This document shows positions 1 to 64,000 of a stretch of 64,000 nucleotides of DNA, in pieces. A program made the position numbers and the translations under genes. The number at the start of each line of letters is the position of its first letter. Positions within the stretch are counted from its first letter, which is position 1. The notes below the pieces were generated by a model that saw nothing but the letters and a program-made list of their open reading frames with translations, searched no databases and had not been told where the DNA came from. The DNA is from a bacterium (lineage in GTDB: Bacteria; Sysuimicrobiota; Sysuimicrobiia; Sysuimicrobiales; Segetimicrobiaceae): NCBI GenBank assembly GCA_035307765.1, contig DATGHU010000015.1, positions 1 to 64,000 on the forward strand, read 5' to 3'.

Positions 1-128
1 GCGTCGGACAGGTGTGACTTGGCGGTTGCATCAGTTCGATTCGCCGTCTGGGGTGGGAATCCCTAGCATTTCGCACGTATCTCACCCAAGAAATCCTTAT
101 TTTACTTGGGTTTGCAGCAACGTATTTC
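1..128. other. A+T-richer left-edge segment that ends the kinase frame
   Basis: This stretch has clearly lower G+C than the rest of the window and contains no recognisable gene. A 7-bp inverted repeat (ACCCAAG at 84-90, CTTGGGT at 105-111) surrounds a T-rich loop. The kinase-like reading frame on the minus strand loses its family resemblance on entering this segment. It may be the edge of an inserted element or another rearrangement junction, but no terminal repeat or target duplication can be seen because the window ends here. Confidence 0.3.
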
Positions 129-512
129 ATGGCGAACTAGATAGTAGAGATACCGGAAGGGGCTGTCGATGCCCCCGGACACGGTGACGAGCAAGGTCGT
201 GACCACGAGATCCAACCCCACGGTCAGATCCGCCTGGCCCAGGCCGGTCACCCAGCGGGGGCCCGCCGCGAGCAGGATGACGTACCCTCCCAAGATCGCC
301 AGGATCGGTGTCAGCACGGGGGAGGTGAGGGGGATGACCCCCACCCAGAGCGCAGGGATCACCGCGAGCAGCACCGCCAGGCGGACCAGGCTGGTCCACT
401 CGTCGGCGCTGCCCGGGAAGAGGCCCCGGGGGGGCCAGGGGCGGACGGCTGCGCCGCCGCCGGAAGGGCGTGGCGCGGCCCCCTGGTCGCTACCGTGATC
501 GATTGTCGTCAT
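102..512 (-). pseudogene. Truncated membrane sensor kinase, N-terminal fragment
   Basis: The frame encodes 136 residues. A Pro/Gly-rich start is followed by three or four hydrophobic segments (about residues 43-62, 66-84 and 99-115) and then an SGGIDSPFRYLYYL sequence. That last motif is typical of the membrane input domain of bacterial sensor histidine kinases, just before the signalling helices. After it the frame runs into unrelated low-G+C codons and stops after ten residues, so the HisKA and ATPase domains are missing. The ATG at 512 was chosen because the upstream extension overlaps the divergent oxidoreductase and is low-complexity. The kinase assignment rests on this motif and the membrane pattern only. 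Confidence 0.45.
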
Positions 513-684
513 TGCCGGGCGAGTGCCACGCGGTCCGTCCTTGTTCAGTCTGCCATTCTTATGGGTGCCCCGGATTCCCCGGAAGGATGACCTGCCCCGA
601 TCCGCGGCATGCGCGGGATTCCGGGGGCGGCCGCGGCCGTTCTCCGCTGGGGATGAGATCATCGGGGAGGGGGACGGGCCGTCC

Positions 685-1836
685 ATGAATCCCGCACGAG
701 GACCGCGAACAGCATCCGAGACCGGCGCATCGGACAATGTGAGCCCGCCGGGGGCGGCCGCGATCCCGCATCTATTCCGCCCGCTCCGCCTCCGCGGGGT
801 GACGCTGCGGAATCGCCTCGTGGTGTCGCCGATGTGCCAGTACTCGTGCGAGGCGCGCGACGGACTGGCCACCTCCTGGCACCTCGTCCACCTCGGGACG
901 CGTGCGGTGGGGGGAGCGGGGCTCGTGTTCGCCGAGGCGACGGCGGTGACGCCGGAAGGGCGCATCTCCCCTCAGGACCTTGGGATCTGGTCCGACGCGC
1001 ACGCCGAGGTGCTGGCGCCCATCGCCGCGTTCGTCAAGGCTCAAGGCGCGGCGGCCGGCATCCAGCTCGCCCACGCCGGCCGCAAGGCCAGCACGTCGAG
1101 ACCGTGGGAAGGGTCGCGGGGACTCAGCGATGCGGAGGGGGGATGGGTGCCGGTCGGGCCCAGCCCGATCCCCTTCAGCGAGACCTACCGCACCCCGCGG
1201 GAGATGACGGGGCAGGACATCGCCGCGGTCGTCCGGGCATTCGCGGAGGCGGCGGACCGGGCTCGACGTGCGGGGTTTGACGTCCTGGAGATCCACGCGG
1301 CGCACGGGTATCTGCTCCACGAGTTTCTCTCGCCGCTGGCGAACCGCCGCACCGACGGGTACGGAGGGTCGTTCGAGCATCGCGGCCGCCTCCTGATGGA
1401 GGTGGTGGACGCCGTCAGGGCTTCCTGGCCGGAGGGGAACCCCCTTTGCGTTCGCCTCTCCGCAACGGATTGGGTCCCCGGGGGGTGGGACGCCGACGAC
1501 AGCATCCGCCTGTCCGCGGAACTCGCCCGGCATGGGGTTGACGTGGTCGATTGCTCGAGCGGCGGCACCTCCCCCGCGCAGCAGGTGCCCCTTGGCCCCG
1601 GATATCAGGTGCCCTTCGCCGAACGGATCCGCCGGGAGGCGTCCGTGCTGACGATGGCCGTGGGGCTGATCACCACCGCCGAGCAGGCCGAGCGAATCGT
1701 GGCCAAGGGGCAGGCCGATCTCGTCGCCATGGCCCGCGAGTTCCTCCGCCACCCCTACGCCGCCCTGCACGCGGCGGCGACGCTGGGGAGCCCGGACGCG
1801 GCGGCCTGGCCGGCACAGTACCTCCGCGCCCGGTGA
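685..1836 (+). CDS. NADH:flavin oxidoreductase, Old Yellow Enzyme family (YqjM-like)
   Basis: This 383-residue FMN-dependent ene-reductase would use NAD(P)H to reduce activated C=C bonds. The TIM-barrel family is recognised from SPMCQYS (Cys51 and Tyr53, the thermophilic-like/YqjM subclass signature contacting FMN), HAAHGYLLHEF (His204 and His207, substrate-anion binding) and NRRTDGYGGSFEHR. The ATG at 685 follows a GGGGAGGGGG ribosome site; the open frame extends upstream but without family similarity. The first 27 residues are an extra low-complexity tail. The gene converges with the small membrane-protein gene downstream and is transcribed alone. The physiological substrate is unknown. Confidence 0.9.
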   Translation: MNPARGPRTASETGASDNVSPPGAAAIPHLFRPLRLRGVTLRNRLVVSPMCQYSCEARDGLATSWHLVHLGTRAVGGAGLVFAEATAVTPEGRISPQDLGIWSDAHAEVLAPIAAFVKAQGAAAGIQLAHAGRKASTSRPWEGSRGLSDAEGGWVPVGPSPIPFSETYRTPREMTGQDIAAVVRAFAEAADRARRAGFDVLEIHAAHGYLLHEFLSPLANRRTDGYGGSFEHRGRLLMEVVDAVRASWPEGNPLCVRLSATDWVPGGWDADDSIRLSAELARHGVDVVDCSSGGTSPAQQVPLGPGYQVPFAERIRREASVLTMAVGLITTAEQAERIVAKGQADLVAMAREFLRHPYAALHAAATLGSPDAAAWPAQYLRAR

Positions 1837-1844
1837 CCCGAGCG

Positions 1845-2381
1845 CTACGGGGGGGAGAAGGGGGTCCGCCCGGGGCGTCCCCGCAGTCCGATGACCGCGC
1901 GCCCGCCGAGTGCGGCGATGGGGATGAGCAGGCCGGTCACGACCAGCAGATCCCCCGGCTGATCGTGGCGGGAGACCTCCAGGACCAGGATCAGGCCCGC
2001 GAGCACGAGCAGAGCGAGCGAGAGCCCTCTGTGGAACCGGCCGATCTCCGACTCGAGCCACGACTCCAGGTGGTGTTCCAGGACCCGCCCGTTCGCGGAG
2101 TCGGTGCAGAGCGGCTTCACCGGGCACCGGTTGCACGCGTGCGCCGGCGCGCGGTACCGGACGACGCGGCGGGCATGATCGATGCCCTGGCGGTAGAGAT
2201 GCTCCCCCTGCGGGCACTCCCAGGCATCCAGACTCCGCCGGTGGGTGAACCCGGCCGCGTGGTAGCGATCGGCGCGCCGAAACGCGAACCGCGCGACCGT
2301 TTCCAGGCCGCCGGCGATGCCCACGAGCAGCACCGCGTATCCGGCCACGAGTAACGCCTCCAGGTGCACGCCCGCGAGCAT
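1845..2381 (-). CDS. Small membrane protein with a transposase-like four-Cys segment, coupled to norZ
   Basis: This 178-residue protein has an N-terminal hydrophobic segment (about 6-28) and two more near the C-terminus (about 118-136 and 144-166). Between them lies a soluble region with WECPQGEHL (Cys56) and ACNRCPVKPLC (Cys83, Cys86, Cys92). That CPxG...YRA...CxxCPxKxxC pattern resembles the Cys-rich segment of IS1182-type DDE transposases, yet no catalytic DDE region is present and the segment is embedded between membrane helices. The ATG lies 4 nt after the norZ stop with no clear ribosome site, which suggests translational coupling. A metal-binding or accessory role for NO reductase is inference; no function is assigned. 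Confidence 0.6.
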   Translation of the reverse strand: MLAGVHLEALLVAGYAVLLVGIAGGLETVARFAFRRADRYHAAGFTHRRSLDAWECPQGEHLYRQGIDHARRVVRYRAPAHACNRCPVKPLCTDSANGRVLEHHLESWLESEIGRFHRGLSLALLVLAGLILVLEVSRHDQPGDLLVVTGLLIPIAALGGRAVIGLRGRPGRTPFSPP

Positions 2382-2385
2382 CGTC

Positions 2386-4671
2386 TCAGGTCTGCGGGGA
2401 TTCCGCGCGTTCCACGAACAGCACCGGCTGCGGTTCCTCCATCACGGCGGCGGGGGGCATGTGGCGTACCCCCAGCCAGCTGAGGTAAACGATGGGCAGC
2501 GTGCCCCCGGCAATGAAGACCATATCCCCCGGGAACCGCAGCCACTCGATCAGCGCGTTCGTTGTGTTGGTGAGGAACTTGAGCGATCGGGCGTCGAAAT
2601 AGCCGTGGCTCACCGAGTAGTACAGTTGCAGGATGCCGAGCGGGAAGAGCGTCGCGAAGACCATCCACGCCAGGCCGAGGTTGAGCGACCAGAAACTGAT
2701 CTGCGCCGCGCGGTCCGACCAGCGGGACTCGGGAACCATGTACCGCAGGCAGAACAGGGCCAGGGCCACGGCGAGCATCCCGTACACCCCCATCATGGCG
2801 GCGTGGGCGTGATTGGCGGTGAGCGCCGTGCCGATTTCATAGTAGGAGACGATGGGGAGGTTGATCAGGAACCCGAAGACGCCCGCGCCGAGGAAATTCC
2901 AGAACCCGACGGCCGCGAGGAACATCACCGCCCAGAAGTGCGGGAACGGGGTGGGGGACTGGGATCCCTGACGGACCCCCAACTGGAGGAAGCTCCAGGC
3001 GTCGAGGGTGAGGAAGGTCAGCGGGATCACCTCGGCGGCGGAGAAGAACGCGCCCAGGGCCATGTGCACCGCGGGTTCGCCGGAGAAGTAGACGTGGTGC
3101 ATCGTGCCGATGATCCCGCCCGCGGAGTACAGCAGGATATCGAGGTAGCACATCGTCAGGGCCACCCGTTCGTGGACCACGCCGAGGAGGACGAAGAGGT
3201 AGGCGACCATGATCGTGGTGAAGAGCTCGAGGAAGTCCTCGACCCAGAGGTGGACGACCCAGAACCGCCAGAAATCGGTGGAGGTAAAGTGCGCGGAGGG
3301 CTGCGCCAGCAGGCCCACCGCGTAGAACGCGGGGAGCGACAGCGCGGAGAAGAAGAACAGCCACGGCATGTTCCCCAGGTGGTCCGATCGCAGGCGCCCC
3401 CGCAGCCCCCGGTAGAGGATCACCACCCAAAACCCCAAACCCAGGATCAGCAGGATCTGCCAGAAGCGCCCCAGATCCAGATACTCGAAGCCCTGATTGC
3501 CGAACCACTCCCAGTTCCGGTGGATCCACCCGTAGATCCCCGCGTACTCACCGGCAAGGCTGCCCGCCACGACGATCGCTAGCGCGGCGAGGAGGGCGTA
3601 GGCGAGGCGCTGCTGTCCGCGCGGCTCGTCGCCGGCGATCATCGGGACGAGGAAAATGCCGGCCGCCAGGTAAGAGATGGCGACCCAAAAGATGGAGAGC
3701 TGCAGGTGCCACGTCCTGGCCAGGTTGAACGGCAACACCCGGGCGAGATCGATCCCGAAAAACGTGGAGAGGTCGGCCCGATAGTGCTGGGTCGCCCCGC
3801 CCAGCACGGTCTGGAGCAGAAACAGCAGCGCCATCGTCAGGAAGAACCACGCGCAGGCGCGTTGGGAGGGGGTCAGCGCCACCGCGTCGGGGGCGCGGAA
3901 GGACAGGGGGTGCTGTTCCCGCCCGTGCCAGCCCAGGAAATTCCACCGGCCGAAGGCCGCGAGGAGGATGCCGATTCCCCCCAGCAGGACGATCAGCGAG
4001 AGCACGCTCCACACCAGCGTGTCGGCGGTCGGGTAGTTGTTGACGAGGGGCTCCGGGGGCCAGTTGTTGGTGTACGAGTACTGGTGCGCCGGCCGCAGGG
4101 CCGATGCCGCCCACGCCGACCACGCGAAGAACGCGGTGAGGCGCGTGATCGTCTGCGGATCGGTGATCGCCCGCGGGCGCAGCCCGGTGCGGGTGGTGGG
4201 GGCGGCAAAGAACTCCTGATAGTACCCCCGCAGCTCGTCGAACGCACGGGCCTGGGGCGTGGTGAACGCGAGCGTCCGGGTGGCGGCGTCGTACCGGTTG
4301 GTCTTGAAGTCGGTCGCGGTCAGCGTCCGGGCCTGGTCCGAGGCCACCCCTCCGTACTGATCGAGGACGATCAGCGCGGCGCGGTGCAGGTAGTCGGCGG
4401 TGTAGTCCGGTCCCAGGTACGCCCCGTGGCCGAAGATCGACCCGTACTCCATCAGGCCGTTGCGAAGAAAGGCCTCCTGCCCCAAGATGACGTCGGCGTC
4501 GGTGAAGAGGACGTGCCCGGCGGGATCGACGACCCGAGCCGGGATGGGGGGTTCGCCGGTGTATGTCCGGTACGCGAGCAGGCTCAGCACAAGAAAGCCG
4601 AACAGCATCACGAGAAGGACGGCCTGGATCCATCCGCTGGAGATGAGCAGGGGACGTTTCGCAGCGAGCAT
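2386..4671 (-). CDS. norZ: Quinol-dependent nitric oxide reductase (qNOR)
   Basis: This 761-residue membrane enzyme reduces 2 NO to N2O with electrons from quinol. An N-terminal helix and a periplasmic cytochrome-c-like but heme-less domain (about residues 40-210) precede the 12-helix heme-copper-oxidase-type core. Expected metal ligands are visible: His322 (RTWHLQ), His474 with Glu478 (VVHLWVED), the His525-His526 pair (TMHHVYFSGEP) and His621/His623 (NHAHAA). The length matches single-subunit qNOR and there is no separate norC. The start follows a GGAGGG ribosome site. No nitrite reductase is nearby, so NO detoxification is more likely than full denitrification. It heads a two-gene unit with the downstream Cys-cluster membrane protein. 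Confidence 0.95.
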   Translation of the reverse strand: MLAAKRPLLISSGWIQAVLLVMLFGFLVLSLLAYRTYTGEPPIPARVVDPAGHVLFTDADVILGQEAFLRNGLMEYGSIFGHGAYLGPDYTADYLHRAALIVLDQYGGVASDQARTLTATDFKTNRYDAATRTLAFTTPQARAFDELRGYYQEFFAAPTTRTGLRPRAITDPQTITRLTAFFAWSAWAASALRPAHQYSYTNNWPPEPLVNNYPTADTLVWSVLSLIVLLGGIGILLAAFGRWNFLGWHGREQHPLSFRAPDAVALTPSQRACAWFFLTMALLFLLQTVLGGATQHYRADLSTFFGIDLARVLPFNLARTWHLQLSIFWVAISYLAAGIFLVPMIAGDEPRGQQRLAYALLAALAIVVAGSLAGEYAGIYGWIHRNWEWFGNQGFEYLDLGRFWQILLILGLGFWVVILYRGLRGRLRSDHLGNMPWLFFFSALSLPAFYAVGLLAQPSAHFTSTDFWRFWVVHLWVEDFLELFTTIMVAYLFVLLGVVHERVALTMCYLDILLYSAGGIIGTMHHVYFSGEPAVHMALGAFFSAAEVIPLTFLTLDAWSFLQLGVRQGSQSPTPFPHFWAVMFLAAVGFWNFLGAGVFGFLINLPIVSYYEIGTALTANHAHAAMMGVYGMLAVALALFCLRYMVPESRWSDRAAQISFWSLNLGLAWMVFATLFPLGILQLYYSVSHGYFDARSLKFLTNTTNALIEWLRFPGDMVFIAGGTLPIVYLSWLGVRHMPPAAVMEEPQPVLFVERAESPQT

Positions 4672-4811
4672 TTGAACCCTCCACGAGGCGGCGACATAGG
4701 CTAATTCTCCGGGGGCGTGCCATCATCCCGCGCGCTTGTGGGGGGCGTGATCGCGGCCGGGATGGGATCGAGGTATGATAGGGGACAGGGAAGACTCCGA
4801 GAGGTGAAGCC

Positions 4812-5255
4812 GTGTCGCCCACGATCCATGCGCTCGTCGGTGCCGCGATCGGGAGGTTTGTCCGGCACCCCGGGGAGGCGCTCCTCGCCGGGATCGCCTC
4901 CCATTCGGTCCTGGACTGCCTGCCGCACAAGGACTCCCGTCATCCCGCCGTGCTCCTCCTTCACGCCTGCGGCGTGCTCGGCGTCGCGGCGGCGGCCCTC
5001 ACCGCGGGCGATTCCGCGGCGCTGGCAGGGGCGGTGGGGGGGGTGCTTCCCGATCTGGAGAACCTGCGCGAGAAGCCGCCCCACGACCGGATATTTCCGG
5101 GCCACCGCTTCCGCCACGACCGGTACCCGCTCGGGCCGAGCCTCGGCGCAGAGCTCCTGCTCGCGGCCGCCGCGGTGGTCGCCCTCGCCGCAACCCACCC
5201 CACCGCTGCCCCCGCGCCGCCCCATCGAAAAACCCTCCAAGGTGTGTTTAAATAG
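4812..5255 (+). CDS. Small conserved membrane-associated protein of unknown function
   Basis: This 147-residue protein starts at GTG 4812 behind an AGAGGTG ribosome site. The sequence SHSVLDCLPHKD (about residues 30-41) followed by hydrophobic stretches and an HRFRHDRYP segment (about 97-105) resembles small membrane-bound metal-dependent hydrolase-like proteins that carry an SHxxxDxxPH motif. It has two or three hydrophobic segments and a Pro/His-rich tail. A possible -10 (TATGAT, 4774-4779) lies upstream. It precedes hemE by 24 nt and may be co-transcribed with the heme genes. No function can be given. Confidence 0.6.
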   Translation: MSPTIHALVGAAIGRFVRHPGEALLAGIASHSVLDCLPHKDSRHPAVLLLHACGVLGVAAAALTAGDSAALAGAVGGVLPDLENLREKPPHDRIFPGHRFRHDRYPLGPSLGAELLLAAAAVVALAATHPTAAPAPPHRKTLQGVFK

Positions 5256-5279
5256 AGGCCGTGGTTTGCGAGGAGAACG

Positions 5280-6377
5280 ATGCCCCACCAAGCGCTGGAC
5301 CCCGTCGTGCCCCGTGATCCGGGCGGCACTTCCGGACGGCCCGGATCTCGCGAGGGTTGGGCGTTTCTTCGCGCGTGCCGGCGAGAGCCCACCGCCTACA
5401 CTCCCGTCTGGCTGATGCGGCAGGCGGGCCGCTACCTGCCGGAGTACCGGGCGATCAGGGAGCGACTCGGCCTGCTCGAGCTCTGCAAGACGCCCGAGGC
5501 CGCGGCCGAGGTGACGGTTACGGCGGTCGACCGATTGAAGGTCGATGCGGCGATCATCTTCGCGGATATCCTGCTCGTCGTCGAGCCGCTCGGCCTGGGG
5601 CTGGAGTTCGTCGGCGGGGAAGGCCCGGTGATTCGGCACCCGGTTCGCACCCCCGCGGATGTCGGTCGGCTGCGGGGGGCGGATCCCGCGGAGAGCCTTG
5701 CCTTCGTGTTCGAGGCGGTCCGGCTGGCCCAGCGGGCGCTGGCCGGTCGTGTCCCGCTGATCGGGTTCGCCGGAGGTCCGTTTACCGTGGCGTCCTATCT
5801 CGTCGAGGGGCGTTCCTCGCGCGACTTCCTCGCCACGAAGACGCTGATGCATCATCACTCGGCCACGTGGGAGGCGCTGATGGACGCGCTCACCTCGCTC
5901 ACCATCGGGTACCTCAACGGGCAGATCGCGGCGGGGGCCGACGCCGTGCAACTCTTCGACAGCTGGATCGGATGCCTGTCGCCCGACGACTACCGCCGCT
6001 TCGTCCTCCCGCACGTTCGCCGGCTGATCGGCGGCGTGACCCCGGGGGTTCCGGTGATCCACTTCGGCACCGGGACGGCCGGCCTGCTCGAGCTGATGGG
6101 GGAGGCGGGGGGGGATGTGATCGGGGTGGACTGGCGCGTCGACTTGGGCGCGGCGTGGCGCCGCCTCGGTGGGGGGGTGGGAGTCCAGGGGAACCTGGAT
6201 CCCGCGCTGCTCTTGTCCGACCCGGACGACATCCGGCGCGGCGTGCGGGCGGTGCTCGGCAGCGCCGCCGGGCGGCCGGGGCACATCTTCAATCTGGGGC
6301 ACGGTGTCCTCCCGAACACGCCCTGGCAGCACGCGGCGGCGATGGTGGAATTCGTGCACGAGGAGAGCCGGCGCTGA
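5280..6377 (+). CDS. hemE: Uroporphyrinogen decarboxylase
   Basis: HemE decarboxylates the four acetate side chains of uroporphyrinogen III to give coproporphyrinogen III in the cytoplasm. The 365-residue protein has the signature PVWLMRQAGRYLPEY (Arg47 and Arg51 bind substrate carboxylates) and FADIL (Asp96, the catalytic-site aspartate). The ATG is preceded by GAGGAGAACG. About 22 N-terminal residues precede the conserved domain. It begins a three-gene unit hemE-hemH-hemY with 1-nt spacing and then an overlap, consistent with one transcript for the late heme steps. Confidence 0.96.
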   Translation: MPHQALDPVVPRDPGGTSGRPGSREGWAFLRACRREPTAYTPVWLMRQAGRYLPEYRAIRERLGLLELCKTPEAAAEVTVTAVDRLKVDAAIIFADILLVVEPLGLGLEFVGGEGPVIRHPVRTPADVGRLRGADPAESLAFVFEAVRLAQRALAGRVPLIGFAGGPFTVASYLVEGRSSRDFLATKTLMHHHSATWEALMDALTSLTIGYLNGQIAAGADAVQLFDSWIGCLSPDDYRRFVLPHVRRLIGGVTPGVPVIHFGTGTAGLLELMGEAGGDVIGVDWRVDLGAAWRRLGGGVGVQGNLDPALLLSDPDDIRRGVRAVLGSAAGRPGHIFNLGHGVLPNTPWQHAAAMVEFVHEESRR

Positions 6378-6378
6378 G

Positions 6379-7308
6379 ATGGCGACACCCTACGGGGCGG
6401 TCTTGCTGATCGCGTTCGGCGGGCCGGATCGGATGGCCGACGTCCGGCCGTTCCTCGCCAACGTCCTGCGCGGCCGCCGGGTCCCCCCGGAGCGGGTCGA
6501 GGAGGTCGTGCACCACTACGAGATGTTTGACGGCCACTCGCCGCTCGCCGAGCACACCGTCCGGCAGGCCGAGGCCCTGCGGGCGGATCTGGACGCCCAC
6601 GGCCCGCCGCTTCCGGTCTACGTCGGGATGCGGAATTGGACGCCCTACCTCCACGAGAGCCTGGCGCGGATGCGGGGGGACGGGATCCGCCGGGCGGTCG
6701 GCATCGTCATGGCCGCTCACCGCAGCTACTCCAGTTGGGAGCAGTACCACGAGAACGTCGCGGAGGCGCGCGCCCAACTCGGCCCCGAGGCTCCCGAGAT
6801 CGACTACCTGGGGCCGTGGTTCGACCATCCGGGGTTCATCGAAGCTCAGGCCGACCGGGTCGCCGACGCGCTTCGGGCGATCCCGGCCGCGCAGCGTCCC
6901 GCGGCCCGGCTGATCTTCACGGCGCACAGCATCCCCGAGGCGATGGCCGCGGCGTCCCCGTACGTCACGCAGCTCGTCACCTCCGCCCGGCTGGTGGCGG
7001 GCAGGCTCAATCACCCCCGCTGGTCGGTGGCCTACCAGAGCCGGAGCGGCGATCCCCGGACCCCCTGGCTGGGGCCCGATGTGGCCGAGGTGATCCGCGG
7101 GCTGGGGGGAGCCGGGCCCGAGGTGGTGGTCGTGGTGCCGATCGGGTTCGTTTCCGATCACATCGAGGTGCTGTACGATCTGGATACCGAAGCCCGCGCC
7201 GAGGCGCGCCGGGCCGGGGTGGCGTTTCACCGGGCGGGCACCGTGATGGACCATCCGGCGTTCGTCCGGATGTTGGGGGATCTCGTCCGTGCCCGCGCCG
7301 CAGCCTGA
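6379..7308 (+). CDS. hemH: Ferrochelatase (coproporphyrin-type likely)
   Basis: HemH inserts Fe2+ into the porphyrin ring. The 309-residue soluble protein contains MAAHRSYSSWEQY, TAHSIPEAM (His183, metal delivery) and VSDHIEVLYDLD (Glu263), corresponding to the catalytic His and Glu of Bacillus ferrochelatase. It starts at ATG 6379, one base after the hemE stop, and its 3' end overlaps hemY by 20 nt. The hemE-hemH-hemY order and the compact size fit the coproporphyrin-dependent pathway of Gram-positive-type bacteria, which would also need HemQ/ChdC; none is in this window. Confidence 0.95.
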   Translation: MATPYGAVLLIAFGGPDRMADVRPFLANVLRGRRVPPERVEEVVHHYEMFDGHSPLAEHTVRQAEALRADLDAHGPPLPVYVGMRNWTPYLHESLARMRGDGIRRAVGIVMAAHRSYSSWEQYHENVAEARAQLGPEAPEIDYLGPWFDHPGFIEAQADRVADALRAIPAAQRPAARLIFTAHSIPEAMAAASPYVTQLVTSARLVAGRLNHPRWSVAYQSRSGDPRTPWLGPDVAEVIRGLGGAGPEVVVVVPIGFVSDHIEVLYDLDTEARAEARRAGVAFHRAGTVMDHPAFVRMLGDLVRARAAA

Positions 7309-8803
7309 GGACGTCCGCCCGCGCCCGATGCGGTCGAGGGCGGTCCGGATCGTGGTCGTGGGCGGCGGGATCGCCGGGCTCGCGGCCGCCCACCGCCTGG
7401 TCGAACTGGCCGCGGCCCAGCAGGTCCCGCTGGATCTCATCCTGCTCGAGGCGCGGGATCGGCTCGGGGGAATCATCGCCACCGAGCGGATCGAGGATTT
7501 CCTCGTCGAGGGCGGCCCGGACTCGTTTCTGGCCGAGAAGCCTTGGGCGAGCGCCTTGTGCGAGCGCCTCGGGATCGCGGACCACCTGATCCCGACCCGC
7601 GACACGCACCGGCGGACCTTCGTGGTCGACCGCGGGCGTCTCGTTCCGCTCCCCGACGGGTTTCTCGTCCTGGGCCCGAGCCGGCTGATCCCGGCGTGGC
7701 GGTCCCCCCTCCTGAGCTGGCGGGGGAAGGCGCGGATGACGATGGAACTCCTGCTCCCGCGCGGCCGGGTGGATGGCGATGAGAGCGTGGGCGGGTTCGT
7801 GACGCGCCGGTTCGGACGGGAGGTGCTCGACCGCGTGGTGCAGCCGCTGGTCAGCGGGATCTACGGGGCGGACCCCTCGACCGTCAGCCTGGCGGCGACG
7901 ATGCCCCGGTTCATGGAGATGGAGCGCCGCTACCGCAGCATCACGTGGGCGCTTGCGCGGTCGAGGGCCCGGCGCCGGGGGGCGGCCGGAAGCGGTCCGC
8001 GCTGGAACCTGTTCGTCACGCCGGCGGAGGGGATGGAGGCGCTTGTGACGTGCCTTGCGCGACGGCTCCCCCCGGCGTCGCTGCGGCTCAGACGCCGGGT
8101 CACCGCGGTCGGGCAATCCGCCGGTCCCCACCCGTGGCGCGTCGACCTCGTCGATGGAACCGCGATTATGTCTGACGCCGTGATCCTCGCCACCCCCGCG
8201 CCCCGCACGGCGCGCCTCGTTTCGTCGGTCGATCCGGAGCTCGGCCGGCTCCTTGAGGCGGTGCCGTACGCGTCGTCCGCGACCGTGACCCTGGCGTACC
8301 GGCGGACCGACCTCCGGCACCCCTTGGACGGGTTTGGGTTCGTGGTCCCGCAGACCGAGGGGCGTCCCGTTCTGGCGTGCACGTTCTCGAGCGTGAAGTA
8401 CCCGGGGCGCGCCCCGGACGACCACGTGCTGCTGCGCGCGTTCATGGGCGGGGCCGCCCACCGGGGGCTGCTCGATCGCGATGACGAGTCGCTGGTGGCG
8501 TCGGCCGCCCAGGAGTTTGCCGCGCTGCTGGGGGTCCACGCCCCCCCGCGTCTCGCGCGGGTGCACCGCCACGCGGCGGCGATGCCGCACTATTTGGTCG
8601 GCCACGCCGAGCGCGTCGCCGCGATGCGGGCGCATGCGGCCCGCTACCCCGGTTTGGCTCTGGCAGGCAATGCCTACGAGGGGATCGGGATCCCCGACTG
8701 CATCCACTCGGGGGAGGTGGCGGCGGAACAGGTGATGGCCGCGGCTGCCGGCCGTCCCGACAAGGCTCCGGCCCCGGCGTTCAGGGTGTCGCCGATCCGC
8801 TGA
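7289..8803 (+). CDS. hemY: Protoporphyrinogen/coproporphyrinogen III oxidase (HemY/CgoX)
   Basis: This 504-residue FAD enzyme oxidises a porphyrinogen to the porphyrin using O2. A dinucleotide-binding motif VVVGGGIAGLAAAHRL sits at about residues 22-37, followed by the LLEARDRLGG segment and, at the C-terminus, the AGNAYEGIGIPDCI motif that closes the FAD site. GTG 7289 lies inside hemH (20-nt overlap); ATG 7328 is an alternative, 13 codons downstream. There is no membrane anchor, as in the soluble Gram-positive type. In a coproporphyrin pathway it would act before HemH. Confidence 0.93.
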   Translation: MPAPQPEDVRPRPMRSRAVRIVVVGGGIAGLAAAHRLVELAAAQQVPLDLILLEARDRLGGIIATERIEDFLVEGGPDSFLAEKPWASALCERLGIADHLIPTRDTHRRTFVVDRGRLVPLPDGFLVLGPSRLIPAWRSPLLSWRGKARMTMELLLPRGRVDGDESVGGFVTRRFGREVLDRVVQPLVSGIYGADPSTVSLAATMPRFMEMERRYRSITWALARSRARRRGAAGSGPRWNLFVTPAEGMEALVTCLARRLPPASLRLRRRVTAVGQSAGPHPWRVDLVDGTAIMSDAVILATPAPRTARLVSSVDPELGRLLEAVPYASSATVTLAYRRTDLRHPLDGFGFVVPQTEGRPVLACTFSSVKYPGRAPDDHVLLRAFMGGAAHRGLLDRDDESLVASAAQEFAALLGVHAPPRLARVHRHAAAMPHYLVGHAERVAAMRAHAARYPGLALAGNAYEGIGIPDCIHSGEVAAEQVMAAAAGRPDKAPAPAFRVSPIR

Positions 8804-8854
8804 GGGTGCACCTGACGCGGCTTCGCCGCGGGCCTCTCCGGCGGAGTCTGAGGG

Positions 8855-9769
8855 CTAGAGCGTGCCGGTGAGCCTGGGGTCGAGTGCGTCGTGTAGCCCG
8901 TCCCCGGCCAGGTTGAAGCTCAGGATCATCAGGGCGATCGCCACCCCGGGAGCCAGGGACGCCCAGAACGCCGTGATGAGGTACTTGTAGCTGTCCGAGA
9001 GCATCGCCCCCCATTCCGGGGTGGGGGGTTGGGCCCCCAGCCCGAGGAAGCCGAGGGCCGCCGCGTCCAGGATCGCCCCGGCCACCCCCAGGGTCGCCTG
9101 GACGATCAGCGGGGACGCCGCGTTCGGGAGGATCGCCCGGAGCAGGATCCGCCAGCTCCGGGCACCGGCCGCCCTCGCCGCGGTGACGTATTCGTGCTCC
9201 TTGATCGAGAGCGTCGACGCCCGCGCCACCCGGGCGTACACTGGGATGTTGACGACGCTCACGGCGAGGATCGTGTTGTTGAGCCCGGGGCCGCGCATCG
9301 CGACGATCCCGATCGCCAGGATCACGGACGGGAAGGCGAGCATGACATCCATGACCCGCATGATCAGGCCGTCGGCGCCACCCCCCACGTACCCCGCGGT
9401 GATCCCGAGCAGCGAACCGGTTACGAGCGCCCCCGCCACGGCCACCAGTCCGACGCTCATCGAGATCCGCGCCCCGTAGAACACCCGGCTCAACACGTCG
9501 CGCCCGAGTTCGTCGGTTCCGAGCCAATGCTGCGCGCTGGGCGGCTTCAGGCGATCCAGGAGGTTCTCGTCGTCGATCCCCTGCGAGGCGATCTTCGGCG
9601 CGAAGATCGCGATCGCGGTGAACAGGACGATCAGCACGAACCCGGTCCGCGCGTTGCCGTTCCGCCAGAACCGCCTGGCGCCCATCCGGAACGCCGACCG
9701 CCCGGGGCGTCGGCGCTCGACGGCGGCGGTCAGGCTATGCGTAGCGGATTCGGGGGTCGAGGAAAGCAT
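8855..9769 (-). CDS. dppC: Dipeptide/oligopeptide-type ABC transporter permease, DppC-like
   Basis: This 304-residue inner-membrane permease has an N-terminal helix (about 43-60) and five more helices. The EAA loop EYVTAARAAGARSWRILLRAILPN-type sequence (about residues 196-219) contacts the ATPase. The N-terminal GTDELGRDVLSR segment is characteristic of the DppC/OppC/NikC group. It overlaps the end of dppB by 35 nt and ends the dppA-dppB-dppC unit. No ATP-binding subunits follow, so ATPases must be supplied from another locus. The substrate (peptide, nickel-chelate, opine or similar) cannot be fixed. Confidence 0.9.
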   Translation of the reverse strand: MLSSTPESATHSLTAAVERRRPGRSAFRMGARRFWRNGNARTGFVLIVLFTAIAIFAPKIASQGIDDENLLDRLKPPSAQHWLGTDELGRDVLSRVFYGARISMSVGLVAVAGALVTGSLLGITAGYVGGGADGLIMRVMDVMLAFPSVILAIGIVAMRGPGLNNTILAVSVVNIPVYARVARASTLSIKEHEYVTAARAAGARSWRILLRAILPNAASPLIVQATLGVAGAILDAAALGFLGLGAQPPTPEWGAMLSDSYKYLITAFWASLAPGVAIALMILSFNLAGDGLHDALDPRLTGTL

Positions 9770-10739
9770 ACAGGACGTCGACGAGGAGGTTGACGAACAC
9801 GAACACCAGCGAGAAGAGCAGGATCCCCGCCAGGATCACCGGGTAGTCGCGGAAGAGGATCGAGTCGTACATAAAGCGCCCCACCCCCGGCCAGGAGAAG
9901 ATCGTCTCCGTCAGGATCGCCCCGGTCAAGAGGGACCCCACCGAGAGGCCGATCACGGTGATGACGGGCAGGAGGGCATTGCGCAGCCCGTGTCCGATGA
10001 TCACCGCGCGGCCGGCGAGGCCCTTGGCGCGTGCCGTGCGGATGAAGTCCTGATGCAGCGCGTCCTGCATCGACGCCCGGGTCATCCGCGCGATGATCGC
10101 CGTGGAGTAGCTGGACAGGGTGACGCTCGGCAGGATGAGGTGGCGGAACGAGTCCACCGCGGCGGGGAAGTTCCCCGTGAGCAGTCCGTCCAGGATGTCG
10201 ATGTGGGTGATCGATCGGAGCGTGAAATCGACCCCCAACTGCCCCGAGGTGGGCAGGACGTGGAAGTAGACGCTGAAGATGTAGACGAGCATCAACCCCA
10301 GCCAGAAGACCGGCAGCGACACGCCGGCCAGGGCCACCGCCATCCCCAGCCGATCGAAGACGGAGTTGGGCTTGGCCGCCGACACGATGCCGATCGGGAT
10401 CCCCACGATTAGGGCGACGGCGCTGGCCCCCAGCGCGAGCTCGATCGTCGCGGGAAATCGCGGCAAGAATTCCACGATCACCTGGCGGTGGGTCTCCAGC
10501 GACTCCCCCATGTCCCCCCGGACGGCGTGCCACAGGTAGATGCCGTACTGCACCGGGAGCGGCCGGTCCAGGCCGAACTCATGCTGGACGCGCTTGATCG
10601 AGTCGGGGCTGGCGTGCTCGCCCAGGTAGACCGTCGCCGGATCGCCCGGGATGAGGTGAATGAGCAGGAATGCCGCCGCGGAGACCCCGAGGAGGATGGG
10701 GAGGAGGGCGATCGTCCTGCGCAGGATGTAGCGGCTCAC
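9735..10739 (-). CDS. dppB: Dipeptide/oligopeptide-type ABC transporter permease, DppB-like
   Basis: The 334-residue permease begins MSRYILRRTIALLPILLG, the usual DppB first helix, and is followed by LIPGDPA and a periplasmic loop. Five further helices and an FIRTARAKGLAGRAVIIGHGLRN-like EAA loop (about residues 235-257) follow. It pairs with DppC to form the channel for the DppA-bound ligand. It lies downstream of dppA across a strong stem-loop, and its stop lies inside the dppC start region. Confidence 0.92.
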   Translation of the reverse strand: MSRYILRRTIALLPILLGVSAAAFLLIHLIPGDPATVYLGEHASPDSIKRVQHEFGLDRPLPVQYGIYLWHAVRGDMGESLETHRQVIVEFLPRFPATIELALGASAVALIVGIPIGIVSAAKPNSVFDRLGMAVALAGVSLPVFWLGLMLVYIFSVYFHVLPTSGQLGVDFTLRSITHIDILDGLLTGNFPAAVDSFRHLILPSVTLSSYSTAIIARMTRASMQDALHQDFIRTARAKGLAGRAVIIGHGLRNALLPVITVIGLSVGSLLTGAILTETIFSWPGVGRFMYDSILFRDYPVILAGILLFSLVFVFVNLLVDVLYAFLDPRIRYA

Positions 10740-10755
10740 GCGTTTTCTGCGATTC

Positions 10756-10793
10756 GGCGGGGGGCCTCGGGCATCGGCCCCAAGCCCCCCGCC
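10756..10793 (-). terminator. Stem-loop between dppA and dppB
   Basis: A perfect 10-bp inverted repeat (GGCGGGGGGC / GCCCCCCGCC) with an 18-nt loop sits in the 72-nt gap between the binding-protein gene and the permease genes. No U-run follows in the direction of transcription, so it is more likely an mRNA-stabilising or partial-attenuation hairpin than a full terminator. It would favour excess binding protein over permease. Confidence 0.6.
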
Positions 10794-10811
10794 GGTTCTC
10801 CGTTCGACGCG

Positions 10812-12419
10812 CTACTTGAGGGACACGGTCTCCATGTACTCGTTCGCGTCCGGCTGCCCGACCAACCCGTCGACGTTCTTGCGCATCAGGATCGGGACCT
10901 TCGCGTGCGCGATCGGGACGTCCCGGTAGTCGTCCACGATCAGCTGTTCGGCCTGCGCGTACATCTTCGCCCGCTCCGCCTGGCTGACGGTGACCTTCGC
11001 CTTGTTGATCAGGTCGAAGACCGCCGGGTTGTTGTACGAGAGGTAGGCGTTGTTCGGGTCGTGCTTGGGGAAGAAGTACCCGAGCCAGTCGTCTGGATCG
11101 CCGTTGTCGCCGATCCACCCGATCATGAAGATCGGGAACTTGTTGGTGTTGCGGTCCTTCAGGTACGCGGCCCAGTCCTCGGTCATCAGGTGCACCCGGA
11201 TGCCGATCTTGCCGAGGTCGCTCGCGATCGCCGTGCCGATCTCCTTGCCGTTCGGGAAGTAGGGACGGCTCACCGGGATGTACCAGAAGTCGAGCGAGAA
11301 CCCGTTCGGATACTGCGCCTCGGCCAGGAGCTGTTTAGCCTTGGTCGGGTCGTAGCTGTACCCCTTCCAGTTGGGGATTCGGCCCCACATCAGAGGCGGC
11401 ATGTGCTGCTGGGCCACCTCGCCGTACCCCGCGTACAGGCCCTGGACGATCGCCTGGCGGTTGATGGAGAGCGCCACGGCCTCGCGGATCCGCTTGTCCT
11501 TAAAGATGTCGTTGTTCATGTTGAACCGGACCCAGCCGGTGTCGAACGCCGGCCGGAAGCCCGTCTTGAGGTTCGGGTCCTGCTGCGCCGCCTTGACGTC
11601 TTCCGTGTTCGGCAGCTCCATCGCCTGGATCTCGTTGGCCTTGAGGGCGAGGAAGCGGGCGGCGTTATCCTTCATCACCCGCATGATCACCCGCTTGGTC
11701 TTGGGCAGCCCCTTCCGGAAGAAGGTGGGGTTCGCCTCCAGCGTGATGTGGTCGTCCCGCACCCACTCCACGAATTTGTAGGGGCCCGTCCCCACCGGGT
11801 GCTGGCCCACGCCCTCCCCGCCGTACTGCTTGAATGACGCCGGGCTGGCCATATCGAACGCGATGATGGAGAGGTTGTACAGCAGCGGGGCGTTCGGCTG
11901 CTTCAGCACGAGCTGGAGCGTGTAGGGATCGGCGACCTTGGCCTCTTTGAAGGAGTCGGCCATGAAGTCGTTCCAGTACTCGAAGTCGAGTCCCTTGGCG
12001 GTGGTGTGAAAGGGGTTCTTCGGATCCGCCATCCGGTCGAAGTTGAACTTCGCCGCCTCGGCGTTCCAGGGGGTGCCGTCCTGGAACGTGACGCCCTTGC
12101 GCAGCTTGAACGTCCAGACCAGGCCGTCCGACGACACCGACCAACTTTCCGCGAGGTCGGGCTCAACGTCGGTCCGTCCGGCCTTTGCCCGGACCAGCAG
12201 GTTGTAGATCTGCGTGGTGACCTCGGAGGTCTCCCCGTTGGAGCTCACCTGGTTGTCCAGGGTATCCGCGTCCCCGGACTTCCCCCAGATGAAGGTATCG
12301 TTGGATTGCGCGGCCCATCCCTGGCGGGCCGCCGGAGAGAAGAGGAGCCCCGCGAGCAGAAATCCGATCGTCGCCAGGGCTACCGTCCCGCCCCTCGAGA
12401 ACCATGCGTGCTTGACCAT
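10812..12419 (-). CDS. dppA: ABC transporter substrate-binding protein, family 5 (DppA/OppA-like)
   Basis: This 535-residue secreted binding protein captures the ligand for the DppBC permease. A basic N-terminus, a hydrophobic core (about residues 12-26) and an AAQ region near residue 37 form a Sec signal peptide; there is no lipobox cysteine. The mature part has the family hallmarks ESWSVSSDGLVWTFKLRKGVTFQDG and HPVGTGPYKFVEW. ATG 12419 follows AGGGGGA and was preferred to an ATG five codons upstream. The promoter at 12495-12522 drives it, divergent from thrS. Aromatic and acidic residues alone do not reveal the substrate. Confidence 0.92.
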   Translation of the reverse strand: MVKHAWFSRGGTVALATIGFLLAGLLFSPAARQGWAAQSNDTFIWGKSGDADTLDNQVSSNGETSEVTTQIYNLLVRAKAGRTDVEPDLAESWSVSSDGLVWTFKLRKGVTFQDGTPWNAEAAKFNFDRMADPKNPFHTTAKGLDFEYWNDFMADSFKEAKVADPYTLQLVLKQPNAPLLYNLSIIAFDMASPASFKQYGGEGVGQHPVGTGPYKFVEWVRDDHITLEANPTFFRKGLPKTKRVIMRVMKDNAARFLALKANEIQAMELPNTEDVKAAQQDPNLKTGFRPAFDTGWVRFNMNNDIFKDKRIREAVALSINRQAIVQGLYAGYGEVAQQHMPPLMWGRIPNWKGYSYDPTKAKQLLAEAQYPNGFSLDFWYIPVSRPYFPNGKEIGTAIASDLGKIGIRVHLMTEDWAAYLKDRNTNKFPIFMIGWIGDNGDPDDWLGYFFPKHDPNNAYLSYNNPAVFDLINKAKVTVSQAERAKMYAQAEQLIVDDYRDVPIAHAKVPILMRKNVDGLVGQPDANEYMETVSLK

Positions 12420-12494
12420 AATTTCCCCCTGCAATTTGGCATCGGGCGATGAAGCATCCGTCTATTTCGGGTGGGCTGTTCTGTAGTCCTTTAT

Positions 12495-12522
12495 ATTGTA
12501 CGCACGCGGGAGGCGCGGGCAA
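12495..12522 (-). promoter_or_regulatory. Promoter of the dppA-dppB-dppC operon
   Basis: On the minus strand TTGCCC (12517-12522) and TACAAT (12495-12500) are separated by 16 bp. The predicted start near 12488 leaves a leader of about 70 nt before dppA. Confidence 0.6.
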
Positions 12523-12577
12523 TCTGAGGCGGGGGGAGGGGTGGGGCCGTAAATCGAGGGGGCGGCCGGGCTCCCTG

Positions 12578-12586
12578 TGCTATAAT
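12578..12586 (+). promoter_or_regulatory. Extended -10 promoter of thrS
   Basis: TGCTATAAT is a perfect extended -10 element. No convincing -35 hexamer is present 17 bp upstream. Transcription from about 12593 would produce the T-box leader. The same TGCTATAAT sequence occurs before murJ. Confidence 0.7.
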
Positions 12587-12592
12587 GGAATC

Positions 12593-12810
12593 GGCTGTGA
12601 AGGGGATAAGTACGCCGGTCGGCAGCCGAATAGAGAGGCGGGGTCCAGGCTGAGAACCCCGCCCGGGTGCCCGGCAGAAGACCACCCCAGAGCCGCGGGC
12701 GGTCTCGAAGCCCGCCGGGTGCGCCCGAGACCGCGCGGCGAGGGCCTCCCACTGAGGGAGGAAGATGGGTGGAACCGCGGTCGCCTCCGTCCCATACGGA
12801 CGGGGGCGAT
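12593..12810 (+). promoter_or_regulatory. T-box riboswitch (threonine-specific) controlling thrS
   Basis: The leader contains the hallmark GGGTGGAACCGCG (12767-12779), the conserved T-box that binds the uncharged tRNA 3' end. Upstream are an AAGTA element (about 12608) and a large stem I whose probable specifier loop reads GAAGACCACC near 12680, presenting ACC (Thr). ATGGG at 12765-12769 can pair with CCCAT at 12791-12795 to form an antiterminator that excludes the terminator at 12782-12808. Uncharged tRNA-Thr would therefore permit thrS transcription. The T-box call is secure; the exact specifier position is inferred. Confidence 0.88.
12782..12808 (+). terminator. Rho-independent terminator of the thrS T-box leader
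   Basis: CGCCTCCGTCC pairs with GGACGGGGGCG in an 11-bp stem (one G-U pair) with a 5-nt loop, followed by the T-rich ATGTTATTT. It is the regulated terminator of the T-box switch. Confidence 0.8.
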
Positions 12811-12887
12811 GTTATTTCTGGCGCCCGCCCCCACGCGCCCGCCGCCTGGGGACGCGTGGCGGGCCGAGCGCGGCGGGAGGGGAAGCG

Positions 12888-14807
12888 ATGGCAGAGGTGA
12901 TGGTGAAGTTTTCGGACGGGTCAGCCCGCCGCTATCCTGCCGGGACGACGCTTGCGGCGGTCGCCCGGGACCTGGGGCGCCGGGACGTGTTGGCCGCCCG
13001 CGTGGACGGGGCCGCCCGCGACCTGGCCACCCCCCTCGGGGCGGACGCCGTCGTGGAGTGGCTCACCTTTGCCGACCCGGGGGGCAAGGAAGTTTACTGG
13101 CACAGCACGGCCCACCTGATGGCCCAGGCCGTGAGGGAACTGTTCCCCGAAGCCAAGCTCGCGATCGGGCCGCCGATCGACGACGGCTTCTACTACGATT
13201 TCGACATCGGGCGGCCGTTCACACCGGAGGACCTGGGGAAGATCGAGGCGCGGATGCGCGCGCTGGCGGAGCGGGACGAGGCGATCGAGCGCGTCTCGGT
13301 CAAGCGGGACGAGGCCCTCCGCGCGTTCCAGAGCGCCGGGGAGAAGTACAAGGCGGAGCTGCTCGAGGGGATCCACGACGATCCGGTGAGCTTCTACCGC
13401 CAGGACGGGTTCCAGGACATGTGCCGCGGCCCGCACCTCCCGTCGACCGGACGGATCGGGGCGGTCAAGCTCCTCAGCACTTCCGGAGCCTACTGGCGGG
13501 GGGACGAGCATCGGGAGATGCTTCAGCGGATCTACGGGATCTCGTTTCCCACCTCGCAGGAGCTCGACGCCTACCTGGCCCGCCTGGAAGAAGCCAAGCA
13601 GCGGGATCACCGCAAGCTGGGCCGCGAGCTGCAGCTGTTCGCCTCGGTCGAGGAGGTGGGGCAGGGTCTGCCGCTGTGGCTGCCGCGCGGCGCGACCGTG
13701 CGGCGGGTGCTGGAGCGGTACATCATCGACCTTGAGGAGAGCCTCGGCTACCAGCACGTCCGCACCCCGGACCTCGCCAGCATCGAGCTGTACAAGATCA
13801 GCGGGCACTGGGACCACTACCGCGAGAACATGTACCCGCCGATGAAGGTGGATAACGAGGAGTTGGTCCTGCGCCCCATGAACTGCCCGCACCACATCAT
13901 GATCTACAAGCATCAGCAGCGCAGCTATCGCGACCTGCCGGTTCGGATCGCCGAACTCGGCAACATGTACCGCTACGAGCGCTCCGGGGTGCTGTCGGGG
14001 TTGGCCCGTGTGCGTGGGATGACGCTCAACGACGCCCATATCTTCTGCCGCCCCGACCAGCTGCTGGACGAATTCGTGGCGGTCGTGCGCCTGATCCAGC
14101 GGGTCTACACCGATCTGGGACTGCGGGACTACTGGTACCGGCTGTCCATGCGCGACCCCGCCGACCGCGTGAAGTTCGTCCAGAACGACGCGATGTGGGA
14201 CCTCGCCGAAGAGCGGCTGCGCGAGGCGATGCGCAACCTCGGACTCAAGTTCGCCGAGGCCAGGGGCGAGGCATCGTTCTACGGACCGAAGTTGGACGTG
14301 CAGGTCCCGAACGTGATGGGCAAGGACGAGACGATCTCGACCGTGCAGATCGATTTCTACCTGCCCGGGCGCTTCGGGCTCGAATTCATCGGCGAGGACG
14401 GCCAGCCCCACCAACCGGTGATGATACACCGGGGGGTGATCAGTACCTTGGAGCGGATGATGGCGTTCTTGATCGAGACGTACGCGGGGGCGTTTCCGCT
14501 CTGGCTCGCGCCGGAGCAGGTCCGCGTGCTGCCGATCGCGGACCGCCACCTCGCCTACGCGCGGCGGGTTCAGGAGGCCCTCCGGGCGAGGGGCATTCGC
14601 GCCGAAGTCGACCACAGCAGCGAGCGGACCGGCCACAAGATCCGCGAGGCGCAGCTGATGAAGGTACCGTACATGCTCGTGGTCGGCAATCGGGAGGAAG
14701 AGCAGGGGACGGTCGCCGTGCGCAGTCGCGGCACGGGTGACGAAGGGGTCCAGCCCCTGCAGGCGTTCGGGGACCGACTCGCCGGAGAGGTCGCCGCGAA
14801 GCGCTAG
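12888..14807 (+). CDS. thrS: Threonyl-tRNA synthetase
   Basis: This 639-residue class II synthetase charges tRNA-Thr. It has a TGS domain (about 1-60), an editing domain with HSTAHLMAQA (about 73-82) and CRGPHLPSTG, a catalytic core with LRPMNCPHH (zinc-site Cys), and a C-terminal anticodon-binding domain. ATG 12888 follows GGGAGGGGAAG; the longer frame starting at 12765 lies inside the T-box and is rejected. Expression is governed by the upstream T-box. Its stop codon overlaps the stop of the convergent yceI-like gene. Confidence 0.98.
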   Translation: MAEVMVKFSDGSARRYPAGTTLAAVARDLGRRDVLAARVDGAARDLATPLGADAVVEWLTFADPGGKEVYWHSTAHLMAQAVRELFPEAKLAIGPPIDDGFYYDFDIGRPFTPEDLGKIEARMRALAERDEAIERVSVKRDEALRAFQSAGEKYKAELLEGIHDDPVSFYRQDGFQDMCRGPHLPSTGRIGAVKLLSTSGAYWRGDEHREMLQRIYGISFPTSQELDAYLARLEEAKQRDHRKLGRELQLFASVEEVGQGLPLWLPRGATVRRVLERYIIDLEESLGYQHVRTPDLASIELYKISGHWDHYRENMYPPMKVDNEELVLRPMNCPHHIMIYKHQQRSYRDLPVRIAELGNMYRYERSGVLSGLARVRGMTLNDAHIFCRPDQLLDEFVAVVRLIQRVYTDLGLRDYWYRLSMRDPADRVKFVQNDAMWDLAEERLREAMRNLGLKFAEARGEASFYGPKLDVQVPNVMGKDETISTVQIDFYLPGRFGLEFIGEDGQPHQPVMIHRGVISTLERMMAFLIETYAGAFPLWLAPEQVRVLPIADRHLAYARRVQEALRARGIRAEVDHSSERTGHKIREAQLMKVPYMLVVGNREEEQGTVAVRSRGTGDEGVQPLQAFGDRLAGEVAAKR

Positions 14808-15448
14808 GGGCGGCGCGCGGCCCCTCGGCGCGCGGGGAAGCCGCCGCCGTCGGGCTGGCGCGACCGGATGTGCAGGGTGAGGGTGACCGGATCCCGGGCG
14901 ACGAAGATGAAGGCCCGCGGGTACGGGATCTGATAGTCCGCCATCCGGATCGTTGTCGTGGCATCGGCGAGATATTCGTGGGCGAGCGCCGTCACCGTCG
15001 CCGCGAACTCCACGTCGCGGGTCACGTTGCGGATCGTCAACGTCCCGCGGACCGCCGCCGGGAACGGGTGGACGCCGAGCCCGGGGGTCGCCGTCACCGT
15101 GCCGGCAAATGTGATGACGGGGTACTGTCGGGTCTGCAAGAACGTCGCCCGCATGCTCGCGTCGCGGAGCGCGTTCCCCGTGGTGATGGTCCCGGTGTCG
15201 ATCGTGGCCGCCACCCGGGCGGCGTAGGTCTCTCCGGCGGCACCCGCCGCCACCGCGACGCGGCCGGTGACCTGCGTCGTCCGGCCCGAGAACCCCCCGC
15301 GGTTGTCCGGGACGGCGAAGACGATCGAGGAGTCCCCCGGCACGATCTCGAACGTGCCGGTGGGAATCAGCCCCAATCCTTCCGCGACGGATGGCGCGAA
15401 CAGCATCGTGATCAGCAGGCCGCCGATGAGCATCGATCCGACACGCAT
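14804..15448 (-). CDS. YceI-family secreted lipocalin-like protein
   Basis: The 214-residue product has a signal peptide (hydrophobic residues about 6-22) and then the YceI beta-barrel pattern, with a FEIVPGDSSIVFAV start, RDASMRATFLQTRQYPVITF in the middle, and repeated GTLTIRNVTRDVEF strands. YceI proteins bind isoprenoid or amphiphilic ligands in the periplasm or outer envelope. The ATG is preceded by GGGAGGAG. It is divergent from holA (81-nt gap) and convergent with thrS. Ligand and role are unknown; the 25-residue basic tail is unusual. Confidence 0.88.
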   Translation of the reverse strand: MRVGSMLIGGLLITMLFAPSVAEGLGLIPTGTFEIVPGDSSIVFAVPDNRGGFSGRTTQVTGRVAVAAGAAGETYAARVAATIDTGTITTGNALRDASMRATFLQTRQYPVITFAGTVTATPGLGVHPFPAAVRGTLTIRNVTRDVEFAATVTALAHEYLADATTTIRMADYQIPYPRAFIFVARDPVTLTLHIRSRQPDGGGFPARRGAARRP

Positions 15449-15529
15449 CGTCCGCTCCTCCCCTCGATCCCACCCTACGCTTTACCCGGATCCTGTATCC
15501 GCCCGGTCACGCTCCGCGGGAGACGGCAC

Positions 15530-16546
15530 GTGACGCGCCCCGCCCCTCCACGCCGGCCGGCTCCACCCGCCCCGCGCGCGCGACCGGGGGCGGCGACGCC
15601 GACGGTGTATCTTCTGATCGGCGAGGAGGACTGGGCGGCCGAGGCGGCGCTGGGGCGGATTCTGGACGACGTCCTGCCGGCCGGCGAGCGCGATCTCAAC
15701 CTCGACATCGTCGACGCCGGGGAGACCCCGATTCAAGACGTCATCACCCGCTGCGAGACGCTCCCGTTCTTCGGCAGCCGCCGGGTGGTGGTGGTGCGCC
15801 GCGGCGAAGCATTCCGTGTTCCCGACCAGGACGCCCTGGCCGACTACCTTGATCGCGGGTCGCCGCCGTCGGTCCTGGTCGTCGTCGCGGAGAAGCTCGA
15901 CAAGCGTCGTCGCCTCTTCGGGGTCCTTCAGCGCGTGGGACGGGTCATCCCTTGCGATCGACTGCATCCCGAGGCACTTCCCGCTTGGATCCGCGCGAGG
16001 GTCGAACAGGCCGGCAAGACGATGGCCCCCGAGGCGACCCAAACGCTGGCGATCCTGGTGGGGGGGGCGCTGCGGGAACTGGCGTCGGAGATCGATAAGC
16101 TCACGACGTACGTGGGCGAACGCACGACGATCACCACCGAGGATGTCCGTGCCGTGGCCAGCCACGTGGCGGAAGTCACGGTGTTCGAGCTGATGGATGC
16201 CGTGGGGCACCGGCAGGCCGGACGGGCCCTCAGGCTGCTGCAGGTCGTGCTGGCCGAGGAGGCGCCGGTGAAAGTCCTCTTCATGCTCGGGGATCAGATC
16301 CGGATGCTGCTCCGCGGCAAGGCCCTCCTGGAGCGCGGGGCGGATGAGGCTGAAGCGCGCCGGGTGCTGGGGGGGCGGTATTGGCTGTGGAGGCAGCGCC
16401 GCCTTCAGCCACAGGTGGCGGCCTTTAGCCGTCTGGATGTCTCCACCGTCCTGCAGCTCCTCGTGCAGACGGACACCGAGATCAAGACCGGGCAGAAGCC
16501 CCCGCGGCTCGCTCTCGAGACCCTGATCGTCGGACTCTGCGCTTAG
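15530..16546 (+). CDS. holA: DNA polymerase III delta subunit
   Basis: This 338-residue clamp-loader subunit opens the beta sliding clamp. The Pol III delta fold is recognised from PTVYLLIGEEDWAAE at about residue 24, SRRVVVVRR, the LASEIDKL segment and the C-terminal RLALETLIV helix. GTG 15530 follows CGGGAG. The N-terminal 22 residues are Pro/Arg-rich and variable. Convergent rpsT follows, an arrangement common in Gram-positive-type genomes. Confidence 0.92.
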   Translation: MTRPAPPRRPAPPAPRARPGAATPTVYLLIGEEDWAAEAALGRILDDVLPAGERDLNLDIVDAGETPIQDVITRCETLPFFGSRRVVVVRRGEAFRVPDQDALADYLDRGSPPSVLVVVAEKLDKRRRLFGVLQRVGRVIPCDRLHPEALPAWIRARVEQAGKTMAPEATQTLAILVGGALRELASEIDKLTTYVGERTTITTEDVRAVASHVAEVTVFELMDAVGHRQAGRALRLLQVVLAEEAPVKVLFMLGDQIRMLLRGKALLERGADEAEARRVLGGRYWLWRQRRLQPQVAAFSRLDVSTVLQLLVQTDTEIKTGQKPPRLALETLIVGLCA

Positions 16547-16582
16547 GGCGCGCACGCCGAACCCGTCGCCCGGGCGGGGTAA

Positions 16583-16849
16583 TTAGGCGGGCGCGGTGGT
16601 GGGCTGGTGGGCGAGGCGTCGAATCAGCCGCGATTTGCTTCGGGCTGCGGTGTTCGGGTGGATGATCCGCTTCCGGGCCGCGGCGTCCAGCTGCCGGATC
16701 GCGGCGAGGACCTCCGGGGCGGTGGCGGTGGATGCCTGCCGGGCGTGCTTCACCAACGTTTTGATCCTGGAATGCACCGCCTGATTCCGGGCCGTCCGCT
16801 TGATCGCTTGACGCTTTCGCTTCAGGCCGGACTTCGTGCGCTTCGCCAA
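16583..16849 (-). CDS. rpsT: Ribosomal protein S20
   Basis: S20 is a small primary-binding protein of the 30S subunit. The 88-residue basic helical product LAKRTKSGLKRKRQ...AARSKSRLIRRLA matches family length. The start is TTG 16849, placed 5 nt after a perfect GGAGGTG ribosome site; the longer frame from 16930 would begin inside the promoter. A TTG start for S20 is noteworthy, since weak starts on rpsT contribute to autoregulation in other bacteria. It has its own promoter at 16921-16950. Confidence 0.95.
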   Translation of the reverse strand: MAKRTKSGLKRKRQAIKRTARNQAVHSRIKTLVKHARQASTATAPEVLAAIRQLDAAARKRIIHPNTAARSKSRLIRRLAHQPTTAPA

Positions 16850-16920
16850 CCAGGCACCTCCGCCGTCACACCCCCGGTCCGAGTCGCGCGCGGATCTCCC
16901 GGCCGGGGCAGGCGAGGCCA

Positions 16921-16950
16921 ATTGTAGCACAGCGTCGGTCGTTCGGACAA
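16921..16950 (-). promoter_or_regulatory. Promoter of rpsT
   Basis: On the minus strand TTGTCC (16945-16950), an 18-bp spacer and TGCTACAAT (extended -10, 16921-16929) are present. The leader would be about 65 nt. Confidence 0.65.
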
Positions 16951-16973
16951 CCGACGGCCCTCGTCCTGTGGTT

Positions 16974-17052
16974 GTTCAATGAATCTATCACCCCGTAACT
17001 GTTCAGTGATTCTGTCACCCGCGAAATGTGACCGGCCGCTGAATCCGTCACC
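16974..17052 (+). repeat. Three degenerate 19-bp direct repeats upstream of murJ
   Basis: Copies begin at 16974, 17001 and 17034 with consensus GTTCANTGANTCTGTCACC. The first two differ at 3 of 19 positions, and the third is more diverged but keeps TGAATCCGTCACC. Spacing is 27 and 33 bp, so they are not phased on one helix face. The segment is A+T-richer than its surroundings. It may be a remnant of a transposon end or a protein-binding array; nothing in the sequence decides between these. Confidence 0.6.
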
Positions 17053-17100
17053 ACCGATGAGTCCGCCGCTCGGTGGGCCTCCGGGGACCGATCGAGGCTG

Positions 17101-17109
17101 TGCTATAAT
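17101..17109 (+). promoter_or_regulatory. Extended -10 promoter of murJ
   Basis: TGCTATAAT ends only 9 nt before the murJ ATG, so transcription would begin about 2-4 nt before the start codon and give a near-leaderless mRNA. There is no -35 and no ribosome site. Confidence 0.65.
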
Positions 17110-17118
17110 GACGACCAG

Positions 17119-18747
17119 ATGTCGACCGGACCATCCGAGCCGGCCACGAATCAGCGCGCGTCCGCTGCCGGAGGCCTGGCCCGGGCGGCCGGCGTGATCG
17201 CGGTCAGCACCATCGGCAGCCGCGGGCTGGGCCTGATCCGCGACGTCCTCATCGCCGCCTTCTTCGGTGCCACATCCGCCAAGTCCGCGTTCGTCATCGC
17301 CTACTCCATCCCGTTCTTCGTTCAGCGACTGCTGGTGGGGGGGATCCTCAGCGTCGTCTTTATCCCGTCGATCAGCGAGTTGTTGGTCAAGGGCGATGCG
17401 GAGGAGACGCGCCAGGTCGTCACCAGCACGCTCAACCTGGTCCTGATCATCGGCCTCGGCATGGTCGTCCTGGGCGTCCTGGCGGCACCGATCCTGGTGC
17501 CGCTCGCCGCGCCCGGGTACCTCCGCACGAACCCCTCGGTGCTGACGACGGCGGTGAGCCTGACGCGCGTGATGTTTGTGTCGATGGTCTTCCTGGCGTT
17601 GTCCGGATTTGTCACCGGGTTCCTCAACGCGCACCATCGGTTCACCGCGCCGGCGATGGCCCCGTTGGTGTTCAACCTCGTCATCATCGCCTCTGTCCTG
17701 GCCCTCGGCACCCGCCGGGGGATCCTGGGTGTGGCGATCAGCTTCCTGGCGGGGTGGGCGGCGCAATTCGCCGTCCAGCTGCCCACCGCGCGGAGGCTGG
17801 GGCTCCGCTGGGGGACGACGCTCAACTTGGGGCATCCTGTGCTCCGCGAGATGGGCCGGCTGGCCATCCCGGCGATGCTCGGGCTGGCGGTGATTGAGAT
17901 CAACTCGAACGTTGCCCGGTTCTTCGCGTCGTTCCTTCCGCCCAAGCCGGGCGTGGACTATGTGGCCGTGCTGGACTACGCCTTCACGATCAACCAGGCG
18001 CCCGTCGGCATCTTCGCGATCTCGCTGGCCACGGCCCTGTTCCCGACCATGGCCCGTCGGGCAGGGGGAGGCGCCGCCCTGCTGCGCGAGACGACCTCGC
18101 TGGGCCTGCGCGGCATCCTGTTCACGATGATGCCGATGACGGCGGTGATGCTGGCGCTGAGCGGCCCCATCGTCCGCGTCGTCTTCCAGCGCGGAGCGTT
18201 CGACCCGAGCGCCACGCACGCGGTGGCCCTCGGGCTCGTGGGGTTTGCGGTGGGGAGCGTCCCCTACGCCGCCTATTACGTGGTGACCCGAACCTTCTAC
18301 GCCCTGCACGATACCCGGACCCCGGTCCGGATCGGCGTCTACATGATCCTGCTCAACGCGGTCGGGGATGCCGTGCTGATGCGGTGGTTCGGCCATACCG
18401 GGATTGCGCTGGCCACGTCGCTCGTGGCGTTTGCGAATGTCGGGAGTCTCCTGGTTGTCCTCAGGCGGCGCCTGGGCGGGGTGGACGGAGCGGCGGTCCT
18501 CGGCACGGCCGTCCGGACGGGGGTGGCCGCCGCGGTCCTGGCGGGCGTCGCCCTGGGTACATTACAGGCGGTGGGGCGGGTGGTCGATGTCGGTCGGTTC
18601 TCGGGCGCGGCGCTCCAGCTCCTCGCCGCCCTCGCCGTGGGGGGAGCCGCCTACCTGGGGGTGTGCGCGCTGCTCGGCGTACGGGAACTGGCGCTGTTCG
18701 GCACGGTGTTTCGGCGAAATCGGGGGGACGCTCCGACCGCGGGATGA
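17119..18747 (+). CDS. murJ: Lipid II flippase MurJ (MviN family)
   Basis: MurJ flips the peptidoglycan precursor lipid II across the cytoplasmic membrane. The 542-residue polytopic protein has about 14 helices and the MOP-superfamily MviN pattern (AAGVIAVSTIGSRGLGLIRDV near the N-terminus, FINQAPVGIFAISLATALFP-type and YYVVTRTFYALHDTRTP segments). The ATG at 17119 gives a normal N-terminus, although it sits almost at the predicted transcription start. It is monocistronic, with the hrcA promoter following its stop. Confidence 0.95.
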   Translation: MSTGPSEPATNQRASAAGGLARAAGVIAVSTIGSRGLGLIRDVLIAAFFGATSAKSAFVIAYSIPFFVQRLLVGGILSVVFIPSISELLVKGDAEETRQVVTSTLNLVLIIGLGMVVLGVLAAPILVPLAAPGYLRTNPSVLTTAVSLTRVMFVSMVFLALSGFVTGFLNAHHRFTAPAMAPLVFNLVIIASVLALGTRRGILGVAISFLAGWAAQFAVQLPTARRLGLRWGTTLNLGHPVLREMGRLAIPAMLGLAVIEINSNVARFFASFLPPKPGVDYVAVLDYAFTINQAPVGIFAISLATALFPTMARRAGGGAALLRETTSLGLRGILFTMMPMTAVMLALSGPIVRVVFQRGAFDPSATHAVALGLVGFAVGSVPYAAYYVVTRTFYALHDTRTPVRIGVYMILLNAVGDAVLMRWFGHTGIALATSLVAFANVGSLLVVLRRRLGGVDGAAVLGTAVRTGVAAAVLAGVALGTLQAVGRVVDVGRFSGAALQLLAALAVGGAAYLGVCALLGVRELALFGTVFRRNRGDAPTAG

Positions 18748-18769
18748 GGAACGGATCCGCGGGGATGCC

Positions 18770-18799
18770 TTGACAGTTTTCTTCGGTGGATGCTAGGCT
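18770..18799 (+). promoter_or_regulatory. Promoter of the hrcA-dnaJ-prmA operon
   Basis: A perfect TTGACA (18770-18775), an 18-bp spacer and TGCTAGGCT (extended -10, hexamer 18794-18799) are present. The predicted start near 18806 lies directly before the CIRCE operator. Confidence 0.8.
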
Positions 18800-18810
18800 G
18801 AACCAAGACG

Positions 18811-18837
18811 CTAGCACTCTATGTCCTCGAGTGCTAA
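18811..18837 (+). promoter_or_regulatory. CIRCE operator bound by HrcA
   Basis: CTAGCACTC, a 9-nt spacer and GAGTGCTAA match the CIRCE consensus (TTAGCACTC-N9-GAGTGCTAA) at all but the first base. It occupies the start of the transcript, so HrcA would repress its own operon and release it on heat shock. Confidence 0.95.
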
Positions 18838-18853
18838 ACGGGGGAGTGCCGCG

Positions 18854-19876
18854 GTGCCGGAGATGGACGGCCGAAAGCGCGACATCCTTAAACTGGTCAT
18901 TGACGATTACGTCCTGACCGCAGAGCCGATCGGCAGCGAGGCGGTGTCCACCCGCCACCGGCTGGGGGTGAGCTCCGCCACGGTGCGAAACGAGATGGCC
19001 GCGCTCGAGGAAATGGGGTATCTCCGGCAGCCGCACACGTCGGCCGGCAGGATTCCTACCGAACAGGCGTACCGGGTGTACGTGGATTCGATGATCAAGG
19101 AGGAGCAGATCCCCGCCTGGGAGCGCATGGAGATCCGCCGTACCCTCTCAAGCGTCGAGCCCCAGCGCACCGTCGAGCAGGCCGCGCATACCCTGGCCTC
19201 GGTGACCGAATTCGCCGCGGTGGCGGCGTCGGTGACCACCGGGGCGCAGCGGATCCGGCATCTGAGCCTGATCCCCCTCTCGCCCCATCGCGCCATGGCC
19301 GTGGTGGTCACCGATGAGGGGGTGTTCGAGGGGAAGACGATGGAGTTCGCCGCGCCGATCTCGCCCGACGATCTTGACCGCCTCTCCCACGAGATCTCCC
19401 GCCGGGTCGCCGGCATGTCGCTGAACGACCTCACCGATCGGAAGCTCACCGACGTGATCGGGGACGCGGCGCGCTACCAGCGGGTCGTCGATGAGGTGGC
19501 CCGGCTCCTGCGCGACTCTCTGGCGCGGACGCCGGGTCCCGTCTACTCCGATGGGAAGGCGAACATCCTGAAGCAGCCGGAGTTCCAGGATGTCCGACGC
19601 GCTCAGCCGGTGCTCTCCGCGCTCGAGCAGAGAGACATCGTGGTGGAGCTGCTCCGCCCGGGAGATACGGGGGAACGGGTGCGGATCGCGATCGGGACCG
19701 AGAACAGGCGGGAAGAAATGAAGGAATGCAGCGTGATTACCGCGACCTACTTCGTCGATGACCGCCCGGCGGGCGTGGTCGGCGTCATCGGCCCGACGCG
19801 GATGCGATACGGGAAGATCGTCAGCTTGCTGACGTTCCTGGCCGATAGCCTCGGCGAAGCCCTCCAGCAGACGTAA
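18854..19876 (+). CDS. hrcA: Heat-inducible transcription repressor HrcA
   Basis: This 340-residue repressor binds CIRCE. An N-terminal winged helix (LGVSSATVRNEMAALEEMGYL, then QPHTSAGRIPT) is followed by the GAF-like HrcA domain ending in VIGPTRMRYGKIVSLL. GTG 18854 follows GGGGAG. An ATG at 18821 is in frame but lies within the CIRCE spacer and is rejected. The gene is followed directly by dnaJ rather than grpE-dnaK, so the main chaperone genes must sit elsewhere, and whether they carry CIRCE cannot be seen here. Confidence 0.96.
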   Translation: MPEMDGRKRDILKLVIDDYVLTAEPIGSEAVSTRHRLGVSSATVRNEMAALEEMGYLRQPHTSAGRIPTEQAYRVYVDSMIKEEQIPAWERMEIRRTLSSVEPQRTVEQAAHTLASVTEFAAVAASVTTGAQRIRHLSLIPLSPHRAMAVVVTDEGVFEGKTMEFAAPISPDDLDRLSHEISRRVAGMSLNDLTDRKLTDVIGDAARYQRVVDEVARLLRDSLARTPGPVYSDGKANILKQPEFQDVRRAQPVLSALEQRDIVVELLRPGDTGERVRIAIGTENRREEMKECSVITATYFVDDRPAGVVGVIGPTRMRYGKIVSLLTFLADSLGEALQQT

Positions 19877-19885
19877 GCGGGCGAG

Positions 19886-20992
19886 ATGGCGCGGCGCGAC
19901 CTATACGAGGTTCTCGGCGTTTCTCGTTCAGCCACCGGCGAGGAGATCAAACGGGCGTTTCGCCAGCTCGCCCGCGCGCACCATCCCGACGTCAGCCAGG
20001 ACCCCCAGGCCAGCGAACGCTTCAAGGAGATCAACGAGGCCTACCAGGTGCTGGGGGATCCTGAGCGGCGAACCCTCTACGACCGCACGGGCCAGATCGG
20101 GTCCGCCGGTCGGGACGGGGGAGTCAGTCCCTTCGGGGGCACCCCGTTCGAGGATATCTTCGATATGTTCTTCGGGCGGGAGCGCTCCGCCGGCGGCGAG
20201 CCGGGGCCGGAGCGCGGCAGCGATCTTCGGGTCAGGCTGGAGGTGACCGTCGAGGCGGCCGCGGCCGGGACCGAAACACAGATGACGATCACCCGCGAGG
20301 AGACCTGCCCGGTGTGCTTCGGCACGGGGGCGGAGAAGGGGGGATCGGCGGAACCCTGCGCGACCTGCCGCGGCGTCGGCCAGGTCCGCTACAGCCGCCG
20401 GACCGCGTTCGGGTCGTTCGCGCAGGTCACCGCCTGCCCGCAGTGTGGGGGGGCGGGAAAGGTCATCCGCCACCCCTGCCCGGAGTGCCGGGGGAGCGGC
20501 CGGGCCCGAGCCAGGCGCGAGATCACGGTGAAGGTGCCGGCCGGGGTGGAGGACGGGACCCGCCTTCGCCTGCAGGGCGAAGGGGAAGCGGGCATGCGCG
20601 GCGGCGAACGGGGCGACCTCTACGTCGACCTGACGATCGCGTCCCACCCCGTGTTCACGCGCCAGGGACGGGATCTCCACTGCGAGGTGTCGATCTCGGT
20701 CACGCAGGCGGCGCTGGGCGATCAGATCGAGGTGCCGACGCTGGACGGCCCGGCCCCGCTCGCCATTCCGCCCGGCCTGCAGACGAGCAGCACGACGACG
20801 CTGCGGGGGAAGGGCATGCCGACCCTCCGCGACGGCCGCGGCGACCTCATCGTGCACTTCCATGTCGTGGTTCCGCAGGACCTGACGAAGGAGCAGGTGC
20901 AGCTGCTCCAGCGGTTCAGCGCGCTGCGCGGGGAAGATCTCAAGCCTCCCAAGAAGACCCTGCTCGGAAAGTTTCGCACCCGCCACTCTTGA
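19886..20992 (+). CDS. dnaJ: Chaperone DnaJ
   Basis: This 368-residue Hsp40 stimulates DnaK ATPase and delivers substrates. The J domain (1-70) has HHPDVS; a short G/F region with a GTPFEDIFDMFFG segment follows; the zinc domain has four repeats CPVCFGTG, CATCRGVG, CPQCGGAG and CPECRGSG (about 143-213); and C-terminal beta domains end the protein. It lies 9 nt after hrcA under CIRCE control. DnaK and GrpE are absent from the window. Confidence 0.97.
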   Translation: MARRDLYEVLGVSRSATGEEIKRAFRQLARAHHPDVSQDPQASERFKEINEAYQVLGDPERRTLYDRTGQIGSAGRDGGVSPFGGTPFEDIFDMFFGRERSAGGEPGPERGSDLRVRLEVTVEAAAAGTETQMTITREETCPVCFGTGAEKGGSAEPCATCRGVGQVRYSRRTAFGSFAQVTACPQCGGAGKVIRHPCPECRGSGRARARREITVKVPAGVEDGTRLRLQGEGEAGMRGGERGDLYVDLTIASHPVFTRQGRDLHCEVSISVTQAALGDQIEVPTLDGPAPLAIPPGLQTSSTTTLRGKGMPTLRDGRGDLIVHFHVVVPQDLTKEQVQLLQRFSALRGEDLKPPKKTLLGKFRTRHS

Positions 20993-21954
20993 GCGGTCCC
21001 AGGGCAGGAAGACGTCCGGGCCGGGCCTCCCGCCGACCCGCCGGTCGACGCTGGGCGGAGGTGCGCGTGATCACCGGCCCGAGCGCGGCCGAAGCGGTCG
21101 GGGAATTCTTGTGGGCGATGGGCGTCGGCGGGATCGCCGAGGACCGTCCATCGCCGGGCGAGGTCCGGCTTCGGTGCTTCCTTCCTCCATCGCGGATTCG
21201 ATCGATGACCTTGCGGCATCTTCGTCGGCGGGTGCGCGGTCTCGTCCGGTACGGCCTCGATCCCGGCCGGGCGACGGTGACCGCGCGGGTGGTCGAATCC
21301 GGCCGGTGGGTGCGCGCGTGGCGCACGTCGGTGCGGCCGCTGCGGTTGGGCCGCCTGGTTGTGGCGCCCACCTGGGTGCGGCTGCCGGCGGGATCCGGAA
21401 AGATCGTCGTCCGGATCGACCCGGGGATGGCCTTCGGCAGCGGCGCCCATCCCAGCACGCGTCTCTGTCTGCGTCTCCTCCTACGTCATTTCCGCCCTCG
21501 GGGTCCCGCGGGGGGCACGGTGATCGATGTCGGCACCGGGTCGGGGATTCTCGCCATCGCCGCCGCTCGGCTCGGCGCCAGCCAGGTGGCGGCCCGAGAC
21601 GTCGACCCGGTCGCCGCGGAGGTCGCGCGCGCAAACGTCCGGACCAACGGGGTGCCGAAGGCCGTGCACGTGGTCCGAGGGGCCGGCGTCGGCGGCGGCG
21701 GTCCCGTCGATCTGGTCCTCGCCAACATCGTCGCGGACGTGATCATCCCGATGCTCCCCAGGGTGCGGCAGCGACTGGCGGCGGGCGGGCGCTTCATCGG
21801 GTCCGGGATCGTCGAGGACCGCCTGCGCGCGGTCCTCGACGCCGCGGCGGCTTCGGGCCTGGACACGGTCGAGGTCCTCGGCTCCGGGGAGTGGCGCGCC
21901 GTCGTGCTGGCGCCCGCGCCGCACCGGCGGCGACGTCGGGGATCGACGGGCTGA
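20989..21954 (+). CDS. prmA: Ribosomal protein L11 methyltransferase
   Basis: PrmA trimethylates L11 using S-adenosylmethionine. An N-terminal L11-recognition domain (WAEVRVITGPSAAEAVGEFLW) precedes the Rossmann domain with FGSGAHPST, TVIDVGTGSGILAIAAARLGA (motif I) and DLVLANIVAD. The chosen TTG 20989 overlaps the dnaJ stop (TTGA) and gives 321 residues. GTG 21061 is an alternative but would cut into the recognition domain, which normally begins just before this point. The hrcA-dnaJ-prmA order is typical of Gram-positive heat-shock loci lacking only grpE and dnaK. Confidence 0.88.
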   Translation: MSGPRAGRRPGRASRRPAGRRWAEVRVITGPSAAEAVGEFLWAMGVGGIAEDRPSPGEVRLRCFLPPSRIRSMTLRHLRRRVRGLVRYGLDPGRATVTARVVESGRWVRAWRTSVRPLRLGRLVVAPTWVRLPAGSGKIVVRIDPGMAFGSGAHPSTRLCLRLLLRHFRPRGPAGGTVIDVGTGSGILAIAAARLGASQVAARDVDPVAAEVARANVRTNGVPKAVHVVRGAGVGGGGPVDLVLANIVADVIIPMLPRVRQRLAAGGRFIGSGIVEDRLRAVLDAAAASGLDTVEVLGSGEWRAVVLAPAPHRRRRRGSTG

Positions 21955-21974
21955 CGGCGTTCCGCGTTCCGCGC

Positions 21975-22002
21975 TTGCAATTCTCCCGACACGCGGTACA
22001 AT
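21975..22002 (+). promoter_or_regulatory. Orphan promoter between prmA and carA
   Basis: TTGCAA (21975-21980), a 16-bp spacer and TACAAT (21997-22002) form a good promoter. The transcript from about 22009 meets a strong hairpin at 22082-22102 before reaching carA, which has its own promoter. A short frame with a GGGAGGG ribosome site begins at ATG 22044 but reads through the hairpin, so a small RNA or leader of about 100 nt is more likely than a protein. Confidence 0.5.
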
Positions 22003-22081
22003 AAACCCGAACGCGGACCATTAATGATCTCCGGGAGGGATCGATGGTGCGCCAGATCGGCTTGGCCGGACGTCGATTCGC

Positions 22082-22102
22082 GGGAGCCCCCGGGGGGCTC
22101 CC
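22082..22102 (+). terminator. Rho-independent-like terminator before carA
   Basis: GGGAGCCCC pairs with GGGGCTCCC in a 9-bp stem with a 3-nt loop, followed by TTTCGCTT. It could end the hrcA-dnaJ-prmA transcript, the short transcript from 21975-22002, or both. Confidence 0.65.
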
Positions 22103-22134
22103 TTTCGCTTGCCCCCATCCCTCCGCCCGCCCCG

Positions 22135-22170
22135 TTGCATTTTTATTACTGATATGTGTATAATTATGCA
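22135..22170 (+). promoter_or_regulatory. carA promoter overlapped by tandem ARG boxes
   Basis: The promoter is TTGCAT (22135-22140), an 18-bp spacer and TATAAT (22159-22164). Two ArgR half-palindromes TGNATNNNNATNCA-like overlap it: TGCATTTTTATTAC (22136-22149) and TGTATAATTATGCA (22157-22170). Their centres are 21 bp apart, the classic spacing for hexameric ArgR, with box 1 over the -35 and box 2 over the -10. Repression by arginine-bound ArgR, encoded at the end of the cluster, is inferred. Confidence 0.82.
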
Positions 22171-22192
22171 CGACGGTGTGAGGGGGGATCGG

Positions 22193-23314
22193 GTGCGCGC
22201 GAGGATCGCCTTAGCGGATGGGCTGGTGCTGGAGGGGCGGGCCCTCGGCCGCCCGGGATGGGCCGGCGGCGAAGTCGTCTTCACGACGGCGATGACCGGC
22301 TATCAAGAGGTGCTGTCCGATCCGTCCTACCGGGGGCAGATCGTCACCATGGCCTACCCGCTGATCGGCAACTACGGGATGAGCGGGGAGGCTTGGGAGT
22401 CGGGGCGCCCCCACCTCGAGGGGTTGATCGTGGGGGAGGCCGCCGCGCGCCCGAACCACTGGCGGTCGGAGAGCCCGCTCGCCTCCGTGCTGATCCAGCG
22501 GAAGGTCGCGGGGATCGCGGGGGTGGACACACGGTGCCTGGTCCGCCATCTGCGCACGCACGGGCTCCAGCGCGGGGTCGTGTCGACCGAAGAGCTGTCG
22601 GACGCCGCACTGGTCGCCCGCGCGCGGTCGCTGCCCGAGATCGGGACGCTCGACCTGGTCGCCCAAGTATCCATCCCTTCCGTCGAGCACACCGCGGGCT
22701 CCGGGCCCCGCGTCGCGATCCTGGACTGCGGGGTGAAGTGGGGGATTACCGAGAGCCTCAGGATGCGCGGGTGCGATCTCTGGGTGCTGCCGCATCGGAC
22801 CACAGCGGAGGAGATCCTGGCCTTCCGCCCGGCCGGCCTGGTGCTCTCTCCCGGGCCGGGCGATCCCCAGCGCCTCGACCACCAGGTGGCGCAGGTGCGG
22901 CGCTTGTGGGGGCGCCTGCCGATGTTCGGGATCTGCCTCGGGCACCAGATCATCGGCCGGGCGGCGGGGGCGGAGACGTTCAAGCTGCCCTACGGGCACC
23001 GGGGGAGCAATCAACCGGTGCGGGATCTGATGCGGGGCCGCGTCTGCGTCACGACCCAGAACCACGGGTACGCCGTGGACGACGCCTCGCTCGATCGGAG
23101 CGAGGTCGTGGTGACCCACCGGAACCTCAACGACGGCACCGTCGAGGGGCTGCGGCACCGCCGCCTGCCGATCATGTCGGTGCAGTATCATCCCGAAGGG
23201 CGCCCCGGCCCGCTCGACTCCGACTACCTGTTCGATGAGTGGATGACCCTGCTCGATGCCCCCGCCCGCCCCGCGGCCGTCCCCAGCGGATCCCCCCTCG
23301 ATGCCGCCCGCTGA
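22193..23314 (+). CDS. carA: Carbamoyl-phosphate synthase small (glutaminase) subunit
   Basis: CarA hydrolyses glutamine and passes ammonia to CarB to make carbamoyl phosphate for arginine and pyrimidines. The 373-residue protein has the CPSase small domain (TGYQEVLSDPSYRGQIV) and a class I amidotransferase domain with GICLGHQI (Cys248) and QYHPEGRPGP (catalytic His and Glu). GTG 22193 lies 5 nt after AGGGGGG and gives the usual RARIALADG start; earlier in-frame ATGs overlap the promoter. The 3' end overlaps carB by 14 nt. Confidence 0.97.
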   Translation: MRARIALADGLVLEGRALGRPGWAGGEVVFTTAMTGYQEVLSDPSYRGQIVTMAYPLIGNYGMSGEAWESGRPHLEGLIVGEAAARPNHWRSESPLASVLIQRKVAGIAGVDTRCLVRHLRTHGLQRGVVSTEELSDAALVARARSLPEIGTLDLVAQVSIPSVEHTAGSGPRVAILDCGVKWGITESLRMRGCDLWVLPHRTTAEEILAFRPAGLVLSPGPGDPQRLDHQVAQVRRLWGRLPMFGICLGHQIIGRAAGAETFKLPYGHRGSNQPVRDLMRGRVCVTTQNHGYAVDDASLDRSEVVVTHRNLNDGTVEGLRHRRLPIMSVQYHPEGRPGPLDSDYLFDEWMTLLDAPARPAAVPSGSPLDAAR

Positions 23315-26300
23315 GATTCGCAAGGTCATGGTGATCGGCTCCGGGCCGATCATCATCGGTCAGGCGGCGGAGTTCGACTACTCCGGCAGCCAGGCGTGCC
23401 GGTCGCTTTCCGAAGAGGGCGTGGAGGTGGTGTTGGTCAACAGCAACCCCGCCACGATCATGACCGACGTGGACACCGCCGACCGCGTCTACATCGAACC
23501 GCTCACCGTGGAGTTCCTCACCAGGATCCTGGAACGCGAGCGCCCGCAGGGGCTGCTCGCCACCCTGGGGGGGCAGACCGGCCTGAACCTCGCCGTGGGG
23601 CTGGCCGAGGCCGGCGTCCTCGAGTGGCTGGGGGTGCGCCTGCTCGGCACGCCGCTGGAGGCGATCCGCCGGGCCGAGGACCGGCAGCAGTTTCGCGATG
23701 CGATGACGGCCTGGGGGGAGCCGGTGCCGGAGAGCGTGGTGGTCCGGACGGTGCGCGACGCCTGCGAGTTCGCCGACCGCATCGGGTACCCCGTGGTCGT
23801 CCGCCCCGCCTACACCCTCGGGGGCACGGGGGGCGGCATCGCGCACGACCGCGCCGCCCTCGCGGAGATCGCCTCGCTCGGGATGGCCGCCAGCCGGATC
23901 GGGCAGGTCCTTGTCGAGCGCTCGCTGATCGGCTGGAAGGAGGTCGAGTACGAGGTGATGCGCGATCGCCTCGATACCTGCATCACCGTCTGCAACATGG
24001 AGAACCTCGACCCGATGGGTGTACACACCGGGGACAGCATCGTGATCGCCCCCAGCCAGACGTTGAGCGACCGGGAGTACCAGATGCTGCGCGGCGCGAG
24101 CCTGCGGATCATCCGCGGGCTCGGCATCGAGGGCGGGTGCAATATTCAATTCGCGCTCGACCCGCACAGCGCGCGGTACCATGTCATCGAGGTCAACCCT
24201 CGCGTCAGCCGGTCGAGCGCGCTGGCCAGCAAGGCCACCGGCTATCCGATCGCCCGCGTCGCCGCCAAGATCGCGCTGGGGCGCACGCTCGACGAGATCC
24301 CCAACGCGGTGACGGGGGTGACCCGGGCCAGCTTCGAGCCGGCGCTCGACTACGTCGTCCTCAAGATCCCCCGCTGGCCCTTCGACAAATTTGCCGGCAT
24401 CGACCGACGGCTGGGGACCCAGATGAAGGCGACCGGCGAGACGATGGCGATCGGCCGGTCGGTGGAGGAGGTCCTCCTCAAGGCGCTGCGGTCGCTCGAC
24501 CTGCGGACCGACGGCCTGCGTTATCCGCCGGCCTCGGGATGGGGGACGGAGGACGTGAGGCGGCGGATCGCCGAGCCCTGCGACGAGCGCCTCTTCGCCG
24601 TGGCGGAGGGGGCGCGCCGGGGAATGCTCCCGCAGGAGATCGCCGATCTCTCCGGGATCGACCTGTTCTTCATCCACAAGATCGTCGGCCTGGTCGGGAT
24701 GGAGGAGCGGCTGCGGGCCGACCGGGGGGGCGAGATCCTCCGCGAGGCCAAGGCCGTGGGGTTCGCCGACACCACGATCGCCGATCTGTGGGGGACGACC
24801 GAGGACGCGGTGCGGGAAGCCCGGCGTCGGCTCGCGATCCGGCCCGTCTACAAGGTCGTGGACACCTGCGCCGGCGAGTTCCCGGCCGTGACGCCGTACT
24901 ACTATTCGACCTACGCGCGCGAGGACGAGGTCCCCGACGGGGCGGGGCGGCGGGTGCTCGTCCTGGGGTCCGGGCCGATCCGGATCGGGCAAGGGATCGA
25001 GTTCGACTACTCCAGCGTGCACGCGGTGAAAGCGCTCCGCGCGGAGGGCCGGGAGGCCATCCTGGTCAACAACAACCCGGAGACGGTGAGCACCGACTTC
25101 GACGTCGCCAGCCGGCTGTACCTGGAGCCGCTGACGCTGGAGGACGTGCTGCACGTCGTCGAGCGCGAGCGGGCGGAGGGGGTGCTGGTGCAGGTGGGAG
25201 GCCAGACGGCGCTCAACCTCGCCGGCCCGCTGGCGCGCGCCGGGGTGCGGGTGCTCGGGACGGCCGTGGAGTCCCTCGACATCTCGGAGGACCGGGAGAA
25301 ATTTCACGCGCTCCTCCACGCGCTGCGAATCCCGTGCCCCGCCGGCGGCGCGGCGCGGTCGGTGGAGGAAGGGGCGGCGATCGCCGCCCGCCTCGGGTAC
25401 CCGCTGCTCGTCCGTCCCTCGTACGTGTTGGGGGGGCGGGGGATGCAGATCGTGGGCGCCGAGGACGAGTTGCTGCACTATCTCGCGCGCGCCTTCGCCG
25501 TCCACGACGCGCATCCCGTGCTGATCGACACGTACCTGGAGGGGTGCGAGGTCGAGGTCGACGCCGTGAGCGACGGCGAGGGGCTCTACCTGCCGGGGGT
25601 GATGCAGCACATCGAGCGGGCCGGGGTGCACTCCGGCGATAGCCTGGCGGTGTTTCCCGCCCCGCAGGTGACCGCGGACGAGCAGGAGCAGATCGTCGCG
25701 CACACCCTGGCCATCGCCCGGGCGCTGGCCGTGCGTGGGTTTGTGAACATCCAGTTCGTGATCAAGGAGGGGCGGGTCTACGTCCTGGAGGCGAACCTCC
25801 GCAGCAGCCGGACGGTCCCGTTTGTGAGCAAGGCCGCCGGCTCGCCGCTGGTGCCGATCGCGGTGCGGGTGATGTTGGGCGCTCGATTGGCCGACCTCGG
25901 ATACCCGGGGGTGACCCTGCTGCCCCGGCCGGGGCGGGTCTCGGTGAAAGCCCCCGTGTTCAGCATGGAGAAGCTGCGCCAGGTCGACGTCCTTCTCGGG
26001 CCGGAGATGACCTCGACCGGGGAGGTGATGGGGCAGGACACCAGCCTGCCCGGGGCGCTGTACCGCGCCCTCGTCGCCGCGGGCGTCACGGTGCCGATCC
26101 ATCGGGCGATCCTGGCGAGCATCGCCGACCGGGACAAGCCGGGAGCGACCGTCCTCATTCGCCGGTTTGCGGAGTTGGGGTACGCCGTCTACGCCACCGA
26201 CGAGACCGCCCGGTTCCTGGCCGACCACGGGGTGGCGGCCACCCGCGTGAGCAAGAACGGGGGCGAGCAGACGGCACTGCGGCTGATCCGCGAACAGGCG

Positions 26301-26501
26301 GTGAGCGTGGTGATCAACACCCCCACGCGCGGGAAGATCCCGGGGCGCGTCGGGTTTGCCCTCCGCCGCGCCGCGTTCGAGCGGCACCTTCCGTGCTTCA
26401 CGTCGCTCGACACCGCCGGGGCGTTCCTCGACGTCGTCGAGGCCCTCGCGCACGGCCACATCCTCTCGCCGCAGGCCGCGATGGAGGTCTCCCCGCTCTA
26501 A
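23301..26501 (+). CDS. carB: Carbamoyl-phosphate synthase large subunit
   Basis: This 1066-residue enzyme makes carbamoyl phosphate from ammonia, bicarbonate and 2 ATP. Two homologous ATP-grasp halves are visible, each beginning with a GSGPIIIGQ/GSGPIRIGQ motif (about residues 11 and 553), with an oligomerisation domain between them and a C-terminal MGS-like allosteric domain (TRVSKNGGEQTALRLIRE). Length matches E. coli CarB. ATG 23301 overlaps carA by 14 nt; an upstream ATG at 23256 is possible. The gap to argC carries a separate ArgR-regulated promoter. Confidence 0.98.
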   Translation: MPPAEIRKVMVIGSGPIIIGQAAEFDYSGSQACRSLSEEGVEVVLVNSNPATIMTDVDTADRVYIEPLTVEFLTRILERERPQGLLATLGGQTGLNLAVGLAEAGVLEWLGVRLLGTPLEAIRRAEDRQQFRDAMTAWGEPVPESVVVRTVRDACEFADRIGYPVVVRPAYTLGGTGGGIAHDRAALAEIASLGMAASRIGQVLVERSLIGWKEVEYEVMRDRLDTCITVCNMENLDPMGVHTGDSIVIAPSQTLSDREYQMLRGASLRIIRGLGIEGGCNIQFALDPHSARYHVIEVNPRVSRSSALASKATGYPIARVAAKIALGRTLDEIPNAVTGVTRASFEPALDYVVLKIPRWPFDKFAGIDRRLGTQMKATGETMAIGRSVEEVLLKALRSLDLRTDGLRYPPASGWGTEDVRRRIAEPCDERLFAVAEGARRGMLPQEIADLSGIDLFFIHKIVGLVGMEERLRADRGGEILREAKAVGFADTTIADLWGTTEDAVREARRRLAIRPVYKVVDTCAGEFPAVTPYYYSTYAREDEVPDGAGRRVLVLGSGPIRIGQGIEFDYSSVHAVKALRAEGREAILVNNNPETVSTDFDVASRLYLEPLTLEDVLHVVERERAEGVLVQVGGQTALNLAGPLARAGVRVLGTAVESLDISEDREKFHALLHALRIPCPAGGAARSVEEGAAIAARLGYPLLVRPSYVLGGRGMQIVGAEDELLHYLARAFAVHDAHPVLIDTYLEGCEVEVDAVSDGEGLYLPGVMQHIERAGVHSGDSLAVFPAPQVTADEQEQIVAHTLAIARALAVRGFVNIQFVIKEGRVYVLEANLRSSRTVPFVSKAAGSPLVPIAVRVMLGARLADLGYPGVTLLPRPGRVSVKAPVFSMEKLRQVDVLLGPEMTSTGEVMGQDTSLPGALYRALVAAGVTVPIHRAILASIADRDKPGATVLIRRFAELGYAVYATDETARFLADHGVAATRVSKNGGEQTALRLIREQAVSVVINTPTRGKIPGRVGFALRRAAFERHLPCFTSLDTAGAFLDVVEALAHGHILSPQAAMEVSPL

Positions 26502-26534
26502 CCTCCGGGCGCGCCCTCAACCGGCCCGACCCGC

Positions 26535-26569
26535 TTGCAACTTTATACATCGCACAGTATAATTATTCG
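26535..26569 (+). promoter_or_regulatory. argC promoter overlapped by tandem ARG boxes
   Basis: TTGCAA (26535-26540), a 17-bp spacer and TATAAT (26558-26563) form the promoter. ARG-box-like TGCAACTTTATACA (26536-26549) and AGTATAATTATTCG (26556-26569) have centres 20 bp apart and cover the -35 and -10 just as at carA. The predicted transcript starts near 26570, giving a leader of about 20 nt. Confidence 0.8.
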
Positions 26570-26592
26570 AACTGGGCGGCGGGGTGATTGGG

Positions 26593-27639
26593 ATGGCGGC
26601 TCGGGTCAGCGTGATCGGCGCGTCAGGATACGGCGGCGCGGAGGCGGTGCGTCTCCTGGCGACGCATCCGGAGATCCGGCTCGTCCACGTCACCGCCGAG
26701 ACGCAGAAGGGCCGGCCGATCGCCGATCTCTACCCCAACCTGCGCGGGTTTGTCGATCTGACCGCGGAGGCGCTGGATCCCACGGCGATCGGCGCGGAGT
26801 CCGACGTGGTCATCGTCTCGCTGCCGAGCGGGAAGGCGATGGCGGTCGTGCCCGAGCTGCTCGAGCGCGGGGCGAAGGTGATCGACGTCGCGGCGGACTT
26901 CCGGCTTCATGACCCGGCGCTCTATCCGGTGTGGTACAAGTTTACGCACGATGCGCCGCGCTACCTGGCCGAGGCGGTCTACGGGCTGCCCGAGCTGCAC
27001 CGCGCGGCGATCCGGACGGCCCGCCTCGTCGCCGACCCGGGGTGCTACCCGGCCGCCGCGCTCATCGCGCTGACCCCGCTGGTGCGCGCGGGCGCGGTGC
27101 GCCGCGAGGGGATCATCATCGACGCCAAGTCCGGGGTGTCCGGGGCCGGGCGCGGCGGGAAGTCCGGCGGGTACGGGTTTGCGGACACCAACGAGAACGT
27201 GCACGCCTACGGCGTCGCGGAACACAATCACACCGCGGAGATCGAACAGGAGCTGTCCGCCCAGGCGGGGGGGGAAGTCCGCGTCACCTTCGTGCCCCAC
27301 CTGATCCCGATGACGCGGGGCATTCTCGTGACCGCGTACGCACCGCTCCGCCGGGCGCTGGGGACGGACGAGGCGCTGGGACTTTACCGCGCGGCCTATG
27401 CGGGAGAACCGTTCGTCCGCGTCCTGCCGGAGACGGCGCTGCCGGAGACCAAGGCCACGCTGGGGAGCAACTACTGCGATGTCGCCGTGCGCGTGGATTC
27501 CCGGGCGAACATGGCGGTGGCGATCGCGGTCCTCGACAACCTCGGCAAGGGTGCGGCCGGGCAGGCGGTCCAGAACCTGAACCTGATGCTGGGCCTGCCG
27601 GAGACCACCGGGCTCCGGGTCCCCGCGCTATTCCCGTAG
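26593..27639 (+). CDS. argC: N-acetyl-gamma-glutamyl-phosphate reductase
   Basis: ArgC reduces N-acetylglutamyl phosphate to the semialdehyde with NADPH. The 348-residue protein has the NADP motif VIGASGYGGAEAVRLL near the N-terminus and VADPGCYPAAAL with the catalytic Cys. ATG 26593 was chosen; GTG 26584 is three codons upstream and also possible. It opens the argC-J-B-D-G-H-R string, all on the plus strand and tightly spaced. Confidence 0.96.
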   Translation: MAARVSVIGASGYGGAEAVRLLATHPEIRLVHVTAETQKGRPIADLYPNLRGFVDLTAEALDPTAIGAESDVVIVSLPSGKAMAVVPELLERGAKVIDVAADFRLHDPALYPVWYKFTHDAPRYLAEAVYGLPELHRAAIRTARLVADPGCYPAAALIALTPLVRAGAVRREGIIIDAKSGVSGAGRGGKSGGYGFADTNENVHAYGVAEHNHTAEIEQELSAQAGGEVRVTFVPHLIPMTRGILVTAYAPLRRALGTDEALGLYRAAYAGEPFVRVLPETALPETKATLGSNYCDVAVRVDSRANMAVAIAVLDNLGKGAAGQAVQNLNLMLGLPETTGLRVPALFP

Positions 27640-27653
27640 AGGAGGGACGGAAG

Positions 27654-28871
27654 ATGGCCGGAACGGTGACGCGCTTGGTCCAGGGAGGGGTGACGTCGGC
27701 GCAGGGCTTCGTGGCCGCGGGGGTGCACTGCGGCATCAAGGCTCAGAAGAAGGACCTCGCGCTGGTCGTGTCGCGCGTCCCCGCGGCCGCGGCCGGGGTC
27801 TTCACCACCAACAAGGTCAAGGCGGCGCCCGTCGTGCTGGACATGGAGCGGATCCAATCCGGGCAGGGTCGAGCGGTGCTCCTGAACAGCGGCAACGCGA
27901 ACGCCTGCACCGGCGAGCAGGGGATGCGGGACGCGCGGGAGATGGCCCGGCTGACCGCCGAGCACCTCGAGGTCGCCGAGGAGCTCGTGTACGTCTGCAG
28001 CACCGGCCCGATCGGCGTCCCCCTGCCGATGGACGCGATCCGGCGGGGGATCCCGGAGGCGGTGCGCCACCTGGGGGCGGACTGGCTGGCGACGGCGGAG
28101 GCGATCCTCACTACCGATACCGTACCGAAGACGGCCGCCGTCCAGGTCGCCCTCGGCTCGCAGCTGATTACGGTGGGCGGGATGACCAAGGGGGCGGGGA
28201 TGATTCACCCGTTGATGGCGACGACGCTCACCGTGCTCACGACCGACGCCGCCGTGGCCCCAGCGGTGTTGCAGGGCGCGCTCCGCGTGGCGGTCGATCG
28301 ATCGTACAACCGGATCACGGTGGATGGCGATCGCAGCACGAACGATACGATCCTGCTCTTTGCCAGCGGCGAGGCGGGGGCGGCGGAGATCACCGGCCCG
28401 GGGGAGGGATTGGACGCGTTTCAGGCGGCGCTCGACACCCTGACCGTGGGGCTGGCCAAGGCCATCGCCCGGGACGGGGAGGGGGCGACGAAGCTGATCG
28501 AGGTCGCGGTGGCGGGGGCGCAGAACGATGAGGACGCCCGCCGCGCGGCGTTCGCCGTGGCGAACTCGCCCTTGGTGAAGACCGCGATCCACGGCGCGGG
28601 GGCCAACTGGGGGCGGATCCTGGCCGCGGTGGGGTACTCCGGGGCCGACGTCCAACCCGAGCGCGTCACCGTCCGGATCGGCCCGGTGGTCGTCGCGGAG
28701 CGCGGCGCCGGGGTGGGCGGGCCCGAACGTATCGAGGCCGCCGGCGAGCACCTGGCCGGCGAGCACGTGCATCTGGGGGTCGACCTCGGTCTCGGGCGGG
28801 GAGAGGCAACCGTGTGGACCTGCGACCTGTCGGAGGAATACGTCAAGGAGAACGCCGGTGACCTCTCCTAG
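27654..28871 (+). CDS. argJ: Bifunctional glutamate N-acetyltransferase/ornithine acetyltransferase
   Basis: ArgJ recycles the acetyl group from N-acetylornithine to glutamate and, in bifunctional forms, also uses acetyl-CoA. The 405-residue precursor self-cleaves into two chains before the nucleophilic Thr; KGAGMIHPLMATTL places this at Ala189/Thr190. GVFTTNKVKAAPV and NSGNANACTG are family signatures. ATG 27654 follows GAGGAGGGAC. Its presence explains the absence of argA and argE nearby. It overlaps argB by 14 nt. Confidence 0.96.
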   Translation: MAGTVTRLVQGGVTSAQGFVAAGVHCGIKAQKKDLALVVSRVPAAAAGVFTTNKVKAAPVVLDMERIQSGQGRAVLLNSGNANACTGEQGMRDAREMARLTAEHLEVAEELVYVCSTGPIGVPLPMDAIRRGIPEAVRHLGADWLATAEAILTTDTVPKTAAVQVALGSQLITVGGMTKGAGMIHPLMATTLTVLTTDAAVAPAVLQGALRVAVDRSYNRITVDGDRSTNDTILLFASGEAGAAEITGPGEGLDAFQAALDTLTVGLAKAIARDGEGATKLIEVAVAGAQNDEDARRAAFAVANSPLVKTAIHGAGANWGRILAAVGYSGADVQPERVTVRIGPVVVAERGAGVGGPERIEAAGEHLAGEHVHLGVDLGLGRGEATVWTCDLSEEYVKENAGDLS

Positions 28872-29733
28872 GCTGTCCACCAGCGCCGTGGCCGAGCAGG
28901 GGGCGGTGATCGCCCGGGGGCTCCGCTATGTGAGCGCCTGGAAGGGGAAGACGGTGGTGGTCAAGTACGGAGGCAGCGTGCTCGACTCCGGCGGCGAGAG
29001 CACTGTGGGGAGGGATCTCTCCCTGCTCAAGGGGGCCGGGATCCATCCGGTCCTCGTCCACGGCGGCGGCCCCGAGATCACACGCCTGCTGGAGCGGCTC
29101 GGCAAGAAGTCCGAGTTCGTGCAGGGGCTGCGCGTGACCGACGCGGAGACCATGGACGTCGTGGAAATGGTCCTCGCCGGCCGCACGAACAAAGCGCTGG
29201 TCTCGATGATCATCCGCGAAGGCGGGCAGGCCGTCGGGCTCAGCGGGAAGGACGGGCGCCTGCTCGTGGCCCGCAAGCACGGCGGGGAGATCGACCTCGG
29301 CCAGGTCGGCGAGGTGCACGAGGTCCACCCCGACCTCGTGGTCCAGTTGAGCGACCAAGGGTACATCCCCGTCGTCGCCTCGTTGGGGATCGGGGAGGAC
29401 GGGACCACCTACAACCTCAACGCCGACACCGCGGCGGGGGCGCTGGCGGTGGCCCTGGGGGCGAGTAAATTCGTGCTGCTCACCGATGTGGAGGGGGTCT
29501 ACCGGGACTACGATGGGACGCGCGAACTCATCTCCGAGCTCCACGCCGGGGAGGTCGACGCGCTGGTCGCGGACGGCACGATCAGCCGCGGCATGCTCCC
29601 GAAGATTGAGGCGTGCCTCGCCGCTATCCGCGGCGGCGTGCCCAGCGGCCACATCATCAACGGGGCGGTACGGCACGCGCTGCTGGTGGAGTTGTTCACC
29701 GAGCGGGGGATCGGCACGATGCTGCTCCCCTGA
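28858..29733 (+). CDS. argB: Acetylglutamate kinase
   Basis: This 291-residue amino-acid kinase phosphorylates N-acetylglutamate. VVVKYGGSVLDSGG (about 35-48), LVHGGGPEI and NADTAAGALAVALGASKFVLLTDV are visible. GTG 28858 lies within the argJ end. The N-terminal extension of about 30 residues resembles the helix used by arginine-sensitive hexameric forms, suggesting feedback inhibition. A 141-nt gap follows before argD, holding no gene or clear promoter. Confidence 0.96.
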   Translation: MTSPRLSTSAVAEQGAVIARGLRYVSAWKGKTVVVKYGGSVLDSGGESTVGRDLSLLKGAGIHPVLVHGGGPEITRLLERLGKKSEFVQGLRVTDAETMDVVEMVLAGRTNKALVSMIIREGGQAVGLSGKDGRLLVARKHGGEIDLGQVGEVHEVHPDLVVQLSDQGYIPVVASLGIGEDGTTYNLNADTAAGALAVALGASKFVLLTDVEGVYRDYDGTRELISELHAGEVDALVADGTISRGMLPKIEACLAAIRGGVPSGHIINGAVRHALLVELFTERGIGTMLLP

Positions 29734-29874
29734 CCGCCCGGTTCGGATGCGGGTCCCGTCGCGGGGGAACGGTGCGGGGGGGTCATGGGGAGCGCGGACA
29801 GCGCGGGAGGCGATGGACGGCACGGCCCGTCGGGCAACGGATGGAACGCCATCACGTCTAGGGTGGGGTGAGAG

Positions 29875-31116
29875 ATGACGACACAGGAGACGATCGACCT
29901 CGCGGGACGCGTACTGTCGCCCAACTATCGCCGGCTGCCGGTCGCGTTCGTGGAGGGGCAGGGGATGCGGCTGTGGGACGCCGAGGGGAGAGAGTATCTC
30001 GATTTTGTCGCCGGCATCGCGGTCGACGTGCTCGGCCACTGCCACCCCCACCACGTCCGGGCGATCCAGCAGCAGGCGACGCGGCTGATCCACGTCAGCA
30101 ACCTCTATCAGATCCCGCAGCAGGCCGAGCTCGGGGCCGCCCTCGTCGAGGTGACGGGGATCCCCCAGGGCCGGGTCTTCTTCTGCAACAGCGGGACCGA
30201 GGCCAGCGAAGCCGCCCTCAAGCTCGCGCGAAAGGCCGCACGCCAGACCTTCGGCCGCGATGCGTTCGAAATCATCGTCGCCGACCACGGGTTCCACGGG
30301 CGGACGATGGGGGCGCTTTCGGCGACGATGGTGCCCCGGTATCACGAGGGGTTCGAGCCGCTCGTGCCGGGGTTCGTGTCGGTTCCGTTCAACGATCTCG
30401 GCGCCGTGGAGCGCGCGATCACGTCCAAGACGGCCGCGGTGTTCATGGAGCCGGTCCAGGGCGAGGGCGGGATCAACCCCACCAGCGACGACTATCTGCG
30501 CGGGCTGCGGCGGCTGTGCGACGAGCGCAAGGTGTGGCTGATCCTCGACGAGGTGCAGACCGGGTTCGGCCGGACCGGCAAGTGGTTCGCCTACCAGCAC
30601 GCGGGGATCACGCCGGACATCGTGACGCTGGCCAAGGGGATGGGCGGCGGGGTGCCGATCGGGGCGATCGTCGCGCGCGACGAGCTGGCGCGGGCGTTTC
30701 AGCCCGGCAGCCACGGCTCGACCTTTGCCGGCGGGCCGCTGGTCTGCGCGGCGGCGCTGGCCGTGGTGGCGGCGCTGCGCGAGGACAACCTCATCGAGCA
30801 CAGCGCCGAGATGGGCGAATACCTGATGGCCGGGCTGCGGGCGATGCGGAAGACCCACCCGGAGATCACCGAGGTGCGCGGGCGCGGCCTGATGGTCGCG
30901 ATCGGGTTGACCATCGCGTCGGAACCCGTGGTCGCGGCGTGCCTGGCGCGCGGGCTCCTCGTGAACAACGTCCAGCCCAAGGCGGTCCGGTTCGTCCCGC
31001 CCCTGATCGTGGAACGGGGGGACATCGACGAGGCGCTCCGGCTCCTCGATCAGGCACTGACCGCGGTCGACGCGGAGACCGGGAAGACGGCGGCCGGCCC
31101 CGCCCCGGGGAGGTGA
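29875..31116 (+). CDS. argD: Acetylornithine aminotransferase
   Basis: ArgD converts N-acetylglutamate semialdehyde to N-acetylornithine with glutamate and PLP. The 413-residue class III aminotransferase has [31 protein letters not shown] and [14 protein letters not shown] (PLP-binding Lys). The ATG follows GGGGTGAGAG. It ends 5 nt before argG. Its C-terminus carries a short Ala/Pro-rich tail. Confidence 0.95.
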
Positions 31117-31121
31117 GGACC

Positions 31122-32399
<1,278 letters not shown>

Positions 32400-32400
32400 C

Positions 32401-33903
32401 GTGCCCGAGGCGCGGAAGGACCCCAACAACGACCCCGCGACGTCGCGGATGTGGGGCGGGCGCTTTCGCGGCGAGCTCGATCCGCAGATCGCCGCGTTCA
32501 CCACCTCGCTGCCGTTCGACCAACGCCTGTACCGCGCCGACATCCTCGGCAGCATCGCGCATGCCACGATGCTGGGGCGTTGCGGGATCCTTGGCGTTGA
32601 GGAGGCCGTGCAGATCGTCCGCGGCCTCAGGGAGATCCTCTCCGAAGTGGACGCCGGCCTCCTGCCGATCCAGGGGGCGGAGGACATTCACACGTTCGTG
32701 GAAGTCACGCTGCGCGCGCGGATCGGAGACGCCGCCCGGCGGCTCCACACCGCCCGCTCGCGGAACGACCAGGTGGCCACCGACCTCCGGCTCTACCTGA
32801 AGGCGGAGATCGTGAAGATCGTGGGGCGGACGGTGGCCCTGCAGCAGGTGCTGCTGGCGATGGCCGAGGCCCAGCCGTCGGTGATCATTCCCGGGTACAC
32901 CCACATGCAGCGGGCGCAGCCCGTCCTCCTCGCGCATCACCTGCTGGCGTACGTCTGGATGCTGCATCGCGACGTGGGCCGCTTCCACGACACGTTCACC
33001 CGGACCGACGTCCTGCCCCTCGGCGCCGCGGCGCTGGCCGGCACGTCCTACCCGATCGACCCGCGGATGGTCGCGGCGCTCCTGGGATTCGCCCGGGTGG
33101 CCGAGAACAGCCTGGACGCCACGGCCGACCGGGACTTCGCCGTGGAGTTTGTGTCCGCGAGCGCCATGCTGATGATCCACTTGTCCCGGCTGGCGGCGGA
33201 AATCATTCTGTGGGCGACCGCGGAGTTCGGGTTCATCGAGCTGCTCGACACCATCAGCAGCGGCAGCTCCATCATGCCGCAGAAGAAGAATCCCGACGCG
33301 GCGGAATTGGTACGCGGGAAGGCCGGACGCGTGCTGGGCGATCTCGTCACCCTGCTGGCGACGCTGCGGGGGCTCCCGCTCGCCTACAACAGCGATTTGC
33401 AGGAGGACAAGGAAGCGGTCTTCGACGCCGTGGACACGACCAACGCCAGCCTGCAGGCGATGGGGCTCATCCTGCATGGCGTGCGCATCAACGAGAAGGC
33501 GATCGCGGCGCGCCTGCGCGGCGGATTCATGGGCGCGACGGAGATCGCCGACGAGCTGGCGCGGCGCGGGATGCCGTTCCGGGACGCCCACGAACTGGTC
33601 GGCCGGATCGTGCTCTACGCACAGGAGCAGGAGCGGGAGCTGTGGGAGCTCACGCCCGAGGAATACCGGCGGTTCAGCCCGCAGCTCGATGCCGCCGTCG
33701 TCGCGGCGACGACCCCGGCCGGGGCGGTCGCCCGCAAGCGATCCCCCGGGGGGACCGCGCCGGAGCGCGTCCGGGAGCAGGTTCAGGCCGTCCGCAGCGC
33801 CATCACCGAGAACCTCTCCTGGCTCGCCTCGCTCCCCGCCATCCCCGTGGAACGCGAGGCCGGTGCCGACATCCCGCCGGCCAAGCGGGGCCAGGGACGC
33901 TGA
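32401..33903 (+). CDS. argH: Argininosuccinate lyase
   Basis: ArgH splits argininosuccinate into arginine and fumarate. The 500-residue tetrameric-type lyase has MWGGRF near residue 17, TARSRNDQ, and the superfamily signature GSSIMPQKKNPD with the catalytic Ser loop. GTG 32401 directly follows the argG stop (TAG C GTG); ATG 32449 would also give a full domain. It is followed 2 nt later by argR. Confidence 0.96.
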   Translation: MPEARKDPNNDPATSRMWGGRFRGELDPQIAAFTTSLPFDQRLYRADILGSIAHATMLGRCGILGVEEAVQIVRGLREILSEVDAGLLPIQGAEDIHTFVEVTLRARIGDAARRLHTARSRNDQVATDLRLYLKAEIVKIVGRTVALQQVLLAMAEAQPSVIIPGYTHMQRAQPVLLAHHLLAYVWMLHRDVGRFHDTFTRTDVLPLGAAALAGTSYPIDPRMVAALLGFARVAENSLDATADRDFAVEFVSASAMLMIHLSRLAAEIILWATAEFGFIELLDTISSGSSIMPQKKNPDAAELVRGKAGRVLGDLVTLLATLRGLPLAYNSDLQEDKEAVFDAVDTTNASLQAMGLILHGVRINEKAIAARLRGGFMGATEIADELARRGMPFRDAHELVGRIVLYAQEQERELWELTPEEYRRFSPQLDAAVVAATTPAGAVARKRSPGGTAPERVREQVQAVRSAITENLSWLASLPAIPVEREAGADIPPAKRGQGR

Positions 33904-33905
33904 CG

Positions 33906-34463
33906 ATGGCCGCGGGGCCCGCGCGGCGGACGCCCGGGCGATCCCGACAGCGCGGCGCGGCGGGGGCCCGGGCGCCGCGGGACGCCGGCCGGGCGGAGCG
34001 CGATCGGCGAATCCGGGAGATCATCGCCGATCGCCCGATCGGCACCCAGGAGGCACTCGCCGCCGCGCTGCGACGGCGGGGGCTGGCGGTGACCCAGGCC
34101 ACCGTGTCCCGGGACATCCGCCGCCTCGGGTTGGTCAAAGCCCCCTCCGGCGAGGGGCCGCTCCGGTACGTGACCCCGGAGCGGCCGTCACCGGTCGACG
34201 TCTTGCGGCGGCTGCGGCACGCCGCGACCGAGTTCGTCCTCTCGCTCGATGCCGGGGAGGATCTGGTGGTGGTCCGCACCTTGACGGGGCGCGCAAACGC
34301 CGTGGCCGCCGCGATGGACGAGATGCGATGGGACGATGTGGTCGGCACCATCGCCGGCGACGACACGATCCTGGTCGTTCCCCGCCGCCGGCCGGCACGC
34401 GACCGGATCCTGACCCGGCTTCGTGCGCTGATCGCGGGCGGATCGATCGATCGGGCCCGGTGA
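33906..34463 (+). CDS. argR: Arginine repressor
   Basis: ArgR binds ARG boxes as a hexamer with arginine as corepressor. The 185-residue protein has a basic N-terminal extension (about 1-35), a winged helix with QATVSRDIRRLGLVK (about 74-88) and a C-terminal oligomerisation/arginine domain ending GTIAGDDTILVV. The GDDT aspartates contact arginine. It is the last gene of the arg operon, so the two operators at carA and argC imply autorepression. The arginine-rich N-terminal tail is longer than usual. Confidence 0.95.
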   Translation: MAAGPARRTPGRSRQRGAAGARAPRDAGRAERDRRIREIIADRPIGTQEALAAALRRRGLAVTQATVSRDIRRLGLVKAPSGEGPLRYVTPERPSPVDVLRRLRHAATEFVLSLDAGEDLVVVRTLTGRANAVAAAMDEMRWDDVVGTIAGDDTILVVPRRRPARDRILTRLRALIAGGSIDRAR

Positions 34464-34596
34464 CCCCCGCTGGCTCGAGACCATGCCGGGGACCGCACCG
34501 CCGAGGGCCCCGCGGCCGCTAGCAGGGGTCAGACCGGGGTGAGCCGAACGGAACCCCACAACCGGCTGTGAGCGCCGCGCAGGCGAGGACCCGTAC

Positions 34597-35052
34597 ATGG
34601 ATGTGTGGGTCACGAACTTACAGCACAAGGTCGCCATCGAGACGAGCTTCATCCGGGAGGTCGTCACCGCAGCACTCCGACTCGAGGGACAACAGCGTCC
34701 TCGAGATGTCAGCGTGGCGCTGGTCGATGATGCGTACATCCGGGTCCTCAACAACGAGTACCGTGGGGTGGATTCTCCCACCGACGTGCTCGCCTTCCCC
34801 ATGGAGAGCGACAACAGCGGCCACGGCGAGCCCGCCCTCGGGGACATCGTGATCTCGCTCGAACGGGCACGCGACCAGGCCCGGCAGTTCAAGCACCCCA
34901 TCCGCCATGAGATCGCCCTTCTGGCGGTGCACGGTCTGCTGCACCTGATGGGGTACGAGGATGACACCGATGCCGGCGCGTCGCTGATGTGGTCGAAGCA
35001 GAAGCAGTTGCTCGATACGATCCTGAGGACCGAAGCGCGAGACCGGCGGTAG
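34597..35052 (+). CDS. ybeY: Endoribonuclease YbeY (rRNA maturation factor)
   Basis: YbeY processes 16S rRNA ends and takes part in ribosome quality control. The 151-residue protein keeps the core NNEYRGVDSPTDVLAFP and HGLLHLMGYEDD. The family motif is HxxxHxxxxxH, and here the third zinc ligand (position 122) is Asp, not His. ATG 34597 follows GCGAGGA. dgkA begins immediately after the stop. A 133-nt gap separates it from argR and shows no clear terminator. Confidence 0.93.
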   Translation: MDVWVTNLQHKVAIETSFIREVVTAALRLEGQQRPRDVSVALVDDAYIRVLNNEYRGVDSPTDVLAFPMESDNSGHGEPALGDIVISLERARDQARQFKHPIRHEIALLAVHGLLHLMGYEDDTDAGASLMWSKQKQLLDTILRTEARDRR

Positions 35053-35511
35053 GTGATCCCGGGACTTCATCCCGTCCGGTCCTTCCCGCAGGCGCTCGCC
35101 TGTGCGGTCCGCGGGCTGCGCCTCGCCGCCCGGACGCAGCGCCACTTTCGCGCCCAGCTCGTCATCGCCGCCGCCGCGCTCCTCTTCGCCGGATGGACGG
35201 GGCTCGGCTCAACCGAGCTCGCCGTGCTGGCGGTCACCGTCGCCATCGTCCTGGGGGCGGAGCTGCTGAACACGGCGGTGGAGATGCTCACCGATCTTCT
35301 CCATCCCGACCGGGGGCCCGCGGCGGCCGCGGTCAAAGACGTGTCGGCGGGGGCGGTCCTGGCGGCGGTGGTCCTGGCGGTCGCGGTGGGGACGCTGGTG
35401 TTTCTGCCGCGCATCACCGCCTCCGCCGCCGACGCCGTGCGCGCGGTTCCCCTCGGGCTCACCCTCTTGTGCCTGGTCGTCTTCATCGCCGGCGCGCTGC
35501 GCGGGCGCTAG
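35053..35511 (+). CDS. dgkA: Diacylglycerol kinase family protein (undecaprenol kinase)
   Basis: This 152-residue membrane kinase has three to four helices and the DgkA signature ELLNTAVEMLTDLL followed by AAAVKDVSAGAVL, which hold the ATP/Mg site. In Gram-positive-type bacteria the enzyme phosphorylates undecaprenol for envelope synthesis. GTG 35053 abuts the ybeY stop, indicating translational coupling as in the conserved ybeY-dgkA pair. Confidence 0.92.
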   Translation: MIPGLHPVRSFPQALACAVRGLRLAARTQRHFRAQLVIAAAALLFAGWTGLGSTELAVLAVTVAIVLGAELLNTAVEMLTDLLHPDRGPAAAAVKDVSAGAVLAAVVLAVAVGTLVFLPRITASAADAVRAVPLGLTLLCLVVFIAGALRGR

Positions 35512-35546
35512 CCTGGCGCACCGCGCGAGAGGGCTCTGGGGGGGTA

Positions 35547-35555
35547 TGTTATAAT
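35547..35555 (+). promoter_or_regulatory. Extended -10 promoter of the DUF21/CBS gene
   Basis: TGTTATAAT (hexamer 35550-35555) lies about 70 bp upstream of the next gene, with no -35 evident. It starts a new transcript inside the housekeeping string. Confidence 0.6.
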
Positions 35556-35624
35556 TGACGACGTAGCCATGACCGCATTTCTGCGCCCCGCTCACCGCGT
35601 CGAGGAAGGATAGGTTGACGCGCC

Positions 35625-36914
35625 TTGGAGTCCTCCAACCTTAGCCTCCGGATCTGGCTGCTCTTGGCCCTGATCGTGTGTTCGGCATTTTTCAGCATAT
35701 CGGAGACCGCGCTCTTCGCCGCGAACCGGGTGCTGCTGCGCCAGCGGCGGGCGCAGGGGGATCGGCGGGCCTTCGCCGCGTATGCCCTCCTCAACCAGGG
35801 CGGGGAACTCCTGACGACGCTGCTCGCCGGCAACACGATGGCCAACGTGGGCGCGTCCGTCTTGGCGACCTCGATCACCCTCTCGCTGTTGGGGCGGCGC
35901 ACCGCCGAGTGGATCGCCTTCCTCGGGACCACGCTCCTGCTGCTGATCCTGGCGGAGATCGCCCCGAAGACCCTCGCCGTCCGCAACCCCGATCGGCTGG
36001 CGCTGCTGGTCGCCGCCCCGATCGGGACGCTGATGCGGATCTTTATCCCCCTGATCCGGGCGCTGTCCATCGTCGCGACCACGCTGGTGCGCCCCTTCGG
36101 CGGGCACATCACGCCCCGGGCGCCGCTCGTGACCGAGGAACAACTCCGGTTTCTCGTTCAGGTCGGGGAGGAGGAGGGGGTGATCGAGGAAGGGGAGCGC
36201 GAGATGATTCACTCTATTTTCAAGTTCGGCGACACGGTGGTGCGCGAAGTGATGCGCCCCCGCGTGGACATCGCCGCGGTCCCCGCCGATGCCACGATCA
36301 ATCGGGCGCTCGCCCTGATGAATGAGCAGGGGCACTCGCGCCTGCCGGTGTACGAGGGCACAATCGACCACATCGTGGGCGTGGTGTATATCCGGGACCT
36401 GGTCCCCGCGCTCCGCCACGGACGGCTGGAGCAACCGGTCGGGGAGCTCCGGCGCCCGGCCTTCATCGTCCCGGAGACGAAGAAGGTCGACGACCTGTTC
36501 AAGGAGATGCAGCAGAAGAAGGTCTCGATGGCGATCGTGATCGACGAGTACGGGGGGACCGCCGGTCTCGTGACCGTGGAAGACCTCCTCGAGGAGATCG
36601 TGGGCGAGATCCAAGACGAGTACGATCTCGAGGAGAAGCCGATCCAACTCTTGGACGACCGCACGGCGGTGGTGAACGGCCGCATCCACCTCGACGACGT
36701 CAACGAGCTGTTGGGCATCCAGCTGCCGATGGACGAGGTGGATACGGTCGCCGGCCTGGTCTACTCGCTGTTCGGGCGCGTGCCGGTCCAGGGGGAGGTG
36801 ATCACGCTGCCGGGTGCGGAACTGCGGGTCGAGAAAACCCTCGGTCAGCGGATCACCCGGGTTCGGATCACGCGCGCCACTTCCGCTCCCCCGCAGGCAG
36901 CGGCTCCGCTGTGA
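35625..36914 (+). CDS. CNNM/CorC-type membrane transporter (DUF21, CBS pair, CorC_HlyC)
   Basis: This 429-residue protein has a DUF21 membrane domain of three to four helices (about 1-190), a CBS pair (about 205-330, with MRPRVDIAAVP and IVIDEYGGTAGLVTVEDLLEEIVG) and a C-terminal CorC_HlyC domain. The family acts in Mg2+/Co2+ efflux despite the old hemolysin label. TTG 35625 is the best in-frame start; the ribosome site GAGGAAGGA is about 14 nt upstream, so the start is less certain. Its stop overlaps the next start (GTGA). Confidence 0.9.
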   Translation: MESSNLSLRIWLLLALIVCSAFFSISETALFAANRVLLRQRRAQGDRRAFAAYALLNQGGELLTTLLAGNTMANVGASVLATSITLSLLGRRTAEWIAFLGTTLLLLILAEIAPKTLAVRNPDRLALLVAAPIGTLMRIFIPLIRALSIVATTLVRPFGGHITPRAPLVTEEQLRFLVQVGEEEGVIEEGEREMIHSIFKFGDTVVREVMRPRVDIAAVPADATINRALALMNEQGHSRLPVYEGTIDHIVGVVYIRDLVPALRHGRLEQPVGELRRPAFIVPETKKVDDLFKEMQQKKVSMAIVIDEYGGTAGLVTVEDLLEEIVGEIQDEYDLEEKPIQLLDDRTAVVNGRIHLDDVNELLGIQLPMDEVDTVAGLVYSLFGRVPVQGEVITLPGAELRVEKTLGQRITRVRITRATSAPPQAAAPL

Positions 36915-37543
36915 CCCACCGGCTGCGCACCTACTTCTTTGCCGGGCTCCTGGTCCTGATCCCGCTGGTGGTGACGATCGGCATCCTTTCTTGGATGTTC
37001 AACTTCCTCGACGGCTTCCTCGGACCGGTCATCTACGAGAAACTCGGCCACCCCCTGCCGGGGCTGGGGCTGATCGCGACGGTCCTCCTGATCTTCCTGA
37101 TCGGGCTCGTCACCACCAACATCGTGGGCCGCCGGGTGATGGGCGGGCTGGACAAGGCCCTGCAGCGGATCCCCATCGTCCGGAGCATCTACTCCACGAC
37201 GAAGCAGATGAGCGACGCCCTCCTTCAGGCCAGACCGGTGAACCTGCAGCAGGTGGTGTTGGTGGAGTACCCGCGCCGCGGGCTGTATCAGATCGGGTTC
37301 CTCACCGGCGTGATCGAGGGCGCGCTGCAGGACGAATTGGCGGCGAAGGCCGGCGAGCGGTTGTTCAACGTGTTCGTCCCGGCGACCCCCAACCCGATGT
37401 CGGGGTATCTGGTGCTGCTGCCGGAGGGCGACATCCAGCCCCTGCGGATCAGCGTGCAGGATGGACTGCGGCTCGTGATCTCCGGCGGCATCGCGACCAA
37501 CGTGCTGCCGCAGGGCCGGGCGCGGTCCGCGCCTCACCGGTAA
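36911..37543 (+). CDS. DUF502 family membrane protein
   Basis: This 210-residue protein has two N-terminal helices (about 8-28 and 53-73) followed by a conserved cytoplasmic or extracytoplasmic beta-rich part with PIVRSIYSTTKQMSDAL and VFVPATPNPMSGYLVLLP, which identify DUF502. The family is widespread but functionally uncharacterised. GTG 36911 overlaps the upstream stop by 4 nt, so the two proteins are probably made together. Confidence 0.9.
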   Translation: MTHRLRTYFFAGLLVLIPLVVTIGILSWMFNFLDGFLGPVIYEKLGHPLPGLGLIATVLLIFLIGLVTTNIVGRRVMGGLDKALQRIPIVRSIYSTTKQMSDALLQARPVNLQQVVLVEYPRRGLYQIGFLTGVIEGALQDELAAKAGERLFNVFVPATPNPMSGYLVLLPEGDIQPLRISVQDGLRLVISGGIATNVLPQGRARSAPHR

Positions 37544-37548
37544 CGCTG

Positions 37549-37557
37549 TGTTAGAAT
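37549..37557 (+). promoter_or_regulatory. Extended -10 promoter of the dienelactone hydrolase gene
   Basis: TGTTAGAAT (hexamer 37552-37557) lies just after the DUF502 stop, with the next start codon at 37609. No -35 is recognisable. Confidence 0.45.
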
Positions 37558-37608
37558 TCAGGGGATGCATCGCACCGCGGGGCGGGGTGATGCGGGAGGG
37601 GCCGAGCG

Positions 37609-38538
37609 ATGACCGATTTTGAGCGGTACATCCTCGACGAGTGGGGCGAGGATTACCGCGGCGGGCGTCTCAGCCGTCGGGAGCTGCTGCGGCGCACGGT
37701 AGTGCTCTCGGGTGGGGTCGCGGGCGGGATCGCCGCGCTGGCCCGCTTGGGCGTCGACGCCTCGACGGAGGAGGTCGCGGCGGCCGCCTCCTCGCCCGCT
37801 CCACTGCGGGCGCAGGCCGCCGCCGTCACCGTCCCGGCCGACGACCCGGCGATCGAGGCGAAGCCGGTGTCCATCCCCATGGGCGGGACCACCCTGCTGG
37901 CCTACCTCGCGCTTCCGCGGACCGCGCCCAAGGCACCCGGTGTGAGCGTCGTGCACGAGAACCGCGGATTGCTGGAGCATCACAAAGACGTCGCCCGCCG
38001 TCTGGCCAGGGCCGGCTACGGCGCCCTGGCCGTCGATCTCGCCTCCGCCCAGGGGGGGACGGACAAGTTTGCCGACTCCGCCGAGGTGTCGGCGCTGCTG
38101 GCGAAGACGCCGCCGGATCAACTGGTCGCCATGCTCAACACGGGCGTACGGTACCTGCAGGGCCTGCCGCGCGTGCGGGGGGACCGTCAGGGGATCGTGG
38201 GGTTTTGCTTCGGTGGGGGCCTGGTGTGGCGCACGGCCACCCAGAACTCCGATCTGCGGGCCGCGGTGCCCTTCTACGGCCCCAATCCCCCGCTCGCGGA
38301 TGTGACGAGGATCCGGGCCGCGGTCCTGGCGTTCTACGGCGCCCTGGACACCTTCGTCAATCCCGGCATCGCCGCGATGCGGGAGGCGCTCGACAAAGCG
38401 GGGGTGACCTACGAGATGCGTATCTACCCAGGCGCCGGGCATGCCTTCTTTCACGACGGACAGTCGAGCTACAATGCGGAGGCGGCCAAGGACGCCTGGG
38501 GTCGCACTCTCGCCTGGTTTGGGCGGTGGCTCTCATGA
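37609..38538 (+). CDS. Dienelactone hydrolase family protein, probably exported
   Basis: This 309-residue alpha/beta-hydrolase has the DLH triad: Cys200 in GFCFGGG, Asp247 in GALDTFV and His278 in GAGHAFF; VVHENRG (about 115-121) is the oxyanion-side motif. The N-terminus carries SRRELLRR followed by a hydrophobic stretch (about 31-47), a Tat-like export signal. DLH enzymes hydrolyse lactones in chloroaromatic degradation, but exported members often have unknown substrates. Its stop overlaps the cdd ATG (ATGA). Confidence 0.9.
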   Translation: MTDFERYILDEWGEDYRGGRLSRRELLRRTVVLSGGVAGGIAALARLGVDASTEEVAAAASSPAPLRAQAAAVTVPADDPAIEAKPVSIPMGGTTLLAYLALPRTAPKAPGVSVVHENRGLLEHHKDVARRLARAGYGALAVDLASAQGGTDKFADSAEVSALLAKTPPDQLVAMLNTGVRYLQGLPRVRGDRQGIVGFCFGGGLVWRTATQNSDLRAAVPFYGPNPPLADVTRIRAAVLAFYGALDTFVNPGIAAMREALDKAGVTYEMRIYPGAGHAFFHDGQSSYNAEAAKDAWGRTLAWFGRWLS

Positions 38539-39029
38539 CCGCGGCGAAGCGCGCCACACGGTCCACCCCGGCGACCCGCCCTCGGAAGCGGCCTCCCGCG
38601 GAGCGACCCGTTCGGCTGCCGAAGGCGCAGATGCGCTTGGTGCGCGCGGCGGCCCGGGCACGGCGTCGCGCCTACGCGCCCTATTCGCAGTTTCCGGTGG
38701 GGGCGGCGGTGCTGTCCGCCGACGGGTCGGTCTACGTGGGCTGCAACGTCGAAAATTCTTCGTACGGGTTGGCCCTCTGCGCGGAGCGGGTCGCGATCCA
38801 CACCGCGGTCGCGAACGGCCGCCGGCGGCTGATCGCGGTGGCGGTGGTCGGACCGACCGGCATCACCCTAACGCCGTGCGGGGCCTGTCGGCAGGTGATG
38901 GAGGAGTTCGGCGTGCAGAGCATCATCCTCGCCTCTCCGCGGGGCGCCCCGACCGTGGTCACGCTCCAGTCGCTGCTCCCCAGTCCATTCACCCGGGCGT
39001 CGTCCCGGGGCCGGCATGCCGGTCTATAA
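38535..39029 (+). CDS. cdd: Cytidine deaminase
   Basis: Cdd deaminates cytidine and deoxycytidine for pyrimidine salvage. The 164-residue protein has an Arg/Pro-rich N-terminal extension of about 30 residues, then YSQFPVGAAV, NVENSSYGLALCAERVA (Cys and catalytic Glu) and TPCGACRQ (two zinc Cys). ATG 38535 overlaps the hydrolase stop, and recO begins 14 nt before its end. The era GTPase gene, often found between cdd and recO, is missing. Confidence 0.94.
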   Translation: MTAAKRATRSTPATRPRKRPPAERPVRLPKAQMRLVRAAARARRRAYAPYSQFPVGAAVLSADGSVYVGCNVENSSYGLALCAERVAIHTAVANGRRRLIAVAVVGPTGITLTPCGACRQVMEEFGVQSIILASPRGAPTVVTLQSLLPSPFTRASSRGRHAGL

Positions 39030-39813
39030 GGCGGAAGCGATCGTCCTCCGGCAGCAGATGCTCGGCGAGGCGGATCGCATCGTCACGCTCTTCACCCGAG
39101 AGTACGGGAAGGTGCGGGCGTCGGCCAAGGGCATTCGTCGGCCGACCAGCCGCCTGGGCGGCCGGATCGAGCCGTACACGCATGTGCGCCTCCTGCTCGC
39201 CCGCGGGCGGGCGCTGGACGTGATCGCGCAGGCGGAGGTCGTGGAGGCGTTCGCCGGGGTGCGCGCGGATCTGATTCGATCCGCGTACGCAGCGTACATG
39301 GTTGAGCTGATCGACCGTGGCCTTGCCGACCGCGATCAGCACGAGGAGGTCTTCACGCTGTTCCGAGAGACGCTGGATGCGCTCGACCAGGCGCGCGAGG
39401 ATGATGTGGAGATCCTGGCGCTGCGGTTCGCGCTCCGCCTGGCGGGACTCCTCGGGTACCAGCCCGAGGCGGCCGCCTGCGTGGAGTGCGGCCGGCCGCT
39501 CCCCCGCACCCAGGGCACGGTGGAGGGGTGGGCGTTTAGTTCGCCGCGGGGCGGCGCCCTCTGCCCGACCTGCCGGGTGGGGGAACCGGAGGCGATCGTC
39601 ACGCCGCCCGGGATGCTGGCGATGTTCGACTACCTGGGGCGGGCGGACGATGCGCAGGCGCAGCGGCTGCGCATGACGGTGGGACAGCTCGGCGAGCTGA
39701 GCCGGTTGGTCCAGAGCCACCTGGAGTACCGGCTGGAGGTCAAACTGCGCGCGCCGCTGGTGATCCGGCGTCTCCGGGAGACGCTCGACCCGGTCCCCAC
39801 CCCCTCGCTTTGA
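39016..39813 (+). CDS. recO: DNA repair protein RecO
   Basis: RecO loads RecA on single-stranded DNA with RecR. The 265-residue protein has the N-terminal OB domain (YKAEAIVLRQQMLGEADRIVTLFT), a helical domain and a zinc-finger segment CVECGR...CPTCR (about 156-182). It starts within cdd (14-nt overlap). The stop overlaps the promoter of the following small gene. Confidence 0.94.
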   Translation: MPVYKAEAIVLRQQMLGEADRIVTLFTREYGKVRASAKGIRRPTSRLGGRIEPYTHVRLLLARGRALDVIAQAEVVEAFAGVRADLIRSAYAAYMVELIDRGLADRDQHEEVFTLFRETLDALDQAREDDVEILALRFALRLAGLLGYQPEAAACVECGRPLPRTQGTVEGWAFSSPRGGALCPTCRVGEPEAIVTPPGMLAMFDYLGRADDAQAQRLRMTVGQLGELSRLVQSHLEYRLEVKLRAPLVIRRLRETLDPVPTPSL

Positions 39814-39837
39814 CCCATCTGCCCCGCGTGATAAGAT
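39810..39837 (+). promoter_or_regulatory. Promoter of the 80-residue small-protein gene
   Basis: TTGACC (39810-39815) overlaps the recO stop, followed by a 16-bp spacer and TGATAAGAT (extended -10, hexamer 39832-39837). Confidence 0.7.
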
Positions 39838-39857
39838 AGGCCTGCGGAGGTGGTCGC

Positions 39858-40100
39858 ATGGAGATCGACCTGGAACGAACGAAGCGTGCGATTGCCCAGT
39901 TCGGGGCGGCGGTCGATGAGATCCGGCGTGCGGTGCGTCCCGGGCGGGCGGGGGTCGTGCGTGTCAATACCGACGACCGGGTGATCGAGCTGCCCCTGAC
40001 GTGGGCCGCGGCCGCGTTCGCCGCGCTGGCCGTCGCCACCATTCTGAGTTCGGTGCCGCTCCGACGAGAGCGCGAGGAAGAGCCGCTCGGCATCGGCTGA
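39858..40100 (+). CDS. Small protein, DUF4342-like
   Basis: This 80-residue protein has an amphipathic helix (1-27), then a short strand region RAGVVRVNTDDRVIELPLTW and one hydrophobic helix (about 49-66). The order of helix, IIV-x-LPLT-like strand and membrane helix recalls DUF4342 proteins, whose function is unknown. The ATG follows GGAGGTG and the gene has its own promoter, so it is likely real. A 128-nt gap before glyQ holds nothing recognised. Confidence 0.65.
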   Translation: MEIDLERTKRAIAQFGAAVDEIRRAVRPGRAGVVRVNTDDRVIELPLTWAAAAFAALAVATILSSVPLRREREEEPLGIG

Positions 40101-40228
40101 CCCACCAGCGCTCGCGCCTTGGTTTCGGTCGCCTCGAGCGTTCCGAACGGTCCCATTGCGGACGTGCGTCCGGCACGGGGTGATGGCTCGATTTCCCGAT
40201 CCCGCCGCGGCCCTAGAGGGAGGGGTGG

Positions 40229-41113
40229 ATGGATTTCCAAGACGTGATCATTGCCCTGGAGCGTTTTTGGGCGGGATACGGCTGCGTCATCGCGCAGCCG
40301 TACGACGTGGAGATGGGGGCCGGGACGATGCACCCGGCGACGTTCCTGCGGACGCTGGGCCCGGAGCCGTGGAAGGTCGCGTACGTGCAGCCGAGCCGGC
40401 GGCCGGCCGACGGCCGGTACGGGCAGAATCCGAATCGGCTCTACACGCACCTCCAGTACCAGGTGATCCTTAAGCCCACCCCGGCGGACGTGCAGGACCT
40501 CTACGTCCGCAGCGTCCGTGCGCTCGGCATCAACCCGCTCGACCACGACCTGCGCTTTTTGGAGGACAACTGGGAGGCGCCGACCCTCGGCGCGTGGGGG
40601 TTGGGGTGGCAGGTATTCCTCGACGGCCAAGAGATCAGCCAGTTCACCTACTTCCAGCAGGTCGGCGGGTTGGAGGTTCCGGCGATCTCCGCGGAGTTGA
40701 CGTACGGCCTGGAGCGAATCGCGCAGTTCATCCAGCGCAAGGACAACGTGTTCGACCTGACCTGGGCCCCCGGGATCACCTACGGGGAGATCCGCCAGCA
40801 GGAGGAGTTCGAGCACTCCACCTACGCGTTCGAGACCGCGGACGTCGCGATGCTGGGGCAGCTGTTCGAGGCCTACGAGCGCGAGGCGCAGCGGTTGCTC
40901 GACGCCCGCCTCACCTCCCCGGCCTACGAATATGTCCTCAAGTGCTCGCACGTGTTCAACCTGCTCGACGCGCGCGGTGCGGTCGGGGTGGCGGAACGGG
41001 CGGTGCTGATGGGTCGGTGTCGCGCCCTCGCCCGCCGGTGCGCCGAACTGCACCTCGCCCGGCGCGAGGAGATGGGCTGGCCGCTGCTCAAGGGCCGCGT
41101 GCATGCCGCCTAA
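40229..41113 (+). CDS. glyQ: Glycyl-tRNA synthetase alpha subunit
   Basis: GlyQ carries the class II catalytic domain of the bacterial alpha2beta2 glycyl-tRNA synthetase. The 294-residue protein has [39 protein letters not shown] and the FTYFQQVGG segment. The ATG follows AGAGGGAGGGG. Unlike thrS there is no T-box upstream. It overlaps glyS by 11 nt. Confidence 0.97.
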
Positions 41114-43280
41114 GCTCAGGCGTCCGCTCCGCCGCGCTCCCCGCGGCCGCTCGTCGACGCCGCGGCCGTCTCGCCTCGTGTTCGAGTTGGGCACCGAGGA
41201 ACTTCCCCCCACGGCGGCCTGGGACGGCGCGGCGCAGATTCGCGAAGCCGCCCCTCTCGCGCTTCGCGCCGCCCGGATTCCCTGCGGGGCGGTGGCGGCG
41301 TACTCCACACCCCGCCGGATCGTCCTGGTCGTGGAGGACGTTGCTCCGCGCCAAGAGGATCTCGTCCGGGAGGTGCGCGGTCCGGCGGCGCGCGTGGCCT
41401 ACGCGCCGGACGGGAACCCGACCAAGGCCGCGGAGGGGTTTGCCCGCGGCCAGGGGCTGCCCGTCGAGGCGCTGGAGCGGCGGACGACCCCCCAGGGCGA
41501 GTACGTGTACGCCGTCCTGCGGTCGCCGGGGGGTCCCACCGGCCAGGCGCTCCGCGAGGTGCTGCCGGCACTCGCGGCGGGGCTGACGTTCCCCCGGCCG
41601 ATGCGGTGGGGGCCGGAGGGGGTCCGCTTCGCGCGCCCGGTTCGGTGGGTGCTCGCGCTCCTGGGGCGCCAGGTCATCCCCTGCCGCTTTGCGGACGTCG
41701 AGGCGGGCCGCCGCACCTACGGCCACCGCGTGCTCAGCCCGCGAGCCTTCCCGGTCGCCGAGGCGTCCGGGTTCGAATCGACGCTGCGGAAGCACTTCGT
41801 GATGCTTGATCCGGCGGACCGCCGCGAGCGGATCGCCGAGGCGGCGGCGCGCGTTGCGACACAGGTCGGGGGCCGTCCGATCCTCGACTCCGAACTCCTG
41901 GAGGAGACCGTGCAGTTGGTGGAGTGGCCCGAAGCCCTGGTCGGCCGCTTCGCGCCGGAGTTCCTGGCCCTGCCGCGGGAAGTGCTGATCACCGTGATGC
42001 AGCATCATCAGAAATACTTCGCGGTCGAGGACGCCCGGGGCCAGCTGCTGCCGAACTTCGTGGCCCTCCGCAACGGGGGAACCCGGGGGTTGGAGACCGT
42101 CCGGCAGGGAAACGAGTGGGTGCTCCGCGCGCGGCTGGCGGACGCGCGGTTCTTCTTCGCCGAAGACCGCAAGCGCCCGCTGAGCGCTCGGGTGCCCGAA
42201 CTCACCGGCCTGGTCGTTCACGAACGGCTGGGCACGATGCGCGAGAAGACCGACCGCCTCGTGCGGCTTGCCGGCCGCTTGGCTGCGGCGCTGGCGATCC
42301 CGGGTGAGCGGGGCCTCGCGCTGGAGCGGGCCGCGCTGCTCAGCAAGGCCGACCTCGTCACGCAGGTGGTGAGGGAACTCCCCGAGCTTCAGGGGGTCAT
42401 CGGGAGCATCTACGCCCGGCTGGACGGGGAGCCCGCGGCGGTCGCGGAGGCCCTCCGCGAGCAGTACCTGCCCCGGGGAGCCCAACTGCCTCAGTCCGAA
42501 CTCGGCGCGGACCTCGCCCTGCTCGACAAACTCGACACCCTGCTCAGCGGGCTCGCCGCCGGATTGGCCGCCAGCGGCTCGCAGGATCCGTACGGCCTCC
42601 GCCGGGCCGCCGCCGGGATCGTCGCCATCGTCCTCGACCGCCATCTCCGGCTCGACCTGCGGGAATTCTCCCGCGCGGCGCTCGAGGACCTCACGCCCGC
42701 CCTCGACCCTGCGCGCCGGGCCGCCGCGCTGGACGGGGTGATGGATCTTCTCCGCCAGCGGCTGCGGACGGTTCTGATCGAAGGTGGGATCAGTTACGAC
42801 ACCGCGGACGCGGTCCTGGAGGCCGGCGCGGCCGACCCGGCGGACGCCGCGGCCCGGGCGCGCGCGCTGTGGGCGTTTCGGAAGCGGGCGGAGTTTGCGC
42901 GGCTCTACACCGCGTTCGATCGGGCGGCGCGCATCGTGCCGGGTGATTTTCAGGGCCGCGTGCACGCCGAGGCGCTCCAGGTGGACGCGGAGCGCAGTCT
43001 CCTGGCGGCGATCGAAGCGCTCGAGTCCCCCGGCGCCGCGGCGTCGGCCGACCTAGGACCGGCGGAGACGGTGCGCCACTACGAGCAGTCGTTTCGCCGA
43101 CTCGCCGCACTCGGCGATCCCGTCGACCGGTTCTTTACCGATGTCCTGGTGATGGCCGAAGACGGAACGGCGCGGGCGAACCGACTCGCGCTGCTCGCCC
43201 GCGTCGTCGGGCTGGTGCGGCCGCTTGCCGATCTAACGCGCGTGGTCGTTGGAGAAGGAAAGGCTTCCCCGGATTCCTAA
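41103..43280 (+). CDS. glyS: Glycyl-tRNA synthetase beta subunit
   Basis: This 725-residue beta subunit binds tRNA-Gly. [10 protein letters not shown] at about residue 29, HHQKYFAV and [11 protein letters not shown] with an HD-like region, and a C-terminal anticodon-binding helical domain ([12 protein letters not shown]-type) are visible. ATG 41103 overlaps glyQ by 11 nt. An Arg/Pro-rich leader of about 25 residues precedes the conserved domain. Confidence 0.96.
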
Positions 43281-43317
43281 GTAGATACGGTTGGTCTATG
43301 AATGTGAGGTGACACCG

Positions 43318-46083
43318 ATGGCGATACGCACGCTCGCCAAACCCACCCGCCGCCGGACCGCGGCCCGCCGGGCCGCCCGGGGGGGCAGGGTGTCGGCCCG
43401 GAAGCGCATCTGGCTGTTCGAAGAGGGGAACGCGTCCCTGCGCGATCTGCTCGGCGGCAAGGGGGCGGGACTCGCGGAGATGAGCCGGGTCGGGTTGCCG
43501 GTACCGGCGGGATTTACGATCACCACCGCGGTCTGCAACGAGTACAACGCCAAGGGGCAGGTCTTCCCCTCGGGGCTGATCGGCGAGGTCCGCCGCGCGC
43601 TGGCAACGGTGGAGCGCAAGATGGGGAAGCGGTTCGGGGACCCCAAGAACCCGCTGCTCGTTTCCGTGAGGTCGGGCGCCAAGTTCTCCATGCCGGGCAT
43701 GATGGACACCGTCCTCAACCTCGGCCTCAACGAGGAGACCCTGCGCGGGCTGGGGAGCCTCACCGGGGACGAGCGGTTCGCCGAGGACGCCCACCGGCGG
43801 TTCGTCCAGATGTTCGGGAAGATCGTCCTCGACGTGCCCGGGGACAAGTTCGAGGCCATCATCGAGTCGCGCAAGCGTCGGGCGGGGGCGCGGGTCGACA
43901 CCGACCTCGGGGTGCACGACCTCGCCGAGATCGCGCGGGAGTTCAAGGCGCTGATCAAACGGGAAAAGGGTGTCGACTTTCCCGCCGACCCGTGGGATCA
44001 GCTGGAGATGGCGATCCGGGCGGTGTTCGATTCCTGGATGGGCAAGCGGGCCGTCGACTACCGCAACTTCAACAAGATCCCGCACGACCTCGGCACGGCC
44101 GTCAACGTTCAGGCGATGGTCTTCGGGAACATGGGGACCGACAGCGCCACCGGCGTGGCGTTCACCCGGAACCCCGCGACCGGGGAGAAGCGACTCTACG
44201 GGGAGTACCTGCCGAACGCGCAGGGTGAGGACGTCGTCGCGGGGATCCGAACCCCGCACCCGATCTCCCAGATGGAGCGGGAGATGGGCGGGGTGTACCG
44301 GCAGTTCCAGGACGTCGCGAAGATGCTGGAGCGGCATTACAAGGATATGCAGGATCTGGAGTTCACCGTGGAGCGGGGGAAGCTCTGGATGCTGCAGACC
44401 CGCACCGGCAAGCGGACCGCGCAGGCCGCGGTGAAGATCGCGGTGGACATGGTCAAGGAAAAGCTGATCAACAGGGACGAAGCCCTGATGCGGGTGGAGC
44501 CGGAGCAGATCTACCAGCTGCTGCTGCCGCGGTTCGACCCCGATGACAAGGCCGCCGCGGAGCACGAGGGCCGGCTGCTGGCCCGCGGCCTGAACGCATC
44601 CCCGGGGGCGGCGACCGGGGTGGCGGTCTTCGATCCGGACACGGCGGTGGAGATCGGCGCCGCCGGGCAGTCGGTCATCCTCGTCCGGCCGGAGACGAAC
44701 CCCGAAGACGTCCACGGCATGCTGGCCGCGAAGGGCATCCTGACGGCCCGCGGCGGCGCGACCAGCCACGCCGCGGTGGTGGCCCGCGGGCTCGGCAAGC
44801 CCTGCGTCGCCGGCGCGGAAGCGCTGCGGGTGGACCCGCACGCACGCCAGCTGAGCGTCAACGGCCGGGTCGTCCACCAGGGCGATTTCATCTCGATCGA
44901 CGGCACGACCGGCGAGGTGTTCGGCCGGGCGATCCGGACGATCGATCCCGACCTGAGCAAGGAACAGGACCTTCAAACCCTCCTCGGGTGGGCGGACAAG
45001 ACCCGTCGGCTGGGGATCTGGGCCAACGCGGACTATCCCCGGGACGCGGCGCGCGCCCGCGAGTTCGGCGCCGAGGGGATCGGGCTGTGTCGGACCGAGC
45101 ACATGTTCTTCGAGGAAGACCGTCTGCCGATCGTCCGGCGGATGATCCTCGCCGACGGCGAGCCGGAGCGGCAGCGTGCGCTTGACGAGCTCCTCCCCAT
45201 CCAGCGCGAGGACTTCATCGGGATCCTGCGCGAGATGGCGGGGGACACCGTCGTCATCCGGTTGATCGACCCGCCGCTGCACGAGTTCCTCCCCCGGTAC
45301 GACGAGCTGCTCGTCGAGGTCACCGAGCTCCGGGTGCGGGGAAACGATCCCCGCGCCCTGGAGGAGAAGGAGCGGCTCCTCCGCGCCGTCGCGGCGATGC
45401 GCGAGCAGAACCCCATGCTCGGACTGCGGGGGATCCGGCTGGGGATCCTGTTCCCCGGGATCATCGACATGCAGGTGCGGGCGATCCTGGAGGCGACCTG
45501 CACGCTGGCCAAGGAGGGGATCAAGGCCCACCCCGAGATCATGATTCCGCTGATCGGCCACGTGAACGAGCTGCGGGTCGTGGAACAGCGGGTCCGGCCG
45601 CTGGCCGATCGGGTGATGAGCGAGCAGGGGGTGCGGGTGCGGTACAAGTTCGGCACGATGATCGAGATCCCGCGCGCCTGCGTGGTCGCCGACGAGATCG
45701 CCAAGCTGGCGGAGTTCTTCTCGTTCGGGAGCAACGACCTGACCCAGCTCATCTACGGATTCAGCCGGGACGACGCCGAAGGCAAGTTCCTCCTCCGCTA
45801 CGTGAATGACAAGATCCTTCCGGAGAACCCCTTCCAGGTCCTCGACGTGGTGGGGGTGGGGACCCTCATCGACATGGCGGTCAAGCTCGGGCGGAAGACC
45901 CGGCCGGACATCGAACTGGGGATCTGCGGCGAGCACGGGGGCGATCCGGCGAGCATCGAGTTCTGCCACAAGGTGGGCCTGACGTACGTGAGCTGTTCGC
46001 CGTACCGGGTGCCGACCGCCCGGCTGGCGGCGGCGCAGGCGGCATTGCGGGAGAAGCGGGCGCGGGCCGAACGCGACCGCTAG
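43318..46083 (+). CDS. ppdK: Pyruvate, phosphate dikinase
   Basis: PPDK interconverts pyruvate, ATP and Pi with PEP, AMP and PPi. The 921-residue enzyme has an N-terminal ATP-grasp domain, a phosphohistidine domain with GGATSHAAVVARG (His484) and a TIM-barrel PEP domain with ICGEHGGDP (catalytic Cys870). ATG 43318 follows GAGGTG. Its first about 28 residues are strongly basic (RRRTAARRAARGGR). A PPDK regulatory kinase often sits beside ppdK, but none is here. Its place between glyS and dgt matches thermophilic Firmicutes. Confidence 0.97.
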   Translation: MAIRTLAKPTRRRTAARRAARGGRVSARKRIWLFEEGNASLRDLLGGKGAGLAEMSRVGLPVPAGFTITTAVCNEYNAKGQVFPSGLIGEVRRALATVERKMGKRFGDPKNPLLVSVRSGAKFSMPGMMDTVLNLGLNEETLRGLGSLTGDERFAEDAHRRFVQMFGKIVLDVPGDKFEAIIESRKRRAGARVDTDLGVHDLAEIAREFKALIKREKGVDFPADPWDQLEMAIRAVFDSWMGKRAVDYRNFNKIPHDLGTAVNVQAMVFGNMGTDSATGVAFTRNPATGEKRLYGEYLPNAQGEDVVAGIRTPHPISQMEREMGGVYRQFQDVAKMLERHYKDMQDLEFTVERGKLWMLQTRTGKRTAQAAVKIAVDMVKEKLINRDEALMRVEPEQIYQLLLPRFDPDDKAAAEHEGRLLARGLNASPGAATGVAVFDPDTAVEIGAAGQSVILVRPETNPEDVHGMLAAKGILTARGGATSHAAVVARGLGKPCVAGAEALRVDPHARQLSVNGRVVHQGDFISIDGTTGEVFGRAIRTIDPDLSKEQDLQTLLGWADKTRRLGIWANADYPRDAARAREFGAEGIGLCRTEHMFFEEDRLPIVRRMILADGEPERQRALDELLPIQREDFIGILREMAGDTVVIRLIDPPLHEFLPRYDELLVEVTELRVRGNDPRALEEKERLLRAVAAMREQNPMLGLRGIRLGILFPGIIDMQVRAILEATCTLAKEGIKAHPEIMIPLIGHVNELRVVEQRVRPLADRVMSEQGVRVRYKFGTMIEIPRACVVADEIAKLAEFFSFGSNDLTQLIYGFSRDDAEGKFLLRYVNDKILPENPFQVLDVVGVGTLIDMAVKLGRKTRPDIELGICGEHGGDPASIEFCHKVGLTYVSCSPYRVPTARLAAAQAALREKRARAERDR

Positions 46084-46139
46084 CCGCCGCGCACGCGGAG
46101 GGCGGGACCGGTCGGGCAGGAACTCGCCAGGGGGGGCCG

Positions 46140-47225
46140 ATGAACCCGCGCGAGACGACGGAGGCGTGGGAGGAGCAGATCCTGTCCCCGCACGCCGCCA
46201 GGAGTGCGCGGTCGCGGGGCCGGGTGCGCCCCGAGCCCAAGGATCCCCTGCGCACCGATTTCCAGCGGGATCGGGATCGGATCATTCACTCCAAGGCGTT
46301 CCGCCGCCTGATGCACAAGACCCAGGTCTTCCTCGCCCCCGAAGGCGATCACTACCGGACGCGGCTCACCCACACCCTCGAGGTCGCCCAGATCGCGCGG
46401 ACGATCGCGCGGGCGATCCGGATCAATGAGGATCTCACCGAGGCGATCGTCCTGGGGCATGACCTGGGCCACCCCCCGTTTGGCCACGCCGGCGAGGAGG
46501 CACTCAACCAGGCGATGGCGGGCCACGGCGGGTTCCGGCACGACCTGCAGAGCCTGCGGATGGTGGAGCTCCTCGAGCGGCGTCGGGCGAAGGACGGGAC
46601 CTACCAGGACGGGTTGAACCTGACCTGGGAAGTTCGAAACGGCATCGGCGGGCACTCCAAAGGCGCCTCCGACATCGGCATCTTCCCCGATCTCGAAACG
46701 ACCCCGCCCCAGAGCGGCCCGGAAACCGTCGAGGGGCAGCTGGCGCGGGTCGCCGATCGCATCGCCTACGTCAATCACGACACCGATGACGCGATTCGGG
46801 CGGGGTTGATCAACGAGCGGGACATCCCCGCCGGCGTGCGCGCGGTTCTCGGGGAGACCCGGGGAGAATGGCTCGACACGACCGTGCGGGACATCGTCGA
46901 CCGCTCCGCCGGCGTCGGGCGCATCCAGATGACCGAGGAGGTCCGGATCGCGCTCAACGGCCTCAAGGACTACCTGTTCGCCATCGTCTACCAAGGCTCG
47001 GCGGCGAAGGCCGAGGTGGGCAAGTCCCAGCGACTGCTGCGGGACCTGTTCGACTACTTCATCGAGCACCCCGACGAGATCAGCCAGGAATCCCGGCGGC
47101 TGCTCGACGAGGGCGAGGTGACGGTTCAGCGGGCCGTCTGTGATTTTCTCTCCGGCATGACCGACCGGTTTGCCATCCGGACGCAGGAGCGGCTGTTCGT
47201 CCCCCGGACGTGGGAGAGCTTCTGA
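46140..47225 (+). CDS. dgt: dGTP triphosphohydrolase-like HD protein
   Basis: This 361-residue HD-domain enzyme hydrolyses dNTPs to the deoxynucleoside and triphosphate. FRRLMHKTQVF, RLTHTLEVAQIAR and VLGHDLGHPPFGHAGEEAL give the metal-binding H...HD...D set. The ATG follows AGGGGGGGCCG. dgt normally precedes dnaG in this conserved string; here its stop overlaps the aroM ATG (TGATG) and dnaG lies 16 kb away. Confidence 0.93.
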   Translation: MNPRETTEAWEEQILSPHAARSARSRGRVRPEPKDPLRTDFQRDRDRIIHSKAFRRLMHKTQVFLAPEGDHYRTRLTHTLEVAQIARTIARAIRINEDLTEAIVLGHDLGHPPFGHAGEEALNQAMAGHGGFRHDLQSLRMVELLERRRAKDGTYQDGLNLTWEVRNGIGGHSKGASDIGIFPDLETTPPQSGPETVEGQLARVADRIAYVNHDTDDAIRAGLINERDIPAGVRAVLGETRGEWLDTTVRDIVDRSAGVGRIQMTEEVRIALNGLKDYLFAIVYQGSAAKAEVGKSQRLLRDLFDYFIEHPDEISQESRRLLDEGEVTVQRAVCDFLSGMTDRFAIRTQERLFVPRTWESF

Positions 47226-47920
47226 TGGGCCGCGCCGTAGGCCTCCTGACCATCGGGCAGGCGCCCCGGCCGGATTTGATCGAGGAGTACGAGCGGGCCC
47301 TCCCGACCGCCCGGCTCGTGCAGCGGGGGGCGCTCGATGACCTCGGCGACTCGGAGATCCTGGATCTCGCCCCCGGCCCCGGAGACGACGTGCTGGTCAG
47401 CCGCCTTCGGAGCGGTCGCGAGGTGCGGCTGGCCCGCCGACATCTCGAACCCCGTTTGCAGCGGTGCCTCGAGGAGTTGGCGCGAGAGGTGGACCTGACG
47501 GTGCTCCTCTGCACCGGGGACTTCCCTGCGGTGCGCCCGCCCGGGCTCGTGCTCGTGCCGCAGCGGGTGCTGCACCACATCGTCGCCGCCCTGGTGGACG
47601 GGCTGCGGGGGGACGGCCGCGCGGCCCGGCCGCTCGGCGTGCTGCTGCCCGATCCGGCGCAGGCGGCGTCGGCCGAGCGCCGCTGGGCGGACCTCGGTCG
47701 CGTGGTCACCGCCGCGGCGTCGCCGTACCAGGGCCCGGAGGCACTCGAGGCCGGGGGGGAAGCGCTGCGGGACGCCGGCGTCGCCGTCGTGGTCATGGAC
47801 TGCATCGGCTACACGCGAGCGATGCGGCGCACCGTGTCGCACCTCGTCGGGGTGCCGACGATTCTCGCAAACGCCGCGGTCGCGATGATCGCGCGCGAGG
47901 CGGTGGAGGGGGCAGCATGA
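47225..47920 (+). CDS. aroM: AroM family protein
   Basis: This 231-residue protein belongs to the AroM group, related to Asp/Glu/hydantoin racemases; its function is unproven even in E. coli, where it belongs to the TyrR regulon. Two cysteines at racemase-like positions are present: Cys96 (LLCTGDFP) and Cys193 (VMDCIGYTRAMR). The start overlaps the dgt stop and the end overlaps the HpaB-family gene by 4 nt, so three starts are coupled. An isomerase or racemase step on an aromatic or hydroxy acid is a hypothesis. Confidence 0.85.
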   Translation: MGRAVGLLTIGQAPRPDLIEEYERALPTARLVQRGALDDLGDSEILDLAPGPGDDVLVSRLRSGREVRLARRHLEPRLQRCLEELAREVDLTVLLCTGDFPAVRPPGLVLVPQRVLHHIVAALVDGLRGDGRAARPLGVLLPDPAQAASAERRWADLGRVVTAAASPYQGPEALEAGGEALRDAGVAVVVMDCIGYTRAMRRTVSHLVGVPTILANAAVAMIAREAVEGAA

Positions 47921-49350
47921 GGACTGCGGACGAGTACCGGGCGAGCCTGCGGGACGGGCGGGTCGTCTACTACGGGGGCCAGCGCGTGGGGGACGTGACG
48001 GCGCATCCGGCGCTGCGGGTGGCGGTCGATCACGCCGCGCTCGACTATCAGATGGCCGCGGACCCTCGTTACCGATCGCTCGCGGTCGTCCCGCGCCCCG
48101 GCGGCGGGGAGATGAGCCGGTATTTTGCGCTGCCCAAGACCGCGGACGACCTCCTGGCGCGCATGGAGTTGATCGAGACCAGCACGCGGCTCGGCGGGAC
48201 GATCGTGCCGCTGCTGAAAGAGATCGGCACCGACGCCCTCCTCGCGCTGCACCTCGTGGCCCACGATCTCGACCGGGCGCGCGGCACCCAGTACCTCGAA
48301 CGGGTCCGGACATTCTACGCCCACTGCCGGGATCAGGACCTGGCGATGGCGGTCGCCCAGACCGACGTGAAGGGCGATCGCGGGGCCGGCCCCAGCGATC
48401 AGGCGCACCCGGATTACTACGTCCGAATCGTGGAGGAGCGCGCGGATGGGATCGTGGTGCGCGGCGCGAAGGTCCACACTTCCGTCAGCATGAACGCCAA
48501 CGAACTGATCGTGCTCCCGACGCGCGCGCTGGGGGAGCGCGATCGCGCCTACGCCGTGGCCTTCGCCATCCCGGTGGCGACGCGGGGGCTGACGCTCGCG
48601 GTCAGTCCCTACGGGGGACACGCCACCTCCTCGTTCGAACACCCCCTGTCGAGCCGGCACCGGATGACGGAGACGCTCACCGTTTTCGACGACGTGTTCG
48701 TGCCGCGCGACCGGGTCTTTCTGCAGGGGGAGTGGGAGTACGCCGGGCCGCTCGCGAGGACATTCGTCGAGTTTCACCGGTTCACCGCGGTGTCCTACAA
48801 GCTTCCGCTCGTGGACCTGTTCGTGGGCGCCGCCTACCTGATCGCCCGGTACAACGGGATCGAACGCGCCGGCCACATCCGGGATAAGCTCACCTGGCTC
48901 GTGGCCTACGCGAGCACGCTCCGGGCGCTCACCCGCATGGCGGCGCTGGACTGCTACCGGGGGGCGCTGGAGATCGCCATCCCCGATCCCGGCACCGTCA
49001 ACATCGCGAAGCTGCACTTCGCTACTCAGTTTCACCGCGCGGTCGCCGATGTCCAGGAGATCGCCGGCGGCCTGCTCGTCACCGGTCCCGGCGGGGCGGA
49101 CTGGGAGGCCCCGGCCCTGCGCCCCCTCATCGAGCGCTACCTCGGGGGAAAGGGGGTCGGGGCGGAGGCCCGGCTGCGGCTCCTGCACCTGATCTCGGAT
49201 GTGACGACCTCGGCCCTGGGAGGCTACCACGCCGTCCTGGCGATCCACGCGGAGGGATCGATCGAGGCGGAGAAGCTGACGATTTATCGGACGGCCCCGG
49301 TGGAACGATGTGTGGCGCTGGCGAAGGAGCTGGCCGGGATCGCCGACTGA
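47917..49350 (+). CDS. 4-hydroxyphenylacetate 3-hydroxylase (HpaB) family flavoprotein
   Basis: This 477-residue protein has the HpaB/acyl-CoA-dehydrogenase fold. QTDVKGDRG, GIVVRGAKVHTSVSMNANELIV and VFDDVFVPRDRVF are family signatures, shared by FADH2-dependent aromatic hydroxylases and by 4-hydroxybutyryl-CoA dehydratases. The Cys residues that ligate the Fe-S cluster in the dehydratases are not seen; in the FHRFTAVSYK segment the expected Cys seven residues after His is Tyr. A flavin monooxygenase is therefore favoured. No flavin reductase partner (HpaC) is adjacent. ATG 47917 follows GGTGGAGGGGG and overlaps the aroM stop. Confidence 0.85.
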   Translation: MRTADEYRASLRDGRVVYYGGQRVGDVTAHPALRVAVDHAALDYQMAADPRYRSLAVVPRPGGGEMSRYFALPKTADDLLARMELIETSTRLGGTIVPLLKEIGTDALLALHLVAHDLDRARGTQYLERVRTFYAHCRDQDLAMAVAQTDVKGDRGAGPSDQAHPDYYVRIVEERADGIVVRGAKVHTSVSMNANELIVLPTRALGERDRAYAVAFAIPVATRGLTLAVSPYGGHATSSFEHPLSSRHRMTETLTVFDDVFVPRDRVFLQGEWEYAGPLARTFVEFHRFTAVSYKLPLVDLFVGAAYLIARYNGIERAGHIRDKLTWLVAYASTLRALTRMAALDCYRGALEIAIPDPGTVNIAKLHFATQFHRAVADVQEIAGGLLVTGPGGADWEAPALRPLIERYLGGKGVGAEARLRLLHLISDVTTSALGGYHAVLAIHAEGSIEAEKLTIYRTAPVERCVALAKELAGIAD

Positions 49351-49373
49351 GCCTGGACCGAGGGGGGCACGCC

Positions 49374-50759
49374 GTGCCTGAGGCGCGCGACCGATTCTGG
49401 GATCGTCGGATCGAGACGCTGTCCCGTCCCGCGTTGGAGGCGCTCCAGCTGGAGCGCCTCCAACGACAGGTGGCCCGGTGTTACGATGGATCACCGTTCT
49501 ACCGGGAAAAATTTGACCGGGCCGGGGTGGCGCCCCGCCATCTCGCGCGGCTGTCGGATCTCGCCCGCTTCCCGTTCGTCACCAAGCAGGAGCTGCGCGA
49601 CGAGCAGGCCGCCCACCCGCCGTTCGGGCGGTACCTGCTCGCTCCGGCGGGGGCGCTGCGCGAGCTGCACCCCTCGTCGGGGACGACCGGGCACCCCGTC
49701 AACACGATCTGGTCCGCCTCCGACGTGGAGGTCATCACGGACCACACGGCCCGCACGATGTGGTCGTTCGGGACCCGGCCGGGGGACGTGGTCCAGAACG
49801 CGTTCGCCTACGGCCTCTGGGTGGCCGGGATGGCGGTGCACTATGCGGCGGCGCGCATCGGCGCGTTCTGTCTGCCGGCCGGGACGACCCCCGCCGCCCG
49901 TCAGATCGAGATGATGACCCGCGCCCGGGCCACCGTGTTGTTGGCGACCCCCTCGTTCGGGCTGTACATCGGCGAGCGGCTGCGGGCGACGGGGCAGAGG
50001 CCCGACGCCCTGGCCCTCCAACTCGGTTGCTTCGGCGGGGAAGCCGGGACCGAACTCCCGAGCACGCGAGCACGGCTGGAGCGCTCCCTCGGCATCGACG
50101 CCTACGACTACTACGGGCTGGCGGAGATCGGTCCCACCTTCGCCAGCGAGTGCGACCAGAAGGCGGGGCTGCACTGGGCGGAAGATCACTATCTCGTCGA
50201 GATCGTCGATCCCGACACGAGGCAGCCGCTGCCCCCGGGCGAGCAGGGGATCGTCGTGATCACCCACCTCACCCGGGAGGCCACCCCGATGATCCGGTAC
50301 TGGACGAACGACTACGCCCGGCTGGACCTCACCCCGTGCCGCTGCGGGCGAACGCACGCGCGGTCCCCCCAGGGAATCGTGGCCCGCAACGATGATCTCG
50401 TCGTCTTCCGCGGGGCGAAGTTCTATCCGGTGCAAGTCGAGCAGGCCGTCCGCGCGTTCGCGGAGCTGAGCGACGAGTTTCGGATCGAGCTGGAGACGGA
50501 GCGTGAGACCGGGTTGGACCGGTGCACGGTCATCGTCGAGGCCGGGACGACCGCGGCGGCACCCGATCTCCCGGAGCGCGTGCGCCGCGCGCTGCGCGAA
50601 GCGCTGCTCGTCTCCCCCGCGGTCGCGATCGTGCCCCCCGGGTCACTCGAGCGCACCGAGTTCAAGGCGAAGCGCGTCCTCGACCGCCGCCCGCGGGCCG
50701 CCTCCCACCCGAGCCATCACCCCGCCCCGGCGGGGGGACCCGAGGGCGCCCACTCGTAG
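49374..50759 (+). CDS. paaK: Phenylacetate-CoA ligase family (AMP-forming)
   Basis: This 461-residue adenylate-forming enzyme activates an aryl or arylacetic acid to its CoA thioester. ELHPSSGTTGHP is the P-loop, YDYYGLAEIGPT the A5-like motif, and a C-terminal AMP-binding domain follows CRCGRTHAR. GTG 49374 follows AGGGGGG. It is the third gene of the aroM-HpaB-paaK set, 23 nt after its neighbour. The last 43 nt overlap the convergent GNAT gene. The precise acid is unknown; related proteins also act on benzoates or indoleacetate. Confidence 0.88.
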   Translation: MPEARDRFWDRRIETLSRPALEALQLERLQRQVARCYDGSPFYREKFDRAGVAPRHLARLSDLARFPFVTKQELRDEQAAHPPFGRYLLAPAGALRELHPSSGTTGHPVNTIWSASDVEVITDHTARTMWSFGTRPGDVVQNAFAYGLWVAGMAVHYAAARIGAFCLPAGTTPAARQIEMMTRARATVLLATPSFGLYIGERLRATGQRPDALALQLGCFGGEAGTELPSTRARLERSLGIDAYDYYGLAEIGPTFASECDQKAGLHWAEDHYLVEIVDPDTRQPLPPGEQGIVVITHLTREATPMIRYWTNDYARLDLTPCRCGRTHARSPQGIVARNDDLVVFRGAKFYPVQVEQAVRAFAELSDEFRIELETERETGLDRCTVIVEAGTTAAAPDLPERVRRALREALLVSPAVAIVPPGSLERTEFKAKRVLDRRPRAASHPSHHPAPAGGPEGAHS

Positions 50760-51205
50760 AGGACGTCGGGTTCCCGCTCCTCGTTGCCTGCCCCGTTGGT
50801 CCACTCGATCGGCGCGAACCCCCTCGCCTCGTAGAACGCCCGCGCGCGATCGTTCCGCTGGAACGTGAACAGCCGCAGCCGCCTTGGGCTCATCGCCTTG
50901 GCCTGGGCGAGCAGCCGGTCCCCGATCCCCTGCCGGTAAAAGCCGGGCCGGACGTAGAGGTGGTCGAGGTGGTCGCCGGTCAATGATAGAAACCCGACGA
51001 TCGCCCCGTCGAGTTCGGCGACCCAGACCGCGCTGCGGCGCATCACCACCTCGGGGATCCAGCGGCGCGTCTCCTCGTCGCTGTGGATCGTGGGCAGGTA
51101 GGGCAGCGCCTCGTGGCGGGCGGCGAGGAACACCTCGGCGATCTCCGCCGCGTCGGCGCCGACCGCCGGCCGCAGGATCGCCTCCCGGCCACGCTTGGGG
51201 GTCAT
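50717..51205 (-). CDS. GNAT family N-acetyltransferase
   Basis: This 162-residue acetyltransferase has the acetyl-CoA-binding motif YVRPGFYRQGIGDRLL (about 104-119), with the preceding beta strand GAIVGFLSL and the RARAFYEARGF helix near the end. Substrate unknown. It lies downstream of the cox operon terminator and overlaps the 3' end of paaK, so antisense interference between the two is possible. Confidence 0.88.
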   Translation of the reverse strand: MTPKRGREAILRPAVGADAAEIAEVFLAARHEALPYLPTIHSDEETRRWIPEVVMRRSAVWVAELDGAIVGFLSLTGDHLDHLYVRPGFYRQGIGDRLLAQAKAMSPRRLRLFTFQRNDRARAFYEARGFAPIEWTNGAGNEEREPDVLYEWAPSGPPAGAG

Positions 51206-51242
51206 CCGCGCGTCGCTCCGGCCGGCAAATCCGAAAGGAATA

Positions 51243-51275
51243 GCGGGGGCGGCGCGCCCGGTCCGCCGCCCCCGC
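51243..51275 (-). terminator. Terminator of the cox operon
   Basis: A perfect 12-bp inverted repeat (GCGGGGGCGGCG / CGCCGCCCCCGC) with a 9-nt loop lies after the subunit IV stop, followed on the minus strand by TATTCCTTT. Confidence 0.7.
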
Positions 51276-51295
51276 GACGTGCCGCGGAGATGGGG

Positions 51296-51592
51296 TTAGT
51301 GGCGCGGCAGGAGCAGGGCGGCGTCAGGGACGACCGCGAGCAGCATCAGGAGGAGCAGGATCAACGGCAGGATCGCGATGTAGGCCATCGCCAGCCGCTC
51401 GAAGCGCAGGCCCATGTAATAGGCGCCGATCAGGCTCGCCTTCATCAGGGCCAACACGATCAAGATGACGACGCGGGTCCCCGCCGAGATGTGAAAGACC
51501 AACACCGTGCTCATCTCGAGGGCGGTGATGGCGATGAGGACCAACCAGGCGGTGAGGTAGAGCCGGCTCAGGCCCTGCGTTTCATCCGTCAT
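51296..51592 (-). CDS. Cytochrome c oxidase subunit IV-like (COX4_pro)
   Basis: This 98-residue protein has three helices (about 15-35, 42-62 and 70-92) and the LKASLIGAYYMGL-type pattern of prokaryotic subunit IV, here LMKASLIGAYYMGLRFE. ATG 51592 was preferred to a longer frame overlapping subunit III; a GGAGG lies about 10 nt upstream. It is the last gene of the oxidase operon and has a stabilising, non-catalytic role. Confidence 0.85.
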   Translation of the reverse strand: MTDETQGLSRLYLTAWLVLIAITALEMSTVLVFHISAGTRVVILIVLALMKASLIGAYYMGLRFERLAMAYIAILPLILLLLMLLAVVPDAALLLPRH

Positions 51593-51632
51593 GATCCGTT
51601 GGCCTCCGTCGGGTAGGGTCGAGACGCCCGCA

Positions 51633-52262
51633 TCACAGCAGGTAAATCGACGACCAGATGAACACCCAGACCAGGTCGACAAATCCCCAGTACAGCCCGG
51701 CGACCTCGACCCCTTCCGCCGAGGAAACGCCCCGGGCGACCCGGTCGGCCATCAGCCACAGGTACACGATGCCGCCGAGGACGTGGGCGCCGTGCAACCC
51801 AGTGATGATGAAGAAACTGAAGCTGAACGCCGGCACCCCCCAGGGGTTGCCGGTGAGGCGGGCGCCCTGCTCGATGAAGTGGGTCCACTCGCGCGCCTGC
51901 ATACCCGCGAACAGCAGCCCGGCGATCACGGTCGCGGCGAGGAACCACACGGCCTGCCGGCGGAGCCCCTGCCGGAGGGCGTACACCGACATCGCCATCG
52001 TCGTGCTGCTGCAGATGAGGATCACCGTCATCGTCGCGACGAAGGGGATGTTCATCACGCCGGGGAGGTGGTTGGGCCAAGTGGGACTGGCGAGCCGCAT
52101 CACCCACAGGCCGATCAGCAGCCCGGCAAACGTCATGGCGTCGGAGATGAGGAACAGCCACATCATGAGCTTGGGCCAACCGATGTCCCACGGCGACCGC
52201 CCGCCGCCCCAGCGCGCTCCGAGGTCCCGCCCTTGTTCCCGTGTCTCCACCGCGCTCGTCAT
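51633..52262 (-). CDS. coxC: Cytochrome c oxidase subunit III
   Basis: This 209-residue protein has five to seven helices and the subunit III core KLMMWLFLISDAMTFAG and the FFIITGLHGAHVLGGI-type motif, with Glu and His residues typical of the lipid-binding cleft. It lies downstream of a second, divergent subunit III paralogue. The heme-copper oxidase uses it to sustain proton uptake. Confidence 0.9.
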   Translation of the reverse strand: MTSAVETREQGRDLGARWGGGRSPWDIGWPKLMMWLFLISDAMTFAGLLIGLWVMRLASPTWPNHLPGVMNIPFVATMTVILICSSTTMAMSVYALRQGLRRQAVWFLAATVIAGLLFAGMQAREWTHFIEQGARLTGNPWGVPAFSFSFFIITGLHGAHVLGGIVYLWLMADRVARGVSSAEGVEVAGLYWGFVDLVWVFIWSSIYLL

Positions 52263-52301
52263 CGTCCCCAGCCGCTCCTCATGCGGGCGCCGCCGCTCAG
52301 T

Positions 52302-52943
52302 TTACAACCAGAACAGCATGACAAAAAGATAGAGCCACAACCCGGTCAAGAAGTGCCAGTAGAGGGTGGTGACCTCGACCGCGGTTGACCGGAAAGGGGG
52401 GAAGGTCGCCCACGCCCGGGGCAGGATCATTCCAAGCGCCACCAGGCCCACCAGCAGGTGCACCCCGTGCGCCCCCGTGAGCAGGTAGAAGAATGAGCTG
52501 TGCGGATTGCTGGACAGGTAGATTCCCAGGTGCACGAACTGGCGCCACGCCACGAGCTGCCCGGCGAGAAACACGAGGCCCAGCCCCCAGGCCGCCGTGA
52601 TCCCCCGCCGAAAGGCCACCGCGTGCCCCCGCCTCGCCTGCCGCCGCCCCCATTCCAGGGCGGCGCTGCTCGCGAGCAGCACCGCGGTATCCACCCAGAG
52701 GACGCCGGGGAGGGGGAGGGTGGCCCAGGTTTCGTCCTGGTGATGCCCCAGGTAGGTAGTGGTGAACGCCACGAACAGCATGGCGATCGCCGCCAAGGCG
52801 AACGCCATGCCCATCGTCGCCATGCTTGCCGGCGTCGGGCCCCCACCTGACCTGGCGCCGTTGTCGTCGGACCGGCCACCGCCGCCAGGCCGGCCCGGGC
52901 CCCCGACGACCGGTTTGAGCTTTTCGATCAGCTCGGTGGGCAT
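52302..52943 (-). CDS. Second cytochrome c oxidase subunit III paralogue
   Basis: This 213-residue protein has a Gly/Pro-rich N-terminal tail (about 10-40) and five helices with FFYLLTGAHGVHLLVGL and TLYWHFLTGLWLYLF, the subunit III end. It is only distantly similar to the next subunit III gene, so this is not a recent duplication. It begins 6 nt after coxA ends. Two-chain subunit III arrangements occur in some thermophilic-type aa3 or caa3 operons. Confidence 0.88.
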   Translation of the reverse strand: MPTELIEKLKPVVGGPGRPGGGGRSDDNGARSGGGPTPASMATMGMAFALAAIAMLFVAFTTTYLGHHQDETWATLPLPGVLWVDTAVLLASSAALEWGRRQARRGHAVAFRRGITAAWGLGLVFLAGQLVAWRQFVHLGIYLSSNPHSSFFYLLTGAHGVHLLVGLVALGMILPRAWATFPPFRSTAVEVTTLYWHFLTGLWLYLFVMLFWL

Positions 52944-52949
52944 GATCGG

Positions 52950-54704
52950 CTAACTCTCCCCGCCGCCGCCACCGTGACCGCCGGCGTAGGCCGGTGAGGC
53001 GGGCACCGTTTGGGGGATGTAATCCTCCGCCGCGCCGGGCACGCTGTAGTCGTAAGGCCACCGGTGCACCACCGGCGGCTCAGGCCAGTTCCCATGCGGG
53101 GGTGGGGAGTCCGCGGTCCATTCCAGTGTGTTCGCCTCCCATGGGTTGCGTTCGGCCTTCGGGCCCCGCAAGATTGTCGCAAAGAAGTTGTAGATGAAAA
53201 TCAGCTGCGCCGCCCCCAGCCCGAACGCGCAGATCGAGATAAAGACATCGAGCGGCTGCACCTGACTCAGGAACGGATAGAAATTCGGGGTGTAGAGCCG
53301 CCGGCTCATCCCATTGGTGCCGAGGAAGTGCATCGGGAAAAAGGTCCCGTAGATGCCGAGGAAGGTGAGCACGAAGTGGATCTTTCCCAGCCGCTCGTTC
53401 ATCATCCGCCCGAACATCTTGGGAAACCAATAGTAGGTCCCGGCGAAGATGGCGAACAGCGCCGCGGCCGCCATGACGAAGTGGAAGTGCGCGACCACGA
53501 AGTACGTGTCGTGGAAGTAGAGATCCACAGGCGAGGCGGCGAGGAAGATCCCGCTCAGCCCACCCGTGACAAACAGCGAGACGAAGGCGACGGCGAAGAG
53601 GAGCGCGGTGGTGAACCGGGTCCGCCCCTGCCAGAGCGTCGTCAGCCAGTTGAAGGTCTTGATCGCGGAGGGGATGGCGATGATCATCGTCGAGATCGTA
53701 AACGTCGCCCCCAGGATCGGGTTCATCCCGCTGACGAACATATGGTGTCCCCAGACGAGGAAACTGAGGAACCCGATCGCGGCGAGGGAGAGGATCATCG
53801 CTTTGTAGCCGAAGATCGGCTTGCGCGAAAACGTCGAGATGACGTCCGAGACAATCCCCATCGGGGTGAGGATCAGGATGTACACCTCGGGGTGCCCGAA
53901 GAACCAAAAGAGGTGTTGCCAGAGCAGCGGTTCGCCGCCGCTGTGATGCACCAGCGTGCCGCCGATCAAGAGGTTGGCCGGCACGAAGAAGCTCGTCCCC
54001 GCCACGCGGTCCATCAGGAGCATCGTCAGCGCGGCCATGAGGACGGGGAAGGAGAGAAGCGCGAGGATCGCCGTGATGAAGATCCCCCAGATCGTCAGCG
54101 GCAGCCGGCCCATCGACAGGCCGCGCGCGCGCATGTTGATGATGGTGGTCAGGAAATTGAGGGATCCGAACAGGGCCGAGATCATCAGGATGAGGATGGC
54201 CACCAGCCACAGCGTCTGGCCGAGCCCGGAGGCCGGCGACGCCTGCGGAACCGCCGAGAGCGGCGCGTACGAGGTCCACCCGTTGCCGGCGGGTCCCCCG
54301 GGGACGAAGAAGGAGGCGAGCAGGACGAGCACCGAGGGCACAAAGGTCCAGAACGACATCATGTTGAGGACCGGGAACGCCATGTCGGGGGCCCCGATCA
54401 TCAGGGGGATGAGGAAGTTGCCGAAGGCCCCGGTGAGGATCGACGTCAGAAAGAAGAAGATCATCACCGTGCCGTGCATCGTCGCCGCCTGAAGGTAGGT
54501 CTCCGGATCCAGGATCCCCCGGTCCGGCCACCCGAGGTGCGCCCGCATCAGCATCGCGAGCGCCCCGCCAACCATGGCCATGAACAGCGTGACGAAATAG
54601 TACTGCTTGCCGATCATCTTATGATCCAAACTGAATACATAATGGCGGATGAAGCCTTCCCGGTGATGGGTGACGTGCGCGTCGTGTGCGAGTGCGGTCT
54701 CCAC
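52950..54704 (-). CDS. coxA: Cytochrome c oxidase subunit I (aa3-type)
   Basis: The 584-residue catalytic subunit reduces O2 and pumps protons. Visible ligands are MHGTVMIFFF (low-spin heme His), FGHPEVYILILTP (CuB His and the crosslinked Tyr), WGHHMF (two CuB His) and HDTYFVVAHFHFVM (both heme His). The His-Pro-Glu-Val-Tyr sequence places it in A-type heme-copper oxidases. GTG 54704 follows AAGGAG; the frame extends far upstream into coxB but without similarity. The C-terminal 60 residues form a Gly/Pro-rich tail. Confidence 0.96.
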   Translation of the reverse strand: METALAHDAHVTHHREGFIRHYVFSLDHKMIGKQYYFVTLFMAMVGGALAMLMRAHLGWPDRGILDPETYLQAATMHGTVMIFFFLTSILTGAFGNFLIPLMIGAPDMAFPVLNMMSFWTFVPSVLVLLASFFVPGGPAGNGWTSYAPLSAVPQASPASGLGQTLWLVAILILMISALFGSLNFLTTIINMRARGLSMGRLPLTIWGIFITAILALLSFPVLMAALTMLLMDRVAGTSFFVPANLLIGGTLVHHSGGEPLLWQHLFWFFGHPEVYILILTPMGIVSDVISTFSRKPIFGYKAMILSLAAIGFLSFLVWGHHMFVSGMNPILGATFTISTMIIAIPSAIKTFNWLTTLWQGRTRFTTALLFAVAFVSLFVTGGLSGIFLAASPVDLYFHDTYFVVAHFHFVMAAAALFAIFAGTYYWFPKMFGRMMNERLGKIHFVLTFLGIYGTFFPMHFLGTNGMSRRLYTPNFYPFLSQVQPLDVFISICAFGLGAAQLIFIYNFFATILRGPKAERNPWEANTLEWTADSPPPHGNWPEPPVVHRWPYDYSVPGAAEDYIPQTVPASPAYAGGHGGGGGES

Positions 54705-54733
54705 GGATGCTCTCCTTGATCGAGGATCCTCGC

Positions 54734-55561
54734 TCAATGCGCTGCCTGCTGCTGGAGCCATTGGTCGAAGGCGTCCTGGGACTGGACGGTGACGTTTCCC
54801 CGCATCGTGTAGTGGCCGACCCCGCACAGCTGGGCGCACGCGATCTGGTAGCTCCCCGGCTTGTCGGGCGTGAACCAGATGTCGACCGTCCGGCCCGGCA
54901 CAGCGTCCTGTTTTACCCGGAAGTTCGGGAGGAAGAAGCTGTGGATCACATCGATCGATCGGATGCGGACCTCGACCGGGCGATCGACCACCAGGTGCAG
55001 TTCGTTGGTGACGACCAGGTTGGTCTTGGTGGCCGGGTCGTTGGGATCCAGCCCCAGCGGGTTGCTCTGCGAGACGAGGGTGGGATCGGTGCGCGCGAGC
55101 TTCCCATCCGGCCCGGGGTAACGGATGTACCAGAAGAACTGCCGGCCCGTCACCTCCACGACTTGGGCGTTCGCCGGGGGCGCGCTGTAAAGCCGCGACC
55201 AGGTGAACACCCCCAGGATCCCCAGGAAAATGAAAGCGGCGCCGGGGACCAGCGTCCAGGTCAGCTCGGCGCCCAGGTGCTCGTGCCAGTGCGCGGCACG
55301 CTCCTTGCCGCGGGCCGTGTAGCGCATTAGGGCGACCGCGAGAAAGATGTGGGGCGCCACGAACCCGATGGCCGTCGCCACGAGAATGGCGTAGAAGTAC
55401 TCGTCGATCACCCGTCCCTGGACCGACGCGAGAGGCTGGAGCCACCAGTGATACCTGGCCACGATGAAGGAGACGACGCCGGCGACCAGGATGAACAGGA
55501 AAAGGATCCCGGCCCAAAACCCCGCGCGTCGTTCGTCGCGGACACCGCTCTGCGGCTGCAT
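54734..55561 (-). CDS. coxB: Cytochrome c oxidase subunit II
   Basis: This 275-residue protein has two N-terminal helices (about 14-35 and 57-80) and a cupredoxin CuA domain with IDVIHSFFLPNF and CAQLCGVGHYTM (two Cys, His, Met). The usual Glu in CAELCG is Gln here, tolerated because its backbone carbonyl binds copper. There is no C-terminal heme c domain, so an external donor (a cytochrome or the nearby cupredoxin) is needed. The ATG follows GAGAGGAC. It is first in the coxB-A-C-C-D order. Confidence 0.95.
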   Translation of the reverse strand: MQPQSGVRDERRAGFWAGILFLFILVAGVVSFIVARYHWWLQPLASVQGRVIDEYFYAILVATAIGFVAPHIFLAVALMRYTARGKERAAHWHEHLGAELTWTLVPGAAFIFLGILGVFTWSRLYSAPPANAQVVEVTGRQFFWYIRYPGPDGKLARTDPTLVSQSNPLGLDPNDPATKTNLVVTNELHLVVDRPVEVRIRSIDVIHSFFLPNFRVKQDAVPGRTVDIWFTPDKPGSYQIACAQLCGVGHYTMRGNVTVQSQDAFDQWLQQQAAH

Positions 55562-55661
55562 CGATTGTCCTCTCTACCGCGTGGTCGAGGATCGAGGTGC
55601 TGCCTAGATCATGCCCCGCCGATCACTGCGCATTAATTCGTCCCAAGCGCCGCGTAACCCT

Positions 55662-55689
55662 CCCCTCCCGACGCGCGGTCGGGGAGGGG
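55662..55689. terminator. Stem-loop between the cupredoxin and cox genes
   Basis: CCCCTCCCGAC and GTCGGGGAGGGG form an 11-bp stem with one bulged G and a 5-nt loop. No U-run follows on either strand, so it may only modulate read-through from the cupredoxin gene into coxB. Confidence 0.5.
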
Positions 55690-55728
55690 AAGGGCGGGCT
55701 CACCCGCCTCGCGCACGGGAACGCGCGG

Positions 55729-56232
55729 CTATTTGTTGACGGTCATGCTCGGCTTGGCCGTCGCTGAGGGGGAAACTTGGAAGATGCCCCACATGCCGAG
55801 TAGCGCGTGCCCGGGAAAGCCGCAGATGAACTGGTACTTTCCCGCCTTGCTGGCGGTGAACTGGAGGGTGGCGGTCTGCCCCTTGGTGATCCCCACCTGC
55901 GGGTTGCTGGTCACCGCACCCGGGAACTCGGGCGTCGGCAGGGCCTGCGCCGGTAGCGTATCCGAGTACCGGATCACCTCTAGGCTGTGCGGCAGGCTGC
56001 CCTTGTTCGACAGGGTCAGCTTCACGGTCGCCCCCAGAGGCACCGTGATCACCAGGTGCCCTTTGTCGGTTCCGTTGAAGTTCAACTCACCGTTCGCAGC
56101 GGTTTGCGCGGCGACGATGGAGAACTCCGCGGGGCCGCTGCCGGCGGCTTCTCCGCCGGTTTGAGGCAGGCCCAGAAGAACCAGGGCCCCGATCCCCCCC
56201 CAGACAGCGGCAAATTGGTAGATCCGTTTCAT
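55729..56232 (-). CDS. Exported type-1 copper cupredoxin (sulfocyanin/nitrosocyanin-like)
   Basis: This 167-residue protein has a signal peptide (about 1-30) and a single cupredoxin domain. Four type-1 copper ligands are visible: His82 (LPHSLEV), Cys137, His142 and Met147 in CGFPGHALLGMWG. The long loop before the first His and the CxxxxHxxxxM spacing are like sulfocyanins. Upstream of coxB on the same strand, it is a plausible electron donor to the oxidase; this role is inferred from position. Confidence 0.87.
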   Translation of the reverse strand: MKRIYQFAAVWGGIGALVLLGLPQTGGEAAGSGPAEFSIVAAQTAANGELNFNGTDKGHLVITVPLGATVKLTLSNKGSLPHSLEVIRYSDTLPAQALPTPEFPGAVTSNPQVGITKGQTATLQFTASKAGKYQFICGFPGHALLGMWGIFQVSPSATAKPSMTVNK

Positions 56233-56267
56233 ACCACCCTCCTCTTGGCGCGTTTTGGCACGCAGAT

Positions 56268-56296
56268 ATTATAGGAAGGTCAGGGATATCCCGCAA
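56268..56296 (-). promoter_or_regulatory. Promoter of the cupredoxin gene
   Basis: On the minus strand TTGCGG (56291-56296), a 17-bp spacer and TATAAT (56268-56273) are seen, about 36 bp before the start codon. Confidence 0.65.
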
Positions 56297-56602
56297 CCTC
56301 GCAGGTCCATCGCGGCTGCTTGCGCCGTCTCCATCGTAACGAGCAGAGGCCGCTGTGAGTTCTTTCTATGCGTCGCAGCCGTCTGGCGGGAGAGAATGGC
56401 GGCTTTCCCCCCAACCGCGCCGCGAACGTTCGTTCGAATCTAGTGATCCCACCGAGTCGAACTCTTTGGGCCGGGAAGGCGGTGATCAAAATCTCTTTTC
56501 GTGTATGTGTATACACTTAGAGGAAATGTTCCCCCGGCAGGGGAACCTTACGCCAAGCTGCACGTATGTCATCTTTAATATCGGTTCGTTGAGGAGGCGC
56601 CT
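56297..56602 (+). promoter_or_regulatory. Intergenic region before livK with palindromic candidate operators
   Basis: No gene is seen in these 306 bases. A perfect 10-bp palindrome GTGTATACAC (56507-56516) and a 7-bp inverted repeat GTTCCCC / GGGGAAC (56528-56546) lie 60-95 bp upstream of the livK start. A TTTAAT at 56574-56579 could be a -10, but no -35 fits. This is probably the control region of the LIV operon, with regulator unknown. Confidence 0.4.
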
Positions 56603-57865
56603 ATGAGAGTCCGGAAGTCCCCACAGTTCGGTAGGCTTCTAGGGATGGCGGTGTGCCTCGGCCTTGTCGTGACCCTGGTCACGTTTGGCGGGCTGCCGAA
56701 AGGCTTGGCGCAGTCGAAAACCGTTATGGTCGGCATCACCCTGCCGCTGACCGGTGCGGACGCCGAAGACGCCGAGCTGATCAAGGACGGCGCGATGTTG
56801 GCGATCGAAGAAGCGAACGCCAAGGGCGGCGTCGGCGGGTACAAGATCGAGGCCGTCGTGCTCGACGACGGCACGGCGACCGCCGGACAGTACGATCCGG
56901 CGCAGGCCGCCACCAACACCAAGAAGCTGCTGGCCACCGGGGGCGTCGTGGCCAACGTCGGGCCGCAGATGAGCGGTGAGGGGAAGGCGATGTCGCCGAT
57001 CCTGAGCGAAGGCGACATGGCGACGATTACTCCCAGCTCGACGAACCCCGATATCACGGATCCGAAGTTCGCCTCCCAGTTCCGCCCCAGCGGGAAGGCG
57101 GTGTACTTCCGCACCGTGACCACCGATCGGTATCAGGGTCCGAACATGGCGAACTACTTTGCCGAGACCCTGCACGTGAAGACGATTTACGTGCTTGATG
57201 ATTCCGGCGCTTACGGCGTCGGCATCGCCAACTCGTTCCAGCAGCGGGCCCAAGAGAAGGGCATCAAGATCCTGGGGCGGGACCAGCTGAACCCCAAGGA
57301 AGCCGACTACACGACGATCCTGACGAAGATCAAGGGGCTCAACCCCGACGCGGTCTACTACGGCGGCGTCGAGCAGGCCGGGTCGAAGTTCGCCAAGCAG
57401 GCCTACGATGTGATCCCCAAGGTGATCAAGGGCGGCGGCGACGGGGTGTACAGCGCGAACCTGCTCTCCGGCGCGGGGTTCCCCGCGTCCGATGGATGGT
57501 ACGCGACGATCGCGGGACCGCACCTCACAGAAGACCCTGAGGTCCAGCCGTGGGTGGCCCGGTTTGCGAAGCGCTGGGGGAAGAACCCCGGCGATTACTC
57601 GATCACGGCCTATGATGCGGCGCTCGTGGTCCTGGACGCGATCGGGCGGGTGGCGAAGAGCGGGAAGGTTCCCGATCGGCACAACGTGCGCGACGCCATC
57701 CAGGCGACGAGTCTCAAGACCATGCAAGGGACGATCTCGTTCGACCAGAACGGGGATATCAAGAGCAGGATCGTCAGCGTCTTCCAGGTCACGCACAACA
57801 CCAAATTCCCGGACAACGACATCCTGCACCAGTACAAGTATATCGGTCCGGCACCGCAGAACTAG
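56603..57865 (+). CDS. livK: Branched-chain amino acid-type ABC transporter substrate-binding protein
   Basis: This 420-residue periplasmic binding protein has a Sec signal peptide (about 1-36, ending LAQ) and the type I periplasmic-binding fold with VGITLPLTGADAEDAE and IATITPSSTNPDI-like segments, here MATITPSSTNPDI. The ATG follows GAGGAGG. The family binds Leu/Ile/Val but also aromatic acids, amides and urea, so the ligand is open. A strong hairpin separates it from the permease genes. Confidence 0.9.
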   Translation: MRVRKSPQFGRLLGMAVCLGLVVTLVTFGGLPKGLAQSKTVMVGITLPLTGADAEDAELIKDGAMLAIEEANAKGGVGGYKIEAVVLDDGTATAGQYDPAQAATNTKKLLATGGVVANVGPQMSGEGKAMSPILSEGDMATITPSSTNPDITDPKFASQFRPSGKAVYFRTVTTDRYQGPNMANYFAETLHVKTIYVLDDSGAYGVGIANSFQQRAQEKGIKILGRDQLNPKEADYTTILTKIKGLNPDAVYYGGVEQAGSKFAKQAYDVIPKVIKGGGDGVYSANLLSGAGFPASDGWYATIAGPHLTEDPEVQPWVARFAKRWGKNPGDYSITAYDAALVVLDAIGRVAKSGKVPDRHNVRDAIQATSLKTMQGTISFDQNGDIKSRIVSVFQVTHNTKFPDNDILHQYKYIGPAPQN

Positions 57866-57883
57866 CGGGTAAGGCTCACCTAT

Positions 57884-57939
57884 GTGGAGCGGGTCGCCCC
57901 CTCACAGGTCTCCCGGTCAGGGGCACCGACCCGCTCCAC
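57884..57939 (+). terminator. Strong stem-loop between livK and livH
   Basis: A perfect 13-bp inverted repeat (GTGGAGCGGGTCG / CGACCCGCTCCAC) encloses a loop with its own CCCCT/AGGGG stem, followed by TTGCTTT. It is likely a partial terminator or mRNA-stabilising structure that leaves more binding protein than permease. Confidence 0.75.
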
Positions 57940-57973
57940 TTGCTTTGGGGCCCGCCCCCGAGGGCGGCGACGG

Positions 57974-58903
57974 ATGACCTTCCGGGACATTTTGTTGCAG
58001 CAGGTCATCAACGGCCTGAGCCTGGGGGCGATGTACTCGCTCCTCGCGCTCGGGTTCACGATGGTCTACGGCATCATCGAGTTGATCAACTTCGCCCACT
58101 TCAATATCTTCATGCTGGGTTCGTTCATTGCGTTGTTTGTTCTGCAATTCATCGGCCTTTCCGGTCAGACGCGCGCCCTCAGCGGCATCCCGCTCGTCGC
58201 CGCGCTCTCGCTGGCGTTTGGGAGCGCGATGCTCGTGTCGGGGCTGGTCGGTGTCCTCGTCGAGCGCACGGCGCTGCGCCCGATGCGGAACGTTCCCGGG
58301 ACGGCGGCGATGATCACCACGATCGGCGTCTCCTACATCATCTACAACGTCGTGTTGCTGACGGTGGGGGCGCAGACCATGAACTATCCCAATCCGCTGC
58401 CGGCGGTGAGCTGGCACATCGGGCAGGCCACCCTGCGGCTGCGGGAGGTCCTGCTCTGGGTGGTGTCGCTCGTCCTGATGGGCGCGTTGCACCTCTTTGT
58501 CAAGCGGACGAAGATGGGCAAGGCGATGCGGGCGACGGCGCAAGATCAGGAAGCCGCCCGGATGATGGGGGTCGAGGTCGACCGGATCGTGATGTTGACC
58601 TTCTTCATCGGGTCGGCCTTGGCCGGTGCGGCGGGGTTGATCTTCGGCCTCTACTACAATTTTACGAGCTTCCTGATCGGGTACTCGGCAGGCCTCCGGG
58701 CGTTTACGGCGGCGGTGCTGGGCGGGATCGGAAACATCGTGGGGGCGATGATCGGCGGGCTGATCATCGGGCTGATCGAGTCGGTGGGGGGGCAGCTGCT
58801 TCAGGTGCGATGGACGGACGTGATCATCTTCTCCATCCTGATCATCGTGCTCGTCCTTCGTCCGACGGGGCTGCTCGGGCTTTCCACTCCTCAGAAATCG
58901 TGA
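57974..58903 (+). CDS. livH: Branched-chain amino acid-type ABC permease LivH
   Basis: This 309-residue permease has about eight helices. GLSLGAMYSLLALGFTMVYGIIELINFAH is the N-terminal LivH signature, and AQDQEAARMMGVEVDRI the loop contacting the ATPase. ATG 57974 follows CGAGGGCGG; upstream codons lie inside the hairpin and are rejected. It pairs with the LivM part of the next gene. Confidence 0.93.
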   Translation: MTFRDILLQQVINGLSLGAMYSLLALGFTMVYGIIELINFAHFNIFMLGSFIALFVLQFIGLSGQTRALSGIPLVAALSLAFGSAMLVSGLVGVLVERTALRPMRNVPGTAAMITTIGVSYIIYNVVLLTVGAQTMNYPNPLPAVSWHIGQATLRLREVLLWVVSLVLMGALHLFVKRTKMGKAMRATAQDQEAARMMGVEVDRIVMLTFFIGSALAGAAGLIFGLYYNFTSFLIGYSAGLRAFTAAVLGGIGNIVGAMIGGLIIGLIESVGGQLLQVRWTDVIIFSILIIVLVLRPTGLLGLSTPQKS

Positions 58904-58912
58904 GAACGACGC

Positions 58913-60973
58913 GTGGCTGACGTTTCCCCTGCACCGGCCGCCGAGCCCGAGGCCCTTACCTCCCCGCGGGGCCGGAGCATCGGCGACGTGTTCGGTGCAT
59001 CCACCCGCTGGATTCCCGCGCCGCTGAAACGGCGCCTCGGCATGGGCGTCCTGCTTGCCGGGGCCCTGCTCTTCCCGGTGATCGTCCGGAACGGCGGCGA
59101 CATCGATGCGGCGGCCAACGCGACCGCCTTTGCCATCCTGGCGCTCGGCCTCAATATCGTGGTGGGGTTCGCCGGCCTGCTCGACCTCGGCTACGCCGCC
59201 TTCTTCGCCATCGGCGCGTACATCTACGGGATCGTCGCCTCCGGTCAGGTGTCGCCGCACTGGGCTGCCTTCTGGGAGCCGCTGCAGTGGCTGGGTCTCG
59301 TCAGCCGGTTCCACATCGAAGGCGTGCCGGACGTCGTGCAGCTCCATTTTTCGTTCTGGCTGATGCTCCCCGGCGCGGCGCTGGTGGCGGCGTTTTTCGG
59401 CGTGCTGTTCGGCGCCCCGACGCTGAGGTTGAAGGGCGACTATCTGGCGATCGTCACGCTGGGGTTTGGGGAGATCGTCCCCATCGTGGTGCGCAACACC
59501 CCCGTCCTCACCAACGGGGCCGCGGGCCTGAATGGGGTCATCCCGCCGAGGATCCTCGGTTTCAAGTTTGGGGTGGACTCGCTCCCGTACTACTATCTCG
59601 GGGTCATCGTGATCGCCCTGCTCATCTTCATCAGCTACCGGCTGAAGGATTCCCGCATCGGCCGGGCCTGGATGGCGATCCGGGAGGACGAGATCGCCGC
59701 CGGGGCGATGGGGGTCAACCGCACCCGGCTGAAGCTCCTGGCGTTTGCCATCGGGGCCTCGTTCGCCGGGGCGACCGGGACGATGTACGTGGCCAAGCTG
59801 CAGACCGCGACCCCCGACATGTTCATGTTCCCCGTCTCGGTGATGGTGCTGGTGATGATCGTGCTCGGCGGGATGGGCAGCGTGGCGGGGGTCGTGGTGG
59901 GAGCCCTGCTGTTGCAGCTCCTCCAGTCCTGGTTCCTGCAGGATCTCACCCAGGGGGTGCACGCGCTGGGCCGCTTCGTCCAGAGCCCCTGGTTGCAGAC
60001 CCTCGATCTGGTCCAGTCGATCGAGCTCATCTTCGGCATCATCCTCGTGTTCATGATGCTGTACCGCCGCCAGGGGTTGATCCCAGCCTCTCGGCCGGCC
60101 GCGGCCCTGTCCCTCACCGAGCAGGCGGCGATGCCGTCGCGCGGCGGGACGGTGACCCTCAGCCGGATCGAGAGAGTGGAATTGCCGGCCGGAACCCCGA
60201 TGCTCGAGACCCAAGGGCTGACGAAGCGGTTCGGGGGGATTACCGCGGTGAAGGGGGTCGACTTGAAGATCCAGCCCCATACCGTGGTCGGCCTGATCGG
60301 CCCCAACGGTTCCGGGAAGACCACCTTTTTCAATCTGATCACCGGCTTGGACACCCCCGACAGTGGGCGGGTGCTCTTCATGGGGCGGGAGATCACGGGC
60401 TTCCCCCCGCACGCCATCGTGGAGCGGGGCATCGCCCGAACGTTCCAGACGCTCCGTCTGTTCGCCAACATGACCGTGCTGGACAACGTGCTCGTGGGGA
60501 TGCACGTCCGGACGCGCGCCACCGCCCTGGGCGCGGTGGTGCGCCCGCCGTCGGTACGGGCCGAAGAAGTCGCCTCGCGGGCGTGGGCGATGGAGGTCCT
60601 GGGCATTTTCGGCAACCGCTTGATCCCACGGGTGAATCACACGGCGGGCAGCCTCTCGTACGCGAACCGGCGCCGCCTGGAGATCGCCCGGGCGGTTGCC
60701 ACCCGGCCCAAACTCCTCCTGCTCGACGAGCCGACCGCCGGCATGAACCCCGCGGAGACCCTCGAGCTCGCCGATCAGATCCGAAGCCTGCGGGATCTGG
60801 GGATCACGGTGCTCCTGATCGAGCACAAGCTCAACGTGGTCAACACCATCGCCGACAGCGTGACCGTGCTGGACTACGGCGAAAAGATCGCGGAAGGTCG
60901 GGCGGAGGAGGTTCAGCGCAACGACGATGTCATCCGGGCCTACCTCGGACGGACGGCCGCTGCTCGAGTTTAA
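58913..60973 (+). CDS. livMG: LivM-LivG fusion: permease plus ATP-binding protein
   Basis: This 686-residue protein joins two transporter subunits. Residues about 40-390 form a LivM-type permease (ALGLNIVVGFAGLLDLGYAAFFAIGAY). After a linker (about 395-425), residues about 430-686 form a LivG-type ATPase with Walker A GPNGSGKTT (about 463-471), signature LSYANRRRLEIARA and Walker B LLLLDEPTAG. The signature reads SYAN where LSGGQ/LSYGQ is usual. No stop or frameshift separates the halves, so the fusion is genuine. GTG 58913 follows GAGAACGACGC. livF overlaps its end by 47 nt. Confidence 0.95.
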   Translation: MADVSPAPAAEPEALTSPRGRSIGDVFGASTRWIPAPLKRRLGMGVLLAGALLFPVIVRNGGDIDAAANATAFAILALGLNIVVGFAGLLDLGYAAFFAIGAYIYGIVASGQVSPHWAAFWEPLQWLGLVSRFHIEGVPDVVQLHFSFWLMLPGAALVAAFFGVLFGAPTLRLKGDYLAIVTLGFGEIVPIVVRNTPVLTNGAAGLNGVIPPRILGFKFGVDSLPYYYLGVIVIALLIFISYRLKDSRIGRAWMAIREDEIAAGAMGVNRTRLKLLAFAIGASFAGATGTMYVAKLQTATPDMFMFPVSVMVLVMIVLGGMGSVAGVVVGALLLQLLQSWFLQDLTQGVHALGRFVQSPWLQTLDLVQSIELIFGIILVFMMLYRRQGLIPASRPAAALSLTEQAAMPSRGGTVTLSRIERVELPAGTPMLETQGLTKRFGGITAVKGVDLKIQPHTVVGLIGPNGSGKTTFFNLITGLDTPDSGRVLFMGREITGFPPHAIVERGIARTFQTLRLFANMTVLDNVLVGMHVRTRATALGAVVRPPSVRAEEVASRAWAMEVLGIFGNRLIPRVNHTAGSLSYANRRRLEIARAVATRPKLLLLDEPTAGMNPAETLELADQIRSLRDLGITVLLIEHKLNVVNTIADSVTVLDYGEKIAEGRAEEVQRNDDVIRAYLGRTAAARV

Positions 60974-61676
60974 GGACGTCGACACCTACTACGGGCAGCT
61001 GCACGCCCTCAAGGCGGTGAACTACGAGATCCGCGCGGGGGAGATCGTCTGCCTGCTCGGGGGGAACGCCTCCGGCAAGTCCACGACGATGAAGACGGTC
61101 CTGGGGATCGTCAAGCCGGCCCGTGGCACGGTGACCTACCGCGGTGAGTCGATCAACACCCTGTCCACGTCGGAGCGGGTGCGCCGGGGGATCGCGCCCG
61201 TCCCGGAGGCCCGCCGGCTGTTTCCGAAAATGACGGTCTACGAGAACCTGGAGATGGGGGCGTTCACGCGCGAGGACCCCGCCGGGATCCAGGAGGACCT
61301 CGAGCGCGTCTACAGCCTGTTCCCGCGGGTGAAGGAGCGGCGCACCCAACTGGCGGGGACCCTGTCCGGCGGCGAGCAGCAGATGGTGGCGATCGGGCGG
61401 GCGCTGATGGCACGGCCCACGCTGGTGTGCATGGACGAGCCCTCGATGGGGCTCTCGCCCGCGTTCGTGGAGCAGGTCTTCGACATCATCCAGACGATCA
61501 ACCGGCAGGGGACGACGATCTTCGTCGTCGAGCAGAACGCCAACATGGCGCTCTCCATCGCCAACCGCGGCTACGTGCTGCAGACCGGTCAGGTGGTTCT
61601 CTCCGGGACGGCGAAGAGCCTGCGCGAGAACGAGATGATCCGCAGCGCGTACCTCGGAGAGATGAAGATCGCCTAG
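60927..61676 (+). CDS. livF: Branched-chain amino acid-type ABC transporter ATP-binding protein LivF
   Basis: This 249-residue ATPase has Walker A GGNASGKSTT, signature LSGGEQQMVAIGRAL and Walker B CMDEPSMGLSP. It pairs with the fused LivG domain to power uptake. ATG 60927 lies inside the livMG end (47-nt overlap), giving a short N-terminal extension before LLEFKDVDTYYG. It closes the livK-H-MG-F operon and converges with the aminotransferase gene (7-nt gap). Confidence 0.94.
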   Translation: MSSGPTSDGRPLLEFKDVDTYYGQLHALKAVNYEIRAGEIVCLLGGNASGKSTTMKTVLGIVKPARGTVTYRGESINTLSTSERVRRGIAPVPEARRLFPKMTVYENLEMGAFTREDPAGIQEDLERVYSLFPRVKERRTQLAGTLSGGEQQMVAIGRALMARPTLVCMDEPSMGLSPAFVEQVFDIIQTINRQGTTIFVVEQNANMALSIANRGYVLQTGQVVLSGTAKSLRENEMIRSAYLGEMKIA

Positions 61677-61683
61677 GGCGCGG

Positions 61684-63009
61684 TCAGGCCAGCGCCTCCG
61701 CAACGCTTCGCCGCAACAATCCACCCAACTCTTCGATCTCGCCCTCCGTGATCGTGAGGGGCGGCCCGACGAGAATCTGGTTGACGGTCGATCCCTCAAG
61801 CGCCCCACCCGCGGGGTAAACGAGGAGGCCGTTCCGGAAGGCGGCTTCGACCACCGCCCGGCCGGGCGCCCCGGCCGCCGGATGACCGGGCGGGGCGGCG
61901 AACTCCACCCCCCACATCAGCCCGCGGCCTCGGATCTCCTCGACGCCGCGCTGGGTCCGCAACGGTTCGAGCTCGCGGGCCAGGCGTTCGCCTTGCGTTT
62001 TCGCGGCGGTCACGAGATCGTGCGCCCGCACGTACTCCAGCACCGCCGCGGCGGTGGCGCAGGCCAGCGGGTTGCCGGCGTAGGTGTGCCCGTGGATGAA
62101 CTGGCCGGAGGTGCGCAGGATCCGGTCGCTGATCCGTTGGTGCACGATCACGGCGCCGATGGGGATGTACCCGGCCCCGAGGCCCTTCGCGCACACGATG
62201 ATGTCGGGGATCACCTTCCAGTGGTCGATGGCAAAGTTGGCGCCGGTGCGCCCGAACCCCGTCATCACCTCGTCGGCGATGAAGAGGATCTCGTGCCGGT
62301 CGCAGATCTCCCGGATCAGCGGGAAGTATTCGGGCGGCGGGACGACCGCCGCGTTGGCCGCACCCGACAGGGGCTCCGCGATGAACGCCGCGATTTCCTG
62401 CGCCCCCTCCCGTCGGATGGCCGCTTCTAGCGCGGTCGCACACTCGATCCCGCACCGGCCGTACGTCAGCCCGAACGGGCAGCGGCGGCAGTGCACCTCA
62501 GGGATTTGGGGAAACGGGAGCAGGAGGGGGGCGTAGGGGCCTCGGCGGGCGGCGAACCCGGACAGGGCGAGGGCGGCCAGGGTCGCCCCGTGATAGCTGG
62601 CCCGCTTGCTGATGATCTTGTACTTCTTCGGACGGCCGGCGTCGACCCAGTACTGGCGCGCCAGCTTGACCGCGGTCTCGGTGGCCTCGCTGCCTCCCGA
62701 CACGAAGAACACCCGGGTGAGCCCCGGAGGGGCGAAGCTCACCGCGAGATCCGCAGCCCGCTCCTGCGCCTCGCTGCTGAAGGTGGAACCGTGCGCAAAC
62801 GTCATCCGATGGAGCTGCGCCTCGATCGCCGCGAGGATCTCCGGCACCCCGTGGCCGAGGTTGGCGGCCAGCGGTCCCGACGATCCATCGAGATACCGCC
62901 GCCCCTGGTCGTCGTAGATGTAGATGCCGGCCGCGCGGACGGCGCGGACGCGGTCCGCGGCCCCCATCCGGTAGAGGACATGGCTCTCGGACGTGCGGAT
63001 ATTATCCAT
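61684..63009 (-). CDS. Class III PLP-dependent aminotransferase
   Basis: This 441-residue enzyme moves amino groups with PLP. FFVSGGSEATETAVKLAR, FIADEVMTGFGRTG and CAKGLGAGYIPIGAV (PLP Lys) are visible. An insert HCRRCPFGLTYGRCGIEC (about 171-188) has four Cys, a feature of one subgroup of these aminotransferases. ATG 63009 follows GAGGAGG. It faces the LIV operon and diverges from dnaG. The substrate may be an omega-amino or beta-amino acid; it is not ArgD, which is present elsewhere. Confidence 0.9.
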   Translation of the reverse strand: MDNIRTSESHVLYRMGAADRVRAVRAAGIYIYDDQGRRYLDGSSGPLAANLGHGVPEILAAIEAQLHRMTFAHGSTFSSEAQERAADLAVSFAPPGLTRVFFVSGGSEATETAVKLARQYWVDAGRPKKYKIISKRASYHGATLAALALSGFAARRGPYAPLLLPFPQIPEVHCRRCPFGLTYGRCGIECATALEAAIRREGAQEIAAFIAEPLSGAANAAVVPPPEYFPLIREICDRHEILFIADEVMTGFGRTGANFAIDHWKVIPDIIVCAKGLGAGYIPIGAVIVHQRISDRILRTSGQFIHGHTYAGNPLACATAAAVLEYVRAHDLVTAAKTQGERLARELEPLRTQRGVEEIRGRGLMWGVEFAAPPGHPAAGAPGRAVVEAAFRNGLLVYPAGGALEGSTVNQILVGPPLTITEGEIEELGGLLRRSVAEALA

Positions 63010-63202
63010 AGAAACCTCCTCGAAGGCGCGGGGTGGGAGTTCGTGTCGGCCCGCGGCGATTCCCTGCACGCCCGCCCCGCGCCGGCCGCTTCGACGTTCG
63101 GCAGGGACCGAAGGGTTCGGGCGGAAGATACTTCACCAGACACACGAAGGAGGCGCGGCGGGTCGATCGAGCGCTACCACGGCGCCGCCGCCGCGGCGGG
63201 CG

Positions 63203-64000
63203 ATGGCGGGAGCAAAGGAAATCACCGACGAGATCCGGCGCCGGGTGAATATCCTGGAGGTCGTGTCCCAACACGTCACCCTGCGCCGGGCCGGCCGGAG
63301 TTACAAGGGGTTGTGCCCGTTCCACTCGGAGAAGACCCCCTCGTTTACGGTCGACCCGGAGCGGGGCTTCTTCTACTGCTTCGGCTGTCACGCCGGAGGC
63401 GACGTGTTTGACTTTGTGATGCGGATGGAAACGGTGACGTTCGCCGAGGCCCGGCGGGACCTGGCGGACCGCGCCGGCGTCCGGGTCGAGCACGCACCCA
63501 AGGATGATCCGTCGCAAGGGGAACGGGAGCGTCTTCTCCGGACCGTCGCCGAGGCGGCCGCTTTTTTCCAAGCGCAGCTGAAAGCGCCGGGGGGCGATCG
63601 GGCGCGTCGATACCTGGCCGGTCGACGGGTCGATCCGGAGATCCAGCTGGCGTTTCGGCTCGGCTTCGCGCCGCCGGGCTGGGACCACTTGATCCGGGCG
63701 CTGCACGCGCGGGGCTTCGACGCCGCCGTCCTGGAGTCGGCGGGTTTGGCGGTGGCGCGGCCCGGGGGGGATGGGCACTACGATGCGCTTCGGGATCGGG
63801 TGATTTTTCCGATCCACGACCTCCAGGGCCGGCCCGTGGCGTTTGGCGGCAGGGTCCTCGATGCCGGCACCCCCAAATATTTGAACACCCGCGAGACCGC
63901 CCTGTTCACGAAGGGAAAGACGCTCTACGCCCTGGGGGAGGCCCGGGAGGCCATCCGCGAGACCGGCGAGGCCGTCGTCGTCGAAGGCTACATGGATGCG
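63203..64000 (+). CDS. dnaG: DNA primase, partial (N-terminal 266 residues)
   Basis: DnaG makes RNA primers for replication. The CHC2 zinc finger CPFHSEKTPSFTV...CFGCH (about 40-65) is followed by the primase core with VIFPIHDLQGRPVAFGGRV, and the window ends in the Toprim motif VVVEGYMDA with the catalytic Glu. ATG 63203 has only a weak ribosome site. The 193-nt gap to the aminotransferase shows no clear promoter. The gene is open to the right edge. Confidence 0.96.
   Translation, partial: MAGAKEITDEIRRRVNILEVVSQHVTLRRAGRSYKGLCPFHSEKTPSFTVDPERGFFYCFGCHAGGDVFDFVMRMETVTFAEARRDLADRAGVRVEHAPKDDPSQGERERLLRTVAEAAAFFQAQLKAPGGDRARRYLAGRRVDPEIQLAFRLGFAPPGWDHLIRALHARGFDAAVLESAGLAVARPGGDGHYDALRDRVIFPIHDLQGRPVAFGGRVLDAGTPKYLNTRETALFTKGKTLYALGEAREAIRETGEAVVVEGYMDA

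What the first reader, a model, noticed from the sequence alone, without database searches (positions are those of the whole stretch)
1845..4671. Membrane protein with a transposase-type Cys cluster coupled to NO reductase
The 178-residue protein begins 4 nt after the qNOR stop and carries CPxG...CxxCPxKxxC between membrane helices. This pattern is otherwise typical of IS1182-type transposases. A domesticated transposase fragment serving as a metal-binding or assembly factor for qNOR would be new.
Basis: partly seen in the sequence, partly recalled or inferred. Interest (0 to 1): 0.58.

Follow-up and report, generated by a model that had tools for sequence, protein, structure and literature searches.

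The report
Transposase-derived cysteine module beside NO reductase
A small membrane protein, encoded directly behind one group of bacterial nitric-oxide-detoxifying enzymes, carries a metal-binding-type module shared with jumping-gene enzymes; it looks like an undescribed partner of that enzyme, but its job has not been tested.

Summary
A 178-aa gene starts 4 nt after the qNOR stop. It encodes three predicted helices with a Cys4 domain between the first two. The Cys domain is homologous to the Cys insert of IS1182 transposases: profile matches reach 1e-17, and with every Cys masked 31 of 60 transposase frames still match, against 0 of 1200 shuffles. The catalytic transposase parts are absent.

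ORF-led searches found 16 Cys-bearing homologues. In 14 a qNOR lies directly upstream (-4 to +12 nt); one contig starts inside the gene, and one (G373) has a start-less copy without qNOR. In qNOR-led searches, 13 of 15 qNORs at least 60% identical to the window's are followed by the gene (11 with, 2 without the Cys domain), against 0 of 6 more distant qNORs examined. On the qNOR tree the gene marks one group. The Cys-less homologues show that the Cys domain is a module in a membrane protein.

I read it as a dedicated qNOR partner, most likely an assembly or stability factor, whose Cys module came from IS1182 transposases. Partnership is well supported; the biochemical role and the metal are inferred. 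Ten full-text searches listed no description of it.

The parts
2386..4671 (-). [quoted passage not shown]
   Evidence: PF22085 4.2e-51, PF00115 2.8e-50; solved qNORs match over residues 19-751
1845..2381 (-). qNOR-partner gene, 178-aa three-helix membrane protein with a Cys4 module
2274..2363 (-). transmembrane helix 1 (residues 7-36)
   Evidence: AF2 helix 7-40; hydropathy peak 5-23
2070..2249 (-). Cys module (residues 45-104), homologous to the Cys insert of IS1182 transposases
   Evidence: PF13751 residues 56-106 to profile 2-56/125; NF033551 residues 36-111 to 349-423/488
2214..2216 (-). Cys56 codon (CPxG)
   Evidence: Cys in 14 of 14 Cys-bearing homologues
2133..2135 (-). Cys83 codon
   Evidence: Cys in 14 of 14
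2124..2126 (-). Cys86 codon
   Evidence: Cys in 14 of 14
2106..2108 (-). Cys92 codon
   Evidence: Cys in 14 of 14
2022..2063 (-). interface motif W108..(S/T)E..RFHRG (residues 107-120), kept also in Cys-less homologues
   Evidence: most conserved region, mean pairwise identity 62.6% over 13 proteins; F116 in 16 of 16, W108 in 15 of 16
1968..2021 (-). transmembrane helix 2 (residues 121-138)
1884..1958 (-). transmembrane helix 3 (residues 142-166)

Best explanation
The gene encodes a dedicated accessory membrane protein of one qNOR clade. SHOWN by sequence: it follows qNOR with overlapping or nearly overlapping ends, tracks one qNOR group in several phyla, and consists of a three-helix core with a conserved W..(S/T)E..RFHRG motif plus a Cys4 module that is homologous to the Cys insert of IS1182 transposases and is absent from some homologues. 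INFERRED: the Cys module faces the cytoplasm (the loop between helices 1 and 2 is Arg/Lys-rich), its four Cys bind one metal site (zinc or an iron-sulfur cluster), and the core with its interface motif docks on qNOR as it is made. Most likely role: assembly or stability of the enzyme (metallation, haem retention or folding), as other small membrane proteins do for haem-copper oxidases. The module most likely came once from an IS1182 transposase and was lost at least once.
For: 14 of 16 Cys-bearing homologues sit directly behind qNOR, -4 to +12 nt, five with ATGA/GTGA overlaps. qNOR-led: 13 of 15 qNORs at >=60% identity have the gene, 0 of 6 below. The qNOR tree puts all 16 gene-bearing qNORs in one group (support 82/99, one change), and the ORF tree recovers the same small groups. 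IS1182 homology with all Cys masked: 31 of 60 frames at E<=1e-3, 0 of 1200 shuffles (frames preselected with the unmasked profile). The 14 partner Cys domains form one clade against 45 transposase domains (100/99). The core is real without the Cys domain: Cys-less proteins score 42-47 bits, best of 4000 shuffles 12.1. Context in some loci is denitrification or NO stress: a nirK-like gene, FeS_assembly_P and hemerythrin genes in G007; Rrf2 and an annotated truncated haemoglobin in Streptomyces.
Against: Two qNORs at 65% identity (G314, G107) have no such gene downstream, and characterised qNORs are said to need no extra gene for FeB insertion and activity (PMC9976466, passages). Two homologues lack the Cys domain, so it cannot be universally required. 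No direct evidence for metal binding, topology, interaction or phenotype; the structure models are of middling confidence (pLDDT 76 and 74) and gave no convincing solved relative. G373 carries a start-less copy without qNOR on its contig.
Confidence: 0.5

Rival explanations
1. A redox or NO sensor/regulatory subunit: the four Cys hold an iron-sulfur cluster (recalled: the C...CxxCx5C spacing resembles the 4Fe-4S motifs of AddB/Cas4 and SPASM proteins) whose reaction with NO or redox state changes qNOR activity, electron entry or turnover.
For: Exact CxxCx5C spacing with a distant fourth Cys in 14 of 14; a weak match to the radical-SAM maturase SbtM, E 0.33; Fe-S assembly and hemerythrin genes nearby in G007.
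Against: The same spacing occurs in IS1182 transposases, where no cluster is known to me; Cys-less homologues exist; no single regulator family is adjacent in the loci examined.
Confidence: 0.25
2. A passenger: an IS1182 fragment fused to a small membrane ORF that travels with the qNOR cassette and has no role.
For: The window's protein passes the transposase Pfam cut-off, though barely (25.7 v 25.1); broken or partial copies exist.
Against: Kept in several phyla with all four Cys and the interface motif conserved and dN/dS 0.15-0.47; close spacing to qNOR in 16 of 16 cassettes (for 15, for Streptomyces).
Confidence: 0.07
3. A membrane-tethered nucleic-acid- or protein-binding regulator: the module keeps the (unknown) binding role it has in the transposase and controls expression of the nor genes.
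For: Homology to a transposase domain.
Against: No DNA-binding function of that insert is known to me, and none was listed; the gene lies downstream of its supposed target in the same transcription direction; membrane-bound.
Confidence: 0.08

Closest known systems
IS1182-family transposases (NF033551; PF13751 DDE_Tnp_1_6)
   Same: Residues 45-104 share F.Y...D.(W/Y).CP.G..L......R..YRA....CN.CP.K..CT....GR.I with the Cys insert of full-length transposases
   Different: No DUF772, no DDE_Tnp_1, PF13751 only positions 2-56 of 125; three membrane helices; conserved behind qNOR
Accessory proteins of cNOR: NorQ, NorD (and small membrane NorE/NorF, recalled)
   Same: Encoded with the reductase; a role in cofactor insertion is shown for NorQD (PMC9976466, passages)
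   Different: No AAA+ or VWA domain match; belongs to qNOR, for which that paper says no helper is needed
Characterised qNOR (NorZ), e.g. Alcaligenes xylosoxidans
   Same: The neighbouring enzyme matches solved qNORs along nearly its whole length
   Different: Described as a single-subunit enzyme (PMC10256718, passages) needing no extra gene (PMC9976466, passages)

Membership tests
IS1182 transposase | Whole-protein score over NCBIfam NF033551 cut-off (270 bits) | tested here: not met
   35.3 bits; six reference transposases 258-359 bits
IS1182 transposase | N-terminal DUF772 and DDE_Tnp_1 catalytic core | tested here: not met
   absent at E<=1 in the window's protein; present over both cut-offs in five of six reference transposases, DUF772 just under it in L097
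IS1182 transposase | Cys insert CPxG...CxxCPxxxxC (residues 45-104) | tested here: met
IS1182 transposase | Terminal inverted repeats around the gene | tested here: inconclusive
   three imperfect inverted pairs of 15-25 nt in window 1500-2700; the only one with arms on both sides of most of the gene (19 nt, 79%) has both arms inside coding sequence; no chance control
PF13751 DDE_Tnp_1_6 domain | Gathering score 25.1 and full-length domain | tested here: inconclusive
   window 25.7 bits but only profile 2-56 of 125; four other members 19.8-24.5, below cut-off
qNOR (neighbouring gene) | NorB cytochrome-c-like domain fused to the haem-copper core | tested here: met
   PF22085 and PF00115 far over cut-offs
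Zinc- or iron-sulfur-binding Cys4 protein | Four invariant Cys | tested here: met
   14 of 14 Cys-bearing homologues
Zinc- or iron-sulfur-binding Cys4 protein | Bound metal | not testable with these tools
   needs purified protein
NorQ/NorD-type NOR chaperone | MoxR AAA+ or VWA domain | tested here: not met
   no such match in Pfam or NCBIfam at E<=1

The most novel reading that the evidence does not exclude
A transposase's non-catalytic Cys module was captured by a membrane protein and turned into a cytoplasmic metal (perhaps iron-sulfur) domain of a previously unknown qNOR subunit that matures or gates NO reduction: a bacterial transposase domain put to use in respiration, away from DNA.
Probability: 0.35. 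Interest if true: 0.78.

Novelty: new variant of a known kind. Interest (0 to 1): 0.6.

Why it matters
qNOR is regarded as a one-gene enzyme. A clade-wide, closely coupled partner gene gives a direct test of whether some qNORs need help to be assembled or controlled, which bears on NO and N2O turnover by uncultured bacteria. It is also a clear case of a transposase module found in a membrane protein of metabolism, and the partner risks being filed as 'transposase' because the window's copy passes the PF13751 cut-off.

Tried and rejected
Chance Cys spacing: rejected, because homology survives masking of all Cys. Decayed local transposase: rejected; the host genome's own IS1182-like transposase matches the profile at 35-341 and 424-487 with 15 nt between, so it lacks the Cys module, and the best-matching modules come from transposases in genomes of other phyla searched. 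Docking peptide in the qNOR C-terminal tail (LFTE-like): rejected as a partner signal, because G488 and G580, which have no partner gene, carry it too. FNR-type box upstream of qNOR: none at window 4672-4811. Structure: no solved-structure sequence match for the ORF; Foldseek gave nothing at E<=0.001 for the full model or the Cys domain; VIA-align gave only generic helix bundles (best Z 12.0, 95 residues, rmsd 2.1), uninformative; an unlisted fold is not excluded. Phages and viral contigs: no relative. Plasmids with the window's protein: two weak matches, one annotated as a transposase. G654 hit: an unrelated region on reading. Literature: ten searches listed no paper on a qNOR partner or on an IS1182-derived membrane protein; only open-licence PMC papers are searched. 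Passages were read of PMC8756737, PMC9976466, PMC10256718, PMC6349771 and PMC11388526; the others were seen as listings only.

Full report
OBSERVATION. The window has a 761-aa qNOR gene at 2386-4671 (-) and, 4 nt behind its stop, a 178-aa gene at 1845-2381 (-). The qNOR matches PF22085 (4.2e-51) and PF00115 (2.8e-50), and its best solved-structure sequence matches are qNORs. The 178-aa protein has three hydrophobic helices and, between the first two, CPQG...CNRCPVKPLC.

HOMOLOGY TO TRANSPOSASES. Residues 56-106 match PF13751 (1.5e-5, 25.7 bits against a cut-off of 25.1) at profile positions 2-56 of 125. Residues 36-111 match NF033551 (IS1182 transposase) at 349-423 of 488, 35.3 bits against a cut-off of 270. 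A profile of seven homologues also matches IS1182-type frames, nearly all only within about positions 30-110, with E-values down to 2e-17. Six of the best were checked: all have NF033551 as top family, five over its cut-off, one at 258 bits, and carry DUF772, PF13751 and DDE_Tnp_1. To test the 'Cys spacing only' objection, all Cys were masked in both the profile and 60 transposase-like frames. Still 31 of 60 matched at E<=1e-3 and 17 at E<=1e-6, while 0 of 1200 shuffled frames did. Caveat: these frames had been chosen with the unmasked profile. The catalytic parts of the transposase are missing from the membrane protein.

WHERE HOMOLOGUES LIE, ORF FIRST. A scan of GTDB genome contigs gave six loci, and searches of 61, 43, 396, 350 and 327 genomes added more (in the last three only 8 to 10 candidates per genome were scored, so members can have been missed). 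In total 16 Cys-bearing homologues: G000, G007, G010, G061, G062, G063, G064, G411, G270, G248, G389, G449, G456, G1003, G373, G427. In the first 14 the gene lies directly behind a qNOR, from a 4-nt overlap to 12 nt apart, with ATGA or GTGA overlaps in five (G010, G064, G411, G389, G456). G427's contig begins inside the gene. G373 is a 5-kb contig whose copy lacks its first 50 or so residues and any start codon, with no qNOR; neither genome showed a qNOR at E<=1e-60. G248's copy loses its homology after the start of helix 2. Record titles name Bacillota, Acidobacteria, Proteobacteria and Solirubrobacterales.

WHERE HOMOLOGUES LIE, qNOR FIRST. Own phylum, 43 genomes: PF22085 in six; G000, G007, G010 have the gene, G022, G026, G014 (33-36% identity) do not. 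Phylum of G064, 396 genomes: nine qNORs at 60-70% identity; seven have the gene, G314 and G107 do not. Phylum of G063, 335 genomes: four; G063 has the gene, G532 a Cys-less form, G488 and G580 (57-58%) none. Plasmids: of 75 records with a match I examined the downstream region of two: Streptomyces sp. NBC_00271 (66.6%) has a Cys-less form, Sphingobium sp. TKS (47%) none. Together, of 15 qNORs at >=60% identity, 11 are followed by the Cys form, 2 by the Cys-less form and 2 by neither; of 6 below 60%, none. Leaving out the seeds G000, G063 and G064: 8, 2 and 2 of 12 (some of these, too, were already known from the ORF-led searches). G203 and G197 and the other 73 plasmid records were not examined.

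THE CYS DOMAIN IS A MODULE. G532 (121 aa) and Streptomyces NBC_00271 (129 aa, 4-nt overlap with qNOR, annotated 'hypothetical protein') keep helix 1, the W-P-H-(S/A)-E-x-x-R-F motif and helices 2-3 but have only a short linker where the Cys domain would be. They score 42-47 bits against profiles of the 13 full members, while the best of 4000 shuffles (half of them segment-wise) scores 12.1. Two more Streptomyces plasmids hold decayed remnants: a qNOR tail of 32 residues followed by a broken Cys-less copy. In transposases the module is also optional: the host's own IS1182-like transposase, and several others of its phylum, match on both sides of the Cys region but not in it.

TREES. On the qNOR tree (23 rows) all 16 qNORs with the gene form one group, support 82/99, one change; G532 is sister to Cys-bearing G063 (98/97), so there the module was most simply lost, while the place of Streptomyces is open. 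The ORF tree recovers G061+G062, G064+G411, G270+G248, G389+G449+G456 and G000+G007+G010; the qNOR tree has the same groups; support on the ORF tree is weaker. On a Cys-domain tree the 14 partner domains are one clade (100/99) against 45 transposase domains; its place among them (66/85) and the midpoint root are weak, so the direction transposase-to-membrane protein is likely, not proven.

CONSTRAINT. All four Cys are kept in 14 of 14. Mean pairwise identity among 13 proteins: residues 107-120 62.6%, Cys domain 49.7%, helix 1 44.2%, helices 2-3 26.4%. dN/dS for six pairs is 0.15-0.47, with dS up to 1.9. The loop holding the Cys domain carries 11-17 Arg/Lys in all 14, while the N-terminus carries 0-1 and the loop between helices 2 and 3, where both were found, 0-2; this suggests a cytoplasmic Cys domain (in G062 and G248 hydropathy did not find all three helices).

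STRUCTURE. AlphaFold2 with seven sequences: pLDDT 76.2, pTM 0.58, helices 7-40, 112-138, 142-166 and a beta-rich Cys domain. The Cys domain alone: pLDDT 73.9. No convincing solved relative was found.

CONTEXT. G007: a nirK-like gene (TIGR02376, 189.6 bits, under its cut-off of 296.3), two FeS_assembly_P genes and a hemerythrin-DUF2249 gene downstream; a LuxR-type response regulator upstream. G010: a Crp-type regulator upstream, with a molybdoenzyme of the S/N-oxide reductase type and a delta-subunit-like gene beyond. G389 and G456: an SPFH/Band_7 gene follows. Streptomyces: an Rrf2 regulator and an annotated group III truncated haemoglobin upstream (the latter matched no Pfam family). In the window the next gene on the other side is a divergent ORF at 4812-5255 with no Pfam match.

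WHAT IT PROBABLY DOES. The close coupling, clade-wide retention and conserved interface motif argue for a partner of qNOR. Published qNORs are described as single-subunit (PMC10256718, passages) and as needing no other gene for FeB insertion and activity (PMC9976466, passages). I therefore favour an accessory membrane protein for assembly or stability in this clade, with the Cys module as an added metal site. A sensor role with an iron-sulfur cluster is the main rival. The two gene-less relatives (G314, G107) lie outside the gene-bearing group on the tree, so they do not show that the gene is dispensable within it; the Cys-less forms do show that the Cys module is.

Noticed in passing
L007 (G061 contig C150) 4729-4896: A second, 57-residue C-terminal fragment of the partner gene with a stop lies about 2 kb behind the intact copy: a partial duplication.
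   Followed up: partly
L161 5001-5313, L162 5001-5300 (Streptomyces plasmids NBC_01450, NBC_01483): Decayed qNOR-partner cassettes: only a 32-residue qNOR tail and a broken Cys-less partner remain, in two related plasmids.
   Followed up: partly
G000:C6 13903-15153 (L023): The host's own IS1182-like transposase lacks the Cys module that its relatives elsewhere carry; several others of the phylum do too, so the insert is optional in the transposase.
   Followed up: partly
L143 7650-8486, L145 5090-5917: In two actinobacterial-type loci an SPFH/Band_7 (slipin-like) gene directly follows the partner gene, possibly a third member of the operon.
   Followed up: partly
window 5280-8803: Genes that by recalled sequence features look like haem-synthesis genes (hemE, hemH, hemY-like) run divergently from qNOR; not checked by a family search.
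   Followed up: no
qNOR C-terminal tails, e.g. window 2386-2440 (-): qNORs of this and the nearest gene-less groups mostly end in a conserved LFTE-like tail, not seen in the distant qNORs examined; it does not track the partner gene.
   Followed up: yes
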